Assembly: GCA_035532555.1 (NCBI GenBank) | Contig: DATKQS010000006.1 | Location: 73,380-126,327, forward strand | Source of the DNA: Thermoplasmata archaeon | Lineage (GTDB): Archaea > Thermoplasmatota > Thermoplasmata > Lutacidiplasmatales > UBA184 | Direction of reading: 5' to 3' | DNA length: 52,948 nt | In this document: piece by piece, positions 1 to 52,948 of the stretch | Position numbering within the stretch: position 1 is the first letter of the stretch | Layout of the letters: each line of letters starts with the position of its first letter | Position numbers and translations under genes: made by a program | The notes under the pieces: model-generated | What the model saw: only the letters and a program-made list of their open reading frames with translations | The model's database searches: none | Told to the model about the DNA's origin: nothing

Positions 1-1
1 G

Positions 2-820
2 TTGTCGCACCTCGACACGCTCGCGGCGACGAGCTACTTCGCCATGGGCGCGGACTACGCCTTCGAGACCAAGAACGGGGCGACCTTCCCCGGGCTCTAC
101 GCGACCCTCGCGGACGCCTACCAGCACGCCTTCCGCACCCAGCCCGAGATGTTCGGATCGATCGCCATCAAGAACCATGCGAACGCCGCGCTCAACCCGC
201 ATGCTCAGTTCCGCAAGCCGATCTCCCTCGACGTCTACCTCAACTCCCCGGTCATCGCCTCGCCCTTGCGCCTGTACGACTGCTGCCCGTTCTCCGATGG
301 CGCCGCGGCGGTGGTGGTCGCGGCCCGGGAGTTCGTCCGGACGCCGAAGACCGAGCCGCTCGTCATCCGGGCCAGCGCCCGCTCCGGATCGATCGGCGAC
401 ATGCACGATCGGCCGGACCTCCTCGGACTCCCCGCGACCCGCACCGCCTCCCAGAAGGCGTTCCGCCAGGCGAAGATGGAGCCGAAGGATATTGACTTCC
501 TGGAGGTCCACGACTGCTTCACGATCGCCGAGGCCCTTGCGCTCGAGGATCTCGGATTCTACCCCCGGGGGACCGCGGCCCGCGAATCCCTCGAGGGATC
601 CACGGCGTTGCACGGGCGACTTCCCGTGAACCCCTCCGGCGGCCTGAAGGCGAAGGGGCACCCCGTCAGCGCGACCGGGGCGGGCCAGGTCGTCGAGATC
701 TTCGAGCAGTTCAATGGGCTCGCGGGCGCACGGGCCGTCCCGAAGACCGACACCGCCCTCGCGCACAACGTCGGAGCCACGGGAAGTTCCTGCTCGGTCC
801 ACATCTTCTCGCGGCGCTGA
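2..820 (+). CDS. Thiolase (SCP2-type acetyl-CoA C-acyltransferase), C-terminal part, cut by window edge
   Basis: Thiolytic cleavage or Claisen condensation of acyl-CoA, the last step of beta-oxidation or the first of the mevalonate route. About 272 residues are visible. Coding runs to the first base, so the first TTG is not a credible start, and the N-terminal half with the nucleophilic Cys lies outside. Seen: EVHDCF (H170 in visible numbering), the GHPVSATG motif with H220, and a C-terminal GSSCS with C264, all typical of the thiolase C-terminal lobe of the SCP2 branch. It is followed directly by a DUF35 OB-fold protein, the known partner of archaeal thiolases in thiolase/HMG-CoA synthase complexes. 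Here the next gene is an acyl-CoA ligase and no HMG-CoA synthase is visible, so a degradative role is as likely. Family sure; exact substrate unknown. Confidence 0.88.
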   Translation: MSHLDTLAATSYFAMGADYAFETKNGATFPGLYATLADAYQHAFRTQPEMFGSIAIKNHANAALNPHAQFRKPISLDVYLNSPVIASPLRLYDCCPFSDGAAAVVVAAREFVRTPKTEPLVIRASARSGSIGDMHDRPDLLGLPATRTASQKAFRQAKMEPKDIDFLEVHDCFTIAEALALEDLGFYPRGTAARESLEGSTALHGRLPVNPSGGLKAKGHPVSATGAGQVVEIFEQFNGLAGARAVPKTDTALAHNVGATGSSCSVHIFSRR

Positions 821-1241
821 AGGAGCGATCGATACGACCGATTCCTCCGAACCGACCGCGTCTCACTCGATCGCGGACTACGTCCGGGCCTACGAGGAAG
901 AGCATCGGTTGCGAGGCTACCGCTGCCCGAACTGCCAATTCGTGACGGCGACCTGGTCGCTCGCCTGCCCCCGATGCGGAGCGGCCCGGCTCGGCGAGAT
1001 CGATCTCTCGGGCCGGGGGCGGGTCGTCGCGCACACGGTTCAGAACGTGCCGGGGGACGAGTTCCTGAACGAGGCCCCGTATGCCTACGTTATCGTCGAG
1101 CTGGAGGAGGGAGGCCGGATCACGGGATGGATGCCGACGGTCCGCCGGGAGGAGGACCTGGCGATCGGCGATCACGTCCGCTTCTCCGGCAGCTACAAGC
1201 CGGGAGTGCAGTTCGTCAAGGACGAGCCGCGCGCGGAGTAG
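714..1241 (+). CDS. DUF35 OB-fold/zinc-ribbon acyl-CoA-associated protein
   Basis: Small partner protein of archaeal thiolases. DUF35 proteins carry a rubredoxin-like zinc ribbon followed by an OB fold and are thought to channel or bind CoA intermediates. Seen: an N-terminal helix, then CPNC and CPRC forming a four-Cys zinc site, then an OB-like beta domain ending in FSGSYKPGVQF. The start is uncertain. The only ATG in frame before the domain is 714, which overlaps the thiolase by 107 nt and gives a non-family tail that merely reads the thiolase in another frame. The next in-frame start codon, TTG at 909, would remove the conserved helix. A GAAGGAG sequence at 819-825 lies just before an ATC at 828, so a non-canonical start near there is possible. 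The stop at 1241 sits 11 nt before the ligase start. Confidence 0.8.
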   Translation: MGSRAHGPSRRPTPPSRTTSEPREVPARSTSSRGAEGAIDTTDSSEPTASHSIADYVRAYEEEHRLRGYRCPNCQFVTATWSLACPRCGAARLGEIDLSGRGRVVAHTVQNVPGDEFLNEAPYAYVIVELEEGGRITGWMPTVRREEDLAIGDHVRFSGSYKPGVQFVKDEPRAE

Positions 1242-1252
1242 GAGTTCGATCG

Positions 1253-2965
1253 GTGAGCGCACCCCCTTCCACGGATCCCGCGCGACCCTGGCTGGGCCAG
1301 TACCCGCCGAAGGTTCCGGCCCATGTCCCGATCCCGCCGGGGACGCTGCAGGCCGTGATCGGCGAGTCCATGCGCAATCTTCCGGACCACACGGCCCTGA
1401 TCTACTACGGTCGGAGATGGACGTACCGGCAGCTCGACCAGGAGAGCGCCCGGTTCGCTGCGAGCCTTCGGCGGGAGGGGGTCCGTCCCGGAGATCGCGT
1501 TGCGCTGTACCTTCCGAACTGCCCAGCCTATCCGATCGCGTTCCTGGGGGTGCTCCGGGCCGGGGCGATCGTCGTCCAGGTCAGCGCGCTGTACTTCGGG
1601 GACGATCTCGTCGCGCTGCTGAAGGACTCCCAGCCGAAGGCGGTCGTCACGCTCGAGATCCTCTACCCGAACTTGGAACGGATCCGGGGCGCCTTCTTCG
1701 CGCCGGTAGTGTACGTGGCTCGCCTGCGCGAATTCTATCCGGCCCGGACTCGCCCGTTCGTGAACATGGTCCTCCGCCGCCAGGGACGCGACACGAGGGT
1801 TCCCCACGGGCCGGAGATCCGCCTTTGGGGCAAGGTCGTCCGGACCCCGGGAACGATCGACGATCACGTCTGCGATCCGGCGACGACCGTGGCGGTGTTC
1901 CAATACACCGGAGGCACCACCGGGCTCGCCAAGGCGGCGATGCTCACACATCGCAACCTCCTGGCGAACATCACCCAACTGAACACGTGGAACACCCTCC
2001 GCGACTCCGGCCACGAAACGATCCTCGCCTCGATCCCGTTCTTCCACATCTACGGACTGACCGTGGCGCTCCTCCTCGGTCTGGTCGATGGGGACGCGGT
2101 GCTCATCCAGACACGGCCGGACATCCCCGAGGCGCTCAAGCTCATCGACCGGTATCAGCCGACTCAACTTCCCGGGGTCCCCGCGCTGTACATGGGCCTG
2201 ATCCGGTTCCCCGACATCGGCAAGTTCCACCTGCACTCGATCAAGTTCTGCATGAGCGGCTCGGCCCCGCTCCCGGTCGAGGTCATGCGCCGCTTCGAAG
2301 CGCTGACAGGGGCCCGGCTCATCGAGGGGTACGGCCTCAGCGAGGCGTCGCCGGCGACCCACGCGAATCCCGTGGAGGGCGCGCGGAGAGCCGGCTCGAT
2401 CGGTCTGCCCCTTCCCGACACCGATCAGCGGATCGTGGATCTCGAGACCGGGAAGAACGATGTGGCCCCCGGTGAGGTGGGCGAACTGTGCGTGCGCGGC
2501 CCGCAGGTGATGGCGGGCTACTTCCACAGCGCCGCCGACACGAGCGCCGCGCTCGTCGACGGCTGGCTCCACACGGGGGACGTCGCGCGGATCGACGCGG
2601 ACGGCTGGGCCTACATCGTCGATCGCAAGAAGGACATGATCAACGTCGGTGGATTCAAGGTCTACCCGCGGGAGGTCGAAGAAATCCTCTTCCAACACGC
2701 GGCGGTCGCGGACGTCGCCGTGGTCGGGGTCCCCGATGCCGAGCATGGGGAGGTGGTCCGCGCCTACGTGGTCCTCAAGCCCGGTGCGAGCGCTACGGCG
2801 CCGGAGCTGATCGACTTCGTCCGCGAGCGGCTCGCGCACTACAAGGCGCCCCGCTCGATCGAGTTCCGCTCGGAGCTTCCCCGCAGCGGGATCCAGAAGG
2901 TGCTCCGGCGTGTCCTGCACGCGGAAGCGATCGCGAAAGCGACGGCTACAAGCCCCGGCCCATGA
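1253..2965 (+). CDS. Long/medium-chain acyl-CoA synthetase (AMP-forming)
   Basis: Activates a carboxylic acid to acyl-CoA using ATP via an acyl-adenylate, feeding the beta-oxidation enzymes around it. The 570-residue length is normal for the ANL superfamily. Seen: the phosphate-binding YTGGTTG around residues 218-224, the GYGLSEASP motif, the WLHTGD and IVDRKKDMI hinge region with the GGFKVYPREVE motif, and a C-terminal SGIQKVLRR carrying the adenylation lysine. GTG at 1253 is chosen because TAGGAG ends 8 nt upstream; longer in-frame coding just shadows the DUF35 gene. Its 3' end overlaps the convergent acyl-CoA dehydrogenase by 20 nt. Chain length cannot be read from the sequence; a phenylacetate- or branched-acid ligase is possible. 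Confidence 0.92.
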   Translation: MSAPPSTDPARPWLGQYPPKVPAHVPIPPGTLQAVIGESMRNLPDHTALIYYGRRWTYRQLDQESARFAASLRREGVRPGDRVALYLPNCPAYPIAFLGVLRAGAIVVQVSALYFGDDLVALLKDSQPKAVVTLEILYPNLERIRGAFFAPVVYVARLREFYPARTRPFVNMVLRRQGRDTRVPHGPEIRLWGKVVRTPGTIDDHVCDPATTVAVFQYTGGTTGLAKAAMLTHRNLLANITQLNTWNTLRDSGHETILASIPFFHIYGLTVALLLGLVDGDAVLIQTRPDIPEALKLIDRYQPTQLPGVPALYMGLIRFPDIGKFHLHSIKFCMSGSAPLPVEVMRRFEALTGARLIEGYGLSEASPATHANPVEGARRAGSIGLPLPDTDQRIVDLETGKNDVAPGEVGELCVRGPQVMAGYFHSAADTSAALVDGWLHTGDVARIDADGWAYIVDRKKDMINVGGFKVYPREVEEILFQHAAVADVAVVGVPDAEHGEVVRAYVVLKPGASATAPELIDFVRERLAHYKAPRSIEFRSELPRSGIQKVLRRVLHAEAIAKATATSPGP

Positions 2966-4139
2966 GATCGCGCGAGATCACGAGCCGCTGGATCTCGTTC
3001 GTCCCCTCGAAGATCTCGCTGATGCGCGCATCCCGGTAGGCGCGCTCGATCGGCGTGCCGCGGATGTACCCCAAGCCCCCGTGGATCTGGAGCGCCTCGT
3101 CGATCACGTCCGCGGCCCACTCCGACGCGAGGCACTTGACGATCGCCGCCTCGCGCGTCTTCTCCAATCGCTCGAGGTGGCTCCACGCCTTCGGGTTCGT
3201 CCCGAGGCGGTCCTGGCGCGCGGCGGCGTGGTAGACCATGTAGCGGAGCGCGTGGATGTGCATCGCCATGTCGGCGAGCTTGAACTGGATGACCTCGTAC
3301 TCGCTGATGGGCAGTCCGAACTGGGTCCGGTTCTTGGCGAACTCCATCGCCTGGGTCGTGGCCGCCTGCATGCCGCCCAGCGAGGCGGCCCCGAGCGAGA
3401 CCCGGCCGACGTCGAGGGCGGTCATCGCCACGTGGAATCCCTTGCCGACCTCCCCGAGGACGTTCTCGGGGCCGACCTCGACGTGATCGAGGATGAGCTC
3501 CGCGGTGGAGGTGCCGTGCAGGCCCATTTTCTTCTCGCATCGCCCCACTCGGAACCCCGGCGAGTTCGTGTCCACGAGGAAGGCGCTCACTCCGCCGTTC
3601 GGGCCGAGCTTCGCGTTGTTCGCGGCCATCACGATGATGGTGTCGGCCTCCCGGCCGTTCGTGCAGTAGAGCTTCGTTCCCGTGATGCGCCAGCGATCTC
3701 CCGCCGCCTCCGCGATCGTGTGGACGGCGCCGGAGTCCGAGCCGGATCCGGGCTCGGTGAGGGCGAAGGCGAGCAGCTTCTCCCCTTTCGCGGCGGGCAC
3801 GAGCCAGCGCTTCTTCTGGGCTTCCGTCCCGTAGTACAGAAGCGGGGTCGTGCCGAGCGACGTGTGGGCCCCGAGGATGGTGCCGTGGGACGCGTCGACC
3901 CGGCCCATCTCTTCGAGCAGGATGCAGTATCCGACCTTGCCGAGACCGAGGCCGCCGTACTCCTCGGGGATCGGGACCCCGAAGAACCCCTCCTCCTGCA
4001 TTCGGCGGACCGTCGCGCGCGGGAACTCCTCCTTCTCGTCCATCTCGACCAGGATCGGGGCGACCTCGCGCTCAAGGAAGGAGCGGACGGCCGTGCGGAA
4101 CGCCTCCTGGTCGGCGGTGAACGAGAACTCGAACGGCAT
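2946..4139 (-). CDS. Acyl-CoA dehydrogenase (first of three)
   Basis: FAD enzyme introducing the alpha-beta double bond in acyl-CoA and passing electrons to ETF, encoded further along the window. It has 397 residues, the usual size. Seen: N-terminal helical domain, FALTEPGSGSD FAD/substrate motif, the middle beta domain, FAKNRTQFG (the R-x-Q-F-G signature), and the C-terminal FEGTNEIQR with E378 at the position of the catalytic base in short- and medium-chain enzymes. It lies 2 nt downstream of the enoyl-CoA hydratase on the same strand, so the two are probably one transcript carrying steps 1 and 2 of beta-oxidation. Substrate chain length is not determinable; butyryl- or isovaleryl-type enzymes would look the same here. 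Confidence 0.94.
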   Translation of the reverse strand: MPFEFSFTADQEAFRTAVRSFLEREVAPILVEMDEKEEFPRATVRRMQEEGFFGVPIPEEYGGLGLGKVGYCILLEEMGRVDASHGTILGAHTSLGTTPLLYYGTEAQKKRWLVPAAKGEKLLAFALTEPGSGSDSGAVHTIAEAAGDRWRITGTKLYCTNGREADTIIVMAANNAKLGPNGGVSAFLVDTNSPGFRVGRCEKKMGLHGTSTAELILDHVEVGPENVLGEVGKGFHVAMTALDVGRVSLGAASLGGMQAATTQAMEFAKNRTQFGLPISEYEVIQFKLADMAMHIHALRYMVYHAAARQDRLGTNPKAWSHLERLEKTREAAIVKCLASEWAADVIDEALQIHGGLGYIRGTPIERAYRDARISEIFEGTNEIQRLVISRDLMGRGL

Positions 4140-4141
4140 CG

Positions 4142-4927
4142 CTAGGCTCCCCGGAACTTCGGCGGTCGATGTTCAACGAAGGCGGCAATCCCCTCTCCGA
4201 GGTCCTCGCTCGGCAGCACCTCGGTCTCGAACAGCTTCGTCTCGAGCTCGATCCCCTCGGAGAGCGAACGCTCTCGTCCTTCGTTGATCGCGCGCTTCGA
4301 GGCCTGAACGGCCTTCGGTGCCTTCTGGGCGATGGTGTGCGCGAGGTCGCGGGCGGCGCGCAGCTCCTGCCCCGCCGGAACGACCTTGTTCACCAACCCC
4401 AGTCGGAGCGCCTCGGCGGCCGAGATCATCGTTCCGGTGAAAATGAGCTCCTTGGACTTCGCCGATCCCAGGAGACGGGAGAGGCGCTGCGTGCCCCCGT
4501 ACGCGGGCATGAGACCGAAGTTGACCTCGGGAGCCCCGAGCTTCGCGGACTCTCCCGCGACCCGGAGATCGCAGGCGAGTGCGAGCTCGAGGCCGCCTCC
4601 GAGCGCCAGACCGTTGATCGCGGCGATCACGGGCACGCGGAGCCCCGCGATGCGGCCGAAGAGGTCGTGGCCCTTACGGACGATCTCCACCGCCCGGTCG
4701 AGACCGAGCGTCGCCATCTCTTTCAGGTCGGCACCCGCACTGAAGAACTGGCCGTCCCCCGTCAGGATCAGGGCGCGCGCGTTCGCGTTTGCGGCGAGTT
4801 CCCGGATCTGTGCGTCGAGCTCGCTCAGGAGCGACGTGCTCAGGGCGTTGACCGGCGGGTGCTTGAGAATCAACAGCTCGACCCCGTCTTCCTCGCTCTT
4901 CTTCCCGACTAGGCCCGTGGCTGCCAT
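4142..4927 (-). CDS. Enoyl-CoA hydratase (crotonase family)
   Basis: Hydrates trans-2-enoyl-CoA to 3-hydroxyacyl-CoA. It has 261 residues, as usual. Seen: oxyanion-hole segments SAGADLKE (around 63-70) and LALGGGLELA, plus both catalytic glutamates. E114 (in GGGLE) and E134 (in APEV) have the 20-residue spacing of Glu144 and Glu164 in rat enoyl-CoA hydratase, so real hydratase rather than only isomerase activity is expected. ATG at 4927 opens the minus-strand unit that continues into the acyl-CoA dehydrogenase 2 nt later. A weak AT-rich box (TTATTTGG on the minus strand) sits about 25-35 nt upstream. The gene diverges from bud32. No 3-hydroxyacyl-CoA dehydrogenase is present in the window, so the pathway is completed elsewhere. 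Confidence 0.94.
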   Translation of the reverse strand: MAATGLVGKKSEEDGVELLILKHPPVNALSTSLLSELDAQIRELAANANARALILTGDGQFFSAGADLKEMATLGLDRAVEIVRKGHDLFGRIAGLRVPVIAAINGLALGGGLELALACDLRVAGESAKLGAPEVNFGLMPAYGGTQRLSRLLGSAKSKELIFTGTMISAAEALRLGLVNKVVPAGQELRAARDLAHTIAQKAPKAVQASKRAINEGRERSLSEGIELETKLFETEVLPSEDLGEGIAAFVEHRPPKFRGA

Positions 4928-4984
4928 CTTCCGACCTCCTCCGGTCGAGGTCCGGTTGCCAAATAACGCATCCTCCTGCTCCGC

Positions 4985-5004
4985 GCGACGGCGCGCGCCG
5001 TCGC
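4985..5004. repeat. Perfect 20-bp GC palindrome between divergent genes
   Basis: Each 10-nt half, GCGACGGCGC, is the exact reverse complement of the other, with no spacer. It lies in the 195-bp region between the divergent enoyl-CoA hydratase and bud32 genes. It could be an operator for a dimeric regulator or a DNA cruciform. Function is inferred from position only. Confidence 0.6.
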
Positions 5005-5122
5005 ACGGTCGACCATCGCACCCACCCGCGGGGCCACGCTATAGTAGGCCTCCGACGTGGACCTCGCGTTCCGCCCGCCGTCGAACACCGGCCGCGGGAC
5101 TCGGACGAACGGAGAAGCGGAC

Positions 5123-5794
5123 GTGGGCAAGCCGAAGACGGACGACAGCTCTCCCGCGGCGGGCCGAGTGGTCCACCGGGGAGCGGAGGCGACCCTGCGC
5201 GCGGTCGATTGGTGGGGATTCCCGGCGATCGTGAAGGATCGTGAGGCCAAGGGGTATCGGCCCAAAGCGCTGGATGAGCGCCTGCGGCGCGAGAGAACCC
5301 GGACGGAGGCCCGGCTGCTCCTCGACGCTCGTCGCGCGGGAGTGCGCACGCCCATCGTCTATGACGTGGACGTGCTCCACCACCGGCTCGTTCTCGAGGA
5401 ACTTCCCGGACCGACCTTGAAGTCGATCCTAGAAGATCCAAACCTCGCGCCGACGCTCGTGCGCGGGGCCGTCCGGTCCTTGGGGATGGCGCTCGGCAAG
5501 CTGCACGCCGGCGGGATCTCCCACGGAGACCTGACGAGCTCCAACGTGCTCTACCCGGACGGCCCGGAAGCCCTGCCGGCGCTGCTCGATCTATCGATGG
5601 GTACGCGGAGCCCGGGGGTCGAGGAACTCGGCATCGATCTCCACCTCGTGGAAGAGGACCTGCGAGCGCTGAGCCCGGAGAGCGAGGCACTCACCCGCGC
5701 ATTCCACGAAGGATACGCGATCGGGAATCCGAACGGCCAGACCGCGGTCCGCACGCGAGCGAAAGAGATCCGGGGCCGGGTCCGGTATGCCTGA
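5123..5794 (+). CDS. bud32: Bud32/PRPK KEOPS-complex kinase-ATPase
   Basis: Atypical small RIO-like kinase of the KEOPS complex, which works with Kae1 in N6-threonylcarbamoyl-adenosine (t6A) modification of tRNA. It has 223 residues, typical of stand-alone Bud32. Seen: an N-terminal lobe with AIVKDREAKGYR and RRERTRTEARLL, the catalytic-loop SHGDLTSSN (H134, D136, N141) and a DLS metal motif with D156 in place of DFG. GTG at 5123 is chosen since GGAG at 5111-5114 is 8 nt upstream and the product then starts like other Bud32 proteins; an upstream GTG at 5057 would add 22 unconserved residues. In several archaea Bud32 is fused to Kae1; here it is separate and Kae1 is not in the window. Convergent with nnr. 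Confidence 0.9.
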   Translation: MGKPKTDDSSPAAGRVVHRGAEATLRAVDWWGFPAIVKDREAKGYRPKALDERLRRERTRTEARLLLDARRAGVRTPIVYDVDVLHHRLVLEELPGPTLKSILEDPNLAPTLVRGAVRSLGMALGKLHAGGISHGDLTSSNVLYPDGPEALPALLDLSMGTRSPGVEELGIDLHLVEEDLRALSPESEALTRAFHEGYAIGNPNGQTAVRTRAKEIRGRVRYA

Positions 5795-5803
5795 GCGGCG
5801 CGC

Positions 5804-7309
5804 TCAAGCCGCGCGCTCGATGCGGGAGAGCCCCCCGACGAGCGCGTGGGGGACCTCCTCGATGACGTCCGTGGCGACGAGCCCGAGGCCTTCCCGAGCC
5901 GCCGCGCGAATGCCGGCCTCGCCCACCCAGTAGCTCGCGAGCCGGGTGGCGTGCAGCGGGGAGACCCCCTGGGCGAGCAGGCTTCCCAGGACGCCTCCCA
6001 GAACGTCCCCGACGCCGCTGACCGTGGCGGCGGGATGATGGTGGTAGTTCTGGAACGTCCGGTCTCCATCGGTGAGAATGTCGGGGTCGCCCTTCACCAG
6101 GAGCACGATGCGCCGATCAAGCGCCGCGCGCCGGGCGTGCTCGATGCGCTCCGAGAGCGCCGCGTCGCTCGGACCGCTGAAGTATCGGCGGTACTCGCCG
6201 GCATTCGGGGTGGCGATCAGGCCCGGGCCGGGCTCGCCGATGGTCCCGGCCTTGGGAGAAGGCAGGGCACCGAGGGCGTCCGCGTCCACCACGAACGGCG
6301 TCGTCGCTCGCAGGTGCTCGAGCACCGCGGCGAGGGCGGCGACGGTCTCGGGATCTCGGCCCGCGCCCATCCCCATCACGATGGCCCGGGGGGGCGCGGT
6401 GCGGATGAACTCCAGGATCGCCGGAACGTCCGCGGGTCGGAAGTGATCGGTCCCGAAGGCGCGGACGACCAGGTTCGGGCTGAACGACTGCACCGCAAGC
6501 GCCGCGCTTCCCGGGGTGAGCACCGTGGCGCGCTCCGCGCCCGAGCGCAGCGCCGCGAGGCCGGCGAGCGCGGGAGCCCCGGCGTACGGCCCTCCACCGA
6601 TCACGATGACGCGGGCCGAGCGGCCGGCCTCCTGAACGGCCCCCCGGCTCCTCGGCAAGAAATAGAACTCGCCGGGCCCCGTGCGCAGCCAGGCGTCCGC
6701 CGGGATGCCGATGTCGCGGACGATGATCTCTCCGGAGTTCTCCGGGACCATGCTCTCCTTGAGGGCGGTGAGGGCTACGGTCCAGCGGGGGCGCAGGCCG
6801 TCCGGGCTCGAGATCCCCGTGGGCACGTCGATCGAGAGGATCGGCACACCACTCGCCTTCGCCTGCGCCACCGCCTCCCGGTACGGCGGACGCAACGGTC
6901 CGGTCTGCCCGGTACCGAGCAGCCCGTCGATCAGCATCGTCAGGTTCGCGAGCTCTTCCGGCCGCGGAAGCCGCAGATGGATCATGCCGCGGCGTTCGAT
7001 TCGCTCGAAGCACCGTCGGGATGCGCGCGAGCGGATCTCCGTCGCGGGCCGAACAAGCCAGGCCTCGGCTTGGTAGCCCCACTGGGAGAGGTAGTAGCCC
7101 GCGGCCATGGCATCTCCTCCGTTGTTGCCCATCCCTACGAGGATCCCGACCCGGGAGGGCGGGGCGGAGAGTCGACGCGCCGCCTCTTCGGCGACCGCGC
7201 GTCCCGCGTTCTCCATCAGGGCGTCGATGGGGACCCCGAGGGCGACCGCGTTCTCCTCGGCGACCGCCATCTCGAGCGAATCGATGCGGGGGGCGGCCGG
7301 GGCCGTCAT
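5804..7309 (-). CDS. nnr: Bifunctional NAD(P)H-hydrate repair enzyme Nnr (epimerase plus dehydratase)
   Basis: Repairs damaged NADHX/NADPHX: the N-terminal YjeF domain epimerises the hydrate and the C-terminal carbohydrate-kinase-like domain dehydrates it using ADP. It has 501 residues, the bifunctional length. Seen: epimerase motifs MENAGRA (32-38), GMGNNGGD (59-66), DGLLGTG and DVPTGIS with D161; dehydratase motifs GGGPYAGAPALAG, VDADAL, TPNAGEY, LLVKGDPD and SGVGDVLGG with the probable catalytic D435. The usual AGTGD reads SGVGD here, a conservative change. ATG at 7309 is only 6 nt after the aIF1A stop, so the two are co-transcribed from the aIF1A promoter. Confidence 0.95.
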   Translation of the reverse strand: MTAPAAPRIDSLEMAVAEENAVALGVPIDALMENAGRAVAEEAARRLSAPPSRVGILVGMGNNGGDAMAAGYYLSQWGYQAEAWLVRPATEIRSRASRRCFERIERRGMIHLRLPRPEELANLTMLIDGLLGTGQTGPLRPPYREAVAQAKASGVPILSIDVPTGISSPDGLRPRWTVALTALKESMVPENSGEIIVRDIGIPADAWLRTGPGEFYFLPRSRGAVQEAGRSARVIVIGGGPYAGAPALAGLAALRSGAERATVLTPGSAALAVQSFSPNLVVRAFGTDHFRPADVPAILEFIRTAPPRAIVMGMGAGRDPETVAALAAVLEHLRATTPFVVDADALGALPSPKAGTIGEPGPGLIATPNAGEYRRYFSGPSDAALSERIEHARRAALDRRIVLLVKGDPDILTDGDRTFQNYHHHPAATVSGVGDVLGGVLGSLLAQGVSPLHATRLASYWVGEAGIRAAAREGLGLVATDVIEEVPHALVGGLSRIERAA

Positions 7310-7315
7310 CCTGGT

Positions 7316-7756
7316 TCAGGTGGCCGTGGGCGGGACCGAGTCGGAGGGAGGTGCATCCGGCGCGCCGAACAGATCCATCGAGGCGGGCAGGAGCTTGCGG
7401 CGCGAGAGGTACTGCGCCTGGGTGCGGCTGTAGCGGAAGATGATGTCGGCCTTTCCTTCCTGGAATCCCCACGGGCGCACGACGAGGAGATCGCCCTCTC
7501 GGATCCACATCTTCTTCTTCATCTTCCCCGTGATGCGACCCATCCGCGAGATCGAGTCGTCGCACATGACCTGGATCCGCGCGGCTCCGAGCAGTCGGCT
7601 CGCGATGCCGAAGGATTCGCCCCGGCTCTTCCGAGGCAGCGGGAGTCGGCCGACGTCTTCGCCGCTTTCGACGAGCTCGACGGTGGCGGGAGCCGCTTCG
7701 GGTTCCGAGGGAGCCGGAGCTTCGTCGGAAGCGTCCGGCTTGGAGGGATCGGTCAC
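7316..7756 (-). CDS. Translation initiation factor aIF1A
   Basis: S1-like OB-fold factor binding the ribosomal A site during initiation, homologous to eIF1A and bacterial IF1. Seen: the conserved ARIQVMCDDS, MGRITGKMKKKMWIREGD and KADIIFRYSRTQ segments. It has 146 residues, longer than the usual 100-115. The extra part is an acidic, Pro/Ala-rich N-terminal tail of about 34 residues before VGRLPLPRK, where most archaeal proteins begin. No closer start codon exists, so the GTG at 7756 is used. It is supported by a TATA-like box about 24 nt upstream, giving a leaderless mRNA. First gene of an operon with nnr. Confidence 0.95.
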   Translation of the reverse strand: MTDPSKPDASDEAPAPSEPEAAPATVELVESGEDVGRLPLPRKSRGESFGIASRLLGAARIQVMCDDSISRMGRITGKMKKKMWIREGDLLVVRPWGFQEGKADIIFRYSRTQAQYLSRRKLLPASMDLFGAPDAPPSDSVPPTAT

Positions 7757-7776
7757 GCCCTAACGAGACGGGGTGG

Positions 7777-7784
7777 GTATGTAA
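7777..7784 (-). promoter_or_regulatory. TATA box for aIF1A-nnr
   Basis: Minus-strand TTACATAC centred about 24-25 nt before the GTG start of aIF1A, the distance expected between an archaeal TATA box and a transcription start that coincides with the initiation codon. Confidence 0.5.
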
Positions 7785-7858
7785 GTCCTCACGTCCGCTC
7801 TCCGGGGAGCGCGGATCGGCGGACCGAAGCCTTTAGTGCCGGGGCCGATGGGGGGAAC

Positions 7859-8386
7859 GTGGTCGTCCGTCTCGAGTCTCGCGCGTTCGCGGAGAGCGCC
7901 GTACGGGCGAGCCTCGCGCACATCCTATCGGAGACCGCGATCGCCTCGATCTCGACCGTCGCCCCCGGACACCGGGCGCACATCAACACCGCGTTCGTCG
8001 CCTACACGCCCGATCTCGAATTCTACTTCATCTCGGATCCGGCGTCCACGCACGCCCAGAACCTCCTCCGGAACCCGTCCATGGCCCTGACGATCTTTCG
8101 CTCGACGCAGCGCTGGGGCGGCAACGACCGGGGCGCGCAGCTGTTCGGAAAGGCGCATCGGGTCTCGGGCGCGGCGGCGAAGACCGCGAGCCGGGTCTAC
8201 GCGCGCCGGTTCCCCCGCTACGCGCAGTACCTGCGCGGGCGGACCCCGCAGGACCGGCTCCTCGCGGACGGATTGAGAACGCTCGCCTTCTTCCGCTTCG
8301 CTCCCGATCGCGTCCAGGTCTTGGACGAGGGGCGGTTCGGGGCCGCCACGTTCGCGAGCGCCTCGGTCCGCCGTACCCGACGCTAG
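7859..8386 (+). CDS. Pyridoxamine 5'-phosphate oxidase-like flavin/split-barrel protein
   Basis: Split beta-barrel protein of the PNPOx/general-stress FMN-binding superfamily, 175 residues. Seen: AIASISTVAPGHRAHINTAF followed by YFISDPASTHAQNLLRNP and MALTIF, the pattern of PNPOx-like proteins in which the first strands contact FMN, then a C-terminal RFAPDRVQVLD strand. GTG at 7859 is the only start giving the complete barrel; an AT-rich CTTTAG about 25 nt upstream suits a leaderless start. It overlaps the convergent amidohydrolase by 4 nt. Substrate unknown: members reduce or bind flavin, F420, haem or biliverdin. True pyridoxine oxidase is unlikely because the protein is short and the PLP-binding C-terminal motif is not evident. 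Confidence 0.72.
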   Translation: MVVRLESRAFAESAVRASLAHILSETAIASISTVAPGHRAHINTAFVAYTPDLEFYFISDPASTHAQNLLRNPSMALTIFRSTQRWGGNDRGAQLFGKAHRVSGAAAKTASRVYARRFPRYAQYLRGRTPQDRLLADGLRTLAFFRFAPDRVQVLDEGRFGAATFASASVRRTRR

Positions 8387-9225
8387 CGGGGACGGAACAC
8401 GCGGCGGGGATTCTCCTCGAGGATGCGCCGCTGCGCGTCCTCCGGCAGCCCCAGGGCGCGGAACTGCTCGAGGTTCTCGCCGATCCCTTTGACCCCGGGC
8501 CCCGGCCAGTCGCTGCCGAAGAGAACCTTGTCCGAGATGCGGGGCAGGATGGGAAAGTACTCGAGCAGCCTCGTCGGAGGGACGCCGGAGATCTCGAGCC
8601 ACACGTTGGGGAACCGCCGAGCGAGGTAGACGGCCTCTTCCGTCCAGAACGGACGGCCCCCATGGGCCAGCACGATCGTCAGCTCGGGATAGTCCAGGGC
8701 CACGTCCTCCAGGAGGAGCGGGTCCCCGAAGCGACTCCGGGCGCGGGGAAAGATCGACGTGCCCGTGTGGAATATCACGGGGAGCGTGTGCCGGGCGCAC
8801 GCGGCGTAGATCTCCGAGAGGCCCGGGTGTCGGCCCTCCGCGTAATCGTTGGGACGGAAGAGCTGGTGCGGGGGGTGGAGCTTCAACGCCCGGATGCCGA
8901 GCGCATCGACGAGGTGGCGGATCTCCTCCGCCGGTTTGGGGTGATCGGGCGAGATCCCTCCGACCGCGATGAGCCGATCCGGGTCGGCTCGGGCGTACTC
9001 ACTGACGAACGCGTTCGCCTTCTCGGTGTATCCGATCACTTCCGGTGCGACGTAGTTGACCAGCACCGCCCGCTCGACCCCGGAGCGGTCGAGCATGTCG
9101 AGGAAGAGGCGCGGTTCGTGGACCAGCCGCGCGACCTGGGGATCGATGTGCCCGATGAGCTGGAGCGCGTCCGGGCGCATCTCCCAGATGGGGTTGATGT
9201 GGACATGGCAGTCCGTGACGTCCAT
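8383..9225 (-). CDS. Amidohydrolase-2 family metal-dependent hydrolase
   Basis: TIM-barrel metallohydrolase or decarboxylase of the ACMSD/amidohydrolase-2 group, 280 residues. Seen: the HxH metal motif in CHVHI (residues 6-10), LKLHPPH in strand 4, VIFHTGTS and VLAHGG histidines, and the GSDWP aspartate near the C-terminus, so a complete set of metal ligands. ATG at 9225 lies about 27 nt downstream of a clear TATA sequence, implying leaderless initiation. Neighbours are beta-oxidation and FixC genes, so a role in aromatic or branched acid breakdown is possible, but the substrate cannot be inferred from the sequence. Confidence 0.85.
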   Translation of the reverse strand: MDVTDCHVHINPIWEMRPDALQLIGHIDPQVARLVHEPRLFLDMLDRSGVERAVLVNYVAPEVIGYTEKANAFVSEYARADPDRLIAVGGISPDHPKPAEEIRHLVDALGIRALKLHPPHQLFRPNDYAEGRHPGLSEIYAACARHTLPVIFHTGTSIFPRARSRFGDPLLLEDVALDYPELTIVLAHGGRPFWTEEAVYLARRFPNVWLEISGVPPTRLLEYFPILPRISDKVLFGSDWPGPGVKGIGENLEQFRALGLPEDAQRRILEENPRRVFRPR

Positions 9226-9247
9226 CGGAGCGCCTCGACCGCCGCCG

Positions 9248-9256
9248 AAATATAAG
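9248..9256 (-). promoter_or_regulatory. TATA box for the amidohydrolase gene
   Basis: Minus-strand CTTATATTT centred about 27 nt before the ATG at 9225. One of the best archaeal TATA matches in the window, within the 95-bp divergent gap shared with fixC, whose own box (ACTTATCA, 9285-9292, plus strand) lies about 30 nt before ATG 9321. Confidence 0.6.
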
Positions 9257-9320
9257 CGCGAACGGACGCGGGCCCCGGTCGAAGACTTATCATGTCGCGA
9301 CCCGTCCGCGCAGCGGACCG

Positions 9321-10622
9321 ATGGCGGACGACTTCGACGTGATCGTGGTCGGCGCCGGGATGGCCGGCAGCCCCGCCGCGATCCGCCTCGCGCAGGGCGG
9401 AGCGCGGGTCCTCCTCCTTGAACGGGCCCCCGAGGCGGGAGCGAAGAACCTCTCGGGCGGCGTTCTCTGGGGGCGCGATCTCGACCGGATCCTCCCGGAT
9501 TGGACCGCGCAGATGCCGCTCGAGCGGCACATCGTGCGCAAGCGATTCGGTTTCCTGACCGAGGATGGAGCGCTCTCGGTCGACTTCGACGACGAGCGCT
9601 GGAAGCGAGCGCCGTTCGCCGCGCACACCGTGTTGCGGGCGCGAACGGATGCCTGGCTCGCGAAGAAGGCAGAGGAGGCCGGGGCGACCGTGGTCACTGG
9701 GGTCCCCGTCGACGGCCTTCTGTGGGAGGGCACGCGGGCCCGCGGGGTGCTCCAGGGCGGGGAACCGATGACCGCCCCGATCACGATCGTGGCCGACGGG
9801 GCGAACTCTCGCGTCACGCTCGGGACCCCGATCCGGCCGGCGAAGCGCCTGGAGTGGAGCGCCACCGAGCTCGGCATCAAGGAAACATATCGGCTCCCCG
9901 CCGAGCGGATCGAGGAGCGCTTCCAGCTCGGACCGGGCGAAGGGCACGCGGAGGAGTGGGTCGCCGGCATGCTCCCTCCCGGCGTCATGGGGGGCGGGTT
10001 CCTCTACACCAACGCCGACACGTTGTCGATCGGCCTGATCGTGAACATCGGATCCATGTACGGACAGCCTACGCCCTCCCACGAGCTGATCGAGCGGTTC
10101 CGGATGCATCCAACGATCGCCGCCCGCTTGAAGGACGCCGAGCTCGTGGAGTACGGAGCGAAGCTCATCAGCTCCGGCTGGGCGAGCCGGCCCGCGGCAT
10201 TCTCCGGCGAGGGCTGGATGGTCACGGGGGACGCGGCGGGATTCGTGTTCTCCAACGGGATCGTCATCCAGGGCATGAACTACGCGATCCGAAGCGGGCT
10301 CGAGGCCGCCGAAACGGCGCTCGCGGCCAGGTCGGCGGGCGACGCATCGGCCTCTCGGCTATCGGAGTACGACCGGCGACTCGAAGCGACGGGGATCCTG
10401 CACGACTTCCGGGAGTTCGAGAAGATGGACCGCGTGAAGTGGAACTCCCGCTTCTACGGGGTCCATCCGAAGCTCGCGATCGAGATGTTCCATGCGATGC
10501 TATCGGAGTCCGGGGAGCCGAAACGCCACCTCCGCGAGCTCCTTCGCGCGGCGCGCGCCGCCTCCGGCGACTCCCGAATGGACCTCGCGCGCGACACGCT
10601 CGACCTCGCTCGATACTTCTGA
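9321..10622 (+). CDS. fixC: FixC-type ETF:quinone oxidoreductase flavoprotein
   Basis: FAD flavoprotein of the geranylgeranyl-reductase/ETF-QO superfamily that takes electrons from ETF to quinone. It has 433 residues, FixC length. Seen: N-terminal Rossmann motif VVGAGMAGSPAA (residues 10-21), the family signature AKNLSGGVLWGRDL, a second FAD segment VTGDAAGFVF, and a C-terminal membrane-associating region. The iron-sulphur domain present in mitochondrial ETF-QO is absent; in Fix systems it is a separate FixX ferredoxin directly downstream, and no intact fixX follows here. The etfA/etfB pair lies convergent about 0.3 kb away, and two acyl-CoA dehydrogenases flank the region, supporting a role as the respiratory outlet for beta-oxidation. 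A geranylgeranyl reductase is less likely given the signature. Confidence 0.88.
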   Translation: MADDFDVIVVGAGMAGSPAAIRLAQGGARVLLLERAPEAGAKNLSGGVLWGRDLDRILPDWTAQMPLERHIVRKRFGFLTEDGALSVDFDDERWKRAPFAAHTVLRARTDAWLAKKAEEAGATVVTGVPVDGLLWEGTRARGVLQGGEPMTAPITIVADGANSRVTLGTPIRPAKRLEWSATELGIKETYRLPAERIEERFQLGPGEGHAEEWVAGMLPPGVMGGGFLYTNADTLSIGLIVNIGSMYGQPTPSHELIERFRMHPTIAARLKDAELVEYGAKLISSGWASRPAAFSGEGWMVTGDAAGFVFSNGIVIQGMNYAIRSGLEAAETALAARSAGDASASRLSEYDRRLEATGILHDFREFEKMDRVKWNSRFYGVHPKLAIEMFHAMLSESGEPKRHLRELLRAARAASGDSRMDLARDTLDLARYF

Positions 10623-10935
10623 AAGGCGCCGGAGCGTGCCTCAAGACCCGAGGCCGGTCCGATCTCGACCACCGGCTCCCTGCACGTCGAGACGTTCGGA
10701 GCGATCCGAAGCTCCTCCACGCCGGAGGCGAAGTAGGACGGACGAGGAGCGGACAGCTCATGCTTTGCGCGTTCGGCTGCCGAGTTCTCCCCGACGGTTA
10801 GGTGTGGATCCCGCTCGGGAAGCGGGTGTTCGACACCACACTCTAGCGCCTCGGCTACGATGTGGAGACCACCCGGCTGCGCCACGTGAATGGGAGGTGC
10901 CAGGGTTTCCTCTACGCCGGTGAACGGCGAGCCCC
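10623..10935 (+). other. 313-bp interval with no intact gene; possible decayed ORF
   Basis: No uninterrupted reading frame of useful length and no tRNA-like fold. One plus-strand frame reads protein-like around 10757-10930 (LPDG, then WIPLGKRVFDTTL, then RLGYDVETTRLRHV) but is broken by TAG codons at 10799 and 10844. The pattern faintly recalls C-terminal parts of amidinotransferase or deiminase proteins. It lies where fixX would be expected but shows no CxxC clusters of a ferredoxin. Either a gene remnant or chance coding in GC-rich DNA. Confidence 0.3.
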
Positions 10936-11934
10936 TCAATTCGCCGGGAGACCCCGGACGCGTCGGATCTCCTTCGTGAGCGCAGGGACGATCTGGAACA
11001 AGTCCCCGACGATGCCGTAGTCGGCCACGCGGAAGATCGGGGCGGTGGAGTCGTTGTTGATGGCGACGATCACTCGGGAGCTCACCATGCCCACAATGTG
11101 CTGGATCGCTCCGGAGATCCCCACCGCGATGTAGAGCTGCGGAGAGACGGCCTTGCCCGTCTGGCCGACCTGGAAGGAACTCGGCCGCCATCCCGCGTCG
11201 GTGACGGCGCGGGAAGCTCCGACGGCCGCTCCGAGCGAAGCCGCCAGCTCCTCGACGAGGCGGAAGCCGTTCGCGTCCCGAACCCCGCGGCCACCCGAGA
11301 CCACGATGGAGGCGTCGGAGAGCGCGGGCCCGGCCGACGAACCGGCCGCGGCAACCTCGCTCCGTCGCGCTGCCAGTAGGGGGTCGGGAATCTCCGGGCC
11401 GGAGTCCGGCTCGGTGGTGGCCGTTGCCGCGCCTGCGGTGGGCTCGGCGAACGCATGGGGACGGATCGCGATCGCGATGCGCGGCCCGGTAAGGCGACGG
11501 GTCTCGGTGGCTCGGCCCCCGTAGACCGGTCGGCGTACGCGGAGCGCGCTCGCATCGGCCCACGTCGCTTCCGTCACGCCGTTCGCCGCCGCCGCGTTCC
11601 ATCGAACGGCCAGGCGGCCCGTCAGGTCCCGACCGAATTCCGTTCCGCCGGTCACGATGACGGACGCGGAGACCGCCTCTGCCGATGCAACGACGCTCAC
11701 CGCGATCGCCCCGGCCCCCGCCGCGTCGAGGCGCGGGTCCTCCCGGGTCCGGATGCGCGTCACTCCGAGCTCCCCGAACTCCGTCACCGAGAGGGCCAGC
11801 GAACTGCCCGCGAGGAATCCGACCACGGAGCCTTCGGGGCCCGCGAGCCCGAGCGCAACCCCGACCGCCTCCCGCGTCGCGGAGGTGAGATGGCCGGAAA
11901 GCCGCTCGCCGACGACGAGGATGGAGGGCGTCAT
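10936..11934 (-). CDS. etfA: Electron transfer flavoprotein alpha subunit
   Basis: FAD-binding subunit of ETF, accepting electrons from acyl-CoA dehydrogenases. It has 332 residues. Seen: the C-terminal FAD domain with [25 protein letters not shown] (Arg, Ser and Thr of the FAD pocket), [17 protein letters not shown] and [11 protein letters not shown]. The start is ATG 11934, whose ATGA overlaps the etfB stop TGA by 4 nt, indicating translational coupling. A far longer in-frame extension upstream only shadows etfB. The subunit order etfB-etfA and the adjacent acyl-CoA dehydrogenase agree with the function. Confidence 0.96.
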
Positions 11935-12728
11935 GGGAAGACCTTCGCCTCCTCGCGCAGGATGCGGACGAGCGTCTCCGCCGCCTCTTCCGGGGACTTG
12001 TACTCGATCATCTTCGCGCCGGTGCGGGCCGGCGGGAGCTCGAACCGTTCCGCCACCGAGCGGGGTCGGGCCGCCTCTCCGAGCGCGGCCGAGACCTCGG
12101 CCCAGGGGATCTTCGCGATCGGCATCTTCCGGGATTTGAGGATGTTCGGCAGTTTCGCGGTCCGCGGATCGTTCCACGCCTGCTGGAGCGCGATGGCGCA
12201 CGGGAGGGGAGCGGTCCAGCTCTCGACGCCCTCCTCGGTCGCGCGCTGGAACGTGAGAGACCCGGTCGCCGAGTCGACGCGAAGGTTGACGACGGTGCCG
12301 AAGTCCACGATACCTAGGGACTCGGCGATGGCGGCCGTCACGAGACCTTCCTCGTCATCGCCCGCCTGCTTGCCTCCCAAGAGGAGCTCGTGCGGGACCC
12401 GGGCGAGCGCGAAGGCGAGCGCGCGGGCCACGATCCCGGGATCGTCCGCCCCTTCCGCCGGCGATTCGACCCAGGTCGCCTCATCGACCCCGAGGGCGAG
12501 GGCGGCGCGCAGGACCTCCTCAGTGCGGGGCGCCGGACCGAACGCGAGCGCCCGTACCTTCGAGCCGGGCGTCGCCTCGCGGAGGAGGAGCGCCTGCTCG
12601 ATCGCGGACTCGTCGTAGCCGGCGAGCACGAACTTGACGCCCTCGGCGTCGAGCTGGGTCCCGTCGGCTCGGGCGCGCAGGCGGGTCTCCGCCTCCGGTA
12701 CCGGCTTGATCAGAACGGCGATCTCCAT
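11931..12728 (-). CDS. etfB: Electron transfer flavoprotein beta subunit
   Basis: AMP/NAD-binding subunit of ETF. It has 265 residues. Seen: N-terminal [10 protein letters not shown], the nucleotide-binding stretch [16 protein letters not shown], and the recognition-loop region [15 protein letters not shown] that in well-studied ETFs contacts the dehydrogenase. The motif KQAGDDEEG is close to the KQAIDDDxxQ of non-bifurcating ETFs; whether it bifurcates cannot be decided by eye. It is read 14 nt after the stop of the upstream acyl-CoA dehydrogenase, so dehydrogenase, etfB and etfA form one minus-strand operon. Confidence 0.96.
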
Positions 12729-12742
12729 CGGCTACCCCGGGC

Positions 12743-13891
12743 CTACGCGTACGCTCGCAGCAACTCTTTCGAGATGACGATCCGCTGGATCTCGTTCGCG
12801 CCCTCATAGATCTGGGTGAGCTTCGCGTCGCGCAGGAGCTTCTCGACCGGATACTCCTTCATGTAGCCGTAGCCGCCGAAGATCTGGATTGCGTCGTCGG
12901 CGACGCGCATCGCGGCGTCGGAGGCGAAGCACTTCGCGATCGCCGACTCGAGCGATCCCCGCTCTCCCCGGTCGATCGTCACGGCGGCCTGCCAGGTGAG
13001 GAGCCGCGCGGCGCGAATGGACTGGACCATGTTGGCGAGCTTGATCTGGATCGCTTGGTGCTCGGCGATCGGCTTGCCGAACGAACGGCGACCGAGCGCG
13101 TACTTTGCGGCGTGGTCGAGCGCCGCCTGGCCGATCCCGGTCGCGAGCGCGCCGATCGGCGTCCGGGTCTGGTCGAGCGTGCGCATCGCGATCGAGAACC
13201 CTTCGCCCTCGGCGCCGAGCCGGTTCGCGACGGGCACTCGAACCCCCTCGAAGTGGACCGTGCTGGTAGAGCTCGCGCGGTGGCCCATCTTGTCCTCGTC
13301 CTTTCCGGGAGCGACCCCGCGAGTGTCGCGGGGAACGATGAACGCGGTGATCCCTTTGTGGCCGAGCTGCGGATCGATCGTCGCGAAGACCGTGTACAGC
13401 GAGGCGTGGGGGGCGTTGGTGATGAAGCACTTCTCCCCGTCGAGGACGTAGTGATCCCCCTCCTTTCGCGCACGCGTCTTCAGCGCACCGGCATCGCTGC
13501 CGCCGCCGGGCTCGGTCAGGCAGAAGGACGCGAGATGGTACTCCGCGCAGAACGGCGTGAGCCATTGCGCCCGCTGCTCCGCCGTCCCGCCGAGGATGAT
13601 CGGTTCGAGCGCGAGGCAGTTGGCGATGATCGAGGTCGTCATGCCCCCGCAGCCCTGGGCGAGCTCCTCGACGATCAGGCATTGGTCCATGACCGAGAGG
13701 CCGCTGCCGCCGTACTCGGTCGGCACGTTCAGGTTCATCAGTCCAAGCTCCCAGCCCCTGCGATAGATCTCCTCGGGGAAGCGTCCGGCCTTGTCGCACT
13801 CCGCGGCATGCGGCGCCATCTCGGTCCGCGCGAACTTCCGGGCGAGGTCCCGGAGGCTTTCCTGTTCCGGAGTGAGTGAGAAGTCCGGCAT
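12743..13891 (-). CDS. Acyl-CoA dehydrogenase (second of three)
   Basis: FAD acyl-CoA dehydrogenase of 382 residues, first gene of the operon with etfB and etfA. Seen: LGLMNLNVPTEYGG, SFCLTEPGGGSDAG, CFITNAPHASLY, RRSFGKPI, IQIFGGYGYMKEYPVE, and the C-terminal YEGANEIQR with E363 as the probable catalytic base. The co-location with its electron acceptor indicates that this is the main ETF-linked dehydrogenase. ATG at 13891 is preceded by a TATA box (GATATATC) 32-39 nt upstream, shared head-to-head with larB. Closest in pattern to short-chain (butyryl-CoA) dehydrogenases, but specificity is inferred only. Confidence 0.95.
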   Translation of the reverse strand: MPDFSLTPEQESLRDLARKFARTEMAPHAAECDKAGRFPEEIYRRGWELGLMNLNVPTEYGGSGLSVMDQCLIVEELAQGCGGMTTSIIANCLALEPIILGGTAEQRAQWLTPFCAEYHLASFCLTEPGGGSDAGALKTRARKEGDHYVLDGEKCFITNAPHASLYTVFATIDPQLGHKGITAFIVPRDTRGVAPGKDEDKMGHRASSTSTVHFEGVRVPVANRLGAEGEGFSIAMRTLDQTRTPIGALATGIGQAALDHAAKYALGRRSFGKPIAEHQAIQIKLANMVQSIRAARLLTWQAAVTIDRGERGSLESAIAKCFASDAAMRVADDAIQIFGGYGYMKEYPVEKLLRDAKLTQIYEGANEIQRIVISKELLRAYA

Positions 13892-13922
13892 GGGGGGCCG
13901 CCGGGCGCGACTACTAGCACCC

Positions 13923-13930
13923 GATATATC
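13923..13930. promoter_or_regulatory. Palindromic TATA element shared by divergent acyl-CoA dehydrogenase and larB
   Basis: The self-complementary octamer GATATATC reads as a TATA box on both strands. On the plus strand it lies 25-26 nt before the GTG at 13952; on the minus strand it lies about 35 nt before the ATG at 13891. A single element may direct both genes. Confidence 0.5.
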
Positions 13931-13951
13931 ACAACTTGGGTCGTGGAAGTC

Positions 13952-14728
13952 GTGACCCGACGTACGGAGCCCCGGAAAAGCTCACCGACCGAGCTCACGG
14001 TCGGCGGATACGCTCGCCTCGATCGCGCGCGGACGCGACGCACCGGGGTCCCCGAGATAGTGCTCGCGGAGGGCAAGAGCGCCGAGCATCTGGTCGGCAT
14101 CCTTCGTGCGCTTCACCGAAAGGGGGAAGGCGCTATCGTCTCCCGCCCCACCCCCGCTCAGCTGCGACGTCTCCGGGCGGAACGGGCGACGGGGCTTCCC
14201 GTCCGGGAGCTCGCGGGCGGACGGGTGCTCCGGCTCCTCGGACCGCTGCATGTTCACTACGCACGGGGACCGATCGCGCTCGTCACCGCGGGGACGAGCG
14301 ACGTGGTCATCGCCGAAGAAGCCCGGGCGGTACTCAACGAACTCGGGATCCGGACCGTGACGGCCTACGACGTCGGAGTGGCGGGGCTGCACCGCCTCCT
14401 GCGCGCCGTGAGGAAGCTGGAGCGCCATCGCCCTCGGTGCTACCTCGTGTTCGCGGGACGAGAGGGAGCCCTCGCCACGGTCGTCGCGGGCCTGGTCCGC
14501 GCCCCCGTTGTCGGGGTCCCCGTCTCGGTCGGCTACGGCCGGGGCGGCGCCGGGGAGGGCGCGCTCTCCTCGATGCTGCAATCGTGCGCGCCGCTCGCCG
14601 TGGTCAACATCGACGCGGCCGTGCCGGCCGCTCTCTTCGCCGCGCATCTGCTCACTCGCCTCCGCCCCGAGCGGCCCCGCGCCGGAGACACGGAACCGCC
14701 CACTTCCGCCCGGACTCCTAAGACCTGA
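13952..14728 (+). CDS. larB: LarB-family protein (pyridinium-3,5-biscarboxylic acid mononucleotide synthase/AIR-carboxylase-like)
   Basis: LarB carboxylates and hydrolyses nicotinic acid adenine dinucleotide in nickel-pincer cofactor synthesis; its core resembles PurE. It has 258 residues from GTG 13952. Seen: the PurE-like half with ALVTAGTSD, AYDVGVAGLHR, YLVFAGREGALATVVAG, PVVGVPVSVGYG and the C-terminal CAPLAVVNIDA, a pattern specific to LarB rather than PurE. An in-frame GTG at 13943 is 9 nt upstream, but the TATA spacing fits 13952 as a leaderless start. No larC, larE or lactate racemase is visible, so the protein may serve another nickel-pincer enzyme or a different carboxylation. Confidence 0.87.
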   Translation: MTRRTEPRKSSPTELTVGGYARLDRARTRRTGVPEIVLAEGKSAEHLVGILRALHRKGEGAIVSRPTPAQLRRLRAERATGLPVRELAGGRVLRLLGPLHVHYARGPIALVTAGTSDVVIAEEARAVLNELGIRTVTAYDVGVAGLHRLLRAVRKLERHRPRCYLVFAGREGALATVVAGLVRAPVVGVPVSVGYGRGGAGEGALSSMLQSCAPLAVVNIDAAVPAALFAAHLLTRLRPERPRAGDTEPPTSARTPKT

Positions 14729-14756
14729 ACCCTCGCGGAGGCTCGGGCGGAGGTAG

Positions 14757-16037
14757 ATGGTCGAGCCGGGGGCGTGGGGAGCCATCGCGGTCTTCGCGAT
14801 CGCGCTCCTGCTCGTCGCTCGATGGGAGCGCTACCGCGCCGCGTTCGTGCTGGGCGGGGCCGTCGCGGTCATCGCCGTGGGCTGGGTCCCGCTGCCATCG
14901 CTCGTGCCGTCGGGCCCCGGGGGGAACGCCGGCGCGGTTGATTGGAACACGCTCGGCTTGATCGTCGGGGTTCTCCTCTTCGCCGGCCTCCTCGGCGCCC
15001 TCGGGCTGTTCCGCGCGGCGGCCCACGCGATCGCACGTCGGACGGCCGACCGCCCACTCGCCCTCTACGCATCCCTGGTGCTTCTCACGGCGGTCCTGAG
15101 CGCGTTCGTCAACGCGGTCGCGGTGATGAGCCTGCTCGCCGCCGTGACCCTGGAGATCGTCCGGCGCTTCGGGCAGAACCCGATCCCGCTGTTGCTCGCC
15201 GAAATCGCGGCGGCGAACATCGGGGGGACGATGTCGCTCGTCGGGAATCCTCCGAATCTGATCCTCGGCGAGTACTTCGGCTACACGTTCATCGACTTCC
15301 TGCAGTATGCGGCCCTGCCGGCGCTCGCCGCACTCGCCGTAACTCTGTACCTATTCTCGCGAAGGGTCGACCGAACCCCGCGGGAAGCTCCCGCCTCCGC
15401 CGTACCCTTCCGTGCGGAGCATCCGCCCCTTCGATTGGCCGCGGCGGTCGGGGCGTTCGCGGTCCTGTTGGTGTTCCTATCGGTACCCGGGGCCCTCGGG
15501 ATACCCGTCTGGCTGATCGGCGTGCTCGGCGGGCTCGTGGCGCTGGCGCTATCGTTCCCCGTCTACACGACCCGGGTGATCCGCTCATTCGATGGGGAGA
15601 TCGTGCTGTTCCTGCTCGGGCTCTTCATCCTCGTCGGGGCGCTCGTAGGCACCGGCGCCGTGAGCGCGATCGCGGATGGGCTCGCGTCGATCGGGACCCG
15701 AAACCTCCTCGTGATGGGTTCGATCCTGCTCTGGGCGCTCGCCCTTGCGTCGGCGTTCATCGACAGCGTTCCCATGGCCGCGGTGGCCGGGCCGCTGATC
15801 GCCCGGCTTTCCACCGACACGGGGCTCTCCGCAAAGCCCCTCGTGTTTGCCTCGGTCTTGGGACTCGGCATCGGCGGGAGCGGCACCCCGATCGGGTCCG
15901 CCTCCAACATCGTCGCGCTCTCGGCCGCGCGCCGAGCGGGCGTGACGATCACCTGGCCCACCTATCTCAAACGCGCACTGCCGTACACCTTCGCCGCGTT
16001 GGCCATCGCCAACCTCCTCTGGCTCTTCCTATCCTAA
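14757..16037 (+). CDS. Ion-transporter-superfamily permease (ArsB/NhaD/SLC13-like)
   Basis: Integral membrane transporter of 426 residues with about ten to eleven hydrophobic segments. Seen: two inverted-repeat signature regions, NIGGTMSLVGNPPNLI near residues 145-160 and GIGGSGTPIGSASNIVAL near 375-392, matching the substrate- and cation-binding hairpins of the IT superfamily. The NPPN motif is typical of ArsB and NhaD/CitM-like proteins. Anion (arsenite, citrate, dicarboxylate) or Na+/H+ exchange are all possible; no arsenic genes are nearby. ATG 14757 has a GGAGGT just 2 nt upstream. It follows larB by 28 nt and is probably co-transcribed. Confidence 0.85.
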   Translation: MVEPGAWGAIAVFAIALLLVARWERYRAAFVLGGAVAVIAVGWVPLPSLVPSGPGGNAGAVDWNTLGLIVGVLLFAGLLGALGLFRAAAHAIARRTADRPLALYASLVLLTAVLSAFVNAVAVMSLLAAVTLEIVRRFGQNPIPLLLAEIAAANIGGTMSLVGNPPNLILGEYFGYTFIDFLQYAALPALAALAVTLYLFSRRVDRTPREAPASAVPFRAEHPPLRLAAAVGAFAVLLVFLSVPGALGIPVWLIGVLGGLVALALSFPVYTTRVIRSFDGEIVLFLLGLFILVGALVGTGAVSAIADGLASIGTRNLLVMGSILLWALALASAFIDSVPMAAVAGPLIARLSTDTGLSAKPLVFASVLGLGIGGSGTPIGSASNIVALSAARRAGVTITWPTYLKRALPYTFAALAIANLLWLFLS

Positions 16038-16093
16038 GCGGACCGCGGGGTGCGGGGGTAGTCTATTTGAGACCCTCCGTTGGTCGTGGGGCC

Positions 16094-16999
16094 ATGCGCG
16101 GACGGACGGCGTTCCTCTCCGAAGAGGCGGAGCAGGAGGAGCGGGAGGGCCGCGATCGCCTCGAGGCGATCGACGGCAAGCTGCGCATCCTCCACCAGCG
16201 CCGTCAGGACCTGGTCGACCAGGTCCGCGAGCTCGCGGCCGAGCAGAAGGCCCTCTACGATTCCCAGCACGGTCCGCAGGCCGCCGCCGAGCAACGCTAC
16301 GAGGAACACCGCCAGATGGGCCGGGAGATCGCCCGACTGCGCGATGCACGCAACGCGGCCCGCGCGAAGCTCGACGAGCTCACCGCCCGCACTCGGGAGA
16401 TCCGCTCGGAGATCCCCGCGAGCGAGCGCGCGCGGCCCGAGCAGGTCCGCAAGGAGATCGCCGAGCTCGAGCTGCGCCAGCAGACCCACGCGTTCCCCGT
16501 CAAGGAGGAGAACGCGCTCATCGCACGGATGCGCGAGCGCAGCCAGTTCCTCAAAGAGCTCGAAGCGCACGCCGCGGTGCTCGCCGAACACGAGAAACGC
16601 TTGAAGGAGGCGGAGACCGCGATGCGGGAAGCGCGGGGCGAGGTCAGCCGCCTCGGCTCGGAGACCGTTCGCCTGAAGGGCGACCGGGACGCGAAGCTCG
16701 ATGAGGTCCGTTCCAATCTCGTCGCCCAGGGCTCGGTCGTTGCGCAGATGCGAGCGAAGGGTCTGTTGCGCCGCCAGATCATGGAGAAGCTCGATTCGGT
16801 GAACCGGGAGTTCGCGACCCTCGACCGTGAGGCCGTGCAGCTGGTGGATAAGTCACGCCAGCGCCGGGAGGAGGCGCGCGACGCCGCGCGTCGGTTCGCC
16901 CCCCAGCGGCGCGGAGCCGGGCCGGAAGAGGTTCGAGCCCGCGTGGCAGAATCGACCCTCGAGCAGCTGAAGAAGCACGGTCGGGTCACGCTCCGCTAA
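16094..16999 (+). CDS. Archaeal coiled-coil protein (COG1340-like)
   Basis: A 301-residue, highly charged protein, almost wholly predicted coiled coil, with heptad-like runs rich in Glu, Arg, Lys and Ala from about residue 10 to 265 and a basic C-terminal tail ending in LEQLKKHGRVTLR. The layout (N-terminal long helix pair, a central RPEQVRKEIAELELRQQT segment, ending in LEQLKKHG) matches the widespread archaeal family COG1340, sometimes misannotated as phosphoserine phosphatase. Function is unknown; structural or ribosome/chromosome-associated roles have been suggested for similar proteins. ATG 16094 lies about 28 nt after TCTATTTGA (16062-16070), consistent with a leaderless mRNA. No signal peptide or membrane segment. 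Confidence 0.82.
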   Translation: MRGRTAFLSEEAEQEEREGRDRLEAIDGKLRILHQRRQDLVDQVRELAAEQKALYDSQHGPQAAAEQRYEEHRQMGREIARLRDARNAARAKLDELTARTREIRSEIPASERARPEQVRKEIAELELRQQTHAFPVKEENALIARMRERSQFLKELEAHAAVLAEHEKRLKEAETAMREARGEVSRLGSETVRLKGDRDAKLDEVRSNLVAQGSVVAQMRAKGLLRRQIMEKLDSVNREFATLDREAVQLVDKSRQRREEARDAARRFAPQRRGAGPEEVRARVAESTLEQLKKHGRVTLR

Positions 17000-17034
17000 G
17001 CGAGGCTCGCTCCGAGCGCCTCGGGCGGGCGCGG

Positions 17035-18012
17035 TCAGTACCCGCCGCTTCCGGAGGACCCGCCCGTGTGGCTCGGGCCGGGATAGATGTTCAGGACCGT
17101 GACCACGAAGACGAGGGTCTGCCCCATCACTTCGGCGTTGAAGTTCCAGACCTGGGTGTTCGTAGCGGGGCTGATCGAACTGACGATGAACTTGTTCGCG
17201 CTGCAGACCGTGCTCGCCGAACTCGGCAGCTTGCCCAGGACGAGTCCCGCCTGGCTGGGGGCGAGCAGGCTCGTGAGAGTGATCGTGCCCGCGCCGCCGC
17301 TTGCGGTCGAGATGTTCGTCACCTGCTCGGGGTACCCGTACGGCGAGGCGAGCTGACCGAGAGTGGGATGGTACTGGACGACGACCCAGCTCGCGTTCGC
17401 GCTGAGGACGAAGTCGGTCCAACCGTACTGCGGGTCAGCGAACTGGGCCCCCGTCGCGGCGGTCGCGTTGGGATATTGCGTATGGAAGGTGGACAGCGCG
17501 ATGAGGTTCGTGGCGGGAATCGTGTAGACGAGCGGGCTGCTCTGGTAGCACCCGGCCTGCCCGTTGCCGTAGCCGAGCGACGGCGGGATCGAGATCCATT
17601 TGCTGACGTTCCCGGTCATCCCGAGCATGCCCTTCCAGAACCCGGTGATGACCGTGTTGAAGGTGGTGTTGTGGACCACGTAGCCGCCGGATGGAGCGGT
17701 GGGCCCGACATGGACGCCGAGCGGCGTGTAGGCCGCTTGCGATCCTCGATTGGCGAATTCGAGAGATTTCTTCAGGTTCGAGTTGTTCGCGACGCTCCAG
17801 AGCGACGTGTCGAAGATCGCACCGGCCTGGGGACCGCTTCCGAAGTAGCCGACGTAGTTCACGGTCACGTTGTCGCCCAGTTCGACCGAAAGGAGCGGTT
17901 TCGTCGGGGAGAGCTTGGAGTGGTAGTAGAGGTAGGCCCCGGCTCCGCTGGCGGCCACGATGACGATGGCCATGAAGACCGCGAGGGGCCAATACGAGTA
18001 CTTGTGGGCCAT
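17035..18012 (-). CDS. Membrane-anchored FKBP-type peptidyl-prolyl isomerase
   Basis: A 325-residue protein with an N-terminal membrane anchor (residues about 9-31, preceded by MAHKYSYW) and an FKBP fold facing outside. Seen: GDNVTVNYVGYF and IFDTSLW of the first FKBP strands, then VITGFWKGMLGMTG and ISIPPSLGYG, the classical G-F-x-x-G-M and P-x-x-x-G-Y-G motifs, interrupted by a large Asn/Thr/Ser-rich insertion. A second beta-rich domain of about 130 residues follows, and the end is a Gly/Ser tail. Expected to help fold secreted or surface proteins. The FKBP pocket aromatics are only partly identifiable, so isomerase activity is inferred. Confidence 0.83.
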   Translation of the reverse strand: MAHKYSYWPLAVFMAIVIVAASGAGAYLYYHSKLSPTKPLLSVELGDNVTVNYVGYFGSGPQAGAIFDTSLWSVANNSNLKKSLEFANRGSQAAYTPLGVHVGPTAPSGGYVVHNTTFNTVITGFWKGMLGMTGNVSKWISIPPSLGYGNGQAGCYQSSPLVYTIPATNLIALSTFHTQYPNATAATGAQFADPQYGWTDFVLSANASWVVVQYHPTLGQLASPYGYPEQVTNISTASGGAGTITLTSLLAPSQAGLVLGKLPSSASTVCSANKFIVSSISPATNTQVWNFNAEVMGQTLVFVVTVLNIYPGPSHTGGSSGSGGY

Positions 18013-18118
18013 TGAGTTCTAGTTCCGTTGGAAGGTGGGGGTCAGTTCGTCGCTGGTCTCGTCACGTGATCGGAGAGACAGGTGGTCTTCATCCCCCCGC
18101 CGCCGAGTGTCGAGGTGG

Positions 18119-18126
18119 TATAAATG
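18119..18126 (-). promoter_or_regulatory. TATA box upstream of the FKBP gene
   Basis: Minus-strand CATTTATA, a strong AT-rich box in GC-rich surroundings, about 107 nt before the ATG at 18012. This would leave an mRNA leader of roughly 80 nt, unlike the leaderless pattern of most neighbours. No other TATA candidate is visible in the gap. Confidence 0.45.
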
Positions 18127-18150
18127 TATCCAATCGGCGGGCGGCTTGGG

Positions 18151-19092
18151 TCAGCCGTCCGTGAGGGCGGAAGCGCGGCGAAGGCGGCCCATGATCGGCT
18201 CCTCGACCACGCCGTCGTCCTGCAGGCGGGCGAGGATGGTCTCCGCGGCCTCCTCGGAGAGGCCCCGCTCCGCCAGGCGCTGACGCAGCTCGCGGTAGTC
18301 CGCATATCCGTCCATCGACCCATCCGCGAGCTCGTCCATCACATCGAGGAACGCCGACTCGTTCGCGCGTTCGGACGCGCTCGGGGCTTCTCGGCGCCGG
18401 TGGGCTGGGGCCTCCACCCGTGTCACCCGAACGGTCGCCGGGATACCGGGCGCGGCCGAGGGGGACGGGGCGCGGCCCTCGATCGCAGGGAGCAACAGCT
18501 TCAGGGTCGTCCGGAAGGCGGAGCGGTCGATGGCGGGGTACCGCCGGATCGCCTCCCGGGCCGCCCGCAGCCCCGCGGCGCCGATCCCTTCCGCTCGCAG
18601 GTTCGCATCGGGGACCATCGGCTCCTTCAGGAGCCGTTCTACGAGCTCGAGTCGATCGAGGCTCTGGCTCAGCTCATCGAGAAGCGCGACCCGCAGCTGA
18701 CCCTCGTCCAGCGGGCGTAGGGCTTCCGCCCGAATCGAAACGTATCCCGTTCCGTCGTTCCCGCGGTAGAGATGGACCTTCCCGGCGACCAAGGCCGGCT
18801 GGGGCGTCGTGATCGCGCGCAGCTGCGCCATGGCCCGCGGCTGGAAGCCGCCCGCCGTCACGGCCACCGTACCGGTGGGGTCGGTGAGGCGGGAGCGCCA
18901 GAACGGCTGGGCGGGATCCCGGCCGATCGACTCCGGCGGGCTCAGGGTCCCCGCGATGAGCACTCGGCTCATCCGCGACCCGTACGGGGAAAGCAGGTAC
19001 GTGGCCGCTCGCTCCCCGGTGCCGCGCTCCTCTTGGAGCGCGGCCAGGATCTCCGCGACCGTTTCCCGCCAGGCGGTCTCGCGCAACGCCAT
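18151..19092 (-). CDS. RPA-associated protein (COG3390, Rpap-like)
   Basis: A 313-residue archaeal protein encoded directly after RPA. Seen: an N-terminal OB-like domain beginning with TYLLSPYGSRMSRVLIAGTLS and including DPTGTVAVTAGGFQP, a helical middle, a Pro/Ala-rich linker around residues 205-235, and a C-terminal winged-helix-like segment (YRELRQRLAERGLSEEAAETIL, then GVVEEP) of the type that follows the OB fold in RPA32. In haloarchaea the rpa and rpap genes are paired and the products bind together in DNA repair. Start ATG 19092 is 3 nt after the RPA stop, so a two-gene operon. Confidence 0.85.
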   Translation of the reverse strand: MALRETAWRETVAEILAALQEERGTGERAATYLLSPYGSRMSRVLIAGTLSPPESIGRDPAQPFWRSRLTDPTGTVAVTAGGFQPRAMAQLRAITTPQPALVAGKVHLYRGNDGTGYVSIRAEALRPLDEGQLRVALLDELSQSLDRLELVERLLKEPMVPDANLRAEGIGAAGLRAAREAIRRYPAIDRSAFRTTLKLLLPAIEGRAPSPSAAPGIPATVRVTRVEAPAHRRREAPSASERANESAFLDVMDELADGSMDGYADYRELRQRLAERGLSEEAAETILARLQDDGVVEEPIMGRLRRASALTDG

Positions 19093-19095
19093 CGT

Positions 19096-20256
19096 CTAAC
19101 TCCCCAGCCGAGCCGCGAGCTCGCGCGCGCGCGTCGGGACCTCGATGGTCACGCGCTCGATCGATTCGGGGTACACGGTCAGGCCGAAGTCGTCCTTGGA
19201 AGCCCGGCCCCGAACGCGGACATGAGTGCCAAAGGTCGCCTCGAAGAGCTGCTCCTCGAGGAGCGTCGGGTCCGGCGCGTCGCGCAGGCGGGCGAGGGCC
19301 CCTTCGAGCGAGACGCCCCAGAGCATCTCGGTCCCCTCCCGGGCGGCGTTCACGGTGGCCGAGCCCGAGCCGTCATCGACGACGAACCGTCCTCGCAGAT
19401 CGGCGACGCCCTGGACGGCTCCGTGCGTGGGACATATCCCTCCGGCGACGGCGCGCTTGCAGGTGGGGCATCGATAGACGAGGCCGCTCGGGGGAAGGAG
19501 CCCGAGGATCACGCCCTCGAGCGCGATCGACTCTCCTCCGCCCGCTTCCTCGATCTCGGCGATGGGGCGGGGTGGGGTCGAGAGCACCTCCGCCGGCTGG
19601 GGCAGATCCGCGCCCTCGATACGGGCCACGACCGAGCGCTCATCGAGATTGAGTTGCGGGCGGTTGCGGAACATGCGCACGTATCCTCCCGCGATGCGCA
19701 CCGTCTGGCCGGCCTGGAGAGCGAAGTCGCTCCACGAGGTGAAGGCGATCGAGCCGCTCCGGTCGGCGAGGAGACCTTCGTAGATCGCCCGCTGCTCGGT
19801 TCCGACGGTGACCGTGCGCGGGGAGATGCGCACCACTCGGCCCTCGATGCGGAATCCCTCATCGGAGGCTCCCAGCTCGCGGATCTTGCGCAGAGGAATG
19901 TCGTCGCCGTCGACCGGCGGGAGCTCGAGCTCGCTCGCCGGCGCGACGCGCGTGCGGTAGCCGAACGAGACCTCGGGCCGTCCCCGAAACTCGCGGACCT
20001 GAGCGTTCACGGCGCGCAGGACCGTTCCACGGTCGACGCCCTCGGCCGGAGGTTCCCACCACGTGAACCGGACGGTCGCCGTCCCGTCGCTCAACAGGCC
20101 CGAGAGGAACGTGCGACGCCGACCGTCGGCGGTGTTGGTGTACTCGCGACGCTCCACCGTCACGACGCGTCCCAGGATCTGGACGGGGGCGTCCGTCGGT
20201 CGCAGGTCGCGCAGCCGGGTATCGGTGGGTGAGGCGGGCTCCGCAGCTTCCGTCAC
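19096..20256 (-). CDS. rpa: Replication protein A (single-stranded DNA-binding, multi-OB, zinc finger)
   Basis: Single-stranded DNA-binding protein for replication and repair. It has 386 residues from GTG 20256. Seen: three OB folds (about residues 24-100, 135-210 and 245-365), the last containing a zinc site of the C-x2-C-x8-C-x2-H type (C263, C266, C275, H278; CPTC and CPTH), plus beta-strand motifs such as GLLSDGTATVRFTWW and GLLADRSGSIAFTSW repeated in OB1 and OB2. The earlier GTG at 20283 was not used because a TATA box at 20294-20302 would put the transcript start near 20270. Paired with the COG3390 gene 3 nt downstream. Confidence 0.93.
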   Translation of the reverse strand: MTEAAEPASPTDTRLRDLRPTDAPVQILGRVVTVERREYTNTADGRRRTFLSGLLSDGTATVRFTWWEPPAEGVDRGTVLRAVNAQVREFRGRPEVSFGYRTRVAPASELELPPVDGDDIPLRKIRELGASDEGFRIEGRVVRISPRTVTVGTEQRAIYEGLLADRSGSIAFTSWSDFALQAGQTVRIAGGYVRMFRNRPQLNLDERSVVARIEGADLPQPAEVLSTPPRPIAEIEEAGGGESIALEGVILGLLPPSGLVYRCPTCKRAVAGGICPTHGAVQGVADLRGRFVVDDGSGSATVNAAREGTEMLWGVSLEGALARLRDAPDPTLLEEQLFEATFGTHVRVRGRASKDDFGLTVYPESIERVTIEVPTRARELAARLGS

Positions 20257-20293
20257 GTTCGTTCTCTCGCGGTCGCTCCCCACAGCGGGTCTT

Positions 20294-20302
20294 GATAAAA
20301 AC
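20294..20302 (-). promoter_or_regulatory. TATA box for the rpa operon
   Basis: Minus-strand GTTTTTATC. With the usual 24-27 nt spacing transcription would begin near 20270-20274, about 15 nt before GTG 20256, which decides that start over GTG 20283. Confidence 0.5.
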
Positions 20303-20375
20303 CCGACACCGCGCCTGAACGCTGAGCTCTCCGAGGGGGAGTACGCCTTATCGGGCCGGCGACGATGGACCGAAC

Positions 20376-21218
20376 GTGCCTGCCCCGTTCCTCGACCGCC
20401 TCGACCATGTCCTCTGCGAGACCAATTCGCTGGTGTCGGTGGGGCTCGATCCGGACCCGGCGCGAACGCCCTCCCCCCTGCGCCGGCAGAGTCGGACCCG
20501 TCAGCTCGATGCCTTCCTCGGCGGGATCGTCGGGGCCACGCGCCCGTACGTGTCGGCGTACAAGATGCAGCTCGCCGCCTACTGGAGCTACGGAGCGGCA
20601 GGGTTCGGCGCCCTGGAGCGTGTCGTCCGAAAGATCGGGCCGAGCCGCATCAAGATCCTCGACCTGAAAGCGAACGACATCCCGAACACCATGCGCCTGC
20701 TCGCCGACGGAGTGTTCGATGCCTTCGGGTTCGACGCGATCACCGTGACCCCGTGGATGGGCTGGGAGAGCCTTGTACCGGTCGCGGCCCGTCCCGATCG
20801 GGGCTACTTCGTAGTGGCCCACACCAGCAACCCCGGTTCCCGGGACTTCCAGGAAATCCGCCATGGCTCCTCGCCGCTGTGGATCGAGATCGTTCGGACC
20901 GTGGGCAAGCTCGCGCGCAAGAGCGGAAACGCCGGCGTCGTCATCGGGGCCACCGATCCTCGAGCGGTCGCGCGGGCCCGCGCCGCGCTCGGCGAGCGGG
21001 GCGCGATCCTTCTTCCCGGGATCGGTGCGCAGCGCGGGGATCTCGCCGCGAGCATCTCGGGCGGGGTCGACCGCAACGGCCGCGGGCTCCTAGCGGCGGC
21101 TTCTCGCAGCATCCTGTACGCATCCTCGAAGAGCGACTGGCGGGCGGCCGCCGGCTTCGAAGCGCGACGCCTGCGCGACGAGATCAACGATCTGCGAGCA
21201 CCTCGGCGTAGAGCTTGA
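20376..21218 (+). CDS. pyrF: Orotidine 5'-phosphate decarboxylase (long-form type)
   Basis: Decarboxylates OMP to UMP, the last step of pyrimidine synthesis. It has 280 residues, matching the longer type-2 PyrF group rather than the approximately 220-residue archaeal standard. Seen: SVGLDPDP (D25), YKMQLAAYW (K63), ILDLKANDI (D96, K98, D101: the catalytic Asp-Lys-Asp array), VAHTSNPGS, VVIGATDP and LLPGIGAQ phosphate-binding loops. In the catalytic motif the usual DxKRGDI reads DLKANDI, a modest deviation. GTG 20376 is about 26 nt after CCTTATCG, suiting a leaderless start. The 3' end overlaps the convergent glycosyltransferase by 35 nt. Confidence 0.9.
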   Translation: MPAPFLDRLDHVLCETNSLVSVGLDPDPARTPSPLRRQSRTRQLDAFLGGIVGATRPYVSAYKMQLAAYWSYGAAGFGALERVVRKIGPSRIKILDLKANDIPNTMRLLADGVFDAFGFDAITVTPWMGWESLVPVAARPDRGYFVVAHTSNPGSRDFQEIRHGSSPLWIEIVRTVGKLARKSGNAGVVIGATDPRAVARARAALGERGAILLPGIGAQRGDLAASISGGVDRNGRGLLAAASRSILYASSKSDWRAAAGFEARRLRDEINDLRAPRRRA

Positions 21219-22317
21219 GGAGCTGGCCGGTCACGGTCTCGACACCGTAGCGTTGCTCCGCGCGTTTGCGCGCGGCGGCAGCCATCCGAGCGCGCATCGC
21301 GTCGTCGTCGAGGATCTCCCGAATGCGGGCGGCCAGATCGGAGGCGATCAGCGGTTCGGCGAGGAGTCCCTCCTTCCCCGGCTCTATCACCTCTCGGACC
21401 CCGGGCATGTCCGCCGTGACGACCGGGAGCCCCACGGCCATCGCTTCGGCTACCGCGAGCCCAAAGCCCTCGAGCCGGTTCTGGGAGGGAAAGACGAACA
21501 GATCGGCCGCGCAGAGGTACCGGGGCAGGTCGACGTCCGAGACCTCCGTCAGGAATCGCACGCGGTGGGGGACGCCGAGGCGGTACGCGAGTCGTCGGAG
21601 GTACGCGAAGCGGGGGCCGCTGCCGATCGCGAGGAGTACCACGTCGCTGGGCAGCTCGGCAAGCGCCCGCAGGATCACGTCCACGCCCTTGTGCGGGACG
21701 AGCCGACCGGTGAATGCGAGCACTCGCTTTCCCTCGAGCGCGAAATCGCGGCGGATGTCGGAGGCGTCGAGGCCGGGCCGGAATCGATCGAGATCGACGA
21801 CCGAGGGGATGATCTCGAGGGGCCGTCCGCGCAGGACGGCGGAGGTCATCCCATAGCTGCGCGTGTGGACGATGATCCGATCGACCCGGGCCAGCGTGCG
21901 GGTCAGGAAGATCCGCTGGAACGCCTCCGTGAGGACGCGACCCCAGGGGCCCGGGAGGTAGAGATCGCAGTGGTACGTGAGGCAGATCGGGACCGGGCTC
22001 CGCTGCAGCGCGCGGACCGCAAAGTACGAGGTGAGCGGTGGGGGGTAGTGCAGGTGGACGATGTCCGCCTTCAGCCCCTTGAGCACGCGGCCGACCGCGG
22101 GATCGATCGGAGTGTTGAGGAGGACCGCTCGGCAGGGCGCTCGGGCGATCCGGTACCCTTCGAGATCCTCCTGCGCGGGTAGGTCGGGATCGAAGCGCGC
22201 GGTGAGCACCACCACGTCCTGGCCCTGCAGCGCGAATCCCCGTGCGAGCTGGCGGACGTGCGTCTCGACACCCCCGGCGTGGGGATAGAAGAACGGAGTA
22301 ACGAGGACGATGCGCAC
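21184..22317 (-). CDS. Glycosyltransferase family 4 (GT-B)
   Basis: Retaining nucleotide-sugar glycosyltransferase of about 377 residues, probably acting on lipid or surface glycans at the cytoplasmic membrane face. Seen: N-terminal RIVLVTPFFYPHAGGVETHV acceptor-domain start, ADIVHLHYPP, the donor-domain TGRLVPHKGVD, GSGPRFAYL, and EGFGLAVAEAMAVGLPVV containing the E-x7-E motif. GTG 22317 gives the typical family N-terminus and has GGAGGAG 3-9 nt upstream; GTG 22347 is too near the AT-rich box at 22350-22358. Donor sugar unknown. It is isolated from the GT2 genes at the window end. Confidence 0.9.
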   Translation of the reverse strand: MRIVLVTPFFYPHAGGVETHVRQLARGFALQGQDVVVLTARFDPDLPAQEDLEGYRIARAPCRAVLLNTPIDPAVGRVLKGLKADIVHLHYPPPLTSYFAVRALQRSPVPICLTYHCDLYLPGPWGRVLTEAFQRIFLTRTLARVDRIIVHTRSYGMTSAVLRGRPLEIIPSVVDLDRFRPGLDASDIRRDFALEGKRVLAFTGRLVPHKGVDVILRALAELPSDVVLLAIGSGPRFAYLRRLAYRLGVPHRVRFLTEVSDVDLPRYLCAADLFVFPSQNRLEGFGLAVAEAMAVGLPVVTADMPGVREVIEPGKEGLLAEPLIASDLAARIREILDDDAMRARMAAAARKRAEQRYGVETVTGQLLKLYAEVLADR

Positions 22318-22377
22318 GGGCTCCTCCGATAGAGCATCGGAGGTCACTTAGGTAAAGGGCGCGGTCGAATGGACTGA

Positions 22378-23319
22378 CTAGGCCTCGGTGACACCGGGGC
22401 GTCGGGGCGCGGCCGGTTGCGACTCGCGCGCTTGGAGCAACTCGGAGTCCGGCACGCCCGCGAGATCGAGACCCTTCATCGGTTCCCCGAGCCCTTCCGA
22501 GACGCGGGCGAGCACCTCGGGCTGATCGAAGTGCAGCGAGGCCTCCACCACCGCGCGCGCGACCTTCTCCGGGTGCTGGGACTTGAAGATCCCGCTCCCC
22601 ACGAAGATCCCGTCGACCCCGAGGAGTCGACAGAGCGCGGCATCCGCCGGAGTCGCGATCCCTCCGGCTGCGAAGTTGACGACGGGCAGGCGTCCGAGCG
22701 CCCGGACCTCTTCCACGGTCGAGGGCAGCACCCGGGCCTTCCGGGCCCAGAGCGCGGCGTTCTTCTTGGTCATCTTGCGGACGAGGGCGATCTCCGAGCT
22801 GATCTGGTGAATGTGGCGGACGGCCTCGATCACGTTGCCCGTTCCGGCCTCGCCTTTCGTGCGGATCATCGCCGCGCCCTCGTCGATGCGGCGGAGCGCC
22901 TCCCCGAGGTTTCGGGCGCCGCAGACGAACGGTACCTGGAACGCCTTCTTGTCGACGTGGTAGAAGGGATCCGCCGGCGTGAGGACCTCGGACTCGTCCA
23001 CCATGTCGACTCCGAGCGACTCCAGGATCCGGGCCTCGGAGGTGTGGCCGATGCGGCATTTGGCCATCACGGGAATCGTGACGCGAGCCTGGATCTCGCG
23101 AACCTTGAGCGGGTCGGCCATGCGGGCGACACCGCCCATGGCCCGGATGTCCGCGGGGACCCGCTCCAGCGCCATCACCGCGACGGCCCCGGCCTCCTCT
23201 GCGAGCGAGGCCTGTTCCGCGTTGGTGACGTCCATGATGACGCCGCCCTGCTGCATGCGGGCAAAGCCGCGCTTGACGAGCTCCGTGCCGAACCGAAGCT
23301 GGTCCATCGAATCGACCAT
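22378..23319 (-). CDS. pdxS: Pyridoxal 5'-phosphate synthase subunit PdxS
   Basis: TIM-barrel synthase that makes PLP from ribose 5-phosphate, glyceraldehyde 3-phosphate and ammonia from PdxT. It has 313 residues. Seen: IMDVTNAEQ (D30), VMAKCRIGH (K87), [10 protein letters not shown] (K155) and [15 protein letters not shown], which carry the conserved Asp24, Lys81 and Lys149 of Bacillus PdxS. ATG 23319 is chosen: a TATA box at 23356-23363 places the transcript start some 15 nt before it, while the open frame reaching to 23460 has no conserved content. No pdxT adjacent. It diverges from the TPP-riboswitch thiamine transporter. Confidence 0.96.
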
Positions 23320-23355
23320 CGCGCGACGCCCCTCTACCGCATAGACTCGCGAGGT

Positions 23356-23363
23356 GTATATCA
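23356..23363 (-). promoter_or_regulatory. TATA box for pdxS
   Basis: Minus-strand TGATATAC, centred about 40 nt before ATG 23319; predicts a short leader and excludes the longer upstream start. Confidence 0.5.
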
Positions 23364-23490
23364 CGTTAGACCGGCACGCCGCCGGCCCTCGTGGGTCGAT
23401 ACGGGCGTCGATGAGCGACGAGCCCTCCCTCGACCCGCACGCGAACCGGTCGTTCTGCAAACGTTAATGCCGCGGGCGGGATAGTCTTCC

Positions 23491-23582
23491 TCGCAGGGGG
23501 AGCTGTGAACCGGCTGAGAGGACGAGCACGCCTCGTCGACCCCAGGAACCTGCACGGGATAATGCCCGCGAAGGGAACGCGA
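23491..23582 (+). promoter_or_regulatory. TPP (THI-box) riboswitch aptamer
   Basis: Thiamine pyrophosphate aptamer controlling the thiamine ABC transporter. Seen in order: P1 strand TCGC pairing with GCGA at 23579-23582; P2 GGGG pairing with CCCC near 23540; the invariant CTGAGAG around 23513-23519; a P3 hairpin GACGAG/CTCGTC; then AACCTG, GGGATAATGCCCGCGAAGGG with the conserved ATAATGC and GCGAAGGGA that contact the pyrophosphate. An AT-rich ACGTTAATG at 23461-23469 is a plausible TATA box about 25-30 nt upstream. TPP switches are known in Thermoplasma-type archaea but are rare in archaea overall. Confidence 0.92.
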
Positions 23583-23601
23583 TGGACGAAGTAACCATCC
23601 T

Positions 23602-23620
23602 CTCCGCCGGTTCGCCGGAG
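23602..23620 (+). promoter_or_regulatory. Hairpin sequestering the thiB ribosome site
   Basis: CTCCG (23602-23606) pairs with CGGAG (23616-23620), covering most of the only Shine-Dalgarno candidate GGAGG (23617-23621). An alternative CCGG-TTCG-CCGG tetraloop hairpin uses the inner bases. A separate GATGG/CCATC stem (23581-23585 with 23595-23599) competes with the 3' strand of P1. This looks like the expression platform of a translation-controlling riboswitch. The GGAGG is unusually close to the ATG (1 nt). Confidence 0.55.
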
Positions 23621-23622
23621 GA

Positions 23623-24783
23623 ATGAGTAGCGCACCATCGAACGCGGCCGCGCCGCCACGGCGATTGCGCCGCCCGGGCCGCGCGAGCACGATCATCCTG
23701 ATCGCGGCGGTCTCGGTGGTCGTCGTCGTAGCCGGTATCGGCCTCACGCAGTACTACCTCACCCCGACGCCGACCCTGACGATCTACACGTATTCGAGCC
23801 TCTTCGGCGGTACGTGCGGTGCCCCTGCGTTCTCGAACGTCTTCGGGACCTTCGAGGCGGCGCACCACATCCGCATCCAGGTCGAGTGTCCTTCCGGAGA
23901 TCTTGCGAGCACGCTGCTCGCGCAGAAGAACTCGCCCGGAGCGGACCTCGTGATCGGGCTGGACGAGATCACCGCGAGCCAAGCCGAGAGCCAGTCGCTG
24001 CTCATCCCGTACGTTTCCCCCGCGCTCGCGACCGTACCGGCCTCGCTGGTCCGGGACCTGAGCCCGGATCACGCGGTCACCCCGTACGAGTACGGCTATC
24101 TCGGCATCGACTACAACGCTTCGTTCCGCACGATCACGAACGGCGCCATCGCGAACTCCTCGTTCCTGAACTTCTCGCAGAACTCCACCTGGGCGCGCCA
24201 GCTCCTCTACGAGAACCCCACGACCGACATCACGGGGGAGGAGTTCCTGGCATGGGAGATCGAGTTCTACTCCGCGATCCTGCACGAGAACTGGCAGAGC
24301 TTCTGGCAGCAGGTCCTTCCGTACGCTCCCAGCGCGCCCGACTGGTCGACCGCGTTCAACGAGTTCACCTCTCCTCCGGGAAACCCGCTCGCGGTCGTCA
24401 GCTACACGACCGACCCGGCCTACGCGATCGACAACCCCGGCCTCGGGGCGTTCAACACGACCGTGACGAACTGGAACCACACGCTCTACGGTTGGCAGAC
24501 CATCTACGGGATCGGGATCGTCGCCGGGACGCAGCACCTCTCCCTCGACGAACAGTTCATCAACTGGTTCCTGAACGGGACGGTCCAGAACGAGATCCCG
24601 CTCAACGAGTGGGAGTACCCGGCGAACCGGACGGTCCCGCTCCCCTCCGAGTACCGCGGACTGATCGACCCGAACTCGATTGTGCCGCTCAACGAGTACA
24701 CGACCCCCTCCGCACTCGCCACGAACATCGCGAACTGGCAGAACGAATGGCAGACCCTGGCGAACCAGTACGCTCCGCCGTAG
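23623..24783 (+). CDS. thiB: Thiamine ABC transporter substrate-binding protein
   Basis: Extracellular binding protein of 386 residues, anchored by a hydrophobic segment at about residues 22-44 after a basic, Pro/Arg-rich N-terminus. Seen: the ThiB-like opening TLTIYTYSSLFGG, GADLVIGLDEITAS, YEYGYLGIDYNASF, and AVVSYTTDPAYAIDN, and many Asn-x-Ser/Thr sequons as expected for an archaeal surface protein. Identification as thiamine-specific rests on the TPP riboswitch in its leader and on the permease and ATPase genes that follow; an iron-type binding protein would have a similar fold. The permease start lies inside its last codons. Confidence 0.9.
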   Translation: MSSAPSNAAAPPRRLRRPGRASTIILIAAVSVVVVVAGIGLTQYYLTPTPTLTIYTYSSLFGGTCGAPAFSNVFGTFEAAHHIRIQVECPSGDLASTLLAQKNSPGADLVIGLDEITASQAESQSLLIPYVSPALATVPASLVRDLSPDHAVTPYEYGYLGIDYNASFRTITNGAIANSSFLNFSQNSTWARQLLYENPTTDITGEEFLAWEIEFYSAILHENWQSFWQQVLPYAPSAPDWSTAFNEFTSPPGNPLAVVSYTTDPAYAIDNPGLGAFNTTVTNWNHTLYGWQTIYGIGIVAGTQHLSLDEQFINWFLNGTVQNEIPLNEWEYPANRTVPLPSEYRGLIDPNSIVPLNEYTTPSALATNIANWQNEWQTLANQYAPP

Positions 24784-26396
24784 GCGCTCGGGAGGCCTGG
24801 CCGGTCCTCCCGATCATCGGCTACGTCCTCCTCTTCGCGCTCCTCCCCGTCGCCTTACTGTTCAGTCAGGGGCTCTGGGTCGGAGGCGGGGCCGGGTGGA
24901 TCGATTCGCTCACGCAATCCCCGCTGAATCGGCAGGCGTTCGAGAACTCGCTGGAGCAGGGAAGCCTGAGCGCCGTGCTCGCCGTCGCCATCGGCTATCC
25001 GGCCGGTGTGTTCCTGGGCCGCTACACCTGGCCCGGCCGCTCCGCCGTCCGCGCCTTCCTGCTCGTCCCGTTCCTCCTCCCCTCGATCGTGGTCGTGCTC
25101 GGCATCCTCGATCTCTTCGGTCCGTCCGGCACCGTATCGAGCGCGGTACCGGCCTTCGGGGTCCTGGGCCACGGCCTTCCGGCGATCGTCGCGGCGAACC
25201 TCTTGTTCAACGTCCCGATCGTGATCTTGTTCACGGCGCTCGGATGCGAGAGCGCCTCCCCGGAGCTGGAGGAAACGGCGGCGACCCTCGGGGCCGGTCC
25301 GGCGCGAGCGTATCGAGACGTCTGGGGCCCGGGATCCTGGCTCGGGGCGGCGGCCGGTGGATTCCTGACGTTCCTGTTCAGCGCGGTCGCCTTCGCGACC
25401 CCGCTCGTCCTGTGCGGAGCGCGATGCTACACGGTCGAGGCCCGGATATGGTACCTCGACCAGTACGGGTTCGATCCCACCGGTGCGGCTCTCCTCGCCC
25501 TCGCGCTCTTCCTCTTCCTCGTGATCCCGACGGCGATCTACCTCGTGCTCCTTCACCGGCTCCGCTCGTCGAGCTCGTCGGTCCGAACCCGACCACGCCC
25601 GGGACGCGTCCGTTCGCCCCTCGCCTACGCGCTCGCCGCGGAGACGATCGCCCTTCTGGGAGCGGTCGCGTTCTTCCTCGGGACGGTGCTCTACCGTTCG
25701 TTGAGCCCTCCGGGAGGAGGGACGTTCGGCGCTCCGTGGACCGAACTCTTCGGTCCCACCGCGACCAACCTTCTCGGGATCCCGCTGGTCCAGGTCCTCG
25801 CCAACACCCTGTTCTTCGCGGCGGTCGCGGCGACGATCGTGCTCCTCCTCGGGATCGTGGCCGGCTACGCGCTCGGAGCTCGGCCACGGCTCGGCACGGG
25901 CCTGTCGCTGTACCTGTTCCTCCCGCTCCTGATCTCGCCGGTGCTTCTCGCGTTCTCGCTGGCCGAGTTCTGGCGGCCCGTGCTCGGCGGGGAGTCGACC
26001 GTGTGGATCCTGATCATCGTCAGCCAGTCCATCCTGGCGCTCCCGTTCGCCCTCCTGAGCCTCCAGATACCTCTCGCCGGGCTCTCGCCCACGGCTCGAG
26101 ATTCCGCACGCGTGCTCGGGGCCCCGGCCTGGATCGCCTACCTCGACACCGATCTCCCCCAGGTCCGTCGCGGACTGTTGACGGCCGGGCTCTTCGCCTT
26201 CGCCTTGGGACTCGGGGAGTTCACCGCGACGTACTTCCTCGTCACTCCGAACTTCACGACCCTGAGCGTCGCCGTGTACGATCTCCAAGACCTGCGCCAG
26301 TTCCCGCTCGCAGAGGCGGCCGCGGGGCTGCTGCTCCTGGTCAGCCTCGCCGTCTTCGCCGCGGTGAACTATGGAGGCCACCGTGCCGAGCTCTGA
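24747..26396 (+). CDS. thiP: Thiamine ABC transporter permease (fused two-domain)
   Basis: Membrane channel of the importer, 549 residues with about twelve hydrophobic segments arranged as two homologous permease domains, as in ThiP and FbpB. Seen: two EAA-type coupling loops, LEETAATLGAGPARAYRDV in the first half and ARDSARVLGAPAWIAYLD in the second. The best start is ATG 24747, overlapping thiB by 37 nt; no later ATG, GTG or TTG precedes the first membrane segment. The 3' end overlaps the ATPase gene, so the three are translationally linked. Confidence 0.9.
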   Translation: MADPGEPVRSAVGAREAWPVLPIIGYVLLFALLPVALLFSQGLWVGGGAGWIDSLTQSPLNRQAFENSLEQGSLSAVLAVAIGYPAGVFLGRYTWPGRSAVRAFLLVPFLLPSIVVVLGILDLFGPSGTVSSAVPAFGVLGHGLPAIVAANLLFNVPIVILFTALGCESASPELEETAATLGAGPARAYRDVWGPGSWLGAAAGGFLTFLFSAVAFATPLVLCGARCYTVEARIWYLDQYGFDPTGAALLALALFLFLVIPTAIYLVLLHRLRSSSSSVRTRPRPGRVRSPLAYALAAETIALLGAVAFFLGTVLYRSLSPPGGGTFGAPWTELFGPTATNLLGIPLVQVLANTLFFAAVAATIVLLLGIVAGYALGARPRLGTGLSLYLFLPLLISPVLLAFSLAEFWRPVLGGESTVWILIIVSQSILALPFALLSLQIPLAGLSPTARDSARVLGAPAWIAYLDTDLPQVRRGLLTAGLFAFALGLGEFTATYFLVTPNFTTLSVAVYDLQDLRQFPLAEAAAGLLLLVSLAVFAAVNYGGHRAEL

Positions 26397-27354
26397 TCCT
26401 CCCGTGCTCGAGGTCGAGGATCTCTCGGTCTCGCTCGGTCGGACCCCGGTACTGGATTCGATCTCCTTCGAGGTCGCTCCGGGCGAACTATTGTCGCTGA
26501 TGGGCCCGAACGGAAGCGGAAAGACCACGCTGCTGCGGACCATCGTGGGGTTGGAGCACCCCGCCCGGGGCGCCGTCCGGCTCGACGGGAAGGATCTTCG
26601 CGATGTGCCCGTCCACCGCCGAGGCATCGGGCTGCTGCTTCAGGAAGCGGCGCTCTTTCCGCGCCGGACCGTGTACGAGAACGTGGCCTACGGCCCGCTC
26701 GTTCAGGGGCGCCCGCTCTCCGAGGCGGACACCGAGGCCCGCCGGGCCCTGGAACTCGTCCGGATGCAGGGGTTCGAAGAACGCGATCCGGCGACGCTCT
26801 CGGGAGGAGAGCGCCAACGGGTAGCGCTCGCCCGCACGATCGCGGCCCACCCCCGGGTCGTGCTGCTCGACGAGCCGTTCGCAGCGATCGATGCCGGGGT
26901 CCGGGCCGGCCTGCGGGGGGAGTTCCGTCACGTGCTCGCGGAGCGGGGGATTGCGGCGGTCCACGTTACCCACGATCGGGAGGAGGGCCTCTTCCTCGGG
27001 GATCGGGTCGCCATCCTGCTCGAGGGTCGACTGCGCGCCATCGGCGCGCCGGCGACCGTGTACGACGAGCCGCCGGACGTCGGCACGGCCCACTTCCTGG
27101 GATACAACCTCCTGCCGGAAGGTCCCGGCTGGGTGGCGTTCCGACCCCAAGACGCGCGGCTCGACCCGGTCGGTTCGGTGGGCCTACTGGTCGACGTTCT
27201 CGCCGTGGGGTTCACGGGTCGTGGCTCGCTCGTGGTCGTGCGGTGCGCGAGCGGAGAGCGGCTCGAGGTCGAGCTGGATGGCCATGCGGCACCGCCCCGT
27301 CCCGGGGAGCGCCTCGCGCTGAGCTGGGAGCGCTCGCTCCGCTTCTCCCGGTGA
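26383..27354 (+). CDS. thiQ: Thiamine ABC transporter ATP-binding protein
   Basis: ATPase that powers the importer, 323 residues. Seen: Walker A GPNGSGKTT, Q-loop LLLQEAALFP, ABC signature LSGGERQRVALAR, Walker B VVLLDEPF, and the switch histidine in VHVTHD. A C-terminal extension of about 90 residues (FRPQDARL, then VLAVGFTGRGSLVVV) forms a TOBE-like OB domain, longer than E. coli ThiQ and closer to the CysA/PotA/FbpC type. GTG 26383 has GGAGG 5 nt upstream; ATG 26371 is an alternative. It overlaps thiP by 14 nt. Confidence 0.92.
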   Translation: MPSSDPPVLEVEDLSVSLGRTPVLDSISFEVAPGELLSLMGPNGSGKTTLLRTIVGLEHPARGAVRLDGKDLRDVPVHRRGIGLLLQEAALFPRRTVYENVAYGPLVQGRPLSEADTEARRALELVRMQGFEERDPATLSGGERQRVALARTIAAHPRVVLLDEPFAAIDAGVRAGLRGEFRHVLAERGIAAVHVTHDREEGLFLGDRVAILLEGRLRAIGAPATVYDEPPDVGTAHFLGYNLLPEGPGWVAFRPQDARLDPVGSVGLLVDVLAVGFTGRGSLVVVRCASGERLEVELDGHAAPPRPGERLALSWERSLRFSR

Positions 27355-27380
27355 CCGTCGGCCCGGGGAACCGCTCTCGC

Positions 27381-27432
27381 AAGGAGGTGGACCACGTACC
27401 GCAGAGCCCAAGAAGGGTCGCGCACTCTGCGG
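27381..27432 (+). promoter_or_regulatory. Structured leader of aconitase: perfect Shine-Dalgarno followed by stem-loop
   Basis: AAGGAGGTG at 27381-27389 is a full anti-16S match, yet the AUG is 47 nt further on. Between them an 8-bp perfect stem CCGCAGAG (27399-27406)/CTCTGCGG (27425-27432) with an inner CCC/GGG pair would fold out the spacer, leaving about 9 + 3 unpaired nt between the ribosome site and the AUG. A non-canonical ACG at 27394, in frame with acnA and 4 nt after the SD, is the other explanation. Confidence 0.5.
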
Positions 27433-27435
27433 ACC

Positions 27436-30105
27436 ATGAACCCCGCCGATCCCCTAGGCGTCCTCGAGTCGGTCTTTCTGGCCGGAGAAGATTCGTTCGT
27501 CTACCGCCTCGACCGGCTCTCGGGGATCGACCACTCCAAGCTCGCCCGGCGTCCCCGGACCGTCCGCATCCTCCTGGAGAACCTCGTGCGCCGGTTCGAC
27601 CCGGCGCGCGTGAGCCCGGAGACCGTCTACGCGCTCGCCGAGGGCCGCGACATCCCCCCGACGGTCGAGATCCCGTTCTACCCGGCGAGGGTCCTGCTGC
27701 AAGACTTCACGGGGATCCCCACGCTCGTGGACCTCTCCACCCTGCGCGACGATGCGGCCGAGCGCGGGCTCGACCCGAAACGGATCAATCCGGTTGTGCC
27801 GGTCGACCTCATCGTCGACCACTCGGTCCAGGTCGACAGCTTCGGGACGCCCCAATCGCTCACGATCAATCTCGATCACGAGTACGAGCGCAACGGGGAG
27901 CGCTACCGCTTCCTGCGCTGGGCGAAGGATGCGTTCTCGAACACCCGGATCGTGCCGCCGGGCAACGGCATCTGCCACCAGGTGAACCTCGAGTACCTCG
28001 CCTCGGTCGTCCAGCGGCAGGAGATCGCGGGGAACCCGGTGGCGTTCCCGGACACTCTGATCGGAACGGATTCCCACACCACGATGGTCAACGGCGTCTC
28101 GGTCCTCGGATGGGGAGTGGGAGGGATCGAGGCGGAGGCGGTCATGCTCGGCGAGGCGTACTTCCTCGCCGATCCGATCGTTGTCGGAGTCGAACTGATC
28201 GGTTCGATGCCGGAAGGGACGACCGCGATGGATCTGACCCTGACGATCACCCGTCGCCTGCGGGAGCGCGGCGTGGTCGATCAGTTCGTGGAGTTCTTCG
28301 GCCCCGGGATCTCCCGACTCGCCGTCCCGGATCGGGCGACCATCTCCAACATGTGCCCGGAGTACGGGGCGACGGCGGCCTTCTTCCCGATCGACGAGGC
28401 CACGATCGCCTACCTGCACGGCACCGGACGCGACGCGAAGGCGGTCGCCCGGGTCGAAGCGTATGCGAAGCTCCAGGAGCTCTGGGGCACGAAGCTCCGG
28501 GGCGAGCTCGAGTTCGACGACGTCCTGACGATCGATCTCGGGACGATCGTCCCCACGATCTCCGGTCCGGGCAACCCGCAGGAGTCGATGGCCCTCTCCG
28601 ACGCCCCCGCGGGATTCGCCCGATCGCTCGCGGCCTACCGGAAGATCAAGCCGGCCGTGCCGAACGGCGCCCCGGTCGCGCCCGACGGTTCGATCGTGAT
28701 CGCGGCGATCACGAGCTGCACGAACACCTCCAATCCCTCCGTCATGTTCGGCGCCGGGCTCATCGCCCAACGGGCGCTCGCCCTCGGGCTGCGGGTGCCG
28801 CCGTACGTGAAGACCTCGCTCGCGCCGGGTTCGAAGGTCGTCACCGACTATCTCCAGCGCGCCGGGCTGCTCCAGCCGCTCACCGATCTCGGCTTCGGAC
28901 TGGTCGGCTTCGGCTGCACGACCTGCATCGGCAATTCCGGCCCGCTGCCTCCGGACGTCGCGAAGGACGTCGCGGAGCACGATCGCTACGTCGCGGCCGT
29001 GCTCAGCGGGAACCGGAACTTCGAAGCACGGATCCACAACCAGGTCCGGGCGAACTACCTCGCCTCTCCGATGCTCGTCGTGGCCTACGCCCTCGCTGGA
29101 CGGATGGACGTCGACCTCACCCGCGACCCGATTGGGAAAGGCCCCGACGGCGCTCCGGTCCGGCTGAAGGACCTGTGGCCGACCTCGGCCGAGATCCGCC
29201 GCCTCGTGGAGGCCGATCTCAACCCGGAGATGTTCCGCGAGAAGTACCGGGCGATCGAGGTCGGGGACGTGCACTGGGAGTCCCTCGATCCACCGAAGGG
29301 GGACCTGTATGCCTGGGATCCCGCTTCGACCTACCTCCAGGCCGCTCCGTACCTCCACCTGCCTCCCCCGTGGATCCCCCAGCGCGGGGTCCTCGCCGAG
29401 GGGGCCCGGGCGCTCCTGACCTTCGGCGACCAGATCTCGACGGACCACATCTCTCCGGCCGGCGCGTTTCCCGAGAGCACTCCCGCGGGCCGGTACCTGC
29501 TCGCCCACGGGGTTCCGGCGTCTCAATTCAACACCTACGGCACGCGCCGGGGGGACCACGAGGTGATGGTTAGAGGAACGTTCGCGAATGTTCGTCTGAA
29601 GAACCAGCTCCTGGCGCCGAAGGAGGGAGGCTGGACCTCACATCTCCCCGAGGGCGACGTGCTCTCCGTTTACGATGCGGCCGAGCGGTACCGCACCGAA
29701 GGCGTCCCGCTCATCGTGCTGGCGGGCAAGAGCTACGGCCAGGGAAGCTCTCGGGATTGGGCCGCGAAGGGGCCTCGCCTGCTCGGGATCGGCGCCGTGA
29801 TCGCGGAGAGCTTCGAGCGGATCCACCGGACCAATCTGATCGAGATGGGCGTCCTCCCGCTGCGCTTCGCTCCGGGCCAGGGCTGGAAGGCGCTCGGCCT
29901 GACCGGTCACGAGTCGTTCCGCCTGAGCGTCGCCTCGGGCGGGGAGCTCTCGCCTCGGGGAGCGATCACGCTGGAAGCCCTGCGCGAGCCGGATCCGCCG
30001 ATCACAGCGACCCTCGAATGCGCGATCCACTCCCCGATCGAGCTCGAGTACTACCTCGCCGGCGGCGTGCTTCCGTACGTGATGACCCACCGGTTTGCCC
30101 GCTAG
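27436..30105 (+). CDS. acnA: Aconitate hydratase (AcnA type)
   Basis: Interconverts citrate and isocitrate in the TCA cycle; [4Fe-4S] enzyme. It has 889 residues, normal for AcnA/IRP1. Seen: ARVLLQDFTGIP, VDLIVDHSVQVD, NGICHQVNLEYL, TLIGTDSHTTMVNG, and three cluster ligands C428 (TSCTNTSNP), C494 and C497 (GCTTCIGNSGP); the C-terminal swivel domain has FGDQISTDHISPAG and YGQGSSRDWAAKG. All catalytic landmarks are present. It follows thiQ by 81 nt with no clear TATA box between, so read-through from the thiamine operon is possible. It works with the isocitrate dehydrogenase at 41.8-42.9 kb. Confidence 0.97.
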   Translation: MNPADPLGVLESVFLAGEDSFVYRLDRLSGIDHSKLARRPRTVRILLENLVRRFDPARVSPETVYALAEGRDIPPTVEIPFYPARVLLQDFTGIPTLVDLSTLRDDAAERGLDPKRINPVVPVDLIVDHSVQVDSFGTPQSLTINLDHEYERNGERYRFLRWAKDAFSNTRIVPPGNGICHQVNLEYLASVVQRQEIAGNPVAFPDTLIGTDSHTTMVNGVSVLGWGVGGIEAEAVMLGEAYFLADPIVVGVELIGSMPEGTTAMDLTLTITRRLRERGVVDQFVEFFGPGISRLAVPDRATISNMCPEYGATAAFFPIDEATIAYLHGTGRDAKAVARVEAYAKLQELWGTKLRGELEFDDVLTIDLGTIVPTISGPGNPQESMALSDAPAGFARSLAAYRKIKPAVPNGAPVAPDGSIVIAAITSCTNTSNPSVMFGAGLIAQRALALGLRVPPYVKTSLAPGSKVVTDYLQRAGLLQPLTDLGFGLVGFGCTTCIGNSGPLPPDVAKDVAEHDRYVAAVLSGNRNFEARIHNQVRANYLASPMLVVAYALAGRMDVDLTRDPIGKGPDGAPVRLKDLWPTSAEIRRLVEADLNPEMFREKYRAIEVGDVHWESLDPPKGDLYAWDPASTYLQAAPYLHLPPPWIPQRGVLAEGARALLTFGDQISTDHISPAGAFPESTPAGRYLLAHGVPASQFNTYGTRRGDHEVMVRGTFANVRLKNQLLAPKEGGWTSHLPEGDVLSVYDAAERYRTEGVPLIVLAGKSYGQGSSRDWAAKGPRLLGIGAVIAESFERIHRTNLIEMGVLPLRFAPGQGWKALGLTGHESFRLSVASGGELSPRGAITLEALREPDPPITATLECAIHSPIELEYYLAGGVLPYVMTHRFAR

Positions 30106-30201
30106 GGTCGCCGGGCTAGGGCAGAGTGTGGCTGGCCCGGCCATCGGGCCCGTGAACGGAGCCCCTGCCGGGTGATGCCCATCCTCGGCCGATCAGAGAG
30201 A

Positions 30202-30308
30202 CGCCCGTGCTGGGATTCGAACCCAGGTCTGAGGCTCCGCAGGCCTCTAGGATATCCAATGTAGCAGGACGGGGGGAACCCCCGCTCCCGAAGCTACCCC
30301 ACACGGGC
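30202..30308 (-). tRNA. tRNA-Arg(GCG) with a 32-33-nt intron in the D loop
   Basis: Acceptor stem GCCCGTG (30302-30308) pairs perfectly with CACGGGC (30203-30209), discriminator G at 30202, CCA not encoded. T arm CTGGG-TTCGAAT-CCCAG; anticodon stem GAGGC/GCCTC with the 7-nt loop CTGCGGA, so anticodon GCG (Arg, CGC codons). The D arm is split: GGGGTAGCTT is followed by an extra GC-rich hairpin before GGATATCC. Removing about 30258-30290 restores a standard D arm with A20, an arginine identity base. Around the junctions GTAGC pairs with GCTAC, flanked by 3-nt bulges TTC and ATT, a bulge-helix-bulge-like splicing motif. Minus-strand CTTTTATAC at 30349-30357 could be its TATA box. Confidence 0.88.
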
Positions 30309-30390
30309 ATTCGTGGTCGTTCGTACCGAGGCGTGCGAGCGGAGGAGTGTATAAAAGCCCGGTCTCGGCGATCGCGCCCGCCGCGCCACA

Positions 30391-30398
30391 ATTTATAG
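30391..30398 (+). promoter_or_regulatory. TATA box for gatD operon
   Basis: Plus-strand ATTTATAG about 25 nt before a predicted transcript start near 30418-30420, supporting ATG 30440 over ATG 30413. A second AT-rich box GTATAAAAG at 30349-30357 reads well on both strands and may serve the divergent tRNA. Confidence 0.5.
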
Positions 30399-30439
30399 CG
30401 CGGGACGCTGCGATGGGAGGAGCGGGAGTTCTTCGTCCG

Positions 30440-31759
30440 ATGAGTCCACCTACCACGAAGGACCCCTGGGAGACTCTCCGGACCCTCCCCATGGGCCAGC
30501 GGGTCGAGCTGCACGATCCGGTGGGAGCCGATTGGACGGGGACCATCGTTCCTTCTCACGAACTCTCCGGAGATCGGATCCTGCAACTCAAACTGGAGAG
30601 CGGGTACAACGTCGGGATCCGGATCGGAACGGACTTCACATTCCGGATCTCCTCGGCGTCGCCGCCCTCGGCTCCGGCGGACGAGCGCGCCGCCGCGGGC
30701 TCGAACTCCGCTGCGCATCCGGAGGACCACATCGCACTGTTGACGACCGGCGGCACCATCGCCTCCCGGATCGACTACGAGACCGGCGGGGTCCGTCCGG
30801 TCCGCGGCGAGAGCGAGATCCTCGACTTCTATCCGGACCTGCTTTCGGAAGGCGCGGTCCGGGTGGTCCCGGTGTTCGATCGCCTCAGCGAGAACATCGC
30901 TCCCCACGACTGGTCGATCCTCGCGGAGCGGGTCGCCCTGACGTTCCGGGAGGGGGCGCGGGGGATCGTGATCGCCCACGGAACCGATACGCTCGGCTTC
31001 ACGGCCGCAGCCCTGTCCTTCCTCCTTCCCGAGCTTCCGGGACCGGTGGTGGTCGTGGGTGCCCAGCGATCGCCGGACCGGCCTTCGTCGGACGGCACGT
31101 CCAACCTGCAGGCGGCCGCCCGCGTGGCACGCGACCGCCGGATCGGGGAGGTCGTGGTGGTGATGCACGCTGGGCTCTCCGACACACGCTTTGCGATCCA
31201 TCGGGGCACGCACGTGCGCAAGATGCACTCGAGCCGCCGGGACGCCTTCCAGAGTCGAAACGCCCCTCCCCTCGGCGTGGTCGAGGGCGCCGAGATCCGC
31301 CTCGATGCACGCGTCCGGCCTCCCAGCCCGCGCGGAGCACGCTTCGACGGGCCGCTCGATCTCTCGGGCCGGCTCCTCTGGTACTACCCCGGCTTGACGC
31401 CGGAGCTCGCGGAGGCGTTCGTGCGGTGCGCGCGGGGGATCGTCCTCGCGGGAACGGGGCTCGGCCACGTCGCTTCGGTCCACGTCGACTGGATCCGGCG
31501 GGCGGTCGAGGCCGGGGTCGTCGTCGCGATGACGACGCAATGCCTGGAGGGAGTCGCCGATCCCTTCGTGTATGCGACGGGCCGCGAGCTGCATCGAGCA
31601 GGAGTGCTCTTCCTGGACGACCTCCTTCCCGAGACGGCCTACGTCAAGCTGTTGTGGGCGCTCGGCCATGCGACGAGCCCGGACGATGTGAGATCGCTGT
31701 TGCGGCTCGATCGGGCCGGAGAGTTCGTCGCGCGCCATCAGACCCGAGGCGAGGAGTGA
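30440..31759 (+). CDS. gatD: Glutamyl-tRNA(Gln) amidotransferase subunit D
   Basis: Asparaginase-like subunit releasing ammonia from Asn or Gln for archaeal conversion of Glu-tRNA(Gln) to Gln-tRNA(Gln). It has 439 residues. Seen: an N-terminal SH3-like domain (VELHDPVGADWTGTIVPS), then LLTTGGTIASRIDYETGGV, IVIAHGTDTLGFTAAAL, VVGAQRSPDRPSSDG with the catalytic Thr-Thr-Asp-Lys type residues of type I asparaginases, and the MTTQCLEGVADPFVYATGR C-terminal segment specific to GatD. Its TGA overlaps the gatE GTG (GTGA). Confidence 0.96.
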   Translation: MSPPTTKDPWETLRTLPMGQRVELHDPVGADWTGTIVPSHELSGDRILQLKLESGYNVGIRIGTDFTFRISSASPPSAPADERAAAGSNSAAHPEDHIALLTTGGTIASRIDYETGGVRPVRGESEILDFYPDLLSEGAVRVVPVFDRLSENIAPHDWSILAERVALTFREGARGIVIAHGTDTLGFTAAALSFLLPELPGPVVVVGAQRSPDRPSSDGTSNLQAAARVARDRRIGEVVVVMHAGLSDTRFAIHRGTHVRKMHSSRRDAFQSRNAPPLGVVEGAEIRLDARVRPPSPRGARFDGPLDLSGRLLWYYPGLTPELAEAFVRCARGIVLAGTGLGHVASVHVDWIRRAVEAGVVVAMTTQCLEGVADPFVYATGRELHRAGVLFLDDLLPETAYVKLLWALGHATSPDDVRSLLRLDRAGEFVARHQTRGEE

Positions 31760-33615
31760 AGGCGGGGCTCGAGGTCCACCAACAGCTGGCCACGGGCAAG
31801 CTGTTCTGCGCCTGTCCCTCGGAGCTGTCGGACGCGGTCACGGGGACCTTTTCGCGTCGTCTGCGAGCCTCGAGCGGCGAGAACCGCGGGATCGACGCCG
31901 CGGCCGCCCACCAGGCTTCACGGGGACTGACGTATCGCTACGAGACGACGGAGGCGAACTGCCTCGTCGAGATGGACGAGGAGCCGCCGCACGCGCTCAA
32001 CCCGGCGGCTCTCGATACCGCCCTCACGTTGGCCCGCATGCTGCACGCCCGGGTGCTGGACGAAATCGAGGTGATGCGCAAGATCGTGGTCGACGGATCG
32101 AACACCTCCGGCTTCCAACGGACCGCGCTCGTCGCCGCGGGCGGGTACCTCGAGCTCGGGAAGCGGCGCTACTCGATCCTGTCGATCTGCCTCGAGGAGG
32201 ACGCGGCCCGAAAGATCTCCGAGAAGAGCGGAGAGGTTCTCTATCGGCTCGACCGGCTCGGCATCCCGCTCGTCGAGATCGCGACCGGCCCGGATCTGAC
32301 CACTCCGGAGGAAGCCCGAGAGGTCGCCGAGGAGATCGGAGCGCTCCTGCGCGCGACCCGGCGCGTACGTCGCGGGATCGGGACCATCCGCGAGGACCTG
32401 AACGTCTCCACGGAGGGCGGCCGGCGGATCGAGATCAAGGGAGTGCAGGAGCTCCGACGCCTTCCCCAGTACGCCGAACGCGAGGTGGAACGCCAGCGGG
32501 TGCTGCTCGAGGTCCGCGATCGGCTCCGGGGCCGGAACGCGGCGAGCGCGTTCCCTCCGGCCCTGGACGTGACGGAACTCCTCGGGGCGATCGAAAGCGG
32601 GCCGGTGGCCGATGCGGTCCGCCACCGAGGAGTCGTGCTCGCGATCGCGCTCCCCGGTTTTGCCGGCCTGCTGAAGAGCCCGCCGAACTCGGAGGAGCGT
32701 CTCGGGCGAGAGCTCGCGGACCAGGCCCGCTTCCTCGGATTGCGCGGGATCCTGCACTCGGACGAGCTCCCCGGCGCCGGGATTGGTGCGGAGGAGACGG
32801 AGCGATTGCGAACGCGGCTCGGCTCGGGCCCGAACGACGCGTTCGTTCTGGTCGCGGATCGATCGGCCGAGCGGGCACGCGCGGCGCTCGATCGGATCGC
32901 GGCCCGTGCGCTCGCCGCGCTCGACGGCATCCCCGCCGAGACCCGCGACCCGCTGCCGGACGGGCGCAGCCGATTCTCGAGGCCGCTCCCGGGCCGGGAC
33001 CGCATGTACCCCGAGACCGACGTCGCGCCCATCCCCATCTCCGCCGCGGACCTCGCTCGCATCGACGCGGGACTTCCGGAGCGGCCCGCGGTCCTGCGCG
33101 AACGGCTCGCGCAGGAGTATCACCTCGTTCGCGAGGTCGTCCGGCAGCTGGTGGCGGGCGGGCACGTCGACGCGTTCGAAGCGCTCGCGCACCAGGGCCA
33201 CGCGCCGGCGGTGGTCGCCCGTCTCCTGACCCAGGACCTCCCCGCCGCCGGAGGCGGCGCCGAACGGGAGTGGCCTCTCGCACTCCTCGGAGAACTCCTG
33301 TCGGCCCAGGAGTCCGGGCGGTTCGCCAAGGAAGGCTTCCCGGCGGTGCTCGCCGCCCTGACGAGCGGGGCCCCCACCGTCGACGAGGCGATCGCCAAGG
33401 CGGGACTCTCGGGCATGCCCCGGGCCGAGCTCGACCGTCTCGTCGACCGGATCGTGGACGCCAACCGGGGGATGATCGTCGCTCGGCGGGAGGACGCGTT
33501 CTCTCCGCTCATGGGCGACCTCATGCGCGAGGTCCGCGGCCAACGCGACGGCCAAGAGGTCGCCGCGGCGCTCCGCGAGGGAATCGCGCGGGTCCTCTCG
33601 GAGCCTCGCGCGTGA
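31756..33615 (+). CDS. gatE: Glutamyl-tRNA(Gln) amidotransferase subunit E
   Basis: GatB-like kinase/amidotransferase subunit that binds tRNA(Gln) and gamma-phosphorylates its Glu. It has 619 residues. Seen: opening KAGLEVHQQLATGKLFCACP, MRKIVVDGSNTSGFQRT, SICLEEDAARK, GIPLVEIATGPDL, IGTIREDLNVS and EIKGVQELRR; an AspRS-like insertion (FAGLLKSPP through LRGILHSDELP) that separates GatE from GatB; MYPETDVAPIPIS; and the C-terminal helical and YqeY-like tail domains. GTG 31756 overlaps the gatD stop, and its own stop overlaps the phosphatase GTG, so the three genes are coupled. Confidence 0.97.
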   Translation: MKAGLEVHQQLATGKLFCACPSELSDAVTGTFSRRLRASSGENRGIDAAAAHQASRGLTYRYETTEANCLVEMDEEPPHALNPAALDTALTLARMLHARVLDEIEVMRKIVVDGSNTSGFQRTALVAAGGYLELGKRRYSILSICLEEDAARKISEKSGEVLYRLDRLGIPLVEIATGPDLTTPEEAREVAEEIGALLRATRRVRRGIGTIREDLNVSTEGGRRIEIKGVQELRRLPQYAEREVERQRVLLEVRDRLRGRNAASAFPPALDVTELLGAIESGPVADAVRHRGVVLAIALPGFAGLLKSPPNSEERLGRELADQARFLGLRGILHSDELPGAGIGAEETERLRTRLGSGPNDAFVLVADRSAERARAALDRIAARALAALDGIPAETRDPLPDGRSRFSRPLPGRDRMYPETDVAPIPISAADLARIDAGLPERPAVLRERLAQEYHLVREVVRQLVAGGHVDAFEALAHQGHAPAVVARLLTQDLPAAGGGAEREWPLALLGELLSAQESGRFAKEGFPAVLAALTSGAPTVDEAIAKAGLSGMPRAELDRLVDRIVDANRGMIVARREDAFSPLMGDLMREVRGQRDGQEVAAALREGIARVLSEPRA

Positions 33616-34334
33616 GGCGCGCCGCCCGGGCATCGAAGGATCTTCGGGTCCTCGTCACGGATGTCGACGGAACCATCACCGACCCCGAGCGGCGCCTCCA
33701 TCCCGCGGCGCTCGGCGCGCTGCGACGCCTGACGGACCGGGGAGTCCCCGTCATCCTCGCGACGGGCAACGTGCTGCCAATCGCCCTCGCGCTCCACCGC
33801 TCGCTCGGCCTCGTGGGCCCGATCGTCGCGGAGAACGGCGGGGTCGTCTACCAGCATACCGAGTCCGGGGAGCGGATCGAGCACCTCGCGGACCGGCGCG
33901 TGGCGCTCGCGGCGTACCGGGCACTCCGGGCGAGCGGCCTCCCCGTCCATCGACTCTTCACCGACCGGTGGCGCGAGACCGAGGTCGGCATCGACTCCAG
34001 CGTTCCCCTCGCGGAGGTGCGCCGCCGGATCCGGGGCATCAACGCCTACGCGGAGAGCAGTGGGTTCGCGATCCATCTGATGGAGCGGGGCGCGGGCAAG
34101 TACTTCGGAGTGCGCCGAGCGGTCGAGCTGCTCGGGCTCGGCCTCGAGCACGTGGTCGCGATCGGCGACGGGGACAACGACGCGCGGCTCCTGCGCGCCG
34201 TGGGATTCGGGGTCAGCTTCCCCTCGGCGAGCCCCCGCGCGCGGCGCGCGGCCGATCTCGTCACCCGCGCGGACGGGGCTCCCGGATTCCTTGAGGCGAT
34301 CCGGGCGAGCGGTTTATCGGGAAGGGGGCCCTAG
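33612..34334 (+). CDS. Phosphoglycolate phosphatase, archaeal HAD type
   Basis: HAD hydrolase of 240 residues similar to the Thermoplasma TA0175 family that dephosphorylates 2-phosphoglycolate. Seen: motif I DVDGTIT with D17 and D19, motif II ILATGN, IVAENGGVVYQ, a C2-type cap of about 85 residues, lysine in GAGKYFGVRRAVELLG, and motif IV IGDGDNDARLL (D186, D190). GTG 33612 overlaps the gatE stop by 4 nt. A sucrose-phosphatase-like or sugar-phosphate specificity is possible. Confidence 0.88.
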   Translation: MRRAARASKDLRVLVTDVDGTITDPERRLHPAALGALRRLTDRGVPVILATGNVLPIALALHRSLGLVGPIVAENGGVVYQHTESGERIEHLADRRVALAAYRALRASGLPVHRLFTDRWRETEVGIDSSVPLAEVRRRIRGINAYAESSGFAIHLMERGAGKYFGVRRAVELLGLGLEHVVAIGDGDNDARLLRAVGFGVSFPSASPRARRAADLVTRADGAPGFLEAIRASGLSGRGP

Positions 34335-34354
34335 CCTCGGCCGGGTCCCCCACC

Positions 34355-34513
34355 ATGATCGTCGGTCAGTGTATCCGGTGCGGGCGACCGGCCACGCGCA
34401 GCTGCCCCATCTGCGGTCAGATGTACTGTTCTGAGCACATGACGCCCTCCGAACGGGTCTGCTCGGACTGCGCCGGCGGAGCGCGACGGGGCCGCGGCCC
34501 CGGACTCTCCTAG
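34355..34513 (+). CDS. 52-residue double zinc-site protein
   Basis: Short protein with seven Cys and one His in an ordered array: C6-x2-C9, C17-x2-C20, C25-x2-H28, C36-x2-C39, then a basic Gly/Arg tail. This fits two zinc ions bound in a cross-brace, as in B-box, AN1 or HIT-type fingers. ATG 34355 lies about 40 nt after GGTTTATCG (34311-34319). Encoded 20 nt after the phosphatase. Function not known; small zinc proteins of this sort often bind RNA or protein partners. The regular metal spacing in an otherwise non-repetitive frame supports it as a real gene. Confidence 0.7.
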   Translation: MIVGQCIRCGRPATRSCPICGQMYCSEHMTPSERVCSDCAGGARRGRGPGLS

Positions 34514-34522
34514 AGCGCCCGG

Positions 34523-34861
34523 TTACGGGTGCTGCTCGGAGGAGTAGTCGTAGCCGGGAAGCACGAGCGGGCCCCGCGCGCTCGTGCGCGCGAGATAGAG
34601 GAAGACCACGCCCATCGTGCCCGTGAAGACGCCGATCCCGAGGGCGATCCACGCGAACCCTCCCAGGTGGGGCCCGATCCAGATTCCCCACCACAGTCGC
34701 ATGCCGCCCGCAGGCGTGAGCGCATGGGCGAGCAGGTTGATCACGACGGCGATGCCCCAGCCGAAGAAGATCAAAAGACCGCTCGCGATCTCCCATCCGA
34801 GGCGCGGATCGCCCCCGAAATCCTCCGGAGGGGTCGCAGGCGACTCCTGCAGATCGACCAC
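34523..34861 (-). CDS. Small two-helix membrane protein, hypothetical
   Basis: 112 residues, not recognised as a named family. Two hydrophobic segments: about residues 24-48 (IASGLLIFFGWGIAVVINLLAH) and 66-92 (HLGGFAWIALGIGVFTGTMGVVFLYLA), with an acidic Pro-rich N-terminus and a short polar C-terminus. GTG 34861 is about 26 nt downstream of a minus-strand CTCTTTAGAC (34883-34892), fitting a leaderless start. Convergent with the zinc protein, 9 nt apart. Confidence 0.65.
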   Translation of the reverse strand: MVDLQESPATPPEDFGGDPRLGWEIASGLLIFFGWGIAVVINLLAHALTPAGGMRLWWGIWIGPHLGGFAWIALGIGVFTGTMGVVFLYLARTSARGPLVLPGYDYSSEQHP

Positions 34862-35038
34862 GAGATTGCTAGCGTAGCCGGGTCTAAAGAGGTTGCCCCG
34901 AGCGTCCCTGGGCGGGGCGTGGCCCCGGCGCGATCACCACGAGACCGTTGTCGGCCGCCGACGCGCCGTAACCGGGCTCATGCGTTCGGACGTCGGGGCT
35001 CACCGTTCGACGCGGCCGATGGACCGCGCGCGGGTCCG

Positions 35039-35332
35039 CTATCCGAAGCCGGGCAGGGACTTCGTGTCCTTGCCGGTGCCGGGGCGCATCGGGGCCCTGC
35101 GCAGCTCCTTCGGGGTCTCCACGAGACGAACGATCGGAGCGGACTGGACGATGTAGCTCGGAAGGCCGGTGTTGGCGTCGTGGCCCGCCCGCAGGATGTT
35201 CATGATCTCCAGGCGGACTTCGATGACCGAGCCGTCCTTGAGTTTGAGGCGGACCTTCGCGTCGCCGCCGACCACCTCGTAGTCGACGATCTCGGCGTTC
35301 GATAGATCGGGCGGCGGGCCTCCACCCATCAT
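35039..35332 (-). CDS. Uncharacterised 97-residue protein coupled to ribosomal protein L11
   Basis: Seen: a small beta-rich domain (IVDYEVVGGDAKVRLKLKDG, then VEVRLEIMNILRAG-like strands, then YIVQSAPIVRLVETPKELR) with a short basic C-terminus. Its ATG overlaps the rpl11 stop as ATGA, so it is translated with L11. In most archaea L11 is followed by L1, L10 and L12; here this gene occupies the position and the others are absent. The strand pattern could be an Sm-like or SH3-like barrel, which would suit RNA binding, but I do not recognise the family. Confidence 0.75.
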   Translation of the reverse strand: MMGGGPPPDLSNAEIVDYEVVGGDAKVRLKLKDGSVIEVRLEIMNILRAGHDANTGLPSYIVQSAPIVRLVETPKELRRAPMRPGTGKDTKSLPGFG

Positions 35333-35796
35333 GCCGGGGCTCCCTTCCGTATGCGCTCCTTGAGCAGCGCGCGGGGGTCCTGGCCATCGACCGTGAGTCC
35401 GATCGAGACGCAGGTGCCGATCACCTGGTTCACCTTCTCCTCGACCGAGCGGCCGAACATGTCGCCGCTCTTCGCCTCGGCGATCTTGCGAACGGCCTCC
35501 AGCGAGACGTCCCCGACGATGTCGGTCTTCGCCTTGCCCGAGCCCTTCTCCTTCCCCGCTTCCTTCAAGAGGAGCGCGGTGACCGGGGGTCGCCCGACCA
35601 CGAGCGTGAACTGGCGCGTACCGGGATCGACCCGGACGACGACGGGAACGCGCATCCCGGCGAACTGCTTCGTTTCCTCGTTGATCTTTGCGACGACCTG
35701 CCCCACGTTGACCCCGAGGGGTCCGAGCGCGGGGCCGAGCGGCGGTCCCGCCGTCGCCTTGCCGCCCTCGACGAGGACGCTCACTTCATCCGCCAC
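35329..35796 (-). CDS. rpl11: Large-subunit ribosomal protein uL11
   Basis: L11 of the GTPase-associated centre. It has 155 residues. Seen: VEGGKATAGPPLGPALGPLGVN, KQFAGMRVPVVVRVD, PPVTALLLKEAG and KVNQVIGTCVSIGLTVDG, with the Pro-rich N-terminal factor-binding domain and the RNA-binding C-terminal domain intact. GTG 35796 has GGAGG 7 nt upstream. It overlaps the spt5 stop by 11 nt and the next gene by 4 nt. Confidence 0.97.
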   Translation of the reverse strand: MADEVSVLVEGGKATAGPPLGPALGPLGVNVGQVVAKINEETKQFAGMRVPVVVRVDPGTRQFTLVVGRPPVTALLLKEAGKEKGSGKAKTDIVGDVSLEAVRKIAEAKSGDMFGRSVEEKVNQVIGTCVSIGLTVDGQDPRALLKERIRKGAPA

Positions 35797-36784
35797 TCTT
35801 GCCGCCTCCCTTCTCCAACATGCGCACGTGATCGCCGCGTACCGTCACGGGGATCGGCACCACGGCCTCGATGAGCTCGACGGTGATCTCTTCCTTGTCC
35901 TGGTCGATCCGCTTCACTCGGGCCTTCTCGCCCTTGAACGGACCGGCGATGAGCTCGACGATCGCACCCTCGACGAATCCCTCGACCGTGATCTTCGGGA
36001 CGAGGAGCGGCTCGACCTCTTTGAGCGTCGTTTCCCCGGCGACGAGGCCGCGGGCCTTGCGGATCCCTTTGAGCATCTCGTGGACGCCCTCGAAGCTCAT
36101 CCCCTCGGCGAAGACGTAGCCGCGCAGCGCCGCCGGCACGAGGAGCGCGAAGATGACGTCGGGCTTCTCCTCGGTACGCGCGAGCAGCGTGTCGGCGACC
36201 TCGCGCTCGTACCCGCGCGAACTCTTGATCGCCAGCACGGCTTGGCGAGCGACGCAGGCGAGCGTGAGCTTGGCGGGATTCCCGCCGTCCAGCGCCTTCG
36301 CCTGGAGACGGATTTCCACGCGGTCCCCGTACCGCACTCCGACCGGGGCCGTGATCTCGAAGGAGAGGGGAACGAGGGAGTTTTCCTCCATCGTGAGGGT
36401 CACGGACTGAGAACGGGCGAACAGCTCCACGACGGTCCGCTTCCCCGGGGGAGCCCAGCGCACGGGCCACTCGGCCCCTTCTCCGGGGTAGGTGGAGGTG
36501 TAGCCGACATCGATGGTGAGCTCGACCGGGCCGGCGCTTCCGCGCTGGTGGGCGAGCACGGCGCTCAGGGTGGTGATCGTGCCGGCCGTGACCTCCCGGA
36601 CGGTGTCGTCGGCGGCCTTGAGGCTCAGCTGGGACGGCTCGGCGGCGCGTGCCGGGGTCGCGGTGGGACCGGGCGGAGGGATCGGCGCCCGAGCGGTCGC
36701 GGGGGTCGTGGGCGCCTTCCCCGGGCTCGGTGTCGGTGGACCGCCGAGGAGACCGATGCCTTCGTCCGTGGGGTTCCCTGCCAT
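35786..36784 (-). CDS. spt5: Transcription elongation factor Spt5 (NusG homologue) with long N-terminal extension
   Basis: Binds the RNA-polymerase clamp with Spt4 and promotes processivity. The C-terminal half is standard: NGN domain about residues 181-264 (VLAIKSSRGYEREVADTLL, GYVFAEGMSFEGVHEMLKGI) and KOW domain about 267-328 (VEGAIVELIAGPFKGEKARVKRID). Most archaeal Spt5 proteins are near 150 residues; this has 332. The extra 180 comprise a Pro/Ala linker (about 8-50) and a beta-rich, immunoglobulin-like domain (about 55-175). ATG 36784 has GGAGG 4 nt upstream. Encoded between secE and rpl11 as in other archaea. Confidence 0.93.
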   Translation of the reverse strand: MAGNPTDEGIGLLGGPPTPSPGKAPTTPATARAPIPPPGPTATPARAAEPSQLSLKAADDTVREVTAGTITTLSAVLAHQRGSAGPVELTIDVGYTSTYPGEGAEWPVRWAPPGKRTVVELFARSQSVTLTMEENSLVPLSFEITAPVGVRYGDRVEIRLQAKALDGGNPAKLTLACVARQAVLAIKSSRGYEREVADTLLARTEEKPDVIFALLVPAALRGYVFAEGMSFEGVHEMLKGIRKARGLVAGETTLKEVEPLLVPKITVEGFVEGAIVELIAGPFKGEKARVKRIDQDKEEITVELIEAVVPIPVTVRGDHVRMLEKGGGKSGG

Positions 36785-36816
36785 TCCGCCTCCTATCCTC
36801 CGTACGGCCGCGGGAC

Positions 36817-37062
36817 CTACAGCGCGGCGAAGTAATTCGCCCAGATCCACGGGCCGGCTTGAGTGAAGAAGATGTAGATCCCGAAGCCCGTGAGGCCGAT
36901 GATCGCCGCCCCGATGAACGTGATCGTCAACACGCGCGTGTACTCCTCGCGGGTGGGTTTGCGGGCCATCCGCAGGATGCGGCCGTACTTGCCGTGGCCG
37001 ACGTGGTGCAGGCGACCGTCGAAATCGTCCTGGGCCCGCCGGGCCCGGTCGAGGAATGCCAT
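36817..37062 (-). CDS. secE: Protein translocase subunit SecE/Sec61-gamma
   Basis: Single-span clamp subunit of the Sec translocon. It has 81 residues. Seen: an amphipathic N-terminal helix, the conserved ARKPTREEYTRVLTITFIGAAIIGL segment at the start of the membrane helix (about residues 43-66), and a short external tail. Position directly after ftsZ and before spt5 is the classical archaeal order. An N-terminal extension of about 30 residues precedes the conserved core. Confidence 0.92.
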   Translation of the reverse strand: MAFLDRARRAQDDFDGRLHHVGHGKYGRILRMARKPTREEYTRVLTITFIGAAIIGLTGFGIYIFFTQAGPWIWANYFAAL

Positions 37063-37073
37063 GGGGGTTGTAC

Positions 37074-38186
37074 CTACCGTACCGTTTCGATCTCGTGCTC
37101 GTGCGCGCGCGAGCCGTGAGATCCCGCGGACGATGCCCCGAGAATCTGGGGGGATTTAACGCCGGTGACCACGAGTAGGACGCGGATCGTGGCCTGCATG
37201 GTGGGGTCGATGTTCGCTCCCCAGATGATGCGCGCGTTCGGGCTGATGGTCTTCTGGACGATCTCGCTCGCCTTCTGGGCTTCGCTGACCGTCATGTCGG
37301 GGCCGCCCGTGACGTTGATGAGCGCCCCGGTCGCCCCGGCGATATCGACCCGGAGCAGCGGGGAGTTGATCGCCTCCATCACGGCGTCCTCGGCCCGGTT
37401 GTCGCTCTCGGACTCGCCGATGCCGATGAGCGCGACGCCCCCGCCCTTGAGGATGGTGCGCAGGTCGTTGAAATCGAGGTTGACGAGGCCCGGCCGGGTG
37501 ATAATCTCGGTGATCCCACGGATGGCGCTCGCGAGGACGGAATCGGCGACCTTGAAGGCGGTCTGCACGGGGAGCCGCGGCACGAGCTCGAGCAAGCGGT
37601 CGTTCGGGATCGTGATGACGGTGTCGACGACCGAGGAGAGGCGCTCGAGGCCCGCGAGCGCATTCTCGGTGCGCACCGTGCCCTCCGAGGTAAACGGAAG
37701 GGTTGCGACCGCGATCGTGAGCGGGTCCCCACCGGAAGCTTTGGCGATCTCGGCGACGACGGGGGCGGAACCCGTCCCGGTTCCCCCGCCGAGACCGAGG
37801 GTGATGAACACCATGTCGGAGTTCGCAAGGAGCGCCTTGAGGTCATCGCTCGCCTCTTGAGCGGCGCGCTCGCCGACGTCGGGGAGCGCCCCGGCACCGA
37901 GACCCCGGGTGAGGCGTCGGCCGAGGAGGACCTTGCGATCGGAGTGGATCGTGAGCAGATGCTGGGCGTCGGTGTTGGCGGCGATCGTCACCGCGCCGGA
38001 GAGCCCCTGCTCGGTGAGCCGGTTGATGGTGTTGCAGCCCCCGCCCCCGCAGCCGATGATCTTGATGGTCGTTTTCAGCGTGGCGAGAACCGCTTCGAGC
38101 TCCGCGTCGTCCCCACCCGGTTTCAGAGGAGGGCGGGCGGTATCGGCGGGCAAGTGCGATAGGATCTCCTGAGCGAGTGGGCGCAT
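37074..38186 (-). CDS. ftsZ: Cell-division GTPase FtsZ
   Basis: Tubulin-like GTPase forming the division ring. It has 370 residues. Seen: IIGCGGGGCNTINRL (T1 loop), AANTDAQHL, the tubulin signature GGGTGTG at 133-139, TLPFTSEG, IPNDRLLEL and the T7 loop NLDFNDLR that contacts the next subunit's GTP. The C-terminus is a short HEHEIETVR tail without a clear bacterial-type binding peptide. It heads the minus-strand ftsZ-secE-spt5-rpl11 operon, with a TATA box at 38222-38231. Confidence 0.97.
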   Translation of the reverse strand: MRPLAQEILSHLPADTARPPLKPGGDDAELEAVLATLKTTIKIIGCGGGGCNTINRLTEQGLSGAVTIAANTDAQHLLTIHSDRKVLLGRRLTRGLGAGALPDVGERAAQEASDDLKALLANSDMVFITLGLGGGTGTGSAPVVAEIAKASGGDPLTIAVATLPFTSEGTVRTENALAGLERLSSVVDTVITIPNDRLLELVPRLPVQTAFKVADSVLASAIRGITEIITRPGLVNLDFNDLRTILKGGGVALIGIGESESDNRAEDAVMEAINSPLLRVDIAGATGALINVTGGPDMTVSEAQKASEIVQKTISPNARIIWGANIDPTMQATIRVLLVVTGVKSPQILGASSAGSHGSRAHEHEIETVR

Positions 38187-38221
38187 ATCGGCTGTTCCTC
38201 GAGGGCCGGAGCATGGCCCGT

Positions 38222-38231
38222 CTTATAAATC
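38222..38231. promoter_or_regulatory. TATA element between ftsZ and mptE, usable in both directions
   Basis: CTTATAAATC reads ATTTATAAG on the minus strand, about 40 nt before ftsZ ATG 38186, and TTATAAAT on the plus strand, about 32 nt before mptE GTG 38258. No second AT-rich box lies in the 71-bp gap. Confidence 0.55.
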
Positions 38232-38257
38232 AATGGCTCCTCTTCCGGCGGTAAGCC

Positions 38258-38983
38258 GTGGAGTACGCCGAGTGGGCCCCGGAGTATGCGCGAATCCGCG
38301 CCGCGTTCGGGTTCCCGTTCGACCGGGAGGTCCGCTCGGCTGAAGCGCTGAGGCGTCTCCTCCCGCCGGAGGCACGGATCGATCCGTTGCCACGGATCCG
38401 CGAGCGCCTCCACGCCCGCGAGGTCATCGTGGTCGGCCTCGCGCCGGGGGCGGGACCTCCGCCGGTGTGGCGCTTGCCTCCCCGGGCGAAGACCCCGGTG
38501 ATCGTGGCGGCGGATGGAGCGACGGCGGCCTGCACCGGAGCGGGCCTCGTGCCCGCCGTCATCGTGACGGATCTCGACGGGCCGATCCCCTCGGAGATCT
38601 CGGCGAACAGTCGAGGGGCGCTCGCGGTGATCCACGCCCACGGCGACAACCTCCCGGCGCTCGAGGAGTGGGTCCCCCAGTTCCCTGGTGAGCTCGCCGG
38701 GTCCTGGGCCGGGCCGCCCACAGAGGACCTGATCAACGTGGGAGGGTTCACCGATGGCGATCGGGCGGTCCACCTCGCCGAGCACCTGGGCGCCGAGCGG
38801 ATCCTCCTCTGGGGATTCGAGTTCGATCGGATCGACGAGGAGGACCCTCGGCTACGCGAGCGGAAGATCCGGAAGCTCGCGTTCGCTCGCTCGGCTCTCC
38901 ACGCGCTCGCGGCGCGGAGCTCGATCCCGATCGTCCTCTGGCTTCGGGACGGATCGTTCGACCGGCTCGGGGCTCACACGTAG
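38258..38983 (+). CDS. mptE: 6-hydroxymethyl-7,8-dihydropterin pyrophosphokinase MptE
   Basis: Archaeal type of HPPK (DUF115/COG1634) in tetrahydromethanopterin or tetrahydrofolate synthesis. It has 241 residues. Seen: IVVGLAPGAGPPP, IVAADGATAAC, VIVTDLDGP, VIHAHGDN, NVGGFTDGDRAVHLAEHLGA and LLWGFEFDRID, all characteristic of the family and carrying the Asp residues for metal-ATP. GTG 38258 is a near-leaderless start from the shared TATA element. Overlaps the next convergent gene by 10 nt. Confidence 0.93.
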   Translation: MEYAEWAPEYARIRAAFGFPFDREVRSAEALRRLLPPEARIDPLPRIRERLHAREVIVVGLAPGAGPPPVWRLPPRAKTPVIVAADGATAACTGAGLVPAVIVTDLDGPIPSEISANSRGALAVIHAHGDNLPALEEWVPQFPGELAGSWAGPPTEDLINVGGFTDGDRAVHLAEHLGAERILLWGFEFDRIDEEDPRLRERKIRKLAFARSALHALAARSSIPIVLWLRDGSFDRLGAHT

Positions 38984-40767
38984 GCCGCGTCGACCAGGTA
39001 GGTCACGTCCTGACCACTCTCGTACAGGACGAGGAAGGGCGCATGCTCGAACCACGCGATCGCCGCGGGGCTCAGCGGGAGCGCGGCCGCCGACGGATCG
39101 AGCGCGACGCCCCCGTACATCACCGAGTCCACGATCACCACATCGATCGGGAAGGGAGAATGGGGCGCGTCCGAGCTCCGTAACTCGGCGGCGGCGCTCG
39201 TCCAGTTCGATCCCGTGAACAGGGCCGGGGTCGATCCCCAGGTCGCACGATTTCCGTCGAAGCCGAACACCGCCGAACTGAGCGGATGCGAGCTCGCGAC
39301 CACCTGGTTCTGCGGCACTCCGATGGAGACCCATTGCCATAACGCGGCATCGCCCGGTGGGTATCCTTCCTGGAATCCTCCGAAGTTGGCCTGCGGGGGA
39401 TAGACGATCGCGGCGTTCGCCGCCACGAGCAGGACCACGCCGAGCGACGCCGCCACGAGCGCTCGTCGACCCCCCCGTTCGCCGGCGCGTGCGACGAGCG
39501 CGCCCACGCCGATCGCGGCCAGCAGCCCGATCGGGATGAACAGGTACTCCACGTAGCGCGAGGCGGGGATCGCTTCGACGAACCCGGACGCCGAGCTGAG
39601 GTAGTACGTCGCGAGCAGCGTGAGCGCGGCGCCGATCCCTAACGCGGTCGCCATCGTCAGGGAGAGCGGGCCGAGCCGCGAGGCCGTTGGCGCCCGTCGG
39701 CTGCCGGCCGTGAGGATCCCCATCCCGAGGACCGGGGCGAACCACAGGATCGCCATCGGGCTTGTCAACTGGCTCGTCCCGGGGAGCGGAATGAACAGGA
39801 CGGTCGCGATGCCTCCGAAGATCAGGGCCGCGAGGATCACCATGTCCCGCACGAGGCTGCGATCGCTCGGCATCCGGACCCAGGTCCGACGGGGTCGGAA
39901 CGCTCCTCGGCGCCAGTACATGAGGAGCCCGGCGACCCCGACGCCGGCGAGACCCAGCGCTTCGAGCGCGGCGAATCCGGCGAGCGCGTCGCCGCCGAGT
40001 CCCGGCCCGATGACGGTCGCAACGAAGGAGGACGTCCCATAGAACCAGTAGGCGAGGGTCGCGGTGATGAAGGCGGCGATGAACCCCAGCTCGCGCGCCG
40101 GAAAGCGGCGGCTCCACAGGCCCGGTCGCCAGAGCTCGAGGAGGAGAAGGCTCCCGAGCGCGCTCAGGACGAACATGAACGAGGAGAGATGGTGGGTCAC
40201 GATCAGCGCCCCGCTCGTCAGCACGAGCGGCAGGTAGAATCGGGAGTCCCGGCGGGTCTCCACGAAGAGCCAGATCGCGGCGACGCACAGGAAGTCCCCG
40301 AGCGCGAGCGGAGCCGGGTGCGCGATCGAGAACATCCGGGGCATCGCGACCGAGGCGAACGCGGCCCCGAGCAGTGCGATCGAATCGTGGGCGTAGAGCC
40401 GGCGGAACAGGAGGAACAGCGGGAAGACGGAGAGCGCGGAGACCACGGGGATGATGATCGTCAACGCGGAGAACGGGTCGATCCCGAGCGCGCCGGATCC
40501 GGCGCCGGAGAGGAGGAAGATGCCGGGAAAGTCCGGATACGCCGTTCCCCAGCCGACGTACGCGGCTCCGTGCGGCAGGTGGCCGGTCGAGACGAGGGCG
40601 TGGGTCAGCGTGTAGTACTCGCCCGAATCCGATCCGAACAGGGAGAAGGAGACATAGGGCTCGACCGCGAGCACGACCAAGAGCGTTGCGAGCCCTCCGA
40701 GGAAGAGCGCGGTCTCCCTCCTCACGGGCCGCCGCCCGGGGACGCCCACCTCGGCCCACCAGAGCAC
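38974..40767 (-). CDS. Polytopic membrane protein, GT-C-like
   Basis: 597 residues with about twelve membrane segments in the first 430 residues and an extracytoplasmic C-terminal domain of about 150. Seen: an acidic first-loop motif SDSGEYYTLTHALVSTGHLPHG shortly after the first helix, as in GT-C glycosyltransferases (where D/E there binds metal or lipid-phosphate sugar), and ALIVTHHLSSFMFVLSALG. This makes a dolichyl-phosphate-sugar transferase or an oligosaccharide-assembly protein likely but not certain. GTG 40767 is used; the TATA box ATTATAG near 40823-40829 predicts a leader of about 30 nt. Confidence 0.7.
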   Translation of the reverse strand: MLWWAEVGVPGRRPVRRETALFLGGLATLLVVLAVEPYVSFSLFGSDSGEYYTLTHALVSTGHLPHGAAYVGWGTAYPDFPGIFLLSGAGSGALGIDPFSALTIIIPVVSALSVFPLFLLFRRLYAHDSIALLGAAFASVAMPRMFSIAHPAPLALGDFLCVAAIWLFVETRRDSRFYLPLVLTSGALIVTHHLSSFMFVLSALGSLLLLELWRPGLWSRRFPARELGFIAAFITATLAYWFYGTSSFVATVIGPGLGGDALAGFAALEALGLAGVGVAGLLMYWRRGAFRPRRTWVRMPSDRSLVRDMVILAALIFGGIATVLFIPLPGTSQLTSPMAILWFAPVLGMGILTAGSRRAPTASRLGPLSLTMATALGIGAALTLLATYYLSSASGFVEAIPASRYVEYLFIPIGLLAAIGVGALVARAGERGGRRALVAASLGVVLLVAANAAIVYPPQANFGGFQEGYPPGDAALWQWVSIGVPQNQVVASSHPLSSAVFGFDGNRATWGSTPALFTGSNWTSAAAELRSSDAPHSPFPIDVVIVDSVMYGGVALDPSAAALPLSPAAIAWFEHAPFLVLYESGQDVTYLVDAAYV

Positions 40768-40879
40768 GCCCGGAGGGGGTCGGGTACCGTCATCTCGATG
40801 GGAACGCCAGGGGAGCCCGGACTATAATCGGCTCGCCCGCGGCATCGAGCCGCGATCCCACCGAACGTGCTCGACCCAA

Positions 40880-40893
40880 CCTCTAAATAGAGG
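40880..40893. repeat. Inverted repeat centred on a TATA box
   Basis: CCTCTA and TAGAGG flank AA; the element CTCTAAATAGAGG includes a TATA-like TAAATA 33-43 nt before ATG 40926 of the basic-protein gene. The symmetry could mark binding of a dimeric repressor over the promoter, or be the promoter itself. Confidence 0.45.
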
Positions 40894-40925
40894 GGGCTGG
40901 TGGGGGCGAAATCAAGGGTTTATCG

Positions 40926-41348
40926 ATGGCTTCTACTTCTCGCAAGAAGTCGCGCAGCGGACCGAAGTCCGCCCGGCGCCCGTCGAAGGCTCGACCGACC
41001 CGCCGACCGGTCCGTCGCCCGACGGCGAAACCGAGGAAGCCGACCCCCCGACGCGCCCCTCCCCGCAAGAAGGTCGTCGCGAAGAAGGCCGCACGTCCGA
41101 AACCGAAGATCCCCGTCAAGTCCGCGCCTCCGCGCAAGGTCGTGCCCGCGGCCGCGGAAGCCCCCCCGAGCCCTCCGCGCCTCGGAGACGGACGTCGCCA
41201 CGTGCTCTCTCTGTCGTTCCTGCGGGACGGCGACGAGTTCCTCGCGCGCATCGAGACCGACGCGGGGCATATCACCGAGTTCAAGCACCGCGTCCTCGAC
41301 CAGCTCCTCAGCCTCGTGGCGAGCGAGCTCGAAGATCTGCTCGAGTGA
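40926..41348 (+). CDS. Histone-H1-like basic-tail protein, hypothetical
   Basis: 140 residues in two parts. Residues 1-80 form a Lys/Arg/Pro/Ala tail with repeated PRKP, RRP and KK groups and no hydrophobic core, much like eukaryotic H1 or bacterial HctB tails. Residues 87-140 form a compact acidic domain (HVLSLSFLRDGDEFLARIETD, then a C-terminal helix LLSLVASELEDLLE). No membrane segment or signal peptide. DNA or RNA binding is inferred from charge alone. It may be a nucleoid protein or a ribosome-associated factor. Neighbour yjbQ begins 43 nt downstream with its own TATA box. Confidence 0.75.
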   Translation: MASTSRKKSRSGPKSARRPSKARPTRRPVRRPTAKPRKPTPRRAPPRKKVVAKKAARPKPKIPVKSAPPRKVVPAAAEAPPSPPRLGDGRRHVLSLSFLRDGDEFLARIETDAGHITEFKHRVLDQLLSLVASELEDLLE

Positions 41349-41360
41349 GCGCGAACCCGT

Positions 41361-41370
41361 CCCTTAAGGG
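41361..41370 (+). promoter_or_regulatory. Palindromic TATA-like element for yjbQ
   Basis: CCCTTAAGGG, self-complementary, centred about 27 nt before GTG 41392, the spacing for leaderless transcription. The same CCTTAAGG core occurs at 47648-47655. Confidence 0.45.
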
Positions 41371-41391
41371 CGGGAAACCGCTCGGGTCGGC

Positions 41392-41788
41392 GTGAAGAGC
41401 CGCACCGAATACATCGTATTGAACACGAAGACCCCGCGCGAGTTCGTCCGGCTCACCGACCGGGTGCGGGCGATCGTGAAGGACAGCGGGATCCGGGAGG
41501 GGCTCGCCCTCGTCTCCGCGATGCACATCACCGCGGCGATCTACGTCAACGACAACGAGTCCGGGCTTCTGGAGGACATTGCGAAGTGGGCCGACCGGCT
41601 CGCCCCTCCGGGCGACTACGCGCACCACCGCACCGGAGAGACGAACGGCGACGCGCACCTGAAGAACCTCCTCCTCGGACATCAGGTCGTACTGCCCATC
41701 ACGGCCGGAGATCTCGACCTCGGTCCGTGGGAGGAGGTCTTCTACGCCGAGTTCGACGGGCAGCGCCCCAAACGGGTCGTGGTCAAGA

Positions 41789-41802
<14 letters not shown>
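41392..41802 (+). CDS. yjbQ: YjbQ/UPF0047 family protein (secondary thiamine-phosphate synthase-like)
   Basis: 136-residue barrel protein. Members have weak thiamine-phosphate synthase activity and a conserved metal-like site. Seen: [13 protein letters not shown] (H45, N53, E56), [17 protein letters not shown] (H78, H79, H89), [13 protein letters not shown]. All the conserved His/Asn residues are present. True in vivo function unknown. It overlaps the isocitrate dehydrogenase stop by 14 nt (convergent). Confidence 0.92.
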
Positions 41803-42919
<1,117 letters not shown>

Positions 42920-42932
42920 GGTACTATTCCTT

Positions 42933-42948
42933 GCGCGCGGAGGCGCGC
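42933..42948 (-). promoter_or_regulatory. GC hairpin in the isocitrate dehydrogenase leader
   Basis: GCGCGC-CTCC-GCGCGC on the minus strand, a 6-bp stem with a CTCC loop, ends 2 nt before the AAGGA ribosome site of the gene. A minus-strand CTCTTAAGAC (42952-42961) is the probable TATA box just upstream, so the hairpin could lie at or near the transcript start. Confidence 0.4.
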
Positions 42949-43061
42949 GCGGTCTTAAGAGTCGTGCTGCCGGGTCCCCGCTCCCCCGGAGGCCGCCGGC
43001 CGGCCCGGGATTCGCCCCCCGCCGATCGGAATGAACGGTGCATGGGAGAGTATTAGATTTC

Positions 43062-43069
43062 TTATAATA
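43062..43069 (+). promoter_or_regulatory. TATA box for the Orc1/Cdc6-like gene
   Basis: TTATAATA within an AT-rich 25-bp island, about 23 nt before ATG 43088; decides that start over ATG 43031, which lies upstream of the promoter. Confidence 0.6.
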
Positions 43070-43087
43070 CGCAGTATTCCACCGGTC

Positions 43088-44296
43088 ATGCTGAACGCGG
43101 TGCATCCCGAGATCCTCGGCCCGGATTGGTTGCCTCCGGTGCCGCTGGCACGCTCCCGTGAAATCGACCAAGTCGTACGTCTCTTGGAACACCCGTCGGA
43201 GGCCGCCCGTTCTCCGCCGATGGTGCTCGTGGAGGGGTCCGAGGGATCCGGAACGTCCACCGTGGCCCGGGCCGCGGGTCGGATCCTCGCGACCCGGATG
43301 CGGAGCCCGCCCGGCCCGTCGGAGGTCCGCCTGTACACCGTGCGCACCCGCGGCTGCCGGACCGGGCTCGGTGTGGCCTCCGCGCTGCTGCGTCACTTCG
43401 ATCCGGGCTTCGACGGTCGCGGGTTCTCCGTCGTGGAGGTGATCGCGGGGTTCCTCCGGAGGCTCCACCGAGATCGGCGGGTCGCCCTGATCCTGCTCGA
43501 TGACATCGGGGTGGGAGGGCCGGATCTCGCCGTCCTCCTGCGCGCGTTCTCCGACCCGGAGCGATTCCTGCCCGAGGGCGAGAGCGGTGTTCCCTCCATT
43601 CTCCTCATCCTCGCCGGCCGGCGGGAGGGGCTTGACGGGGCGACCCGCGGATTCGGGCTGCGACCCCCGCCCGAGCGCTGGGTCGGCGTTTCTCCGTACT
43701 CGGACGCCGAGCTCGGGGCGATCCTTCGGGACCGGATGGAGCGCGCGCTCGGGCGACCTGCGCCGGAGACGATCCTCGAGCGCGTCACCGTCCGCGTCCG
43801 TCGGGATGGCTGCGGGATCTCCCGAGCCATGGACCTGGTGCGTCGGGAAATCCTCGGCCCGAGCGCGATCCGTCCCGGATCGGTCTATCGGCCGCTCGAG
43901 TCCCGGCTCGATCTCTCGATCGAACGGCACGTGGTGCGCGCGCTCGCACGCGCGGCCGACCGCGAGTCGGTCCCCTTGCGGGATATCCGACGCTGGGAAG
44001 CGCTCCTCGCGAAGGCCGAGGGTGCGCGTCCCTTACCGACGACGACGTTCTGGCGTCGGATCATCCGGCTGGAACAGGCCGGCTACGTGCGGCGGGAGAT
44101 CCGACCCGGTGGCATGGGGGGAACGCAGTCCGTGCTGCACTTCCTATCGCCGGTACGGGAGTGGTTCACGGCTCCGCCGGGTCGGGATACTCCTCGAGGG
44201 TCCGGACCGAGCGGCGGCGGGCCGTGGTCGTCGGGGTGGGCTCCGCCGGATCGCTCTCCGAAGGGGGAGCGCTCCCCGGTCGCCGCACCTGATTGA
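43088..44296 (+). CDS. Orc1/Cdc6-like AAA+ protein with altered Walker A
   Basis: 402 residues with the architecture of archaeal Orc1/Cdc6: N-terminal [13 protein letters not shown], a P-loop region, Walker [10 protein letters not shown] (D138, D139), AAA+ lid, and a C-terminal winged helix (around residues 300-375: [29 protein letters not shown]). The P-loop reads G50-SEGSG-T56-S57, so the lysine that contacts ATP phosphates is replaced by Thr; sensor motifs are also weak. It probably binds DNA without normal ATP hydrolysis. The last 43 residues lie opposite hel308 coding and look low-complexity. An ATPase of other AAA+ type is the alternative. Confidence 0.72.
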
Positions 44297-46454
44297 GCAC
44301 GGACTCGGCGAGCTTGCGCGATCGAAGCGCCTGCTCCACGCGGTCGAGCGGGGCGGCGCGAAGGGTCTCCCGGTCGGGGAATCCTGCCCGGCGCAGCGCG
44401 CGTGCGCGCACCCGCCCGATCCCCCGCAGCCGCACGAGATCGAGCAGCTCCTCACGGACTCCGTACTGCACCCGAAGGGAGAGATCGTCGATCGGCCGGG
44501 TGAGGCGCCGGTGGAAGCGCGCGGCGATCCGGCTCGATGCGAAGAGGAGCCAGTTCGCGTCCTCGACCTTGGCGCGCAGGTCCCCGGCGCCGATGCCGAA
44601 CCGCTCGCTGATCTCGAGGATCGGCGTCTCATCGATCCAGGCCTCGAGCACGCTCGCCGTCTTGATGGTCGACAGGAAGAAATCGAGGTCGAGGTCGAGC
44701 GGCGCTTCCTCCGGCTTGATCAGGAGCTCCTCGGCCTCGTCCGTGAATCGCCCGAGCAGGTTCGACTCCTCCCCGCGCCGCAGGAAGAGCGGCGGCAGGT
44801 CCGGAGTGGCCGCGACGCCGGCCAAGATTGCGAACGGGCGCACGCCGATCGGAGCTCGGTCGAGCATCTGCCGGACGACGATCGCGCTGAGGGGATCGAG
44901 GTAGAGCTCGCTCGTCAGCTGTCCGAACGGCGTGGCGCGTAGACCCGGCGAGGGGGCGAGGAAGTCGTTGGTCTCCAGGAAGCTGCGTACCCGCCGGACC
45001 TGGTCCGCGAGATCGCGCCAGGGGAGCGTCTGGCCGTAGAACGTAGCGCCGAAGAACGACTCGAGCTCCTCCTCGGTCGCCACGGCTCCGCTCGCGACCA
45101 GCGCGAGGATGTGCATGCGGAGCGCGGGCTCCGCCGCCAATCGGCTCTCGATATCTTCCGGGGGCGCCGAGAGGTACGCGTCGAACAGCCGCTCCTCCTG
45201 GTCGGCGTCCCGGGCGATGAGGACGGCCTCCCCGACCGTGTCGTACCGGGGTCGGCCCGCGCGCCCGCACATCTGGTGCACCTCCAGGGCGGGGATCGGC
45301 GCCTGCATACCGAGCCGATCGTCGTAGCGATAGGTGTCCCGCACGATGACGCGCCTCGCGGGCAGGTTGATCCCCGCGGCGAGGGTGGGCGTCGCGACGA
45401 GCACCTTCAGGGCGCGCTGGCGGAACGCGCGCTCGATCACTTCCCGCTCCGGGTTCGTGAGCGAGGCGTTGTGGTAGGCGACGCCGTGCGGAACGAGAGC
45501 GGCGAGCTTGCGGACGCCCTCCGTCTCCTCCTCCGAGACCGTCCCGAGCTCCTCCGCCACCGCATGGGCCCGCGCCCGCTCCTCCCCCGACAAGAGCGGG
45601 CGGACCGTGCCCGTGAGTCCCTGGGCGGCCACTTCGCTGGCCTTTCGCGTGTTCACGAAGACGAGGGCTTGGCCCCCTTCCTCGATCACCGATCGAACGA
45701 GCCGTGGGACGGCCTCGGTGTTTCCCGGGATCTCGCGGATCGACAGATCGGTGAAGGCGATCCGCCCGTCGTAGTACACGCCGCTCTTGAGCGGAACGGG
45801 CCGGAAGTCGCTCGCGATGTGGCGCGCTTGGAGCCACTTGGCCACCGCGAGGGAGTTACCGACCGTGGCGGAAAGGGCCACGAGTTGCAGATCCGGATAG
45901 GAGCGCCGCAATCGGGTGAGGCTGACCTCGAGCGTAGGTCCTCGGTCGGGGTCCCTCAAGAGGTGCACCTCGTCGGCGACGACGACCCCCAGCCGATCGA
46001 GCCAGGGACTGCCGCGGCGCAGCAGCGCATCGGCCTTCTCGCTCGTCGCGACCAGGATATCGAGGCGCTCGAGCTGGTCCGCGCGCAGATCGAAGTCCCC
46101 GATCGAGATCCCGACGCGGACGCCGAGCTCCTCGAACGCCTTCAGCTCCTCCGCCTTCTCCCGCGCGAGCGCGCGCAACGGCACGAGGTAGAGCCCGGTC
46201 CGGCCCGCGCGAGCGGCGCGCAGCAGAGCGAGGTAGGCGATCAGGGACTTGCCGCTCGCGGTGGGGCATGCGAGCAGCAGGCTCTCGCCGGCCATGACCG
46301 GCCCCACCGCGGCGGCCTGAGGTGGGTAGAACGACTCGATCCCTTGCTCTCGGAGGATGCGTACCCACTCCGGGTCGAGCCCGAATGAGGCGACGGGGGC
46401 GGACGCCGCAGGAGGAGACGACGACGATGCATGCGAGGAGCGGGGCCGCGGCAT
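44166..46454 (-). CDS. hel308: ATP-dependent DNA helicase Hel308
   Basis: Superfamily 2 3'-5' helicase acting at stalled replication forks. It has 762 residues. Seen: Q motif FYPPQAAAV, motif I ACPTASGKSL (63-71), motif II ADEVHLL (160-166), LSATVGN, LVFVNTRKASEVA, VLVATPTLAAGINLPAR, QMCGRAGRPRYD, then the ratchet helical domain and a C-terminal HhH (LRGIGRVRARALRRAGF). ATG 46454 is about 27 nt after minus-strand CCTTAGTAA (46477-46485). Longer in-frame sequence upstream shadows the acyl-CoA dehydrogenase gene. The end overlaps the Orc1-like gene by 131 nt. Confidence 0.94.
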   Translation of the reverse strand: MPRPRSSHASSSSPPAASAPVASFGLDPEWVRILREQGIESFYPPQAAAVGPVMAGESLLLACPTASGKSLIAYLALLRAARAGRTGLYLVPLRALAREKAEELKAFEELGVRVGISIGDFDLRADQLERLDILVATSEKADALLRRGSPWLDRLGVVVADEVHLLRDPDRGPTLEVSLTRLRRSYPDLQLVALSATVGNSLAVAKWLQARHIASDFRPVPLKSGVYYDGRIAFTDLSIREIPGNTEAVPRLVRSVIEEGGQALVFVNTRKASEVAAQGLTGTVRPLLSGEERARAHAVAEELGTVSEEETEGVRKLAALVPHGVAYHNASLTNPEREVIERAFRQRALKVLVATPTLAAGINLPARRVIVRDTYRYDDRLGMQAPIPALEVHQMCGRAGRPRYDTVGEAVLIARDADQEERLFDAYLSAPPEDIESRLAAEPALRMHILALVASGAVATEEELESFFGATFYGQTLPWRDLADQVRRVRSFLETNDFLAPSPGLRATPFGQLTSELYLDPLSAIVVRQMLDRAPIGVRPFAILAGVAATPDLPPLFLRRGEESNLLGRFTDEAEELLIKPEEAPLDLDLDFFLSTIKTASVLEAWIDETPILEISERFGIGAGDLRAKVEDANWLLFASSRIAARFHRRLTRPIDDLSLRVQYGVREELLDLVRLRGIGRVRARALRRAGFPDRETLRAAPLDRVEQALRSRKLAESVLNQVRRPGSAPPSESDPAEPTPTTTARRRSVRTLEEYPDPAEP

Positions 46455-46479
46455 CCGTGGTTGTGACCCCGCGACGTTA

Positions 46480-47625
46480 CTAAGGGGTTCGCTCGGCGGA
46501 GGGTCCACCATGCTCGATGAGCGAGCGGCCGAGGAGCCGTTCCTGGATCTCGGTCGTACCCTCCACGATCGGGAACACCCGAGCATCGCGCAACAGGCGC
46601 TCCGCTGGGTGCCCGACCCGGGTCCCAGCGGGGCCCGCGATGTCGAGCCCCACCGACGCGATCGAGACCGCCGCTCCCGAAGCGGCCAGCTTCGCGGCGG
46701 AGGCGGCGATCTCGAAGGGTCGACCGGCGTCCTTCGCGCGCGCCGCAGCCTCGACCAGGGCCCGGGCCGATTCCAGTTCGACGTAGGCGCGCGCCACGCA
46801 GGCGCGATCCTCTTCGTGGCTGCGAAGTCGGGCGGACCGGCACATCTCCTCGAAGGCGGCACGTGCGACGCCGAGCGCGCACGCGGCGATGCCGATCCGG
46901 CCCCCGGCGAGCGCACCGAGCGCGATCGAAAGTCCCTCTCCTTCCGCTCCGAGCAACGCGTCCTCGGGAAGCTGGGCGTCTTCGAAGACGAGCTCGGTCG
47001 TTTCGCTCCCGCGGATCCCCATCTTGTCCAGCCGCTGAGCGACAGAGTACCCCGGAGTGCCTTGGGGGATCAGGAACGCGGAGATCCCCCGGGAACCGAG
47101 AGACGGGTCGCGCGTGGCGAAGGCGAGCACGACGGCCGCGGATGCACCGTTGGTGATGAACATCTTCGAACCGCGGAGTCGAAAGCCGTTCGGCACTCGT
47201 TCGTATCGAGTGGCGAGATGCGCCGCATCGGAGCCCATCCCGGGCTCGGTCAGCCCGAACGCACCGAGGAAACGGCCCGCCGCGAGCGGGCGGAGGAATC
47301 GCGTTCGCTGGGCATCGGTCCCCCATCGGAGGATCGGGGCCGCGCAGACCGAGAGGTGGACGGAGAGATCGGTAGCGACCGCCGCACTCGCCGTCGCGAG
47401 CTCCTCGAGAACCGCCGCGGTCGACTCCGAGTTCCCACCGCTTCCCCCCCACTCCGCGGGGATGCCGAGGCCCGTGAACCCTTCCGTGCCGAGGGTCGCC
47501 ATCAGGTCGGAAGGTACCCGGTCGGTTCGATCGATGTCTGCCGCGATCGGTGCGAGGCGGTCGTGCACGAACCTTCGAGCCCGCTGCCGCCAGTCGGGCG
47601 TGCCCATGATCCCCGCCGGGCGCAT
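46480..47625 (-). CDS. Acyl-CoA dehydrogenase (third of three)
   Basis: About 381 residues. Seen: GFTGLGIPAEWGGSGG, AFGLTEPGMGSDAA, MFITNGASAAVVLA, LDKMGIRGSETTELVFEDAQLPE, and the C-terminal VEGTTEIQERLL with E355 as probable base. The sequence is more divergent than the other two: the usual R-x-x-FG segment after the middle domain is not evident and the region is Ala-rich, so substrate range may differ. ATG 47625 is about 27 nt from the palindromic CCTTAAGG element; ATG 47607 is possible. Not linked to other beta-oxidation genes. Confidence 0.88.
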   Translation of the reverse strand: MRPAGIMGTPDWRQRARRFVHDRLAPIAADIDRTDRVPSDLMATLGTEGFTGLGIPAEWGGSGGNSESTAAVLEELATASAAVATDLSVHLSVCAAPILRWGTDAQRTRFLRPLAAGRFLGAFGLTEPGMGSDAAHLATRYERVPNGFRLRGSKMFITNGASAAVVLAFATRDPSLGSRGISAFLIPQGTPGYSVAQRLDKMGIRGSETTELVFEDAQLPEDALLGAEGEGLSIALGALAGGRIGIAACALGVARAAFEEMCRSARLRSHEEDRACVARAYVELESARALVEAAARAKDAGRPFEIAASAAKLAASGAAVSIASVGLDIAGPAGTRVGHPAERLLRDARVFPIVEGTTEIQERLLGRSLIEHGGPSAERTP

Positions 47626-47646
47626 GCCCGCGCAGATGCCAACCAA

Positions 47647-47656
47647 CCCTTAAGGC
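47647..47656. promoter_or_regulatory. Palindromic TATA-like element between acyl-CoA dehydrogenase and rqcH
   Basis: CCCTTAAGGC with the self-complementary core CCTTAAGG. It is about 27 nt before ATG 47625 on the minus strand and about 45 nt before TTG 47697 on the plus strand, the only AT-rich box in the gap. Confidence 0.5.
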
Positions 47657-47696
47657 CCGCCGTCGGGTCGGTGCGTTCGGCGAGGCGGAGGATACG

Positions 47697-49592
47697 TTGT
47701 CGTCTCAGCCCACGCCCAAGGACCGGTTCAGCGCCCTCGACATGCTCGCGCTCTCGCGCGAGCTCCGAGTGGCCGTCCACGCGCGCATCGACAAGGCGTT
47801 CGACCTCCCGGGGGGAGGCTGGTCCGTCACCATGCGGTCCGCATCGGCCGGCCGCCGCGAGCTCGTGCTCGTGCCCGGGCGCTACGGGGCGCTGGTCGAG
47901 GAGCGGGCCGAGCACGCCGAGGAACTGACCCCCCTCGCCAAGGAGCTGCGCAGGCTCCTCTCCGGTTCGATCCTTCACGCGGTGAGCGAACCGCGCGGGG
48001 AGCGGTACGTCGAGCTCGAGTTTCGGCGCGCGGATGGCGAGAAGCTCGGACTGATCCTCGAGATCTTCGGGCCCGGGAACCTGCTCGTGACCCGAGGGGG
48101 GCAGATCGTCGCCGTCGCCCGACCTCGGACGTGGGCGCACCGGACGATGCGGGTCGGAGCCGAGTACACTCGCCCGCCGGAGCGGGCGGACCCCTGGAAT
48201 GCCGACCGTGAGACGCTCGAACGAGAGCTCGCCCGCTCCCGGACGGATCTCTCGAGCACCCTCGCGGCCCGGCTCGCCCTCGGGGGCCCGATCGCCGAGG
48301 AGATCCTGGCACGGTCCGGTGTCCCGGATGGACCCGCGTCGACCGATGCCGCCCGGATCGCCCCGGCCCTCCATCGCGCGATCGCCGAAGTCTACGCGGA
48401 GCTCGGAGGTCCTCCCCGAGGGTACCTCTACGAACGCGACGGGGTTCCCGTCGACGCGAGCCCCTACCATGGGCTGCGCTGGGCGGCCGACCCGTCCGTC
48501 CGAGAGGTGGAAACCCCCACGTTCAGCGAGGCCGCCTACCGGTACTTCCGCACGGTCACGACCGCGGCCGTGCCCGTCGAGATTTCGGCGGTCGACAAGG
48601 CGCGGGAGGACCTCCAACGGCAGGCGGCCCGCCAGCGCACCGCGATTGCGTCCCTAGAGTCCGCCGCGCAAGAGCTCAGCGCCCAGGCAGAGTCGATCTA
48701 TGCTCACTACCCGGAGGCTGAGGCCGCCCTGGCGCGGGCCCGCGCGGAGGGCTCCGAGAAGCGGGAGGTGGCCGTCCGTCTCGGGGAGCGTTCCGTCCCC
48801 CTGCTGCTCGACCGACCGTTGCAGGGCTCGGCTCAGGCCCTGTATGAAGAAGGCAAGCGCCTCCAGGGCAAGCTCCAGGGAGCCCGTACCGCGCTGACGG
48901 AGACGGAGGCGCGCCTTGCCCAGACCCCGAGCACGGCCGCGCGGGCCTCCTCGGCCGAAGCCCCGGCCTCGCGGGCGCGCAAACCCCGCTGGTTCGAGCG
49001 CTACCGCTGGTTCCTCTCTTCCGAAGGAGCGGTCGTGATCGCAGGGCGAGATGCCGCTTCGAACGATCTCGTGGTGCGTCGCCACCTGCGGGAGGGAGAC
49101 GTGTACCTGCACGCCGATCTCCATGGCGCGGCGAGCGTGATCATCAAACGGCCCGATCCGGGACGACCGGCCGTCACCGAGGTGACGATCCGCGAGGCGG
49201 CCCAGTGGGCCGTGGCGTTCTCGAAGGCCTGGCGCGCGGGTCTCGCCTCGGCTTCGGCGTTCTGGGTGAAGCCGGAGCAGGTATCGAAATCCCCGAACAC
49301 CGGGGAGTTCGTCGCGAAGGGAGCCTGGGTCATCGAGGGGACGAAGAACGTTCTGAAGGACCTGCCGCTCGAGCTCGGGATCGGGACCGTGGCCTACGAG
49401 GACCACGAACTGTGGACGGTCGCTCCGCCCTCGGCGTTCGCTCTCCGCGGGGGACTGCGCGTCCTTCTCACACCGGGGGACGAACGGGTCCGGTCCGAAC
49501 GGGAGTCCGAACTCGCCCGCGAACTGGGGATCTCCCGCTCGCTCCTCCAGTCGCTCCTCCCCGCCGGTGGCATCACGTTGCGGCGCCCGTAG
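47697..49592 (+). CDS. rqcH: RqcH/Tae2-type NFACT protein
   Basis: Ribosome-associated quality-control factor that binds obstructed 50S subunits with peptidyl-tRNA; homologues add C-terminal tails. It has 631 residues. Seen: NFACT-N domain (ALDMLALSRELR, GSILHAVSEPRGERYVELEF, LILEIFGPGNLLVTRGG), a coiled-coil arm (about 305-425), and the NFACT-R domain WFERYRWFLSSEGAVVIAGR with DVYLHADLHGAASVIIK. TTG 47697 has GGAGG 5 nt upstream; ATG 47742 would cut the start of NFACT-N. Tail-to-tail with a zinc protein, with 199 nt of overlap. Confidence 0.92.
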   Translation: MSSQPTPKDRFSALDMLALSRELRVAVHARIDKAFDLPGGGWSVTMRSASAGRRELVLVPGRYGALVEERAEHAEELTPLAKELRRLLSGSILHAVSEPRGERYVELEFRRADGEKLGLILEIFGPGNLLVTRGGQIVAVARPRTWAHRTMRVGAEYTRPPERADPWNADRETLERELARSRTDLSSTLAARLALGGPIAEEILARSGVPDGPASTDAARIAPALHRAIAEVYAELGGPPRGYLYERDGVPVDASPYHGLRWAADPSVREVETPTFSEAAYRYFRTVTTAAVPVEISAVDKAREDLQRQAARQRTAIASLESAAQELSAQAESIYAHYPEAEAALARARAEGSEKREVAVRLGERSVPLLLDRPLQGSAQALYEEGKRLQGKLQGARTALTETEARLAQTPSTAARASSAEAPASRARKPRWFERYRWFLSSEGAVVIAGRDAASNDLVVRRHLREGDVYLHADLHGAASVIIKRPDPGRPAVTEVTIREAAQWAVAFSKAWRAGLASASAFWVKPEQVSKSPNTGEFVAKGAWVIEGTKNVLKDLPLELGIGTVAYEDHELWTVAPPSAFALRGGLRVLLTPGDERVRSERESELARELGISRSLLQSLLPAGGITLRRP

Positions 49593-50224
49593 AGCCGGAT
49601 GACCTCGCCGGCGGGGAAGGCGTCGCCCGGCTTTCGCCAGCTTCGAGCGCGGGCGCGCAGCCCGGCGATCACGATCTCGGTCTCCTCGACTCGGATCCGC
49701 TCGCCCACGACGAGGATCGTCTCCCGAGGCACGACGAGCCGGGCGGGGCGCGTGCGGCGACCTTCGACGATCGAGACGGGCACGACCGCACCGAGATCGC
49801 GCGTCACCCACAAGGTCCCGATCTCCTCGGACCGGGCCTCGGGAACGGGACGGCCCAGGCGATTCTCGATCTTGTGGATGATCACCGGAACATCGGATTC
49901 CGGTACCCCGCTTCCGACCTGGAGCCGTCGGGCTTCGGGCAACTGGATCATCCGTCGCGTGGAGGCGGGCCCTTCCGAGATGATCTCGGCGACCTGGACG
50001 GAGGCCGGTGGGGCCGACGAGAACGGGTGGACGAGCCCGCAGGCACGGCACCGAGCGACTCCCCGCATCGGGGCGTTGGGCCGGTGGCCCGCGCGGTCGA
50101 CGTGCAGGATGCGGTGGGACGTGAGTCGATCGCAGGTCACGCAGAAGATCTCGGCCGAATGGACCCGCGTGCCGGCCCGAGCGGGCTCCGTCTCCGGGGC
50201 GTCAGGCATCTTCTCCTCCGGCAT
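49394..50224 (-). CDS. HVO_0476-family zinc-finger protein
   Basis: 276 residues. Seen: two CxxC pairs (FCVTCDRLTSH and ARCRACGLVHP) forming one zinc site, then three beta-rich segments (VPVIIHKIEN, GAVVPVSIVEGRRTR, ETILVVGERIRVEETEIVIAGLRA), the pattern of the archaeal HVO_0476 family. Family members are about 200-215 residues; the extra 60 or so C-terminal residues are low-complexity Arg/Ser and lie opposite rqcH. An alternative start, ATG 50209, has GGAGGAG 3 nt upstream. Function unknown; a translation or RNA role is only a guess. Confidence 0.78.
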   Translation of the reverse strand: MPEEKMPDAPETEPARAGTRVHSAEIFCVTCDRLTSHRILHVDRAGHRPNAPMRGVARCRACGLVHPFSSAPPASVQVAEIISEGPASTRRMIQLPEARRLQVGSGVPESDVPVIIHKIENRLGRPVPEARSEEIGTLWVTRDLGAVVPVSIVEGRRTRPARLVVPRETILVVGERIRVEETEIVIAGLRARARSWRKPGDAFPAGEVIRLYGRRNVMPPAGRSDWRSEREIPSSRASSDSRSDRTRSSPGVRRTRSPPRRANAEGGATVHSSWSS

Positions 50225-50325
50225 GGATCTCGAGCCCCCGAGCGGAGGGAGGGCTTGAGGGTTCCCGTTCGCCCTTCTCCGGGCTCCGCCAACCTCAAGA
50301 AGAAGGTTCGGACGCGGAGGTGGCC

Positions 50326-51267
50326 ATGGCTCTCGCAGAGCGCGTCTCCTTCTGCGCGACTAATCTCAACACGGCCGATCGACTGGTCGCATCGCTCGAT
50401 TCCATCGATGTCCTCGGCCGAGCGGTCGGCGTGCCGTACGAGGTGGTCGTCGCGGACGGCCCGAGCACCGATGGCGCCCGGGAGCTCCTCGAGCATCGGC
50501 AGCGCCAGCGCGCCGATTTCCGGCTGGTTCGCCACGCAGAACGCCGGAGAGGAGCTGGCCGGCGGCTCGCGTTCGAAGCGAGCTCGGGCGCGGTGGTCAT
50601 TCCCTTCGATACGAGCATCACCTACGCGGCCGCCTACGGTGGACTGCTCCGGGCCTACCTCCAGCTTCGCACCGACCGGATGCTCTTCTCGGAGATCTGC
50701 GCCCTCTCGCGCCGGAGCATCGAGGAGGTCGGCGGCTGGCGAGATCTCATCGGAGCCGAGGACGTCGATCTCTACGGACCGCTGATCGAGCGCTTCGGGC
50801 TGATCGCGTGGCCCGTCGCCCTGAGAGAATCCCAATCCGCCCGCATGGGTGCCTACGCGCGTCAGATGCGCTACGTGCAGGGCTCTTCGGTCCGGCGCCT
50901 CCTGCGGATGTACGCGACCCAGCGCGACCAGGTCATCGGTGCCAACTACCGTGTTCGGGATCTGATGGCCCTGAACGCCGCGAAACCGCCGGCCCGACGC
51001 GCCGCCCTCTGGGGATGGTTCACGTTCGCGGCGATTGGCGCGCGGTTCCGTCCCATCCGACCCCGCAAGGCCGCGCGGAACAACTACCTCATCCTGCGCG
51101 ACGCGATCCTGGAATCGCTCCTTCGAGGGGATTACAAGAGCCTCGCCTGGGACGGGCCGCCGCCTCAGCTGCTCTTGACCCCGGCGGAGATCGGATACCT
51201 GCGACGGGCCTCTTCGGCGTGGGGCCGGGTGGAGTCCCGTGATCCGCCCCTCTACGGGGTCAAGTGA
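50326..51267 (+). CDS. Glycosyltransferase family 2-like protein (GT-A)
   Basis: 313 residues. Seen: the nucleotide-sugar fold with FCATNLNTADRLVASLDSI, VVVADGPSTDGARELLE, VVIPFDTSITYA where the DxD is replaced by DTS, and GWRDLIGAEDVDLYGPLIERFG with the ED pair that usually holds the catalytic base. No transmembrane segment, so membrane-associated at most. ATG 50326 has GGAGG 5 nt upstream. Opens a glycan-synthesis cluster with the two GT2 genes below. Acceptor and sugar unknown; the missing DxD may mean altered metal use. Confidence 0.75.
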   Translation: MALAERVSFCATNLNTADRLVASLDSIDVLGRAVGVPYEVVVADGPSTDGARELLEHRQRQRADFRLVRHAERRRGAGRRLAFEASSGAVVIPFDTSITYAAAYGGLLRAYLQLRTDRMLFSEICALSRRSIEEVGGWRDLIGAEDVDLYGPLIERFGLIAWPVALRESQSARMGAYARQMRYVQGSSVRRLLRMYATQRDQVIGANYRVRDLMALNAAKPPARRAALWGWFTFAAIGARFRPIRPRKAARNNYLILRDAILESLLRGDYKSLAWDGPPPQLLLTPAEIGYLRRASSAWGRVESRDPPLYGVK

Positions 51268-51337
51268 GTTCGAGACCGACACCACCGCTGGGTCCTTTGC
51301 CGGCCCGGCCTCGGACCCGTGCAGGGGCCATCGATCT

Positions 51338-52351
51338 CTACGGAGCGCGTACGGGAGCGTGGCGAGCGTGCGAGTGGCGGTGGTACGCTCGAGTGGTCCA
51401 CTGGGGTGCCATCCGCTTGGCTAGCGCCCACAGCGCCCGAGAGGCGAGGTAAGCCTGCCTTCGAACCCGGGCGGCGCGGAGGAGCTCGGCAAACTGGCCC
51501 CAGCTCGGCGGGGGCGCTCCCGGGACCGTCAGATAGAATTGGAATCGGGCCTCGGCCACATAGCCGCGGCCGGCGGTTTCGGCCGGTTTCCCCTGGGTCA
51601 TCTCCTCCACGAGCTCCACCGTCCGTTCCTCGCGGGCGAGCCTCTGGGCCTCCGAGGCCCAGCCTCCTTCGTCGATCTCGGCGTGGCTGGCGCTGGAGTG
51701 GAAGCGATAGCGCGTCAGGCGGTGAGCCTCGATCCAGAGGGTCCCTTCGCTCGCGAGCGCGGCGAAGAACACGAAGATGTCTGGGCTCGCGTCCACCTGA
51801 CGGAACCGGTCCGCCACCGCGCGGAGGAGCGAGGTACGCACGCTCATCGCACTGAGGTTCACGCTGACGCCGTTGCGGAAGAAGTCGGGCGTTCGGGCCC
51901 TTCGCTCGGAAGCATTCGTCACGGAATAGGAGACCGTCGGCTGCGTGCGGAAGCGACCCCAGTCGGGCAGCGAGTGGCCGCGGCGATCCATCGGCGCGAT
52001 GGCGTCGTGGACGAACGTCCGCCTCGGATCCTCCCGGAAGAGCCGCGCGATGCGGCAGAGCTTGTCCGGCTCGAACTGATCGTCGTCGTCCAGGAAGCAT
52101 ACGATCTCTCCCTCGCACGCGTCGATGGCGCGGGCAAGCATGGCGCCGATGGCCGGGCTATCGTCCCACAGGATCTTCGTGCCGGGTTCGTCGCGCCGAG
52201 CGTCGACGGCGGGGTGCGCGAAGTTCTTGATCACGACCATCTCGTAGTCCGACCGCGGGAGACTCTGGGCGAGCACGGAGGCGACCGCCCCCTCGAGGAA
52301 CTCGCGGCGATCGAAGGCGGGAATGATCACCGAGATGAACGCCTCCGTCAA
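51338..52351 (-). CDS. Glycosyltransferase family 2 (GT-A)
   Basis: 337 residues. Seen: FISVIIPAFDRREFLEGAVAS at the N-terminus, VVIKNFAHPAV, CFLDDDDQFEPDKL with the D-x-D metal motif (88-91), and a C-terminal helical region with no membrane segment. TTG 52351 is taken as start because the GT2 fold begins 5 residues later and GGAGAGG lies about 9 nt upstream; the open frame extends 240 nt further without family content. Paralogous to the truncated gene that starts at 52627, arranged head to head. Confidence 0.82.
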   Translation of the reverse strand: MTEAFISVIIPAFDRREFLEGAVASVLAQSLPRSDYEMVVIKNFAHPAVDARRDEPGTKILWDDSPAIGAMLARAIDACEGEIVCFLDDDDQFEPDKLCRIARLFREDPRRTFVHDAIAPMDRRGHSLPDWGRFRTQPTVSYSVTNASERRARTPDFFRNGVSVNLSAMSVRTSLLRAVADRFRQVDASPDIFVFFAALASEGTLWIEAHRLTRYRFHSSASHAEIDEGGWASEAQRLAREERTVELVEEMTQGKPAETAGRGYVAEARFQFYLTVPGAPPPSWGQFAELLRAARVRRQAYLASRALWALAKRMAPQWTTRAYHRHSHARHAPVRAP

Positions 52352-52491
52352 CGTTCGAACCTCTCCTCGCTTCGGGCGATTCCTGCAGACTAGATCAGCG
52401 GATGGCACACGGTACGGTCCCGCGCGTCCGCCGTACCACCACTCTGCACTGGGATCGATCCCACGGGACACGCCCGAGGCATCGATGCGAC

Positions 52492-52557
52492 CCCTCGGAT
52501 TTAACGGCGCGCCGAGGGAGGTGACCCCCGCTCGCGATAGAGGGGGCGCGCCCTCGG
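52492..52557. repeat. Competing inverted repeats in divergent GT2 spacer
   Basis: CCCTCGG (52492-52498), CCGAGGG (52512-52518) and CCCTCGG (52551-52557). The middle copy can pair with either flank, enclosing an AT-rich GATTTAA box (52498-52504) in the first arrangement. The rest of the spacer between the divergent GT2 genes (52352-52626) shows no gene. Confidence 0.5.
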
Positions 52558-52626
52558 TCCCGGAGCCACCTCGTCCTGGCGGAATCATCAAGCGCCGGGG
52601 TCGACTGCCCGCATCGCGGAAGTGCG

Positions 52627-52948
52627 ATGCCAGATCCGAGTGCGATCGCTCCCGAGCTCCCGTCCGGCTCCCTCCGCGAGGGTGGATCGAAGGAACCTTT
52701 GATTTCCGTCGTCGTGGGCGCCTATTCCCGAGAGACCTTCGTGCGGGGCGCGGTCCAGTCGATCCTCGACCAGACCCTGGGCCGCGACCAGATCGAGATC
52801 GTCGTCACCAAGAACTTTCGCTCCGAGCCTCTCGACGGGTTTCTGCTCCGCAGTGGAGTGATCTCGCTCCTGGACCCGGACCCGCGGATCGGGCCGTGGC
52901 TGATGCGCGCGATCCGCAGGACCACGGCTCCGTTGATTGCCTTCCTGG
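52627..52948 (+). CDS. Glycosyltransferase family 2, N-terminal part, cut by window end
   Basis: 107 residues visible. Seen: LISVVVGAYSRETFVRGAVQS, QIEIVVTKNFRSEPL, and a start of the acceptor region WLMRAIRRTTAPLIAFL; the DxD motif would follow just beyond the window. The pattern aligns along its length with the minus-strand GT2 at 51338-52351 (same SxxxxxYxR and VVxKNF segments), so the two arose by duplication. Start ATG 52627 follows a long, structured spacer. Confidence 0.8.
   Translation, partial: MPDPSAIAPELPSGSLREGGSKEPLISVVVGAYSRETFVRGAVQSILDQTLGRDQIEIVVTKNFRSEPLDGFLLRSGVISLLDPDPRIGPWLMRAIRRTTAPLIAFL

Follow-up and report, generated by a model that had tools for sequence, protein, structure and literature searches.

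The window, a stretch of 52,948 nucleotides (G000:C6:73380-126327) from an acid-habitat archaeon of Thermoplasmata, very probably carries a functional single-copy tRNA-Arg(GCG) gene whose D loop is interrupted after T17 by a non-canonical intron. As read from the sequence, the intron presents a relaxed HBh' splicing motif, which an alpha'2 endonuclease would cut, and RtcB would join the exons. The source assembly, G000, comprises 1.60 Mb in 27 contigs and is 96% complete.

Gene structure and splicing motif

The gene occupies 30308-30202 on the minus strand of the window and reads GCCCGTG TG GGGT AGCT[TCGGGAGCGGGGGTTCCCCCCGTCCTGCTACAT]TGGATA TCCT A GAGGC CTGCGGA GCCTC AGAC CTGGG TTCGAAT CCCAG CACGGGC G, in which brackets enclose the intron (Table 1). 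The acceptor stem (GCCCGTG/CACGGGC), the T arm (CTGGG-TTCGAAT-CCCAG), and the anticodon arm (GAGGC-CTGCGGA-GCCTC) are all uninterrupted. When the 33-nt insert is left out, T8, A14, G15/C48, G18G19, A21, and the T-loop invariants are all in place. By pairing and cloverleaf, this is the tRNA-Arg(GCG) with intact acceptor, T, and anticodon arms that the initial annotation had proposed without giving a strand, and the extra 32-33 nt that it had placed in the D loop instead of at 37/38 amount to 33, the upper value. ARAGORN called no tRNA in the window, and the Rfam model RF00005 recognised only the 3' part of the gene, scoring 21.9 bits against a cut-off of 29 bits; such weak detection is expected because the gene is interrupted. 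A second GCG tRNA was not found among the 43 RF00005 matches of G000, and the gene in the window is the only recognisable tRNA-Arg(GCG). The window's only Rfam match at gathering score is a TPP riboswitch on the plus strand at 23486-23594 (RF00059, 60.7 bits; cut-off 54.3).

Table 1. Features of the tRNA-Arg(GCG) locus, in window positions
Feature	Position	Strand	Basis or remark
Promoter box TTTTATA, ~47 nt upstream of tRNA-Arg(GCG)	30350..30356	-	Box shared by most genus copies
Exon 1, tRNA positions 1-17: GCCCGTGTGGGGTAGCT	30292..30308	-	Complementary to the 3' acceptor strand; one compensated acceptor pair is the sole difference within the genus
Central 4-bp helix, 5' arm GTAG (exon positions 12-15)	30294..30297	-	BHB search
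5' bulge CTT, expected cut CT|T at 30292/30291	30291..30293	-	Cut after the second bulge base, the position used in AFU BHB RNA (PMC12397907)
D-loop intron, 33 nt: TCGGGAGCGGGGGTTCCCCCCGTCCTGCTACAT	30259..30291	-	Missing in other-family relatives, whose exact D loop is left after excision
Intron hairpin h': CGGGA (30290-30286) / TCCTG (30269-30265), then GC-rich stem and loop	30265..30290	-	Paired in 28 distinct introns of variable sequence
Central helix, 3' arm CTAC, within the intron	30261..30264	-	Genus variants CTGC, CTAC, CTAT, and CTAA (once)
3' bulge ATT, expected cut AT|T at 30259/30258	30258..30260	-	Any of the four bases precedes the cut in genus copies
Exon 2, 57 nt: remaining D arm, anticodon arm, T arm, acceptor 3' strand, discriminator G	30202..30258	-	Cloverleaf fit
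Anticodon GCG, for CGC and CGU	30238..30240	-	

The intron separates T17 from the next T of the D loop (site 17/17a). The cut rule was taken from the BHB RNA of the AFU and ARMAN-2 crystals, in which the cleavage-blocking dU14 is the second base of the bulge A13-dU14-A15 (PMC12397907). With cuts between bulge bases 2 and 3 in the GTAG/CTAC register, the spliced product reads GTAGCTTGGATATCC, which is the sequence of intronless relatives. The D loop after excision is GTAGCTTGGATA, exactly as in those relatives, and the predicted spliced tRNA has 74 nt with the junction GGGTAGCT/TGGATATCC. The site thus has the 3-nt bulges with tRNA-restoring cuts (CT|T and AT|T) of an archaeal BHB, as well as a 4-bp helix (GTAG/CTAC) that joins the 5' exon to the intron's 3' end and of which at least three of the four pairs form in 28/28 distinct genus introns. 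The intron hairpin has an MFE fold z of -3.4. An outer helix abutting the 3' bulge, as in the strict hBHBh' form, was not found; G11 is opposite G18, and the closest base pairs within the exons are those of the D stem. Hence, the motif is of the relaxed HBh' (bulge-helix-loop) form, which settles the choice between BHB and bulge-helix-loop that the initial annotation had offered. The flanking pairs GTAGC/GCTAC and the 3-nt bulges that it described do exist, but its register is off by one: the 5-bp register leaves one extra base, and this and the other registers make the D loop 1-2 nt longer than that of relatives.

Splicing endonuclease and ligase

Profile search identified a single PF01974 gene in G000 (G000:C23:15017-16081, 354 aa). 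Its product has the hallmarks of an alpha'2 enzyme, namely two fused PF01974 repeats (residues about 81-164 and 262-345 of 354) and the catalytic Tyr, His, and Lys, present as Y285, H300, and K331 and invariant in 33 sequences. With this one PF01974 gene, neither a separate beta subunit gene nor a three-unit epsilon chain was found in G000, and of the relatives with a detected gene (61 genomes searched), nearly all have one two-domain PF01974 gene. G000 and 32 aligned relatives are without the CSL/ASL insertion that carries a lysine before the catalytic repeat. Specifically, YGSKLGDRLELSLIE of the G000 enzyme aligns gap-free to YGSEKGDLVTLSLIE of AFU, and the CSL of 3P1Y, an engineered AFU enzyme, sits exactly there. 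The AlphaFold model of the G000 enzyme has a pLDDT of 93, and its best PDB matches are the fused M. kandleri enzyme 5x89 and the A. fulgidus alpha'2, ARMAN-2 4fz2 being far poorer. With the alpha'2 enzymes of Archaeoglobus fulgidus (1RLV, 2GJW) and Thermoplasma acidophilum (2OHC) it shares the fused two-repeat chain, the Y/H/K triad, the fold, and the lack of a CSL, and the TM-score between the A. fulgidus enzyme and the model is 0.87-0.89 by target length. It differs from both in its 354-aa length, in a longer loop of the N-terminal repeat, and in the many non-canonical introns of its genome. This loop (residues about 98-120 of EndA, L031), longer than in A. fulgidus and ending in the conserved LPRGG..KTPSRFW, is a candidate specificity determinant. 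The endonuclease gene is 96% identical to that of the Thermoplasmata MAG YP1.bin63 and 62-73% identical to those of UBA184, SubAcS, and AcS genomes; UBA184 and SubAcS10-22 have been assigned to the order Lutacidiplasmatales (PMC9287336), to which the window therefore very probably belongs as well. An RtcB ligase is also present (G000:C16).

The sequence itself shows a helix of the exon bases G12-T13-A14-G15 with CTAC from the 3' end of the intron, a 3-nt bulge on either side of this helix, and a separate hairpin formed by the body of the intron. In the splicing route that we favour, the alpha'2 homodimer, the sole splicing endonuclease known from G000, would cut both bulges between bases 2 and 3, and RtcB would ligate the exons to give the 74-nt tRNA. 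We infer that the G000 enzyme cuts the relaxed motif, and there is a tension in this: the alpha'2 type is described as narrow and enzymes with a CSL or ASL are held to be necessary for relaxed motifs (PMC6379350), and the G000 enzyme has neither loop, yet its site is relaxed. AFU is itself described as narrow, cutting a BHL at 37/38 only in full-length pre-tRNA (PMC6379350, PMC12397907). The stated need for a CSL or ASL speaks for a real intron that is removed not by alpha'2 but by an undetected broad-specificity enzyme of the epsilon2 or heterotetramer kind. We regard this as unlikely, given the single two-domain PF01974 gene in G000 and in nearly every relative with the gene, and given that homodimers are stated to be able to cut bulge-helix-loop motifs (PMC8707768). 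The initial annotation had likewise held that an epsilon2 or heterotetramer endonuclease was needed; a genome search for such genes returned only the alpha'2 gene without CSL/ASL, which does not support that view.

Conservation of the intron among relatives

All full-length copies of the gene in the genus (30/30) can be spliced by the same rule, giving three near-identical mature forms (27, two, and one copies, respectively). The form found twice is without one D-loop T, and the form found once has a compensated change of a T-A to a C-G acceptor pair. The genus exons are otherwise invariant, while the introns, 31-35 nt long, comprise 28 distinct sequences. Over the first eight positions of h', a fraction of 0.848 is paired in register in these 28 introns, compared with 0.711 (sd 0.02, at most 78%) after the 3' halves were exchanged between species and 34-54% after the register was slid; the excess over swapped halves is the compensation looked for in an archaeal BHB intron. 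The base directly before the 3' cut is A, C, G, or T across the genus, a free variation expected because it belongs to the intron. A point against this reading is the copy L050, in which one of the four central helix pairs does not form. A TATA box is located at -47 to -55 in 28 of the genus upstream regions compared and is missing in a few copies only. One genome, G021, carries two tRNA-Arg(GCG) copies (L039, L078) with identical exons and different introns; one copy is at a contig end, where duplication and contamination are indistinguishable.

In several other families of the class, tRNA-Arg(GCG) is intronless and reads GGGTAGCTTGGATATCC or a one-base variant (L062-L065, L067, L068, L073-L075). 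Comparison with the relatives' genes agrees with an intron on both counts, the intronless D loop being the spliced sequence and the genus copies following the cut rule without exception. Introns at the same site with GTAG/CTAC and unrelated hairpins are found in another family of the order (L066, TAACA..TGTTA) and in a further family of the class (L072, TTCAGG..CCTGGA). A third family of the order includes two genomes (L076, L077) whose tRNA-Arg(GCG) has a 37/38 intron instead.

The insert might also be an unspliced D-loop expansion retained in the mature tRNA, for which its stable hairpin would speak. We consider this very improbable, since excision leaves precisely the intronless sequence, the geometry is that of a BHB, the last base ahead of the 3' cut varies, and other G000 tRNAs have at least 14 additional introns at BHB-like sites. 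That the gene is a pseudogene or a decaying copy, with CGC and CGU read by another tRNA, is scarcely credible even though ARAGORN and Rfam miss it, as its exons are conserved genus-wide with one compensated acceptor-stem change, its promoter box is conserved, no other GCG tRNA is among the 43 RF00005 matches of a MAG 96% complete, and CGC is the commonest Arg codon in the EndA gene (27/51).

Non-canonical tRNA introns in Thermoplasmata

Aside from the predicted D-loop intron of tRNA-Arg(GCG), at least 12 tRNA genes of G000 have a T-loop intron at 59/60 (loci L163-L173, L027-L029): Lys-TTT, Arg-TCG, Ser-GCT, Ala-GGC, Ser-GGA, Ser-CGA, Asp-GTC, Gln-CTG, Glu-CTC, Arg-TCT, Asn-GTT, and Gly-TCC. 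These are among the tRNAs that the RF00005 list lacks or gives in truncated form. Two more candidate D-loop introns, with less certain ends, are located in tRNA-Met (initiator-like, L168) and Lys-TTT (L163, two introns), and canonical 37/38 introns were fitted in Met (L020), Tyr, Trp, and Leu-TAA. In total, G000 has at least 15 non-canonical tRNA introns, the Arg(GCG) one included. In this non-exhaustive census, tRNA-His, Ile(GAT), Leu(TAG), Pro(GGG), and Pro(TGG) were not located.

The boundaries of T-loop introns were set from T-stem and acceptor pairing alone. Most of those in G000 have a 3' end of the GGAAAC|T or CGAAAC|T type, which is paired with exon TTCR. Across 56 T-loop introns from 16 genomes, the central helix between TTCR and the last six bases of the intron has three or four pairs in every case (56/56; mean 3.59 versus 1.77 when shuffled), and h' has a mean of 4.9 pairs versus 0.6 when shuffled. 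The outer helix is the T stem itself (G53-C61), so that the many introns with four central pairs are of the strict hBHBh' form. As a pattern for listing tRNAs, GTTCRANNC was too common. The pattern GTTCRAAN{8,37}GAAANTC was uninformative in AT-rich genomes, its reversed control being equally frequent, and therefore only matches completing a cloverleaf were counted. T-loop introns also turn up in the order's sister families, and at least five more families have them (f5, f8, f9, f23, f24; one in f14); similar non-canonical introns are present in at least six further Thermoplasmata families. A tRNA-Lys(TTT) from another family of the class (L246, G094:C25:87132-87472) forms a cloverleaf only with three candidate introns, one in the D loop and the others at 37/38 and 59/60. 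Non-canonical tRNA introns, as predicted from such fits, are a class-wide habit in Thermoplasmata. The statement of the initial annotation that they are uncommon on the Euryarchaeota side is in line with the literature (PMC3218864, PMC4090602) but does not hold for this class, where they are widespread. In the sister-family genome G038 (L202-L205), T-loop introns are just 13-15 nt long, e.g. TTCAAA[AATTTTTTGAAAA]T, which is near the smallest possible BHB intron.

Relation to known systems

The Arg(GCG) intron belongs to a known kind, the non-canonical archaeal tRNA introns. The non-canonical BHB introns of Thermoproteales/Pyrobaculum (PMC4090602, PMC3218864) share with it the 4-bp central helix, 3-nt bulges, and intron hairpin. 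D- and T-loop sites (20/21 and 59/60 there), multi-intron tRNAs, and low intron sequence conservation are also common to both systems; the present host differs in being a member of Thermoplasmata with an alpha'2 endonuclease. Site 17/17a is missing from the positions printed in PMC4090602, though that list closes with 'etc.'. The canonical 37/38 archaeal intron has the same motif logic and presumably the same enzyme, whereas the Arg(GCG) intron lies in the D loop and has no adjoining outer helix on its 3' side. Korarchaeum cryptofilum also combines a homodimeric enzyme, alpha2, with non-canonical tRNA introns, but its enzyme is reported to have a specificity loop (PMC4033280), which the G000 enzyme does not. 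A search of the literature yielded no paper on such introns in Thermoplasmata or Methanomassiliicoccales, although they may already be annotated in supplementary tables or GtRNAdb.

According to reviews, euryarchaeal alpha4 and alpha'2 enzymes go with few, canonical tRNA introns, and non-canonical ones arise after a specificity loop has been acquired (PMC4090602, PMC4033280, PMC6379350). We lean towards the view that, in Thermoplasmata, an alpha'2 enzyme without such a loop supports a large class-wide expansion of D- and T-loop tRNA introns, with up to three candidates per tRNA, and that this works for the T-loop introns because the T stem and the invariant TTCRA loop already supply the outer and central helices of the BHB. 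If so, the accepted link of specificity loop and enzyme type to intron diversity would be broken, and the G000 lineage would be a counter-example that can be tested in vitro. The tRNA sets of such genomes are under-counted, as the standard Rfam tRNA model overlooks or cuts short about one third of those in G000.
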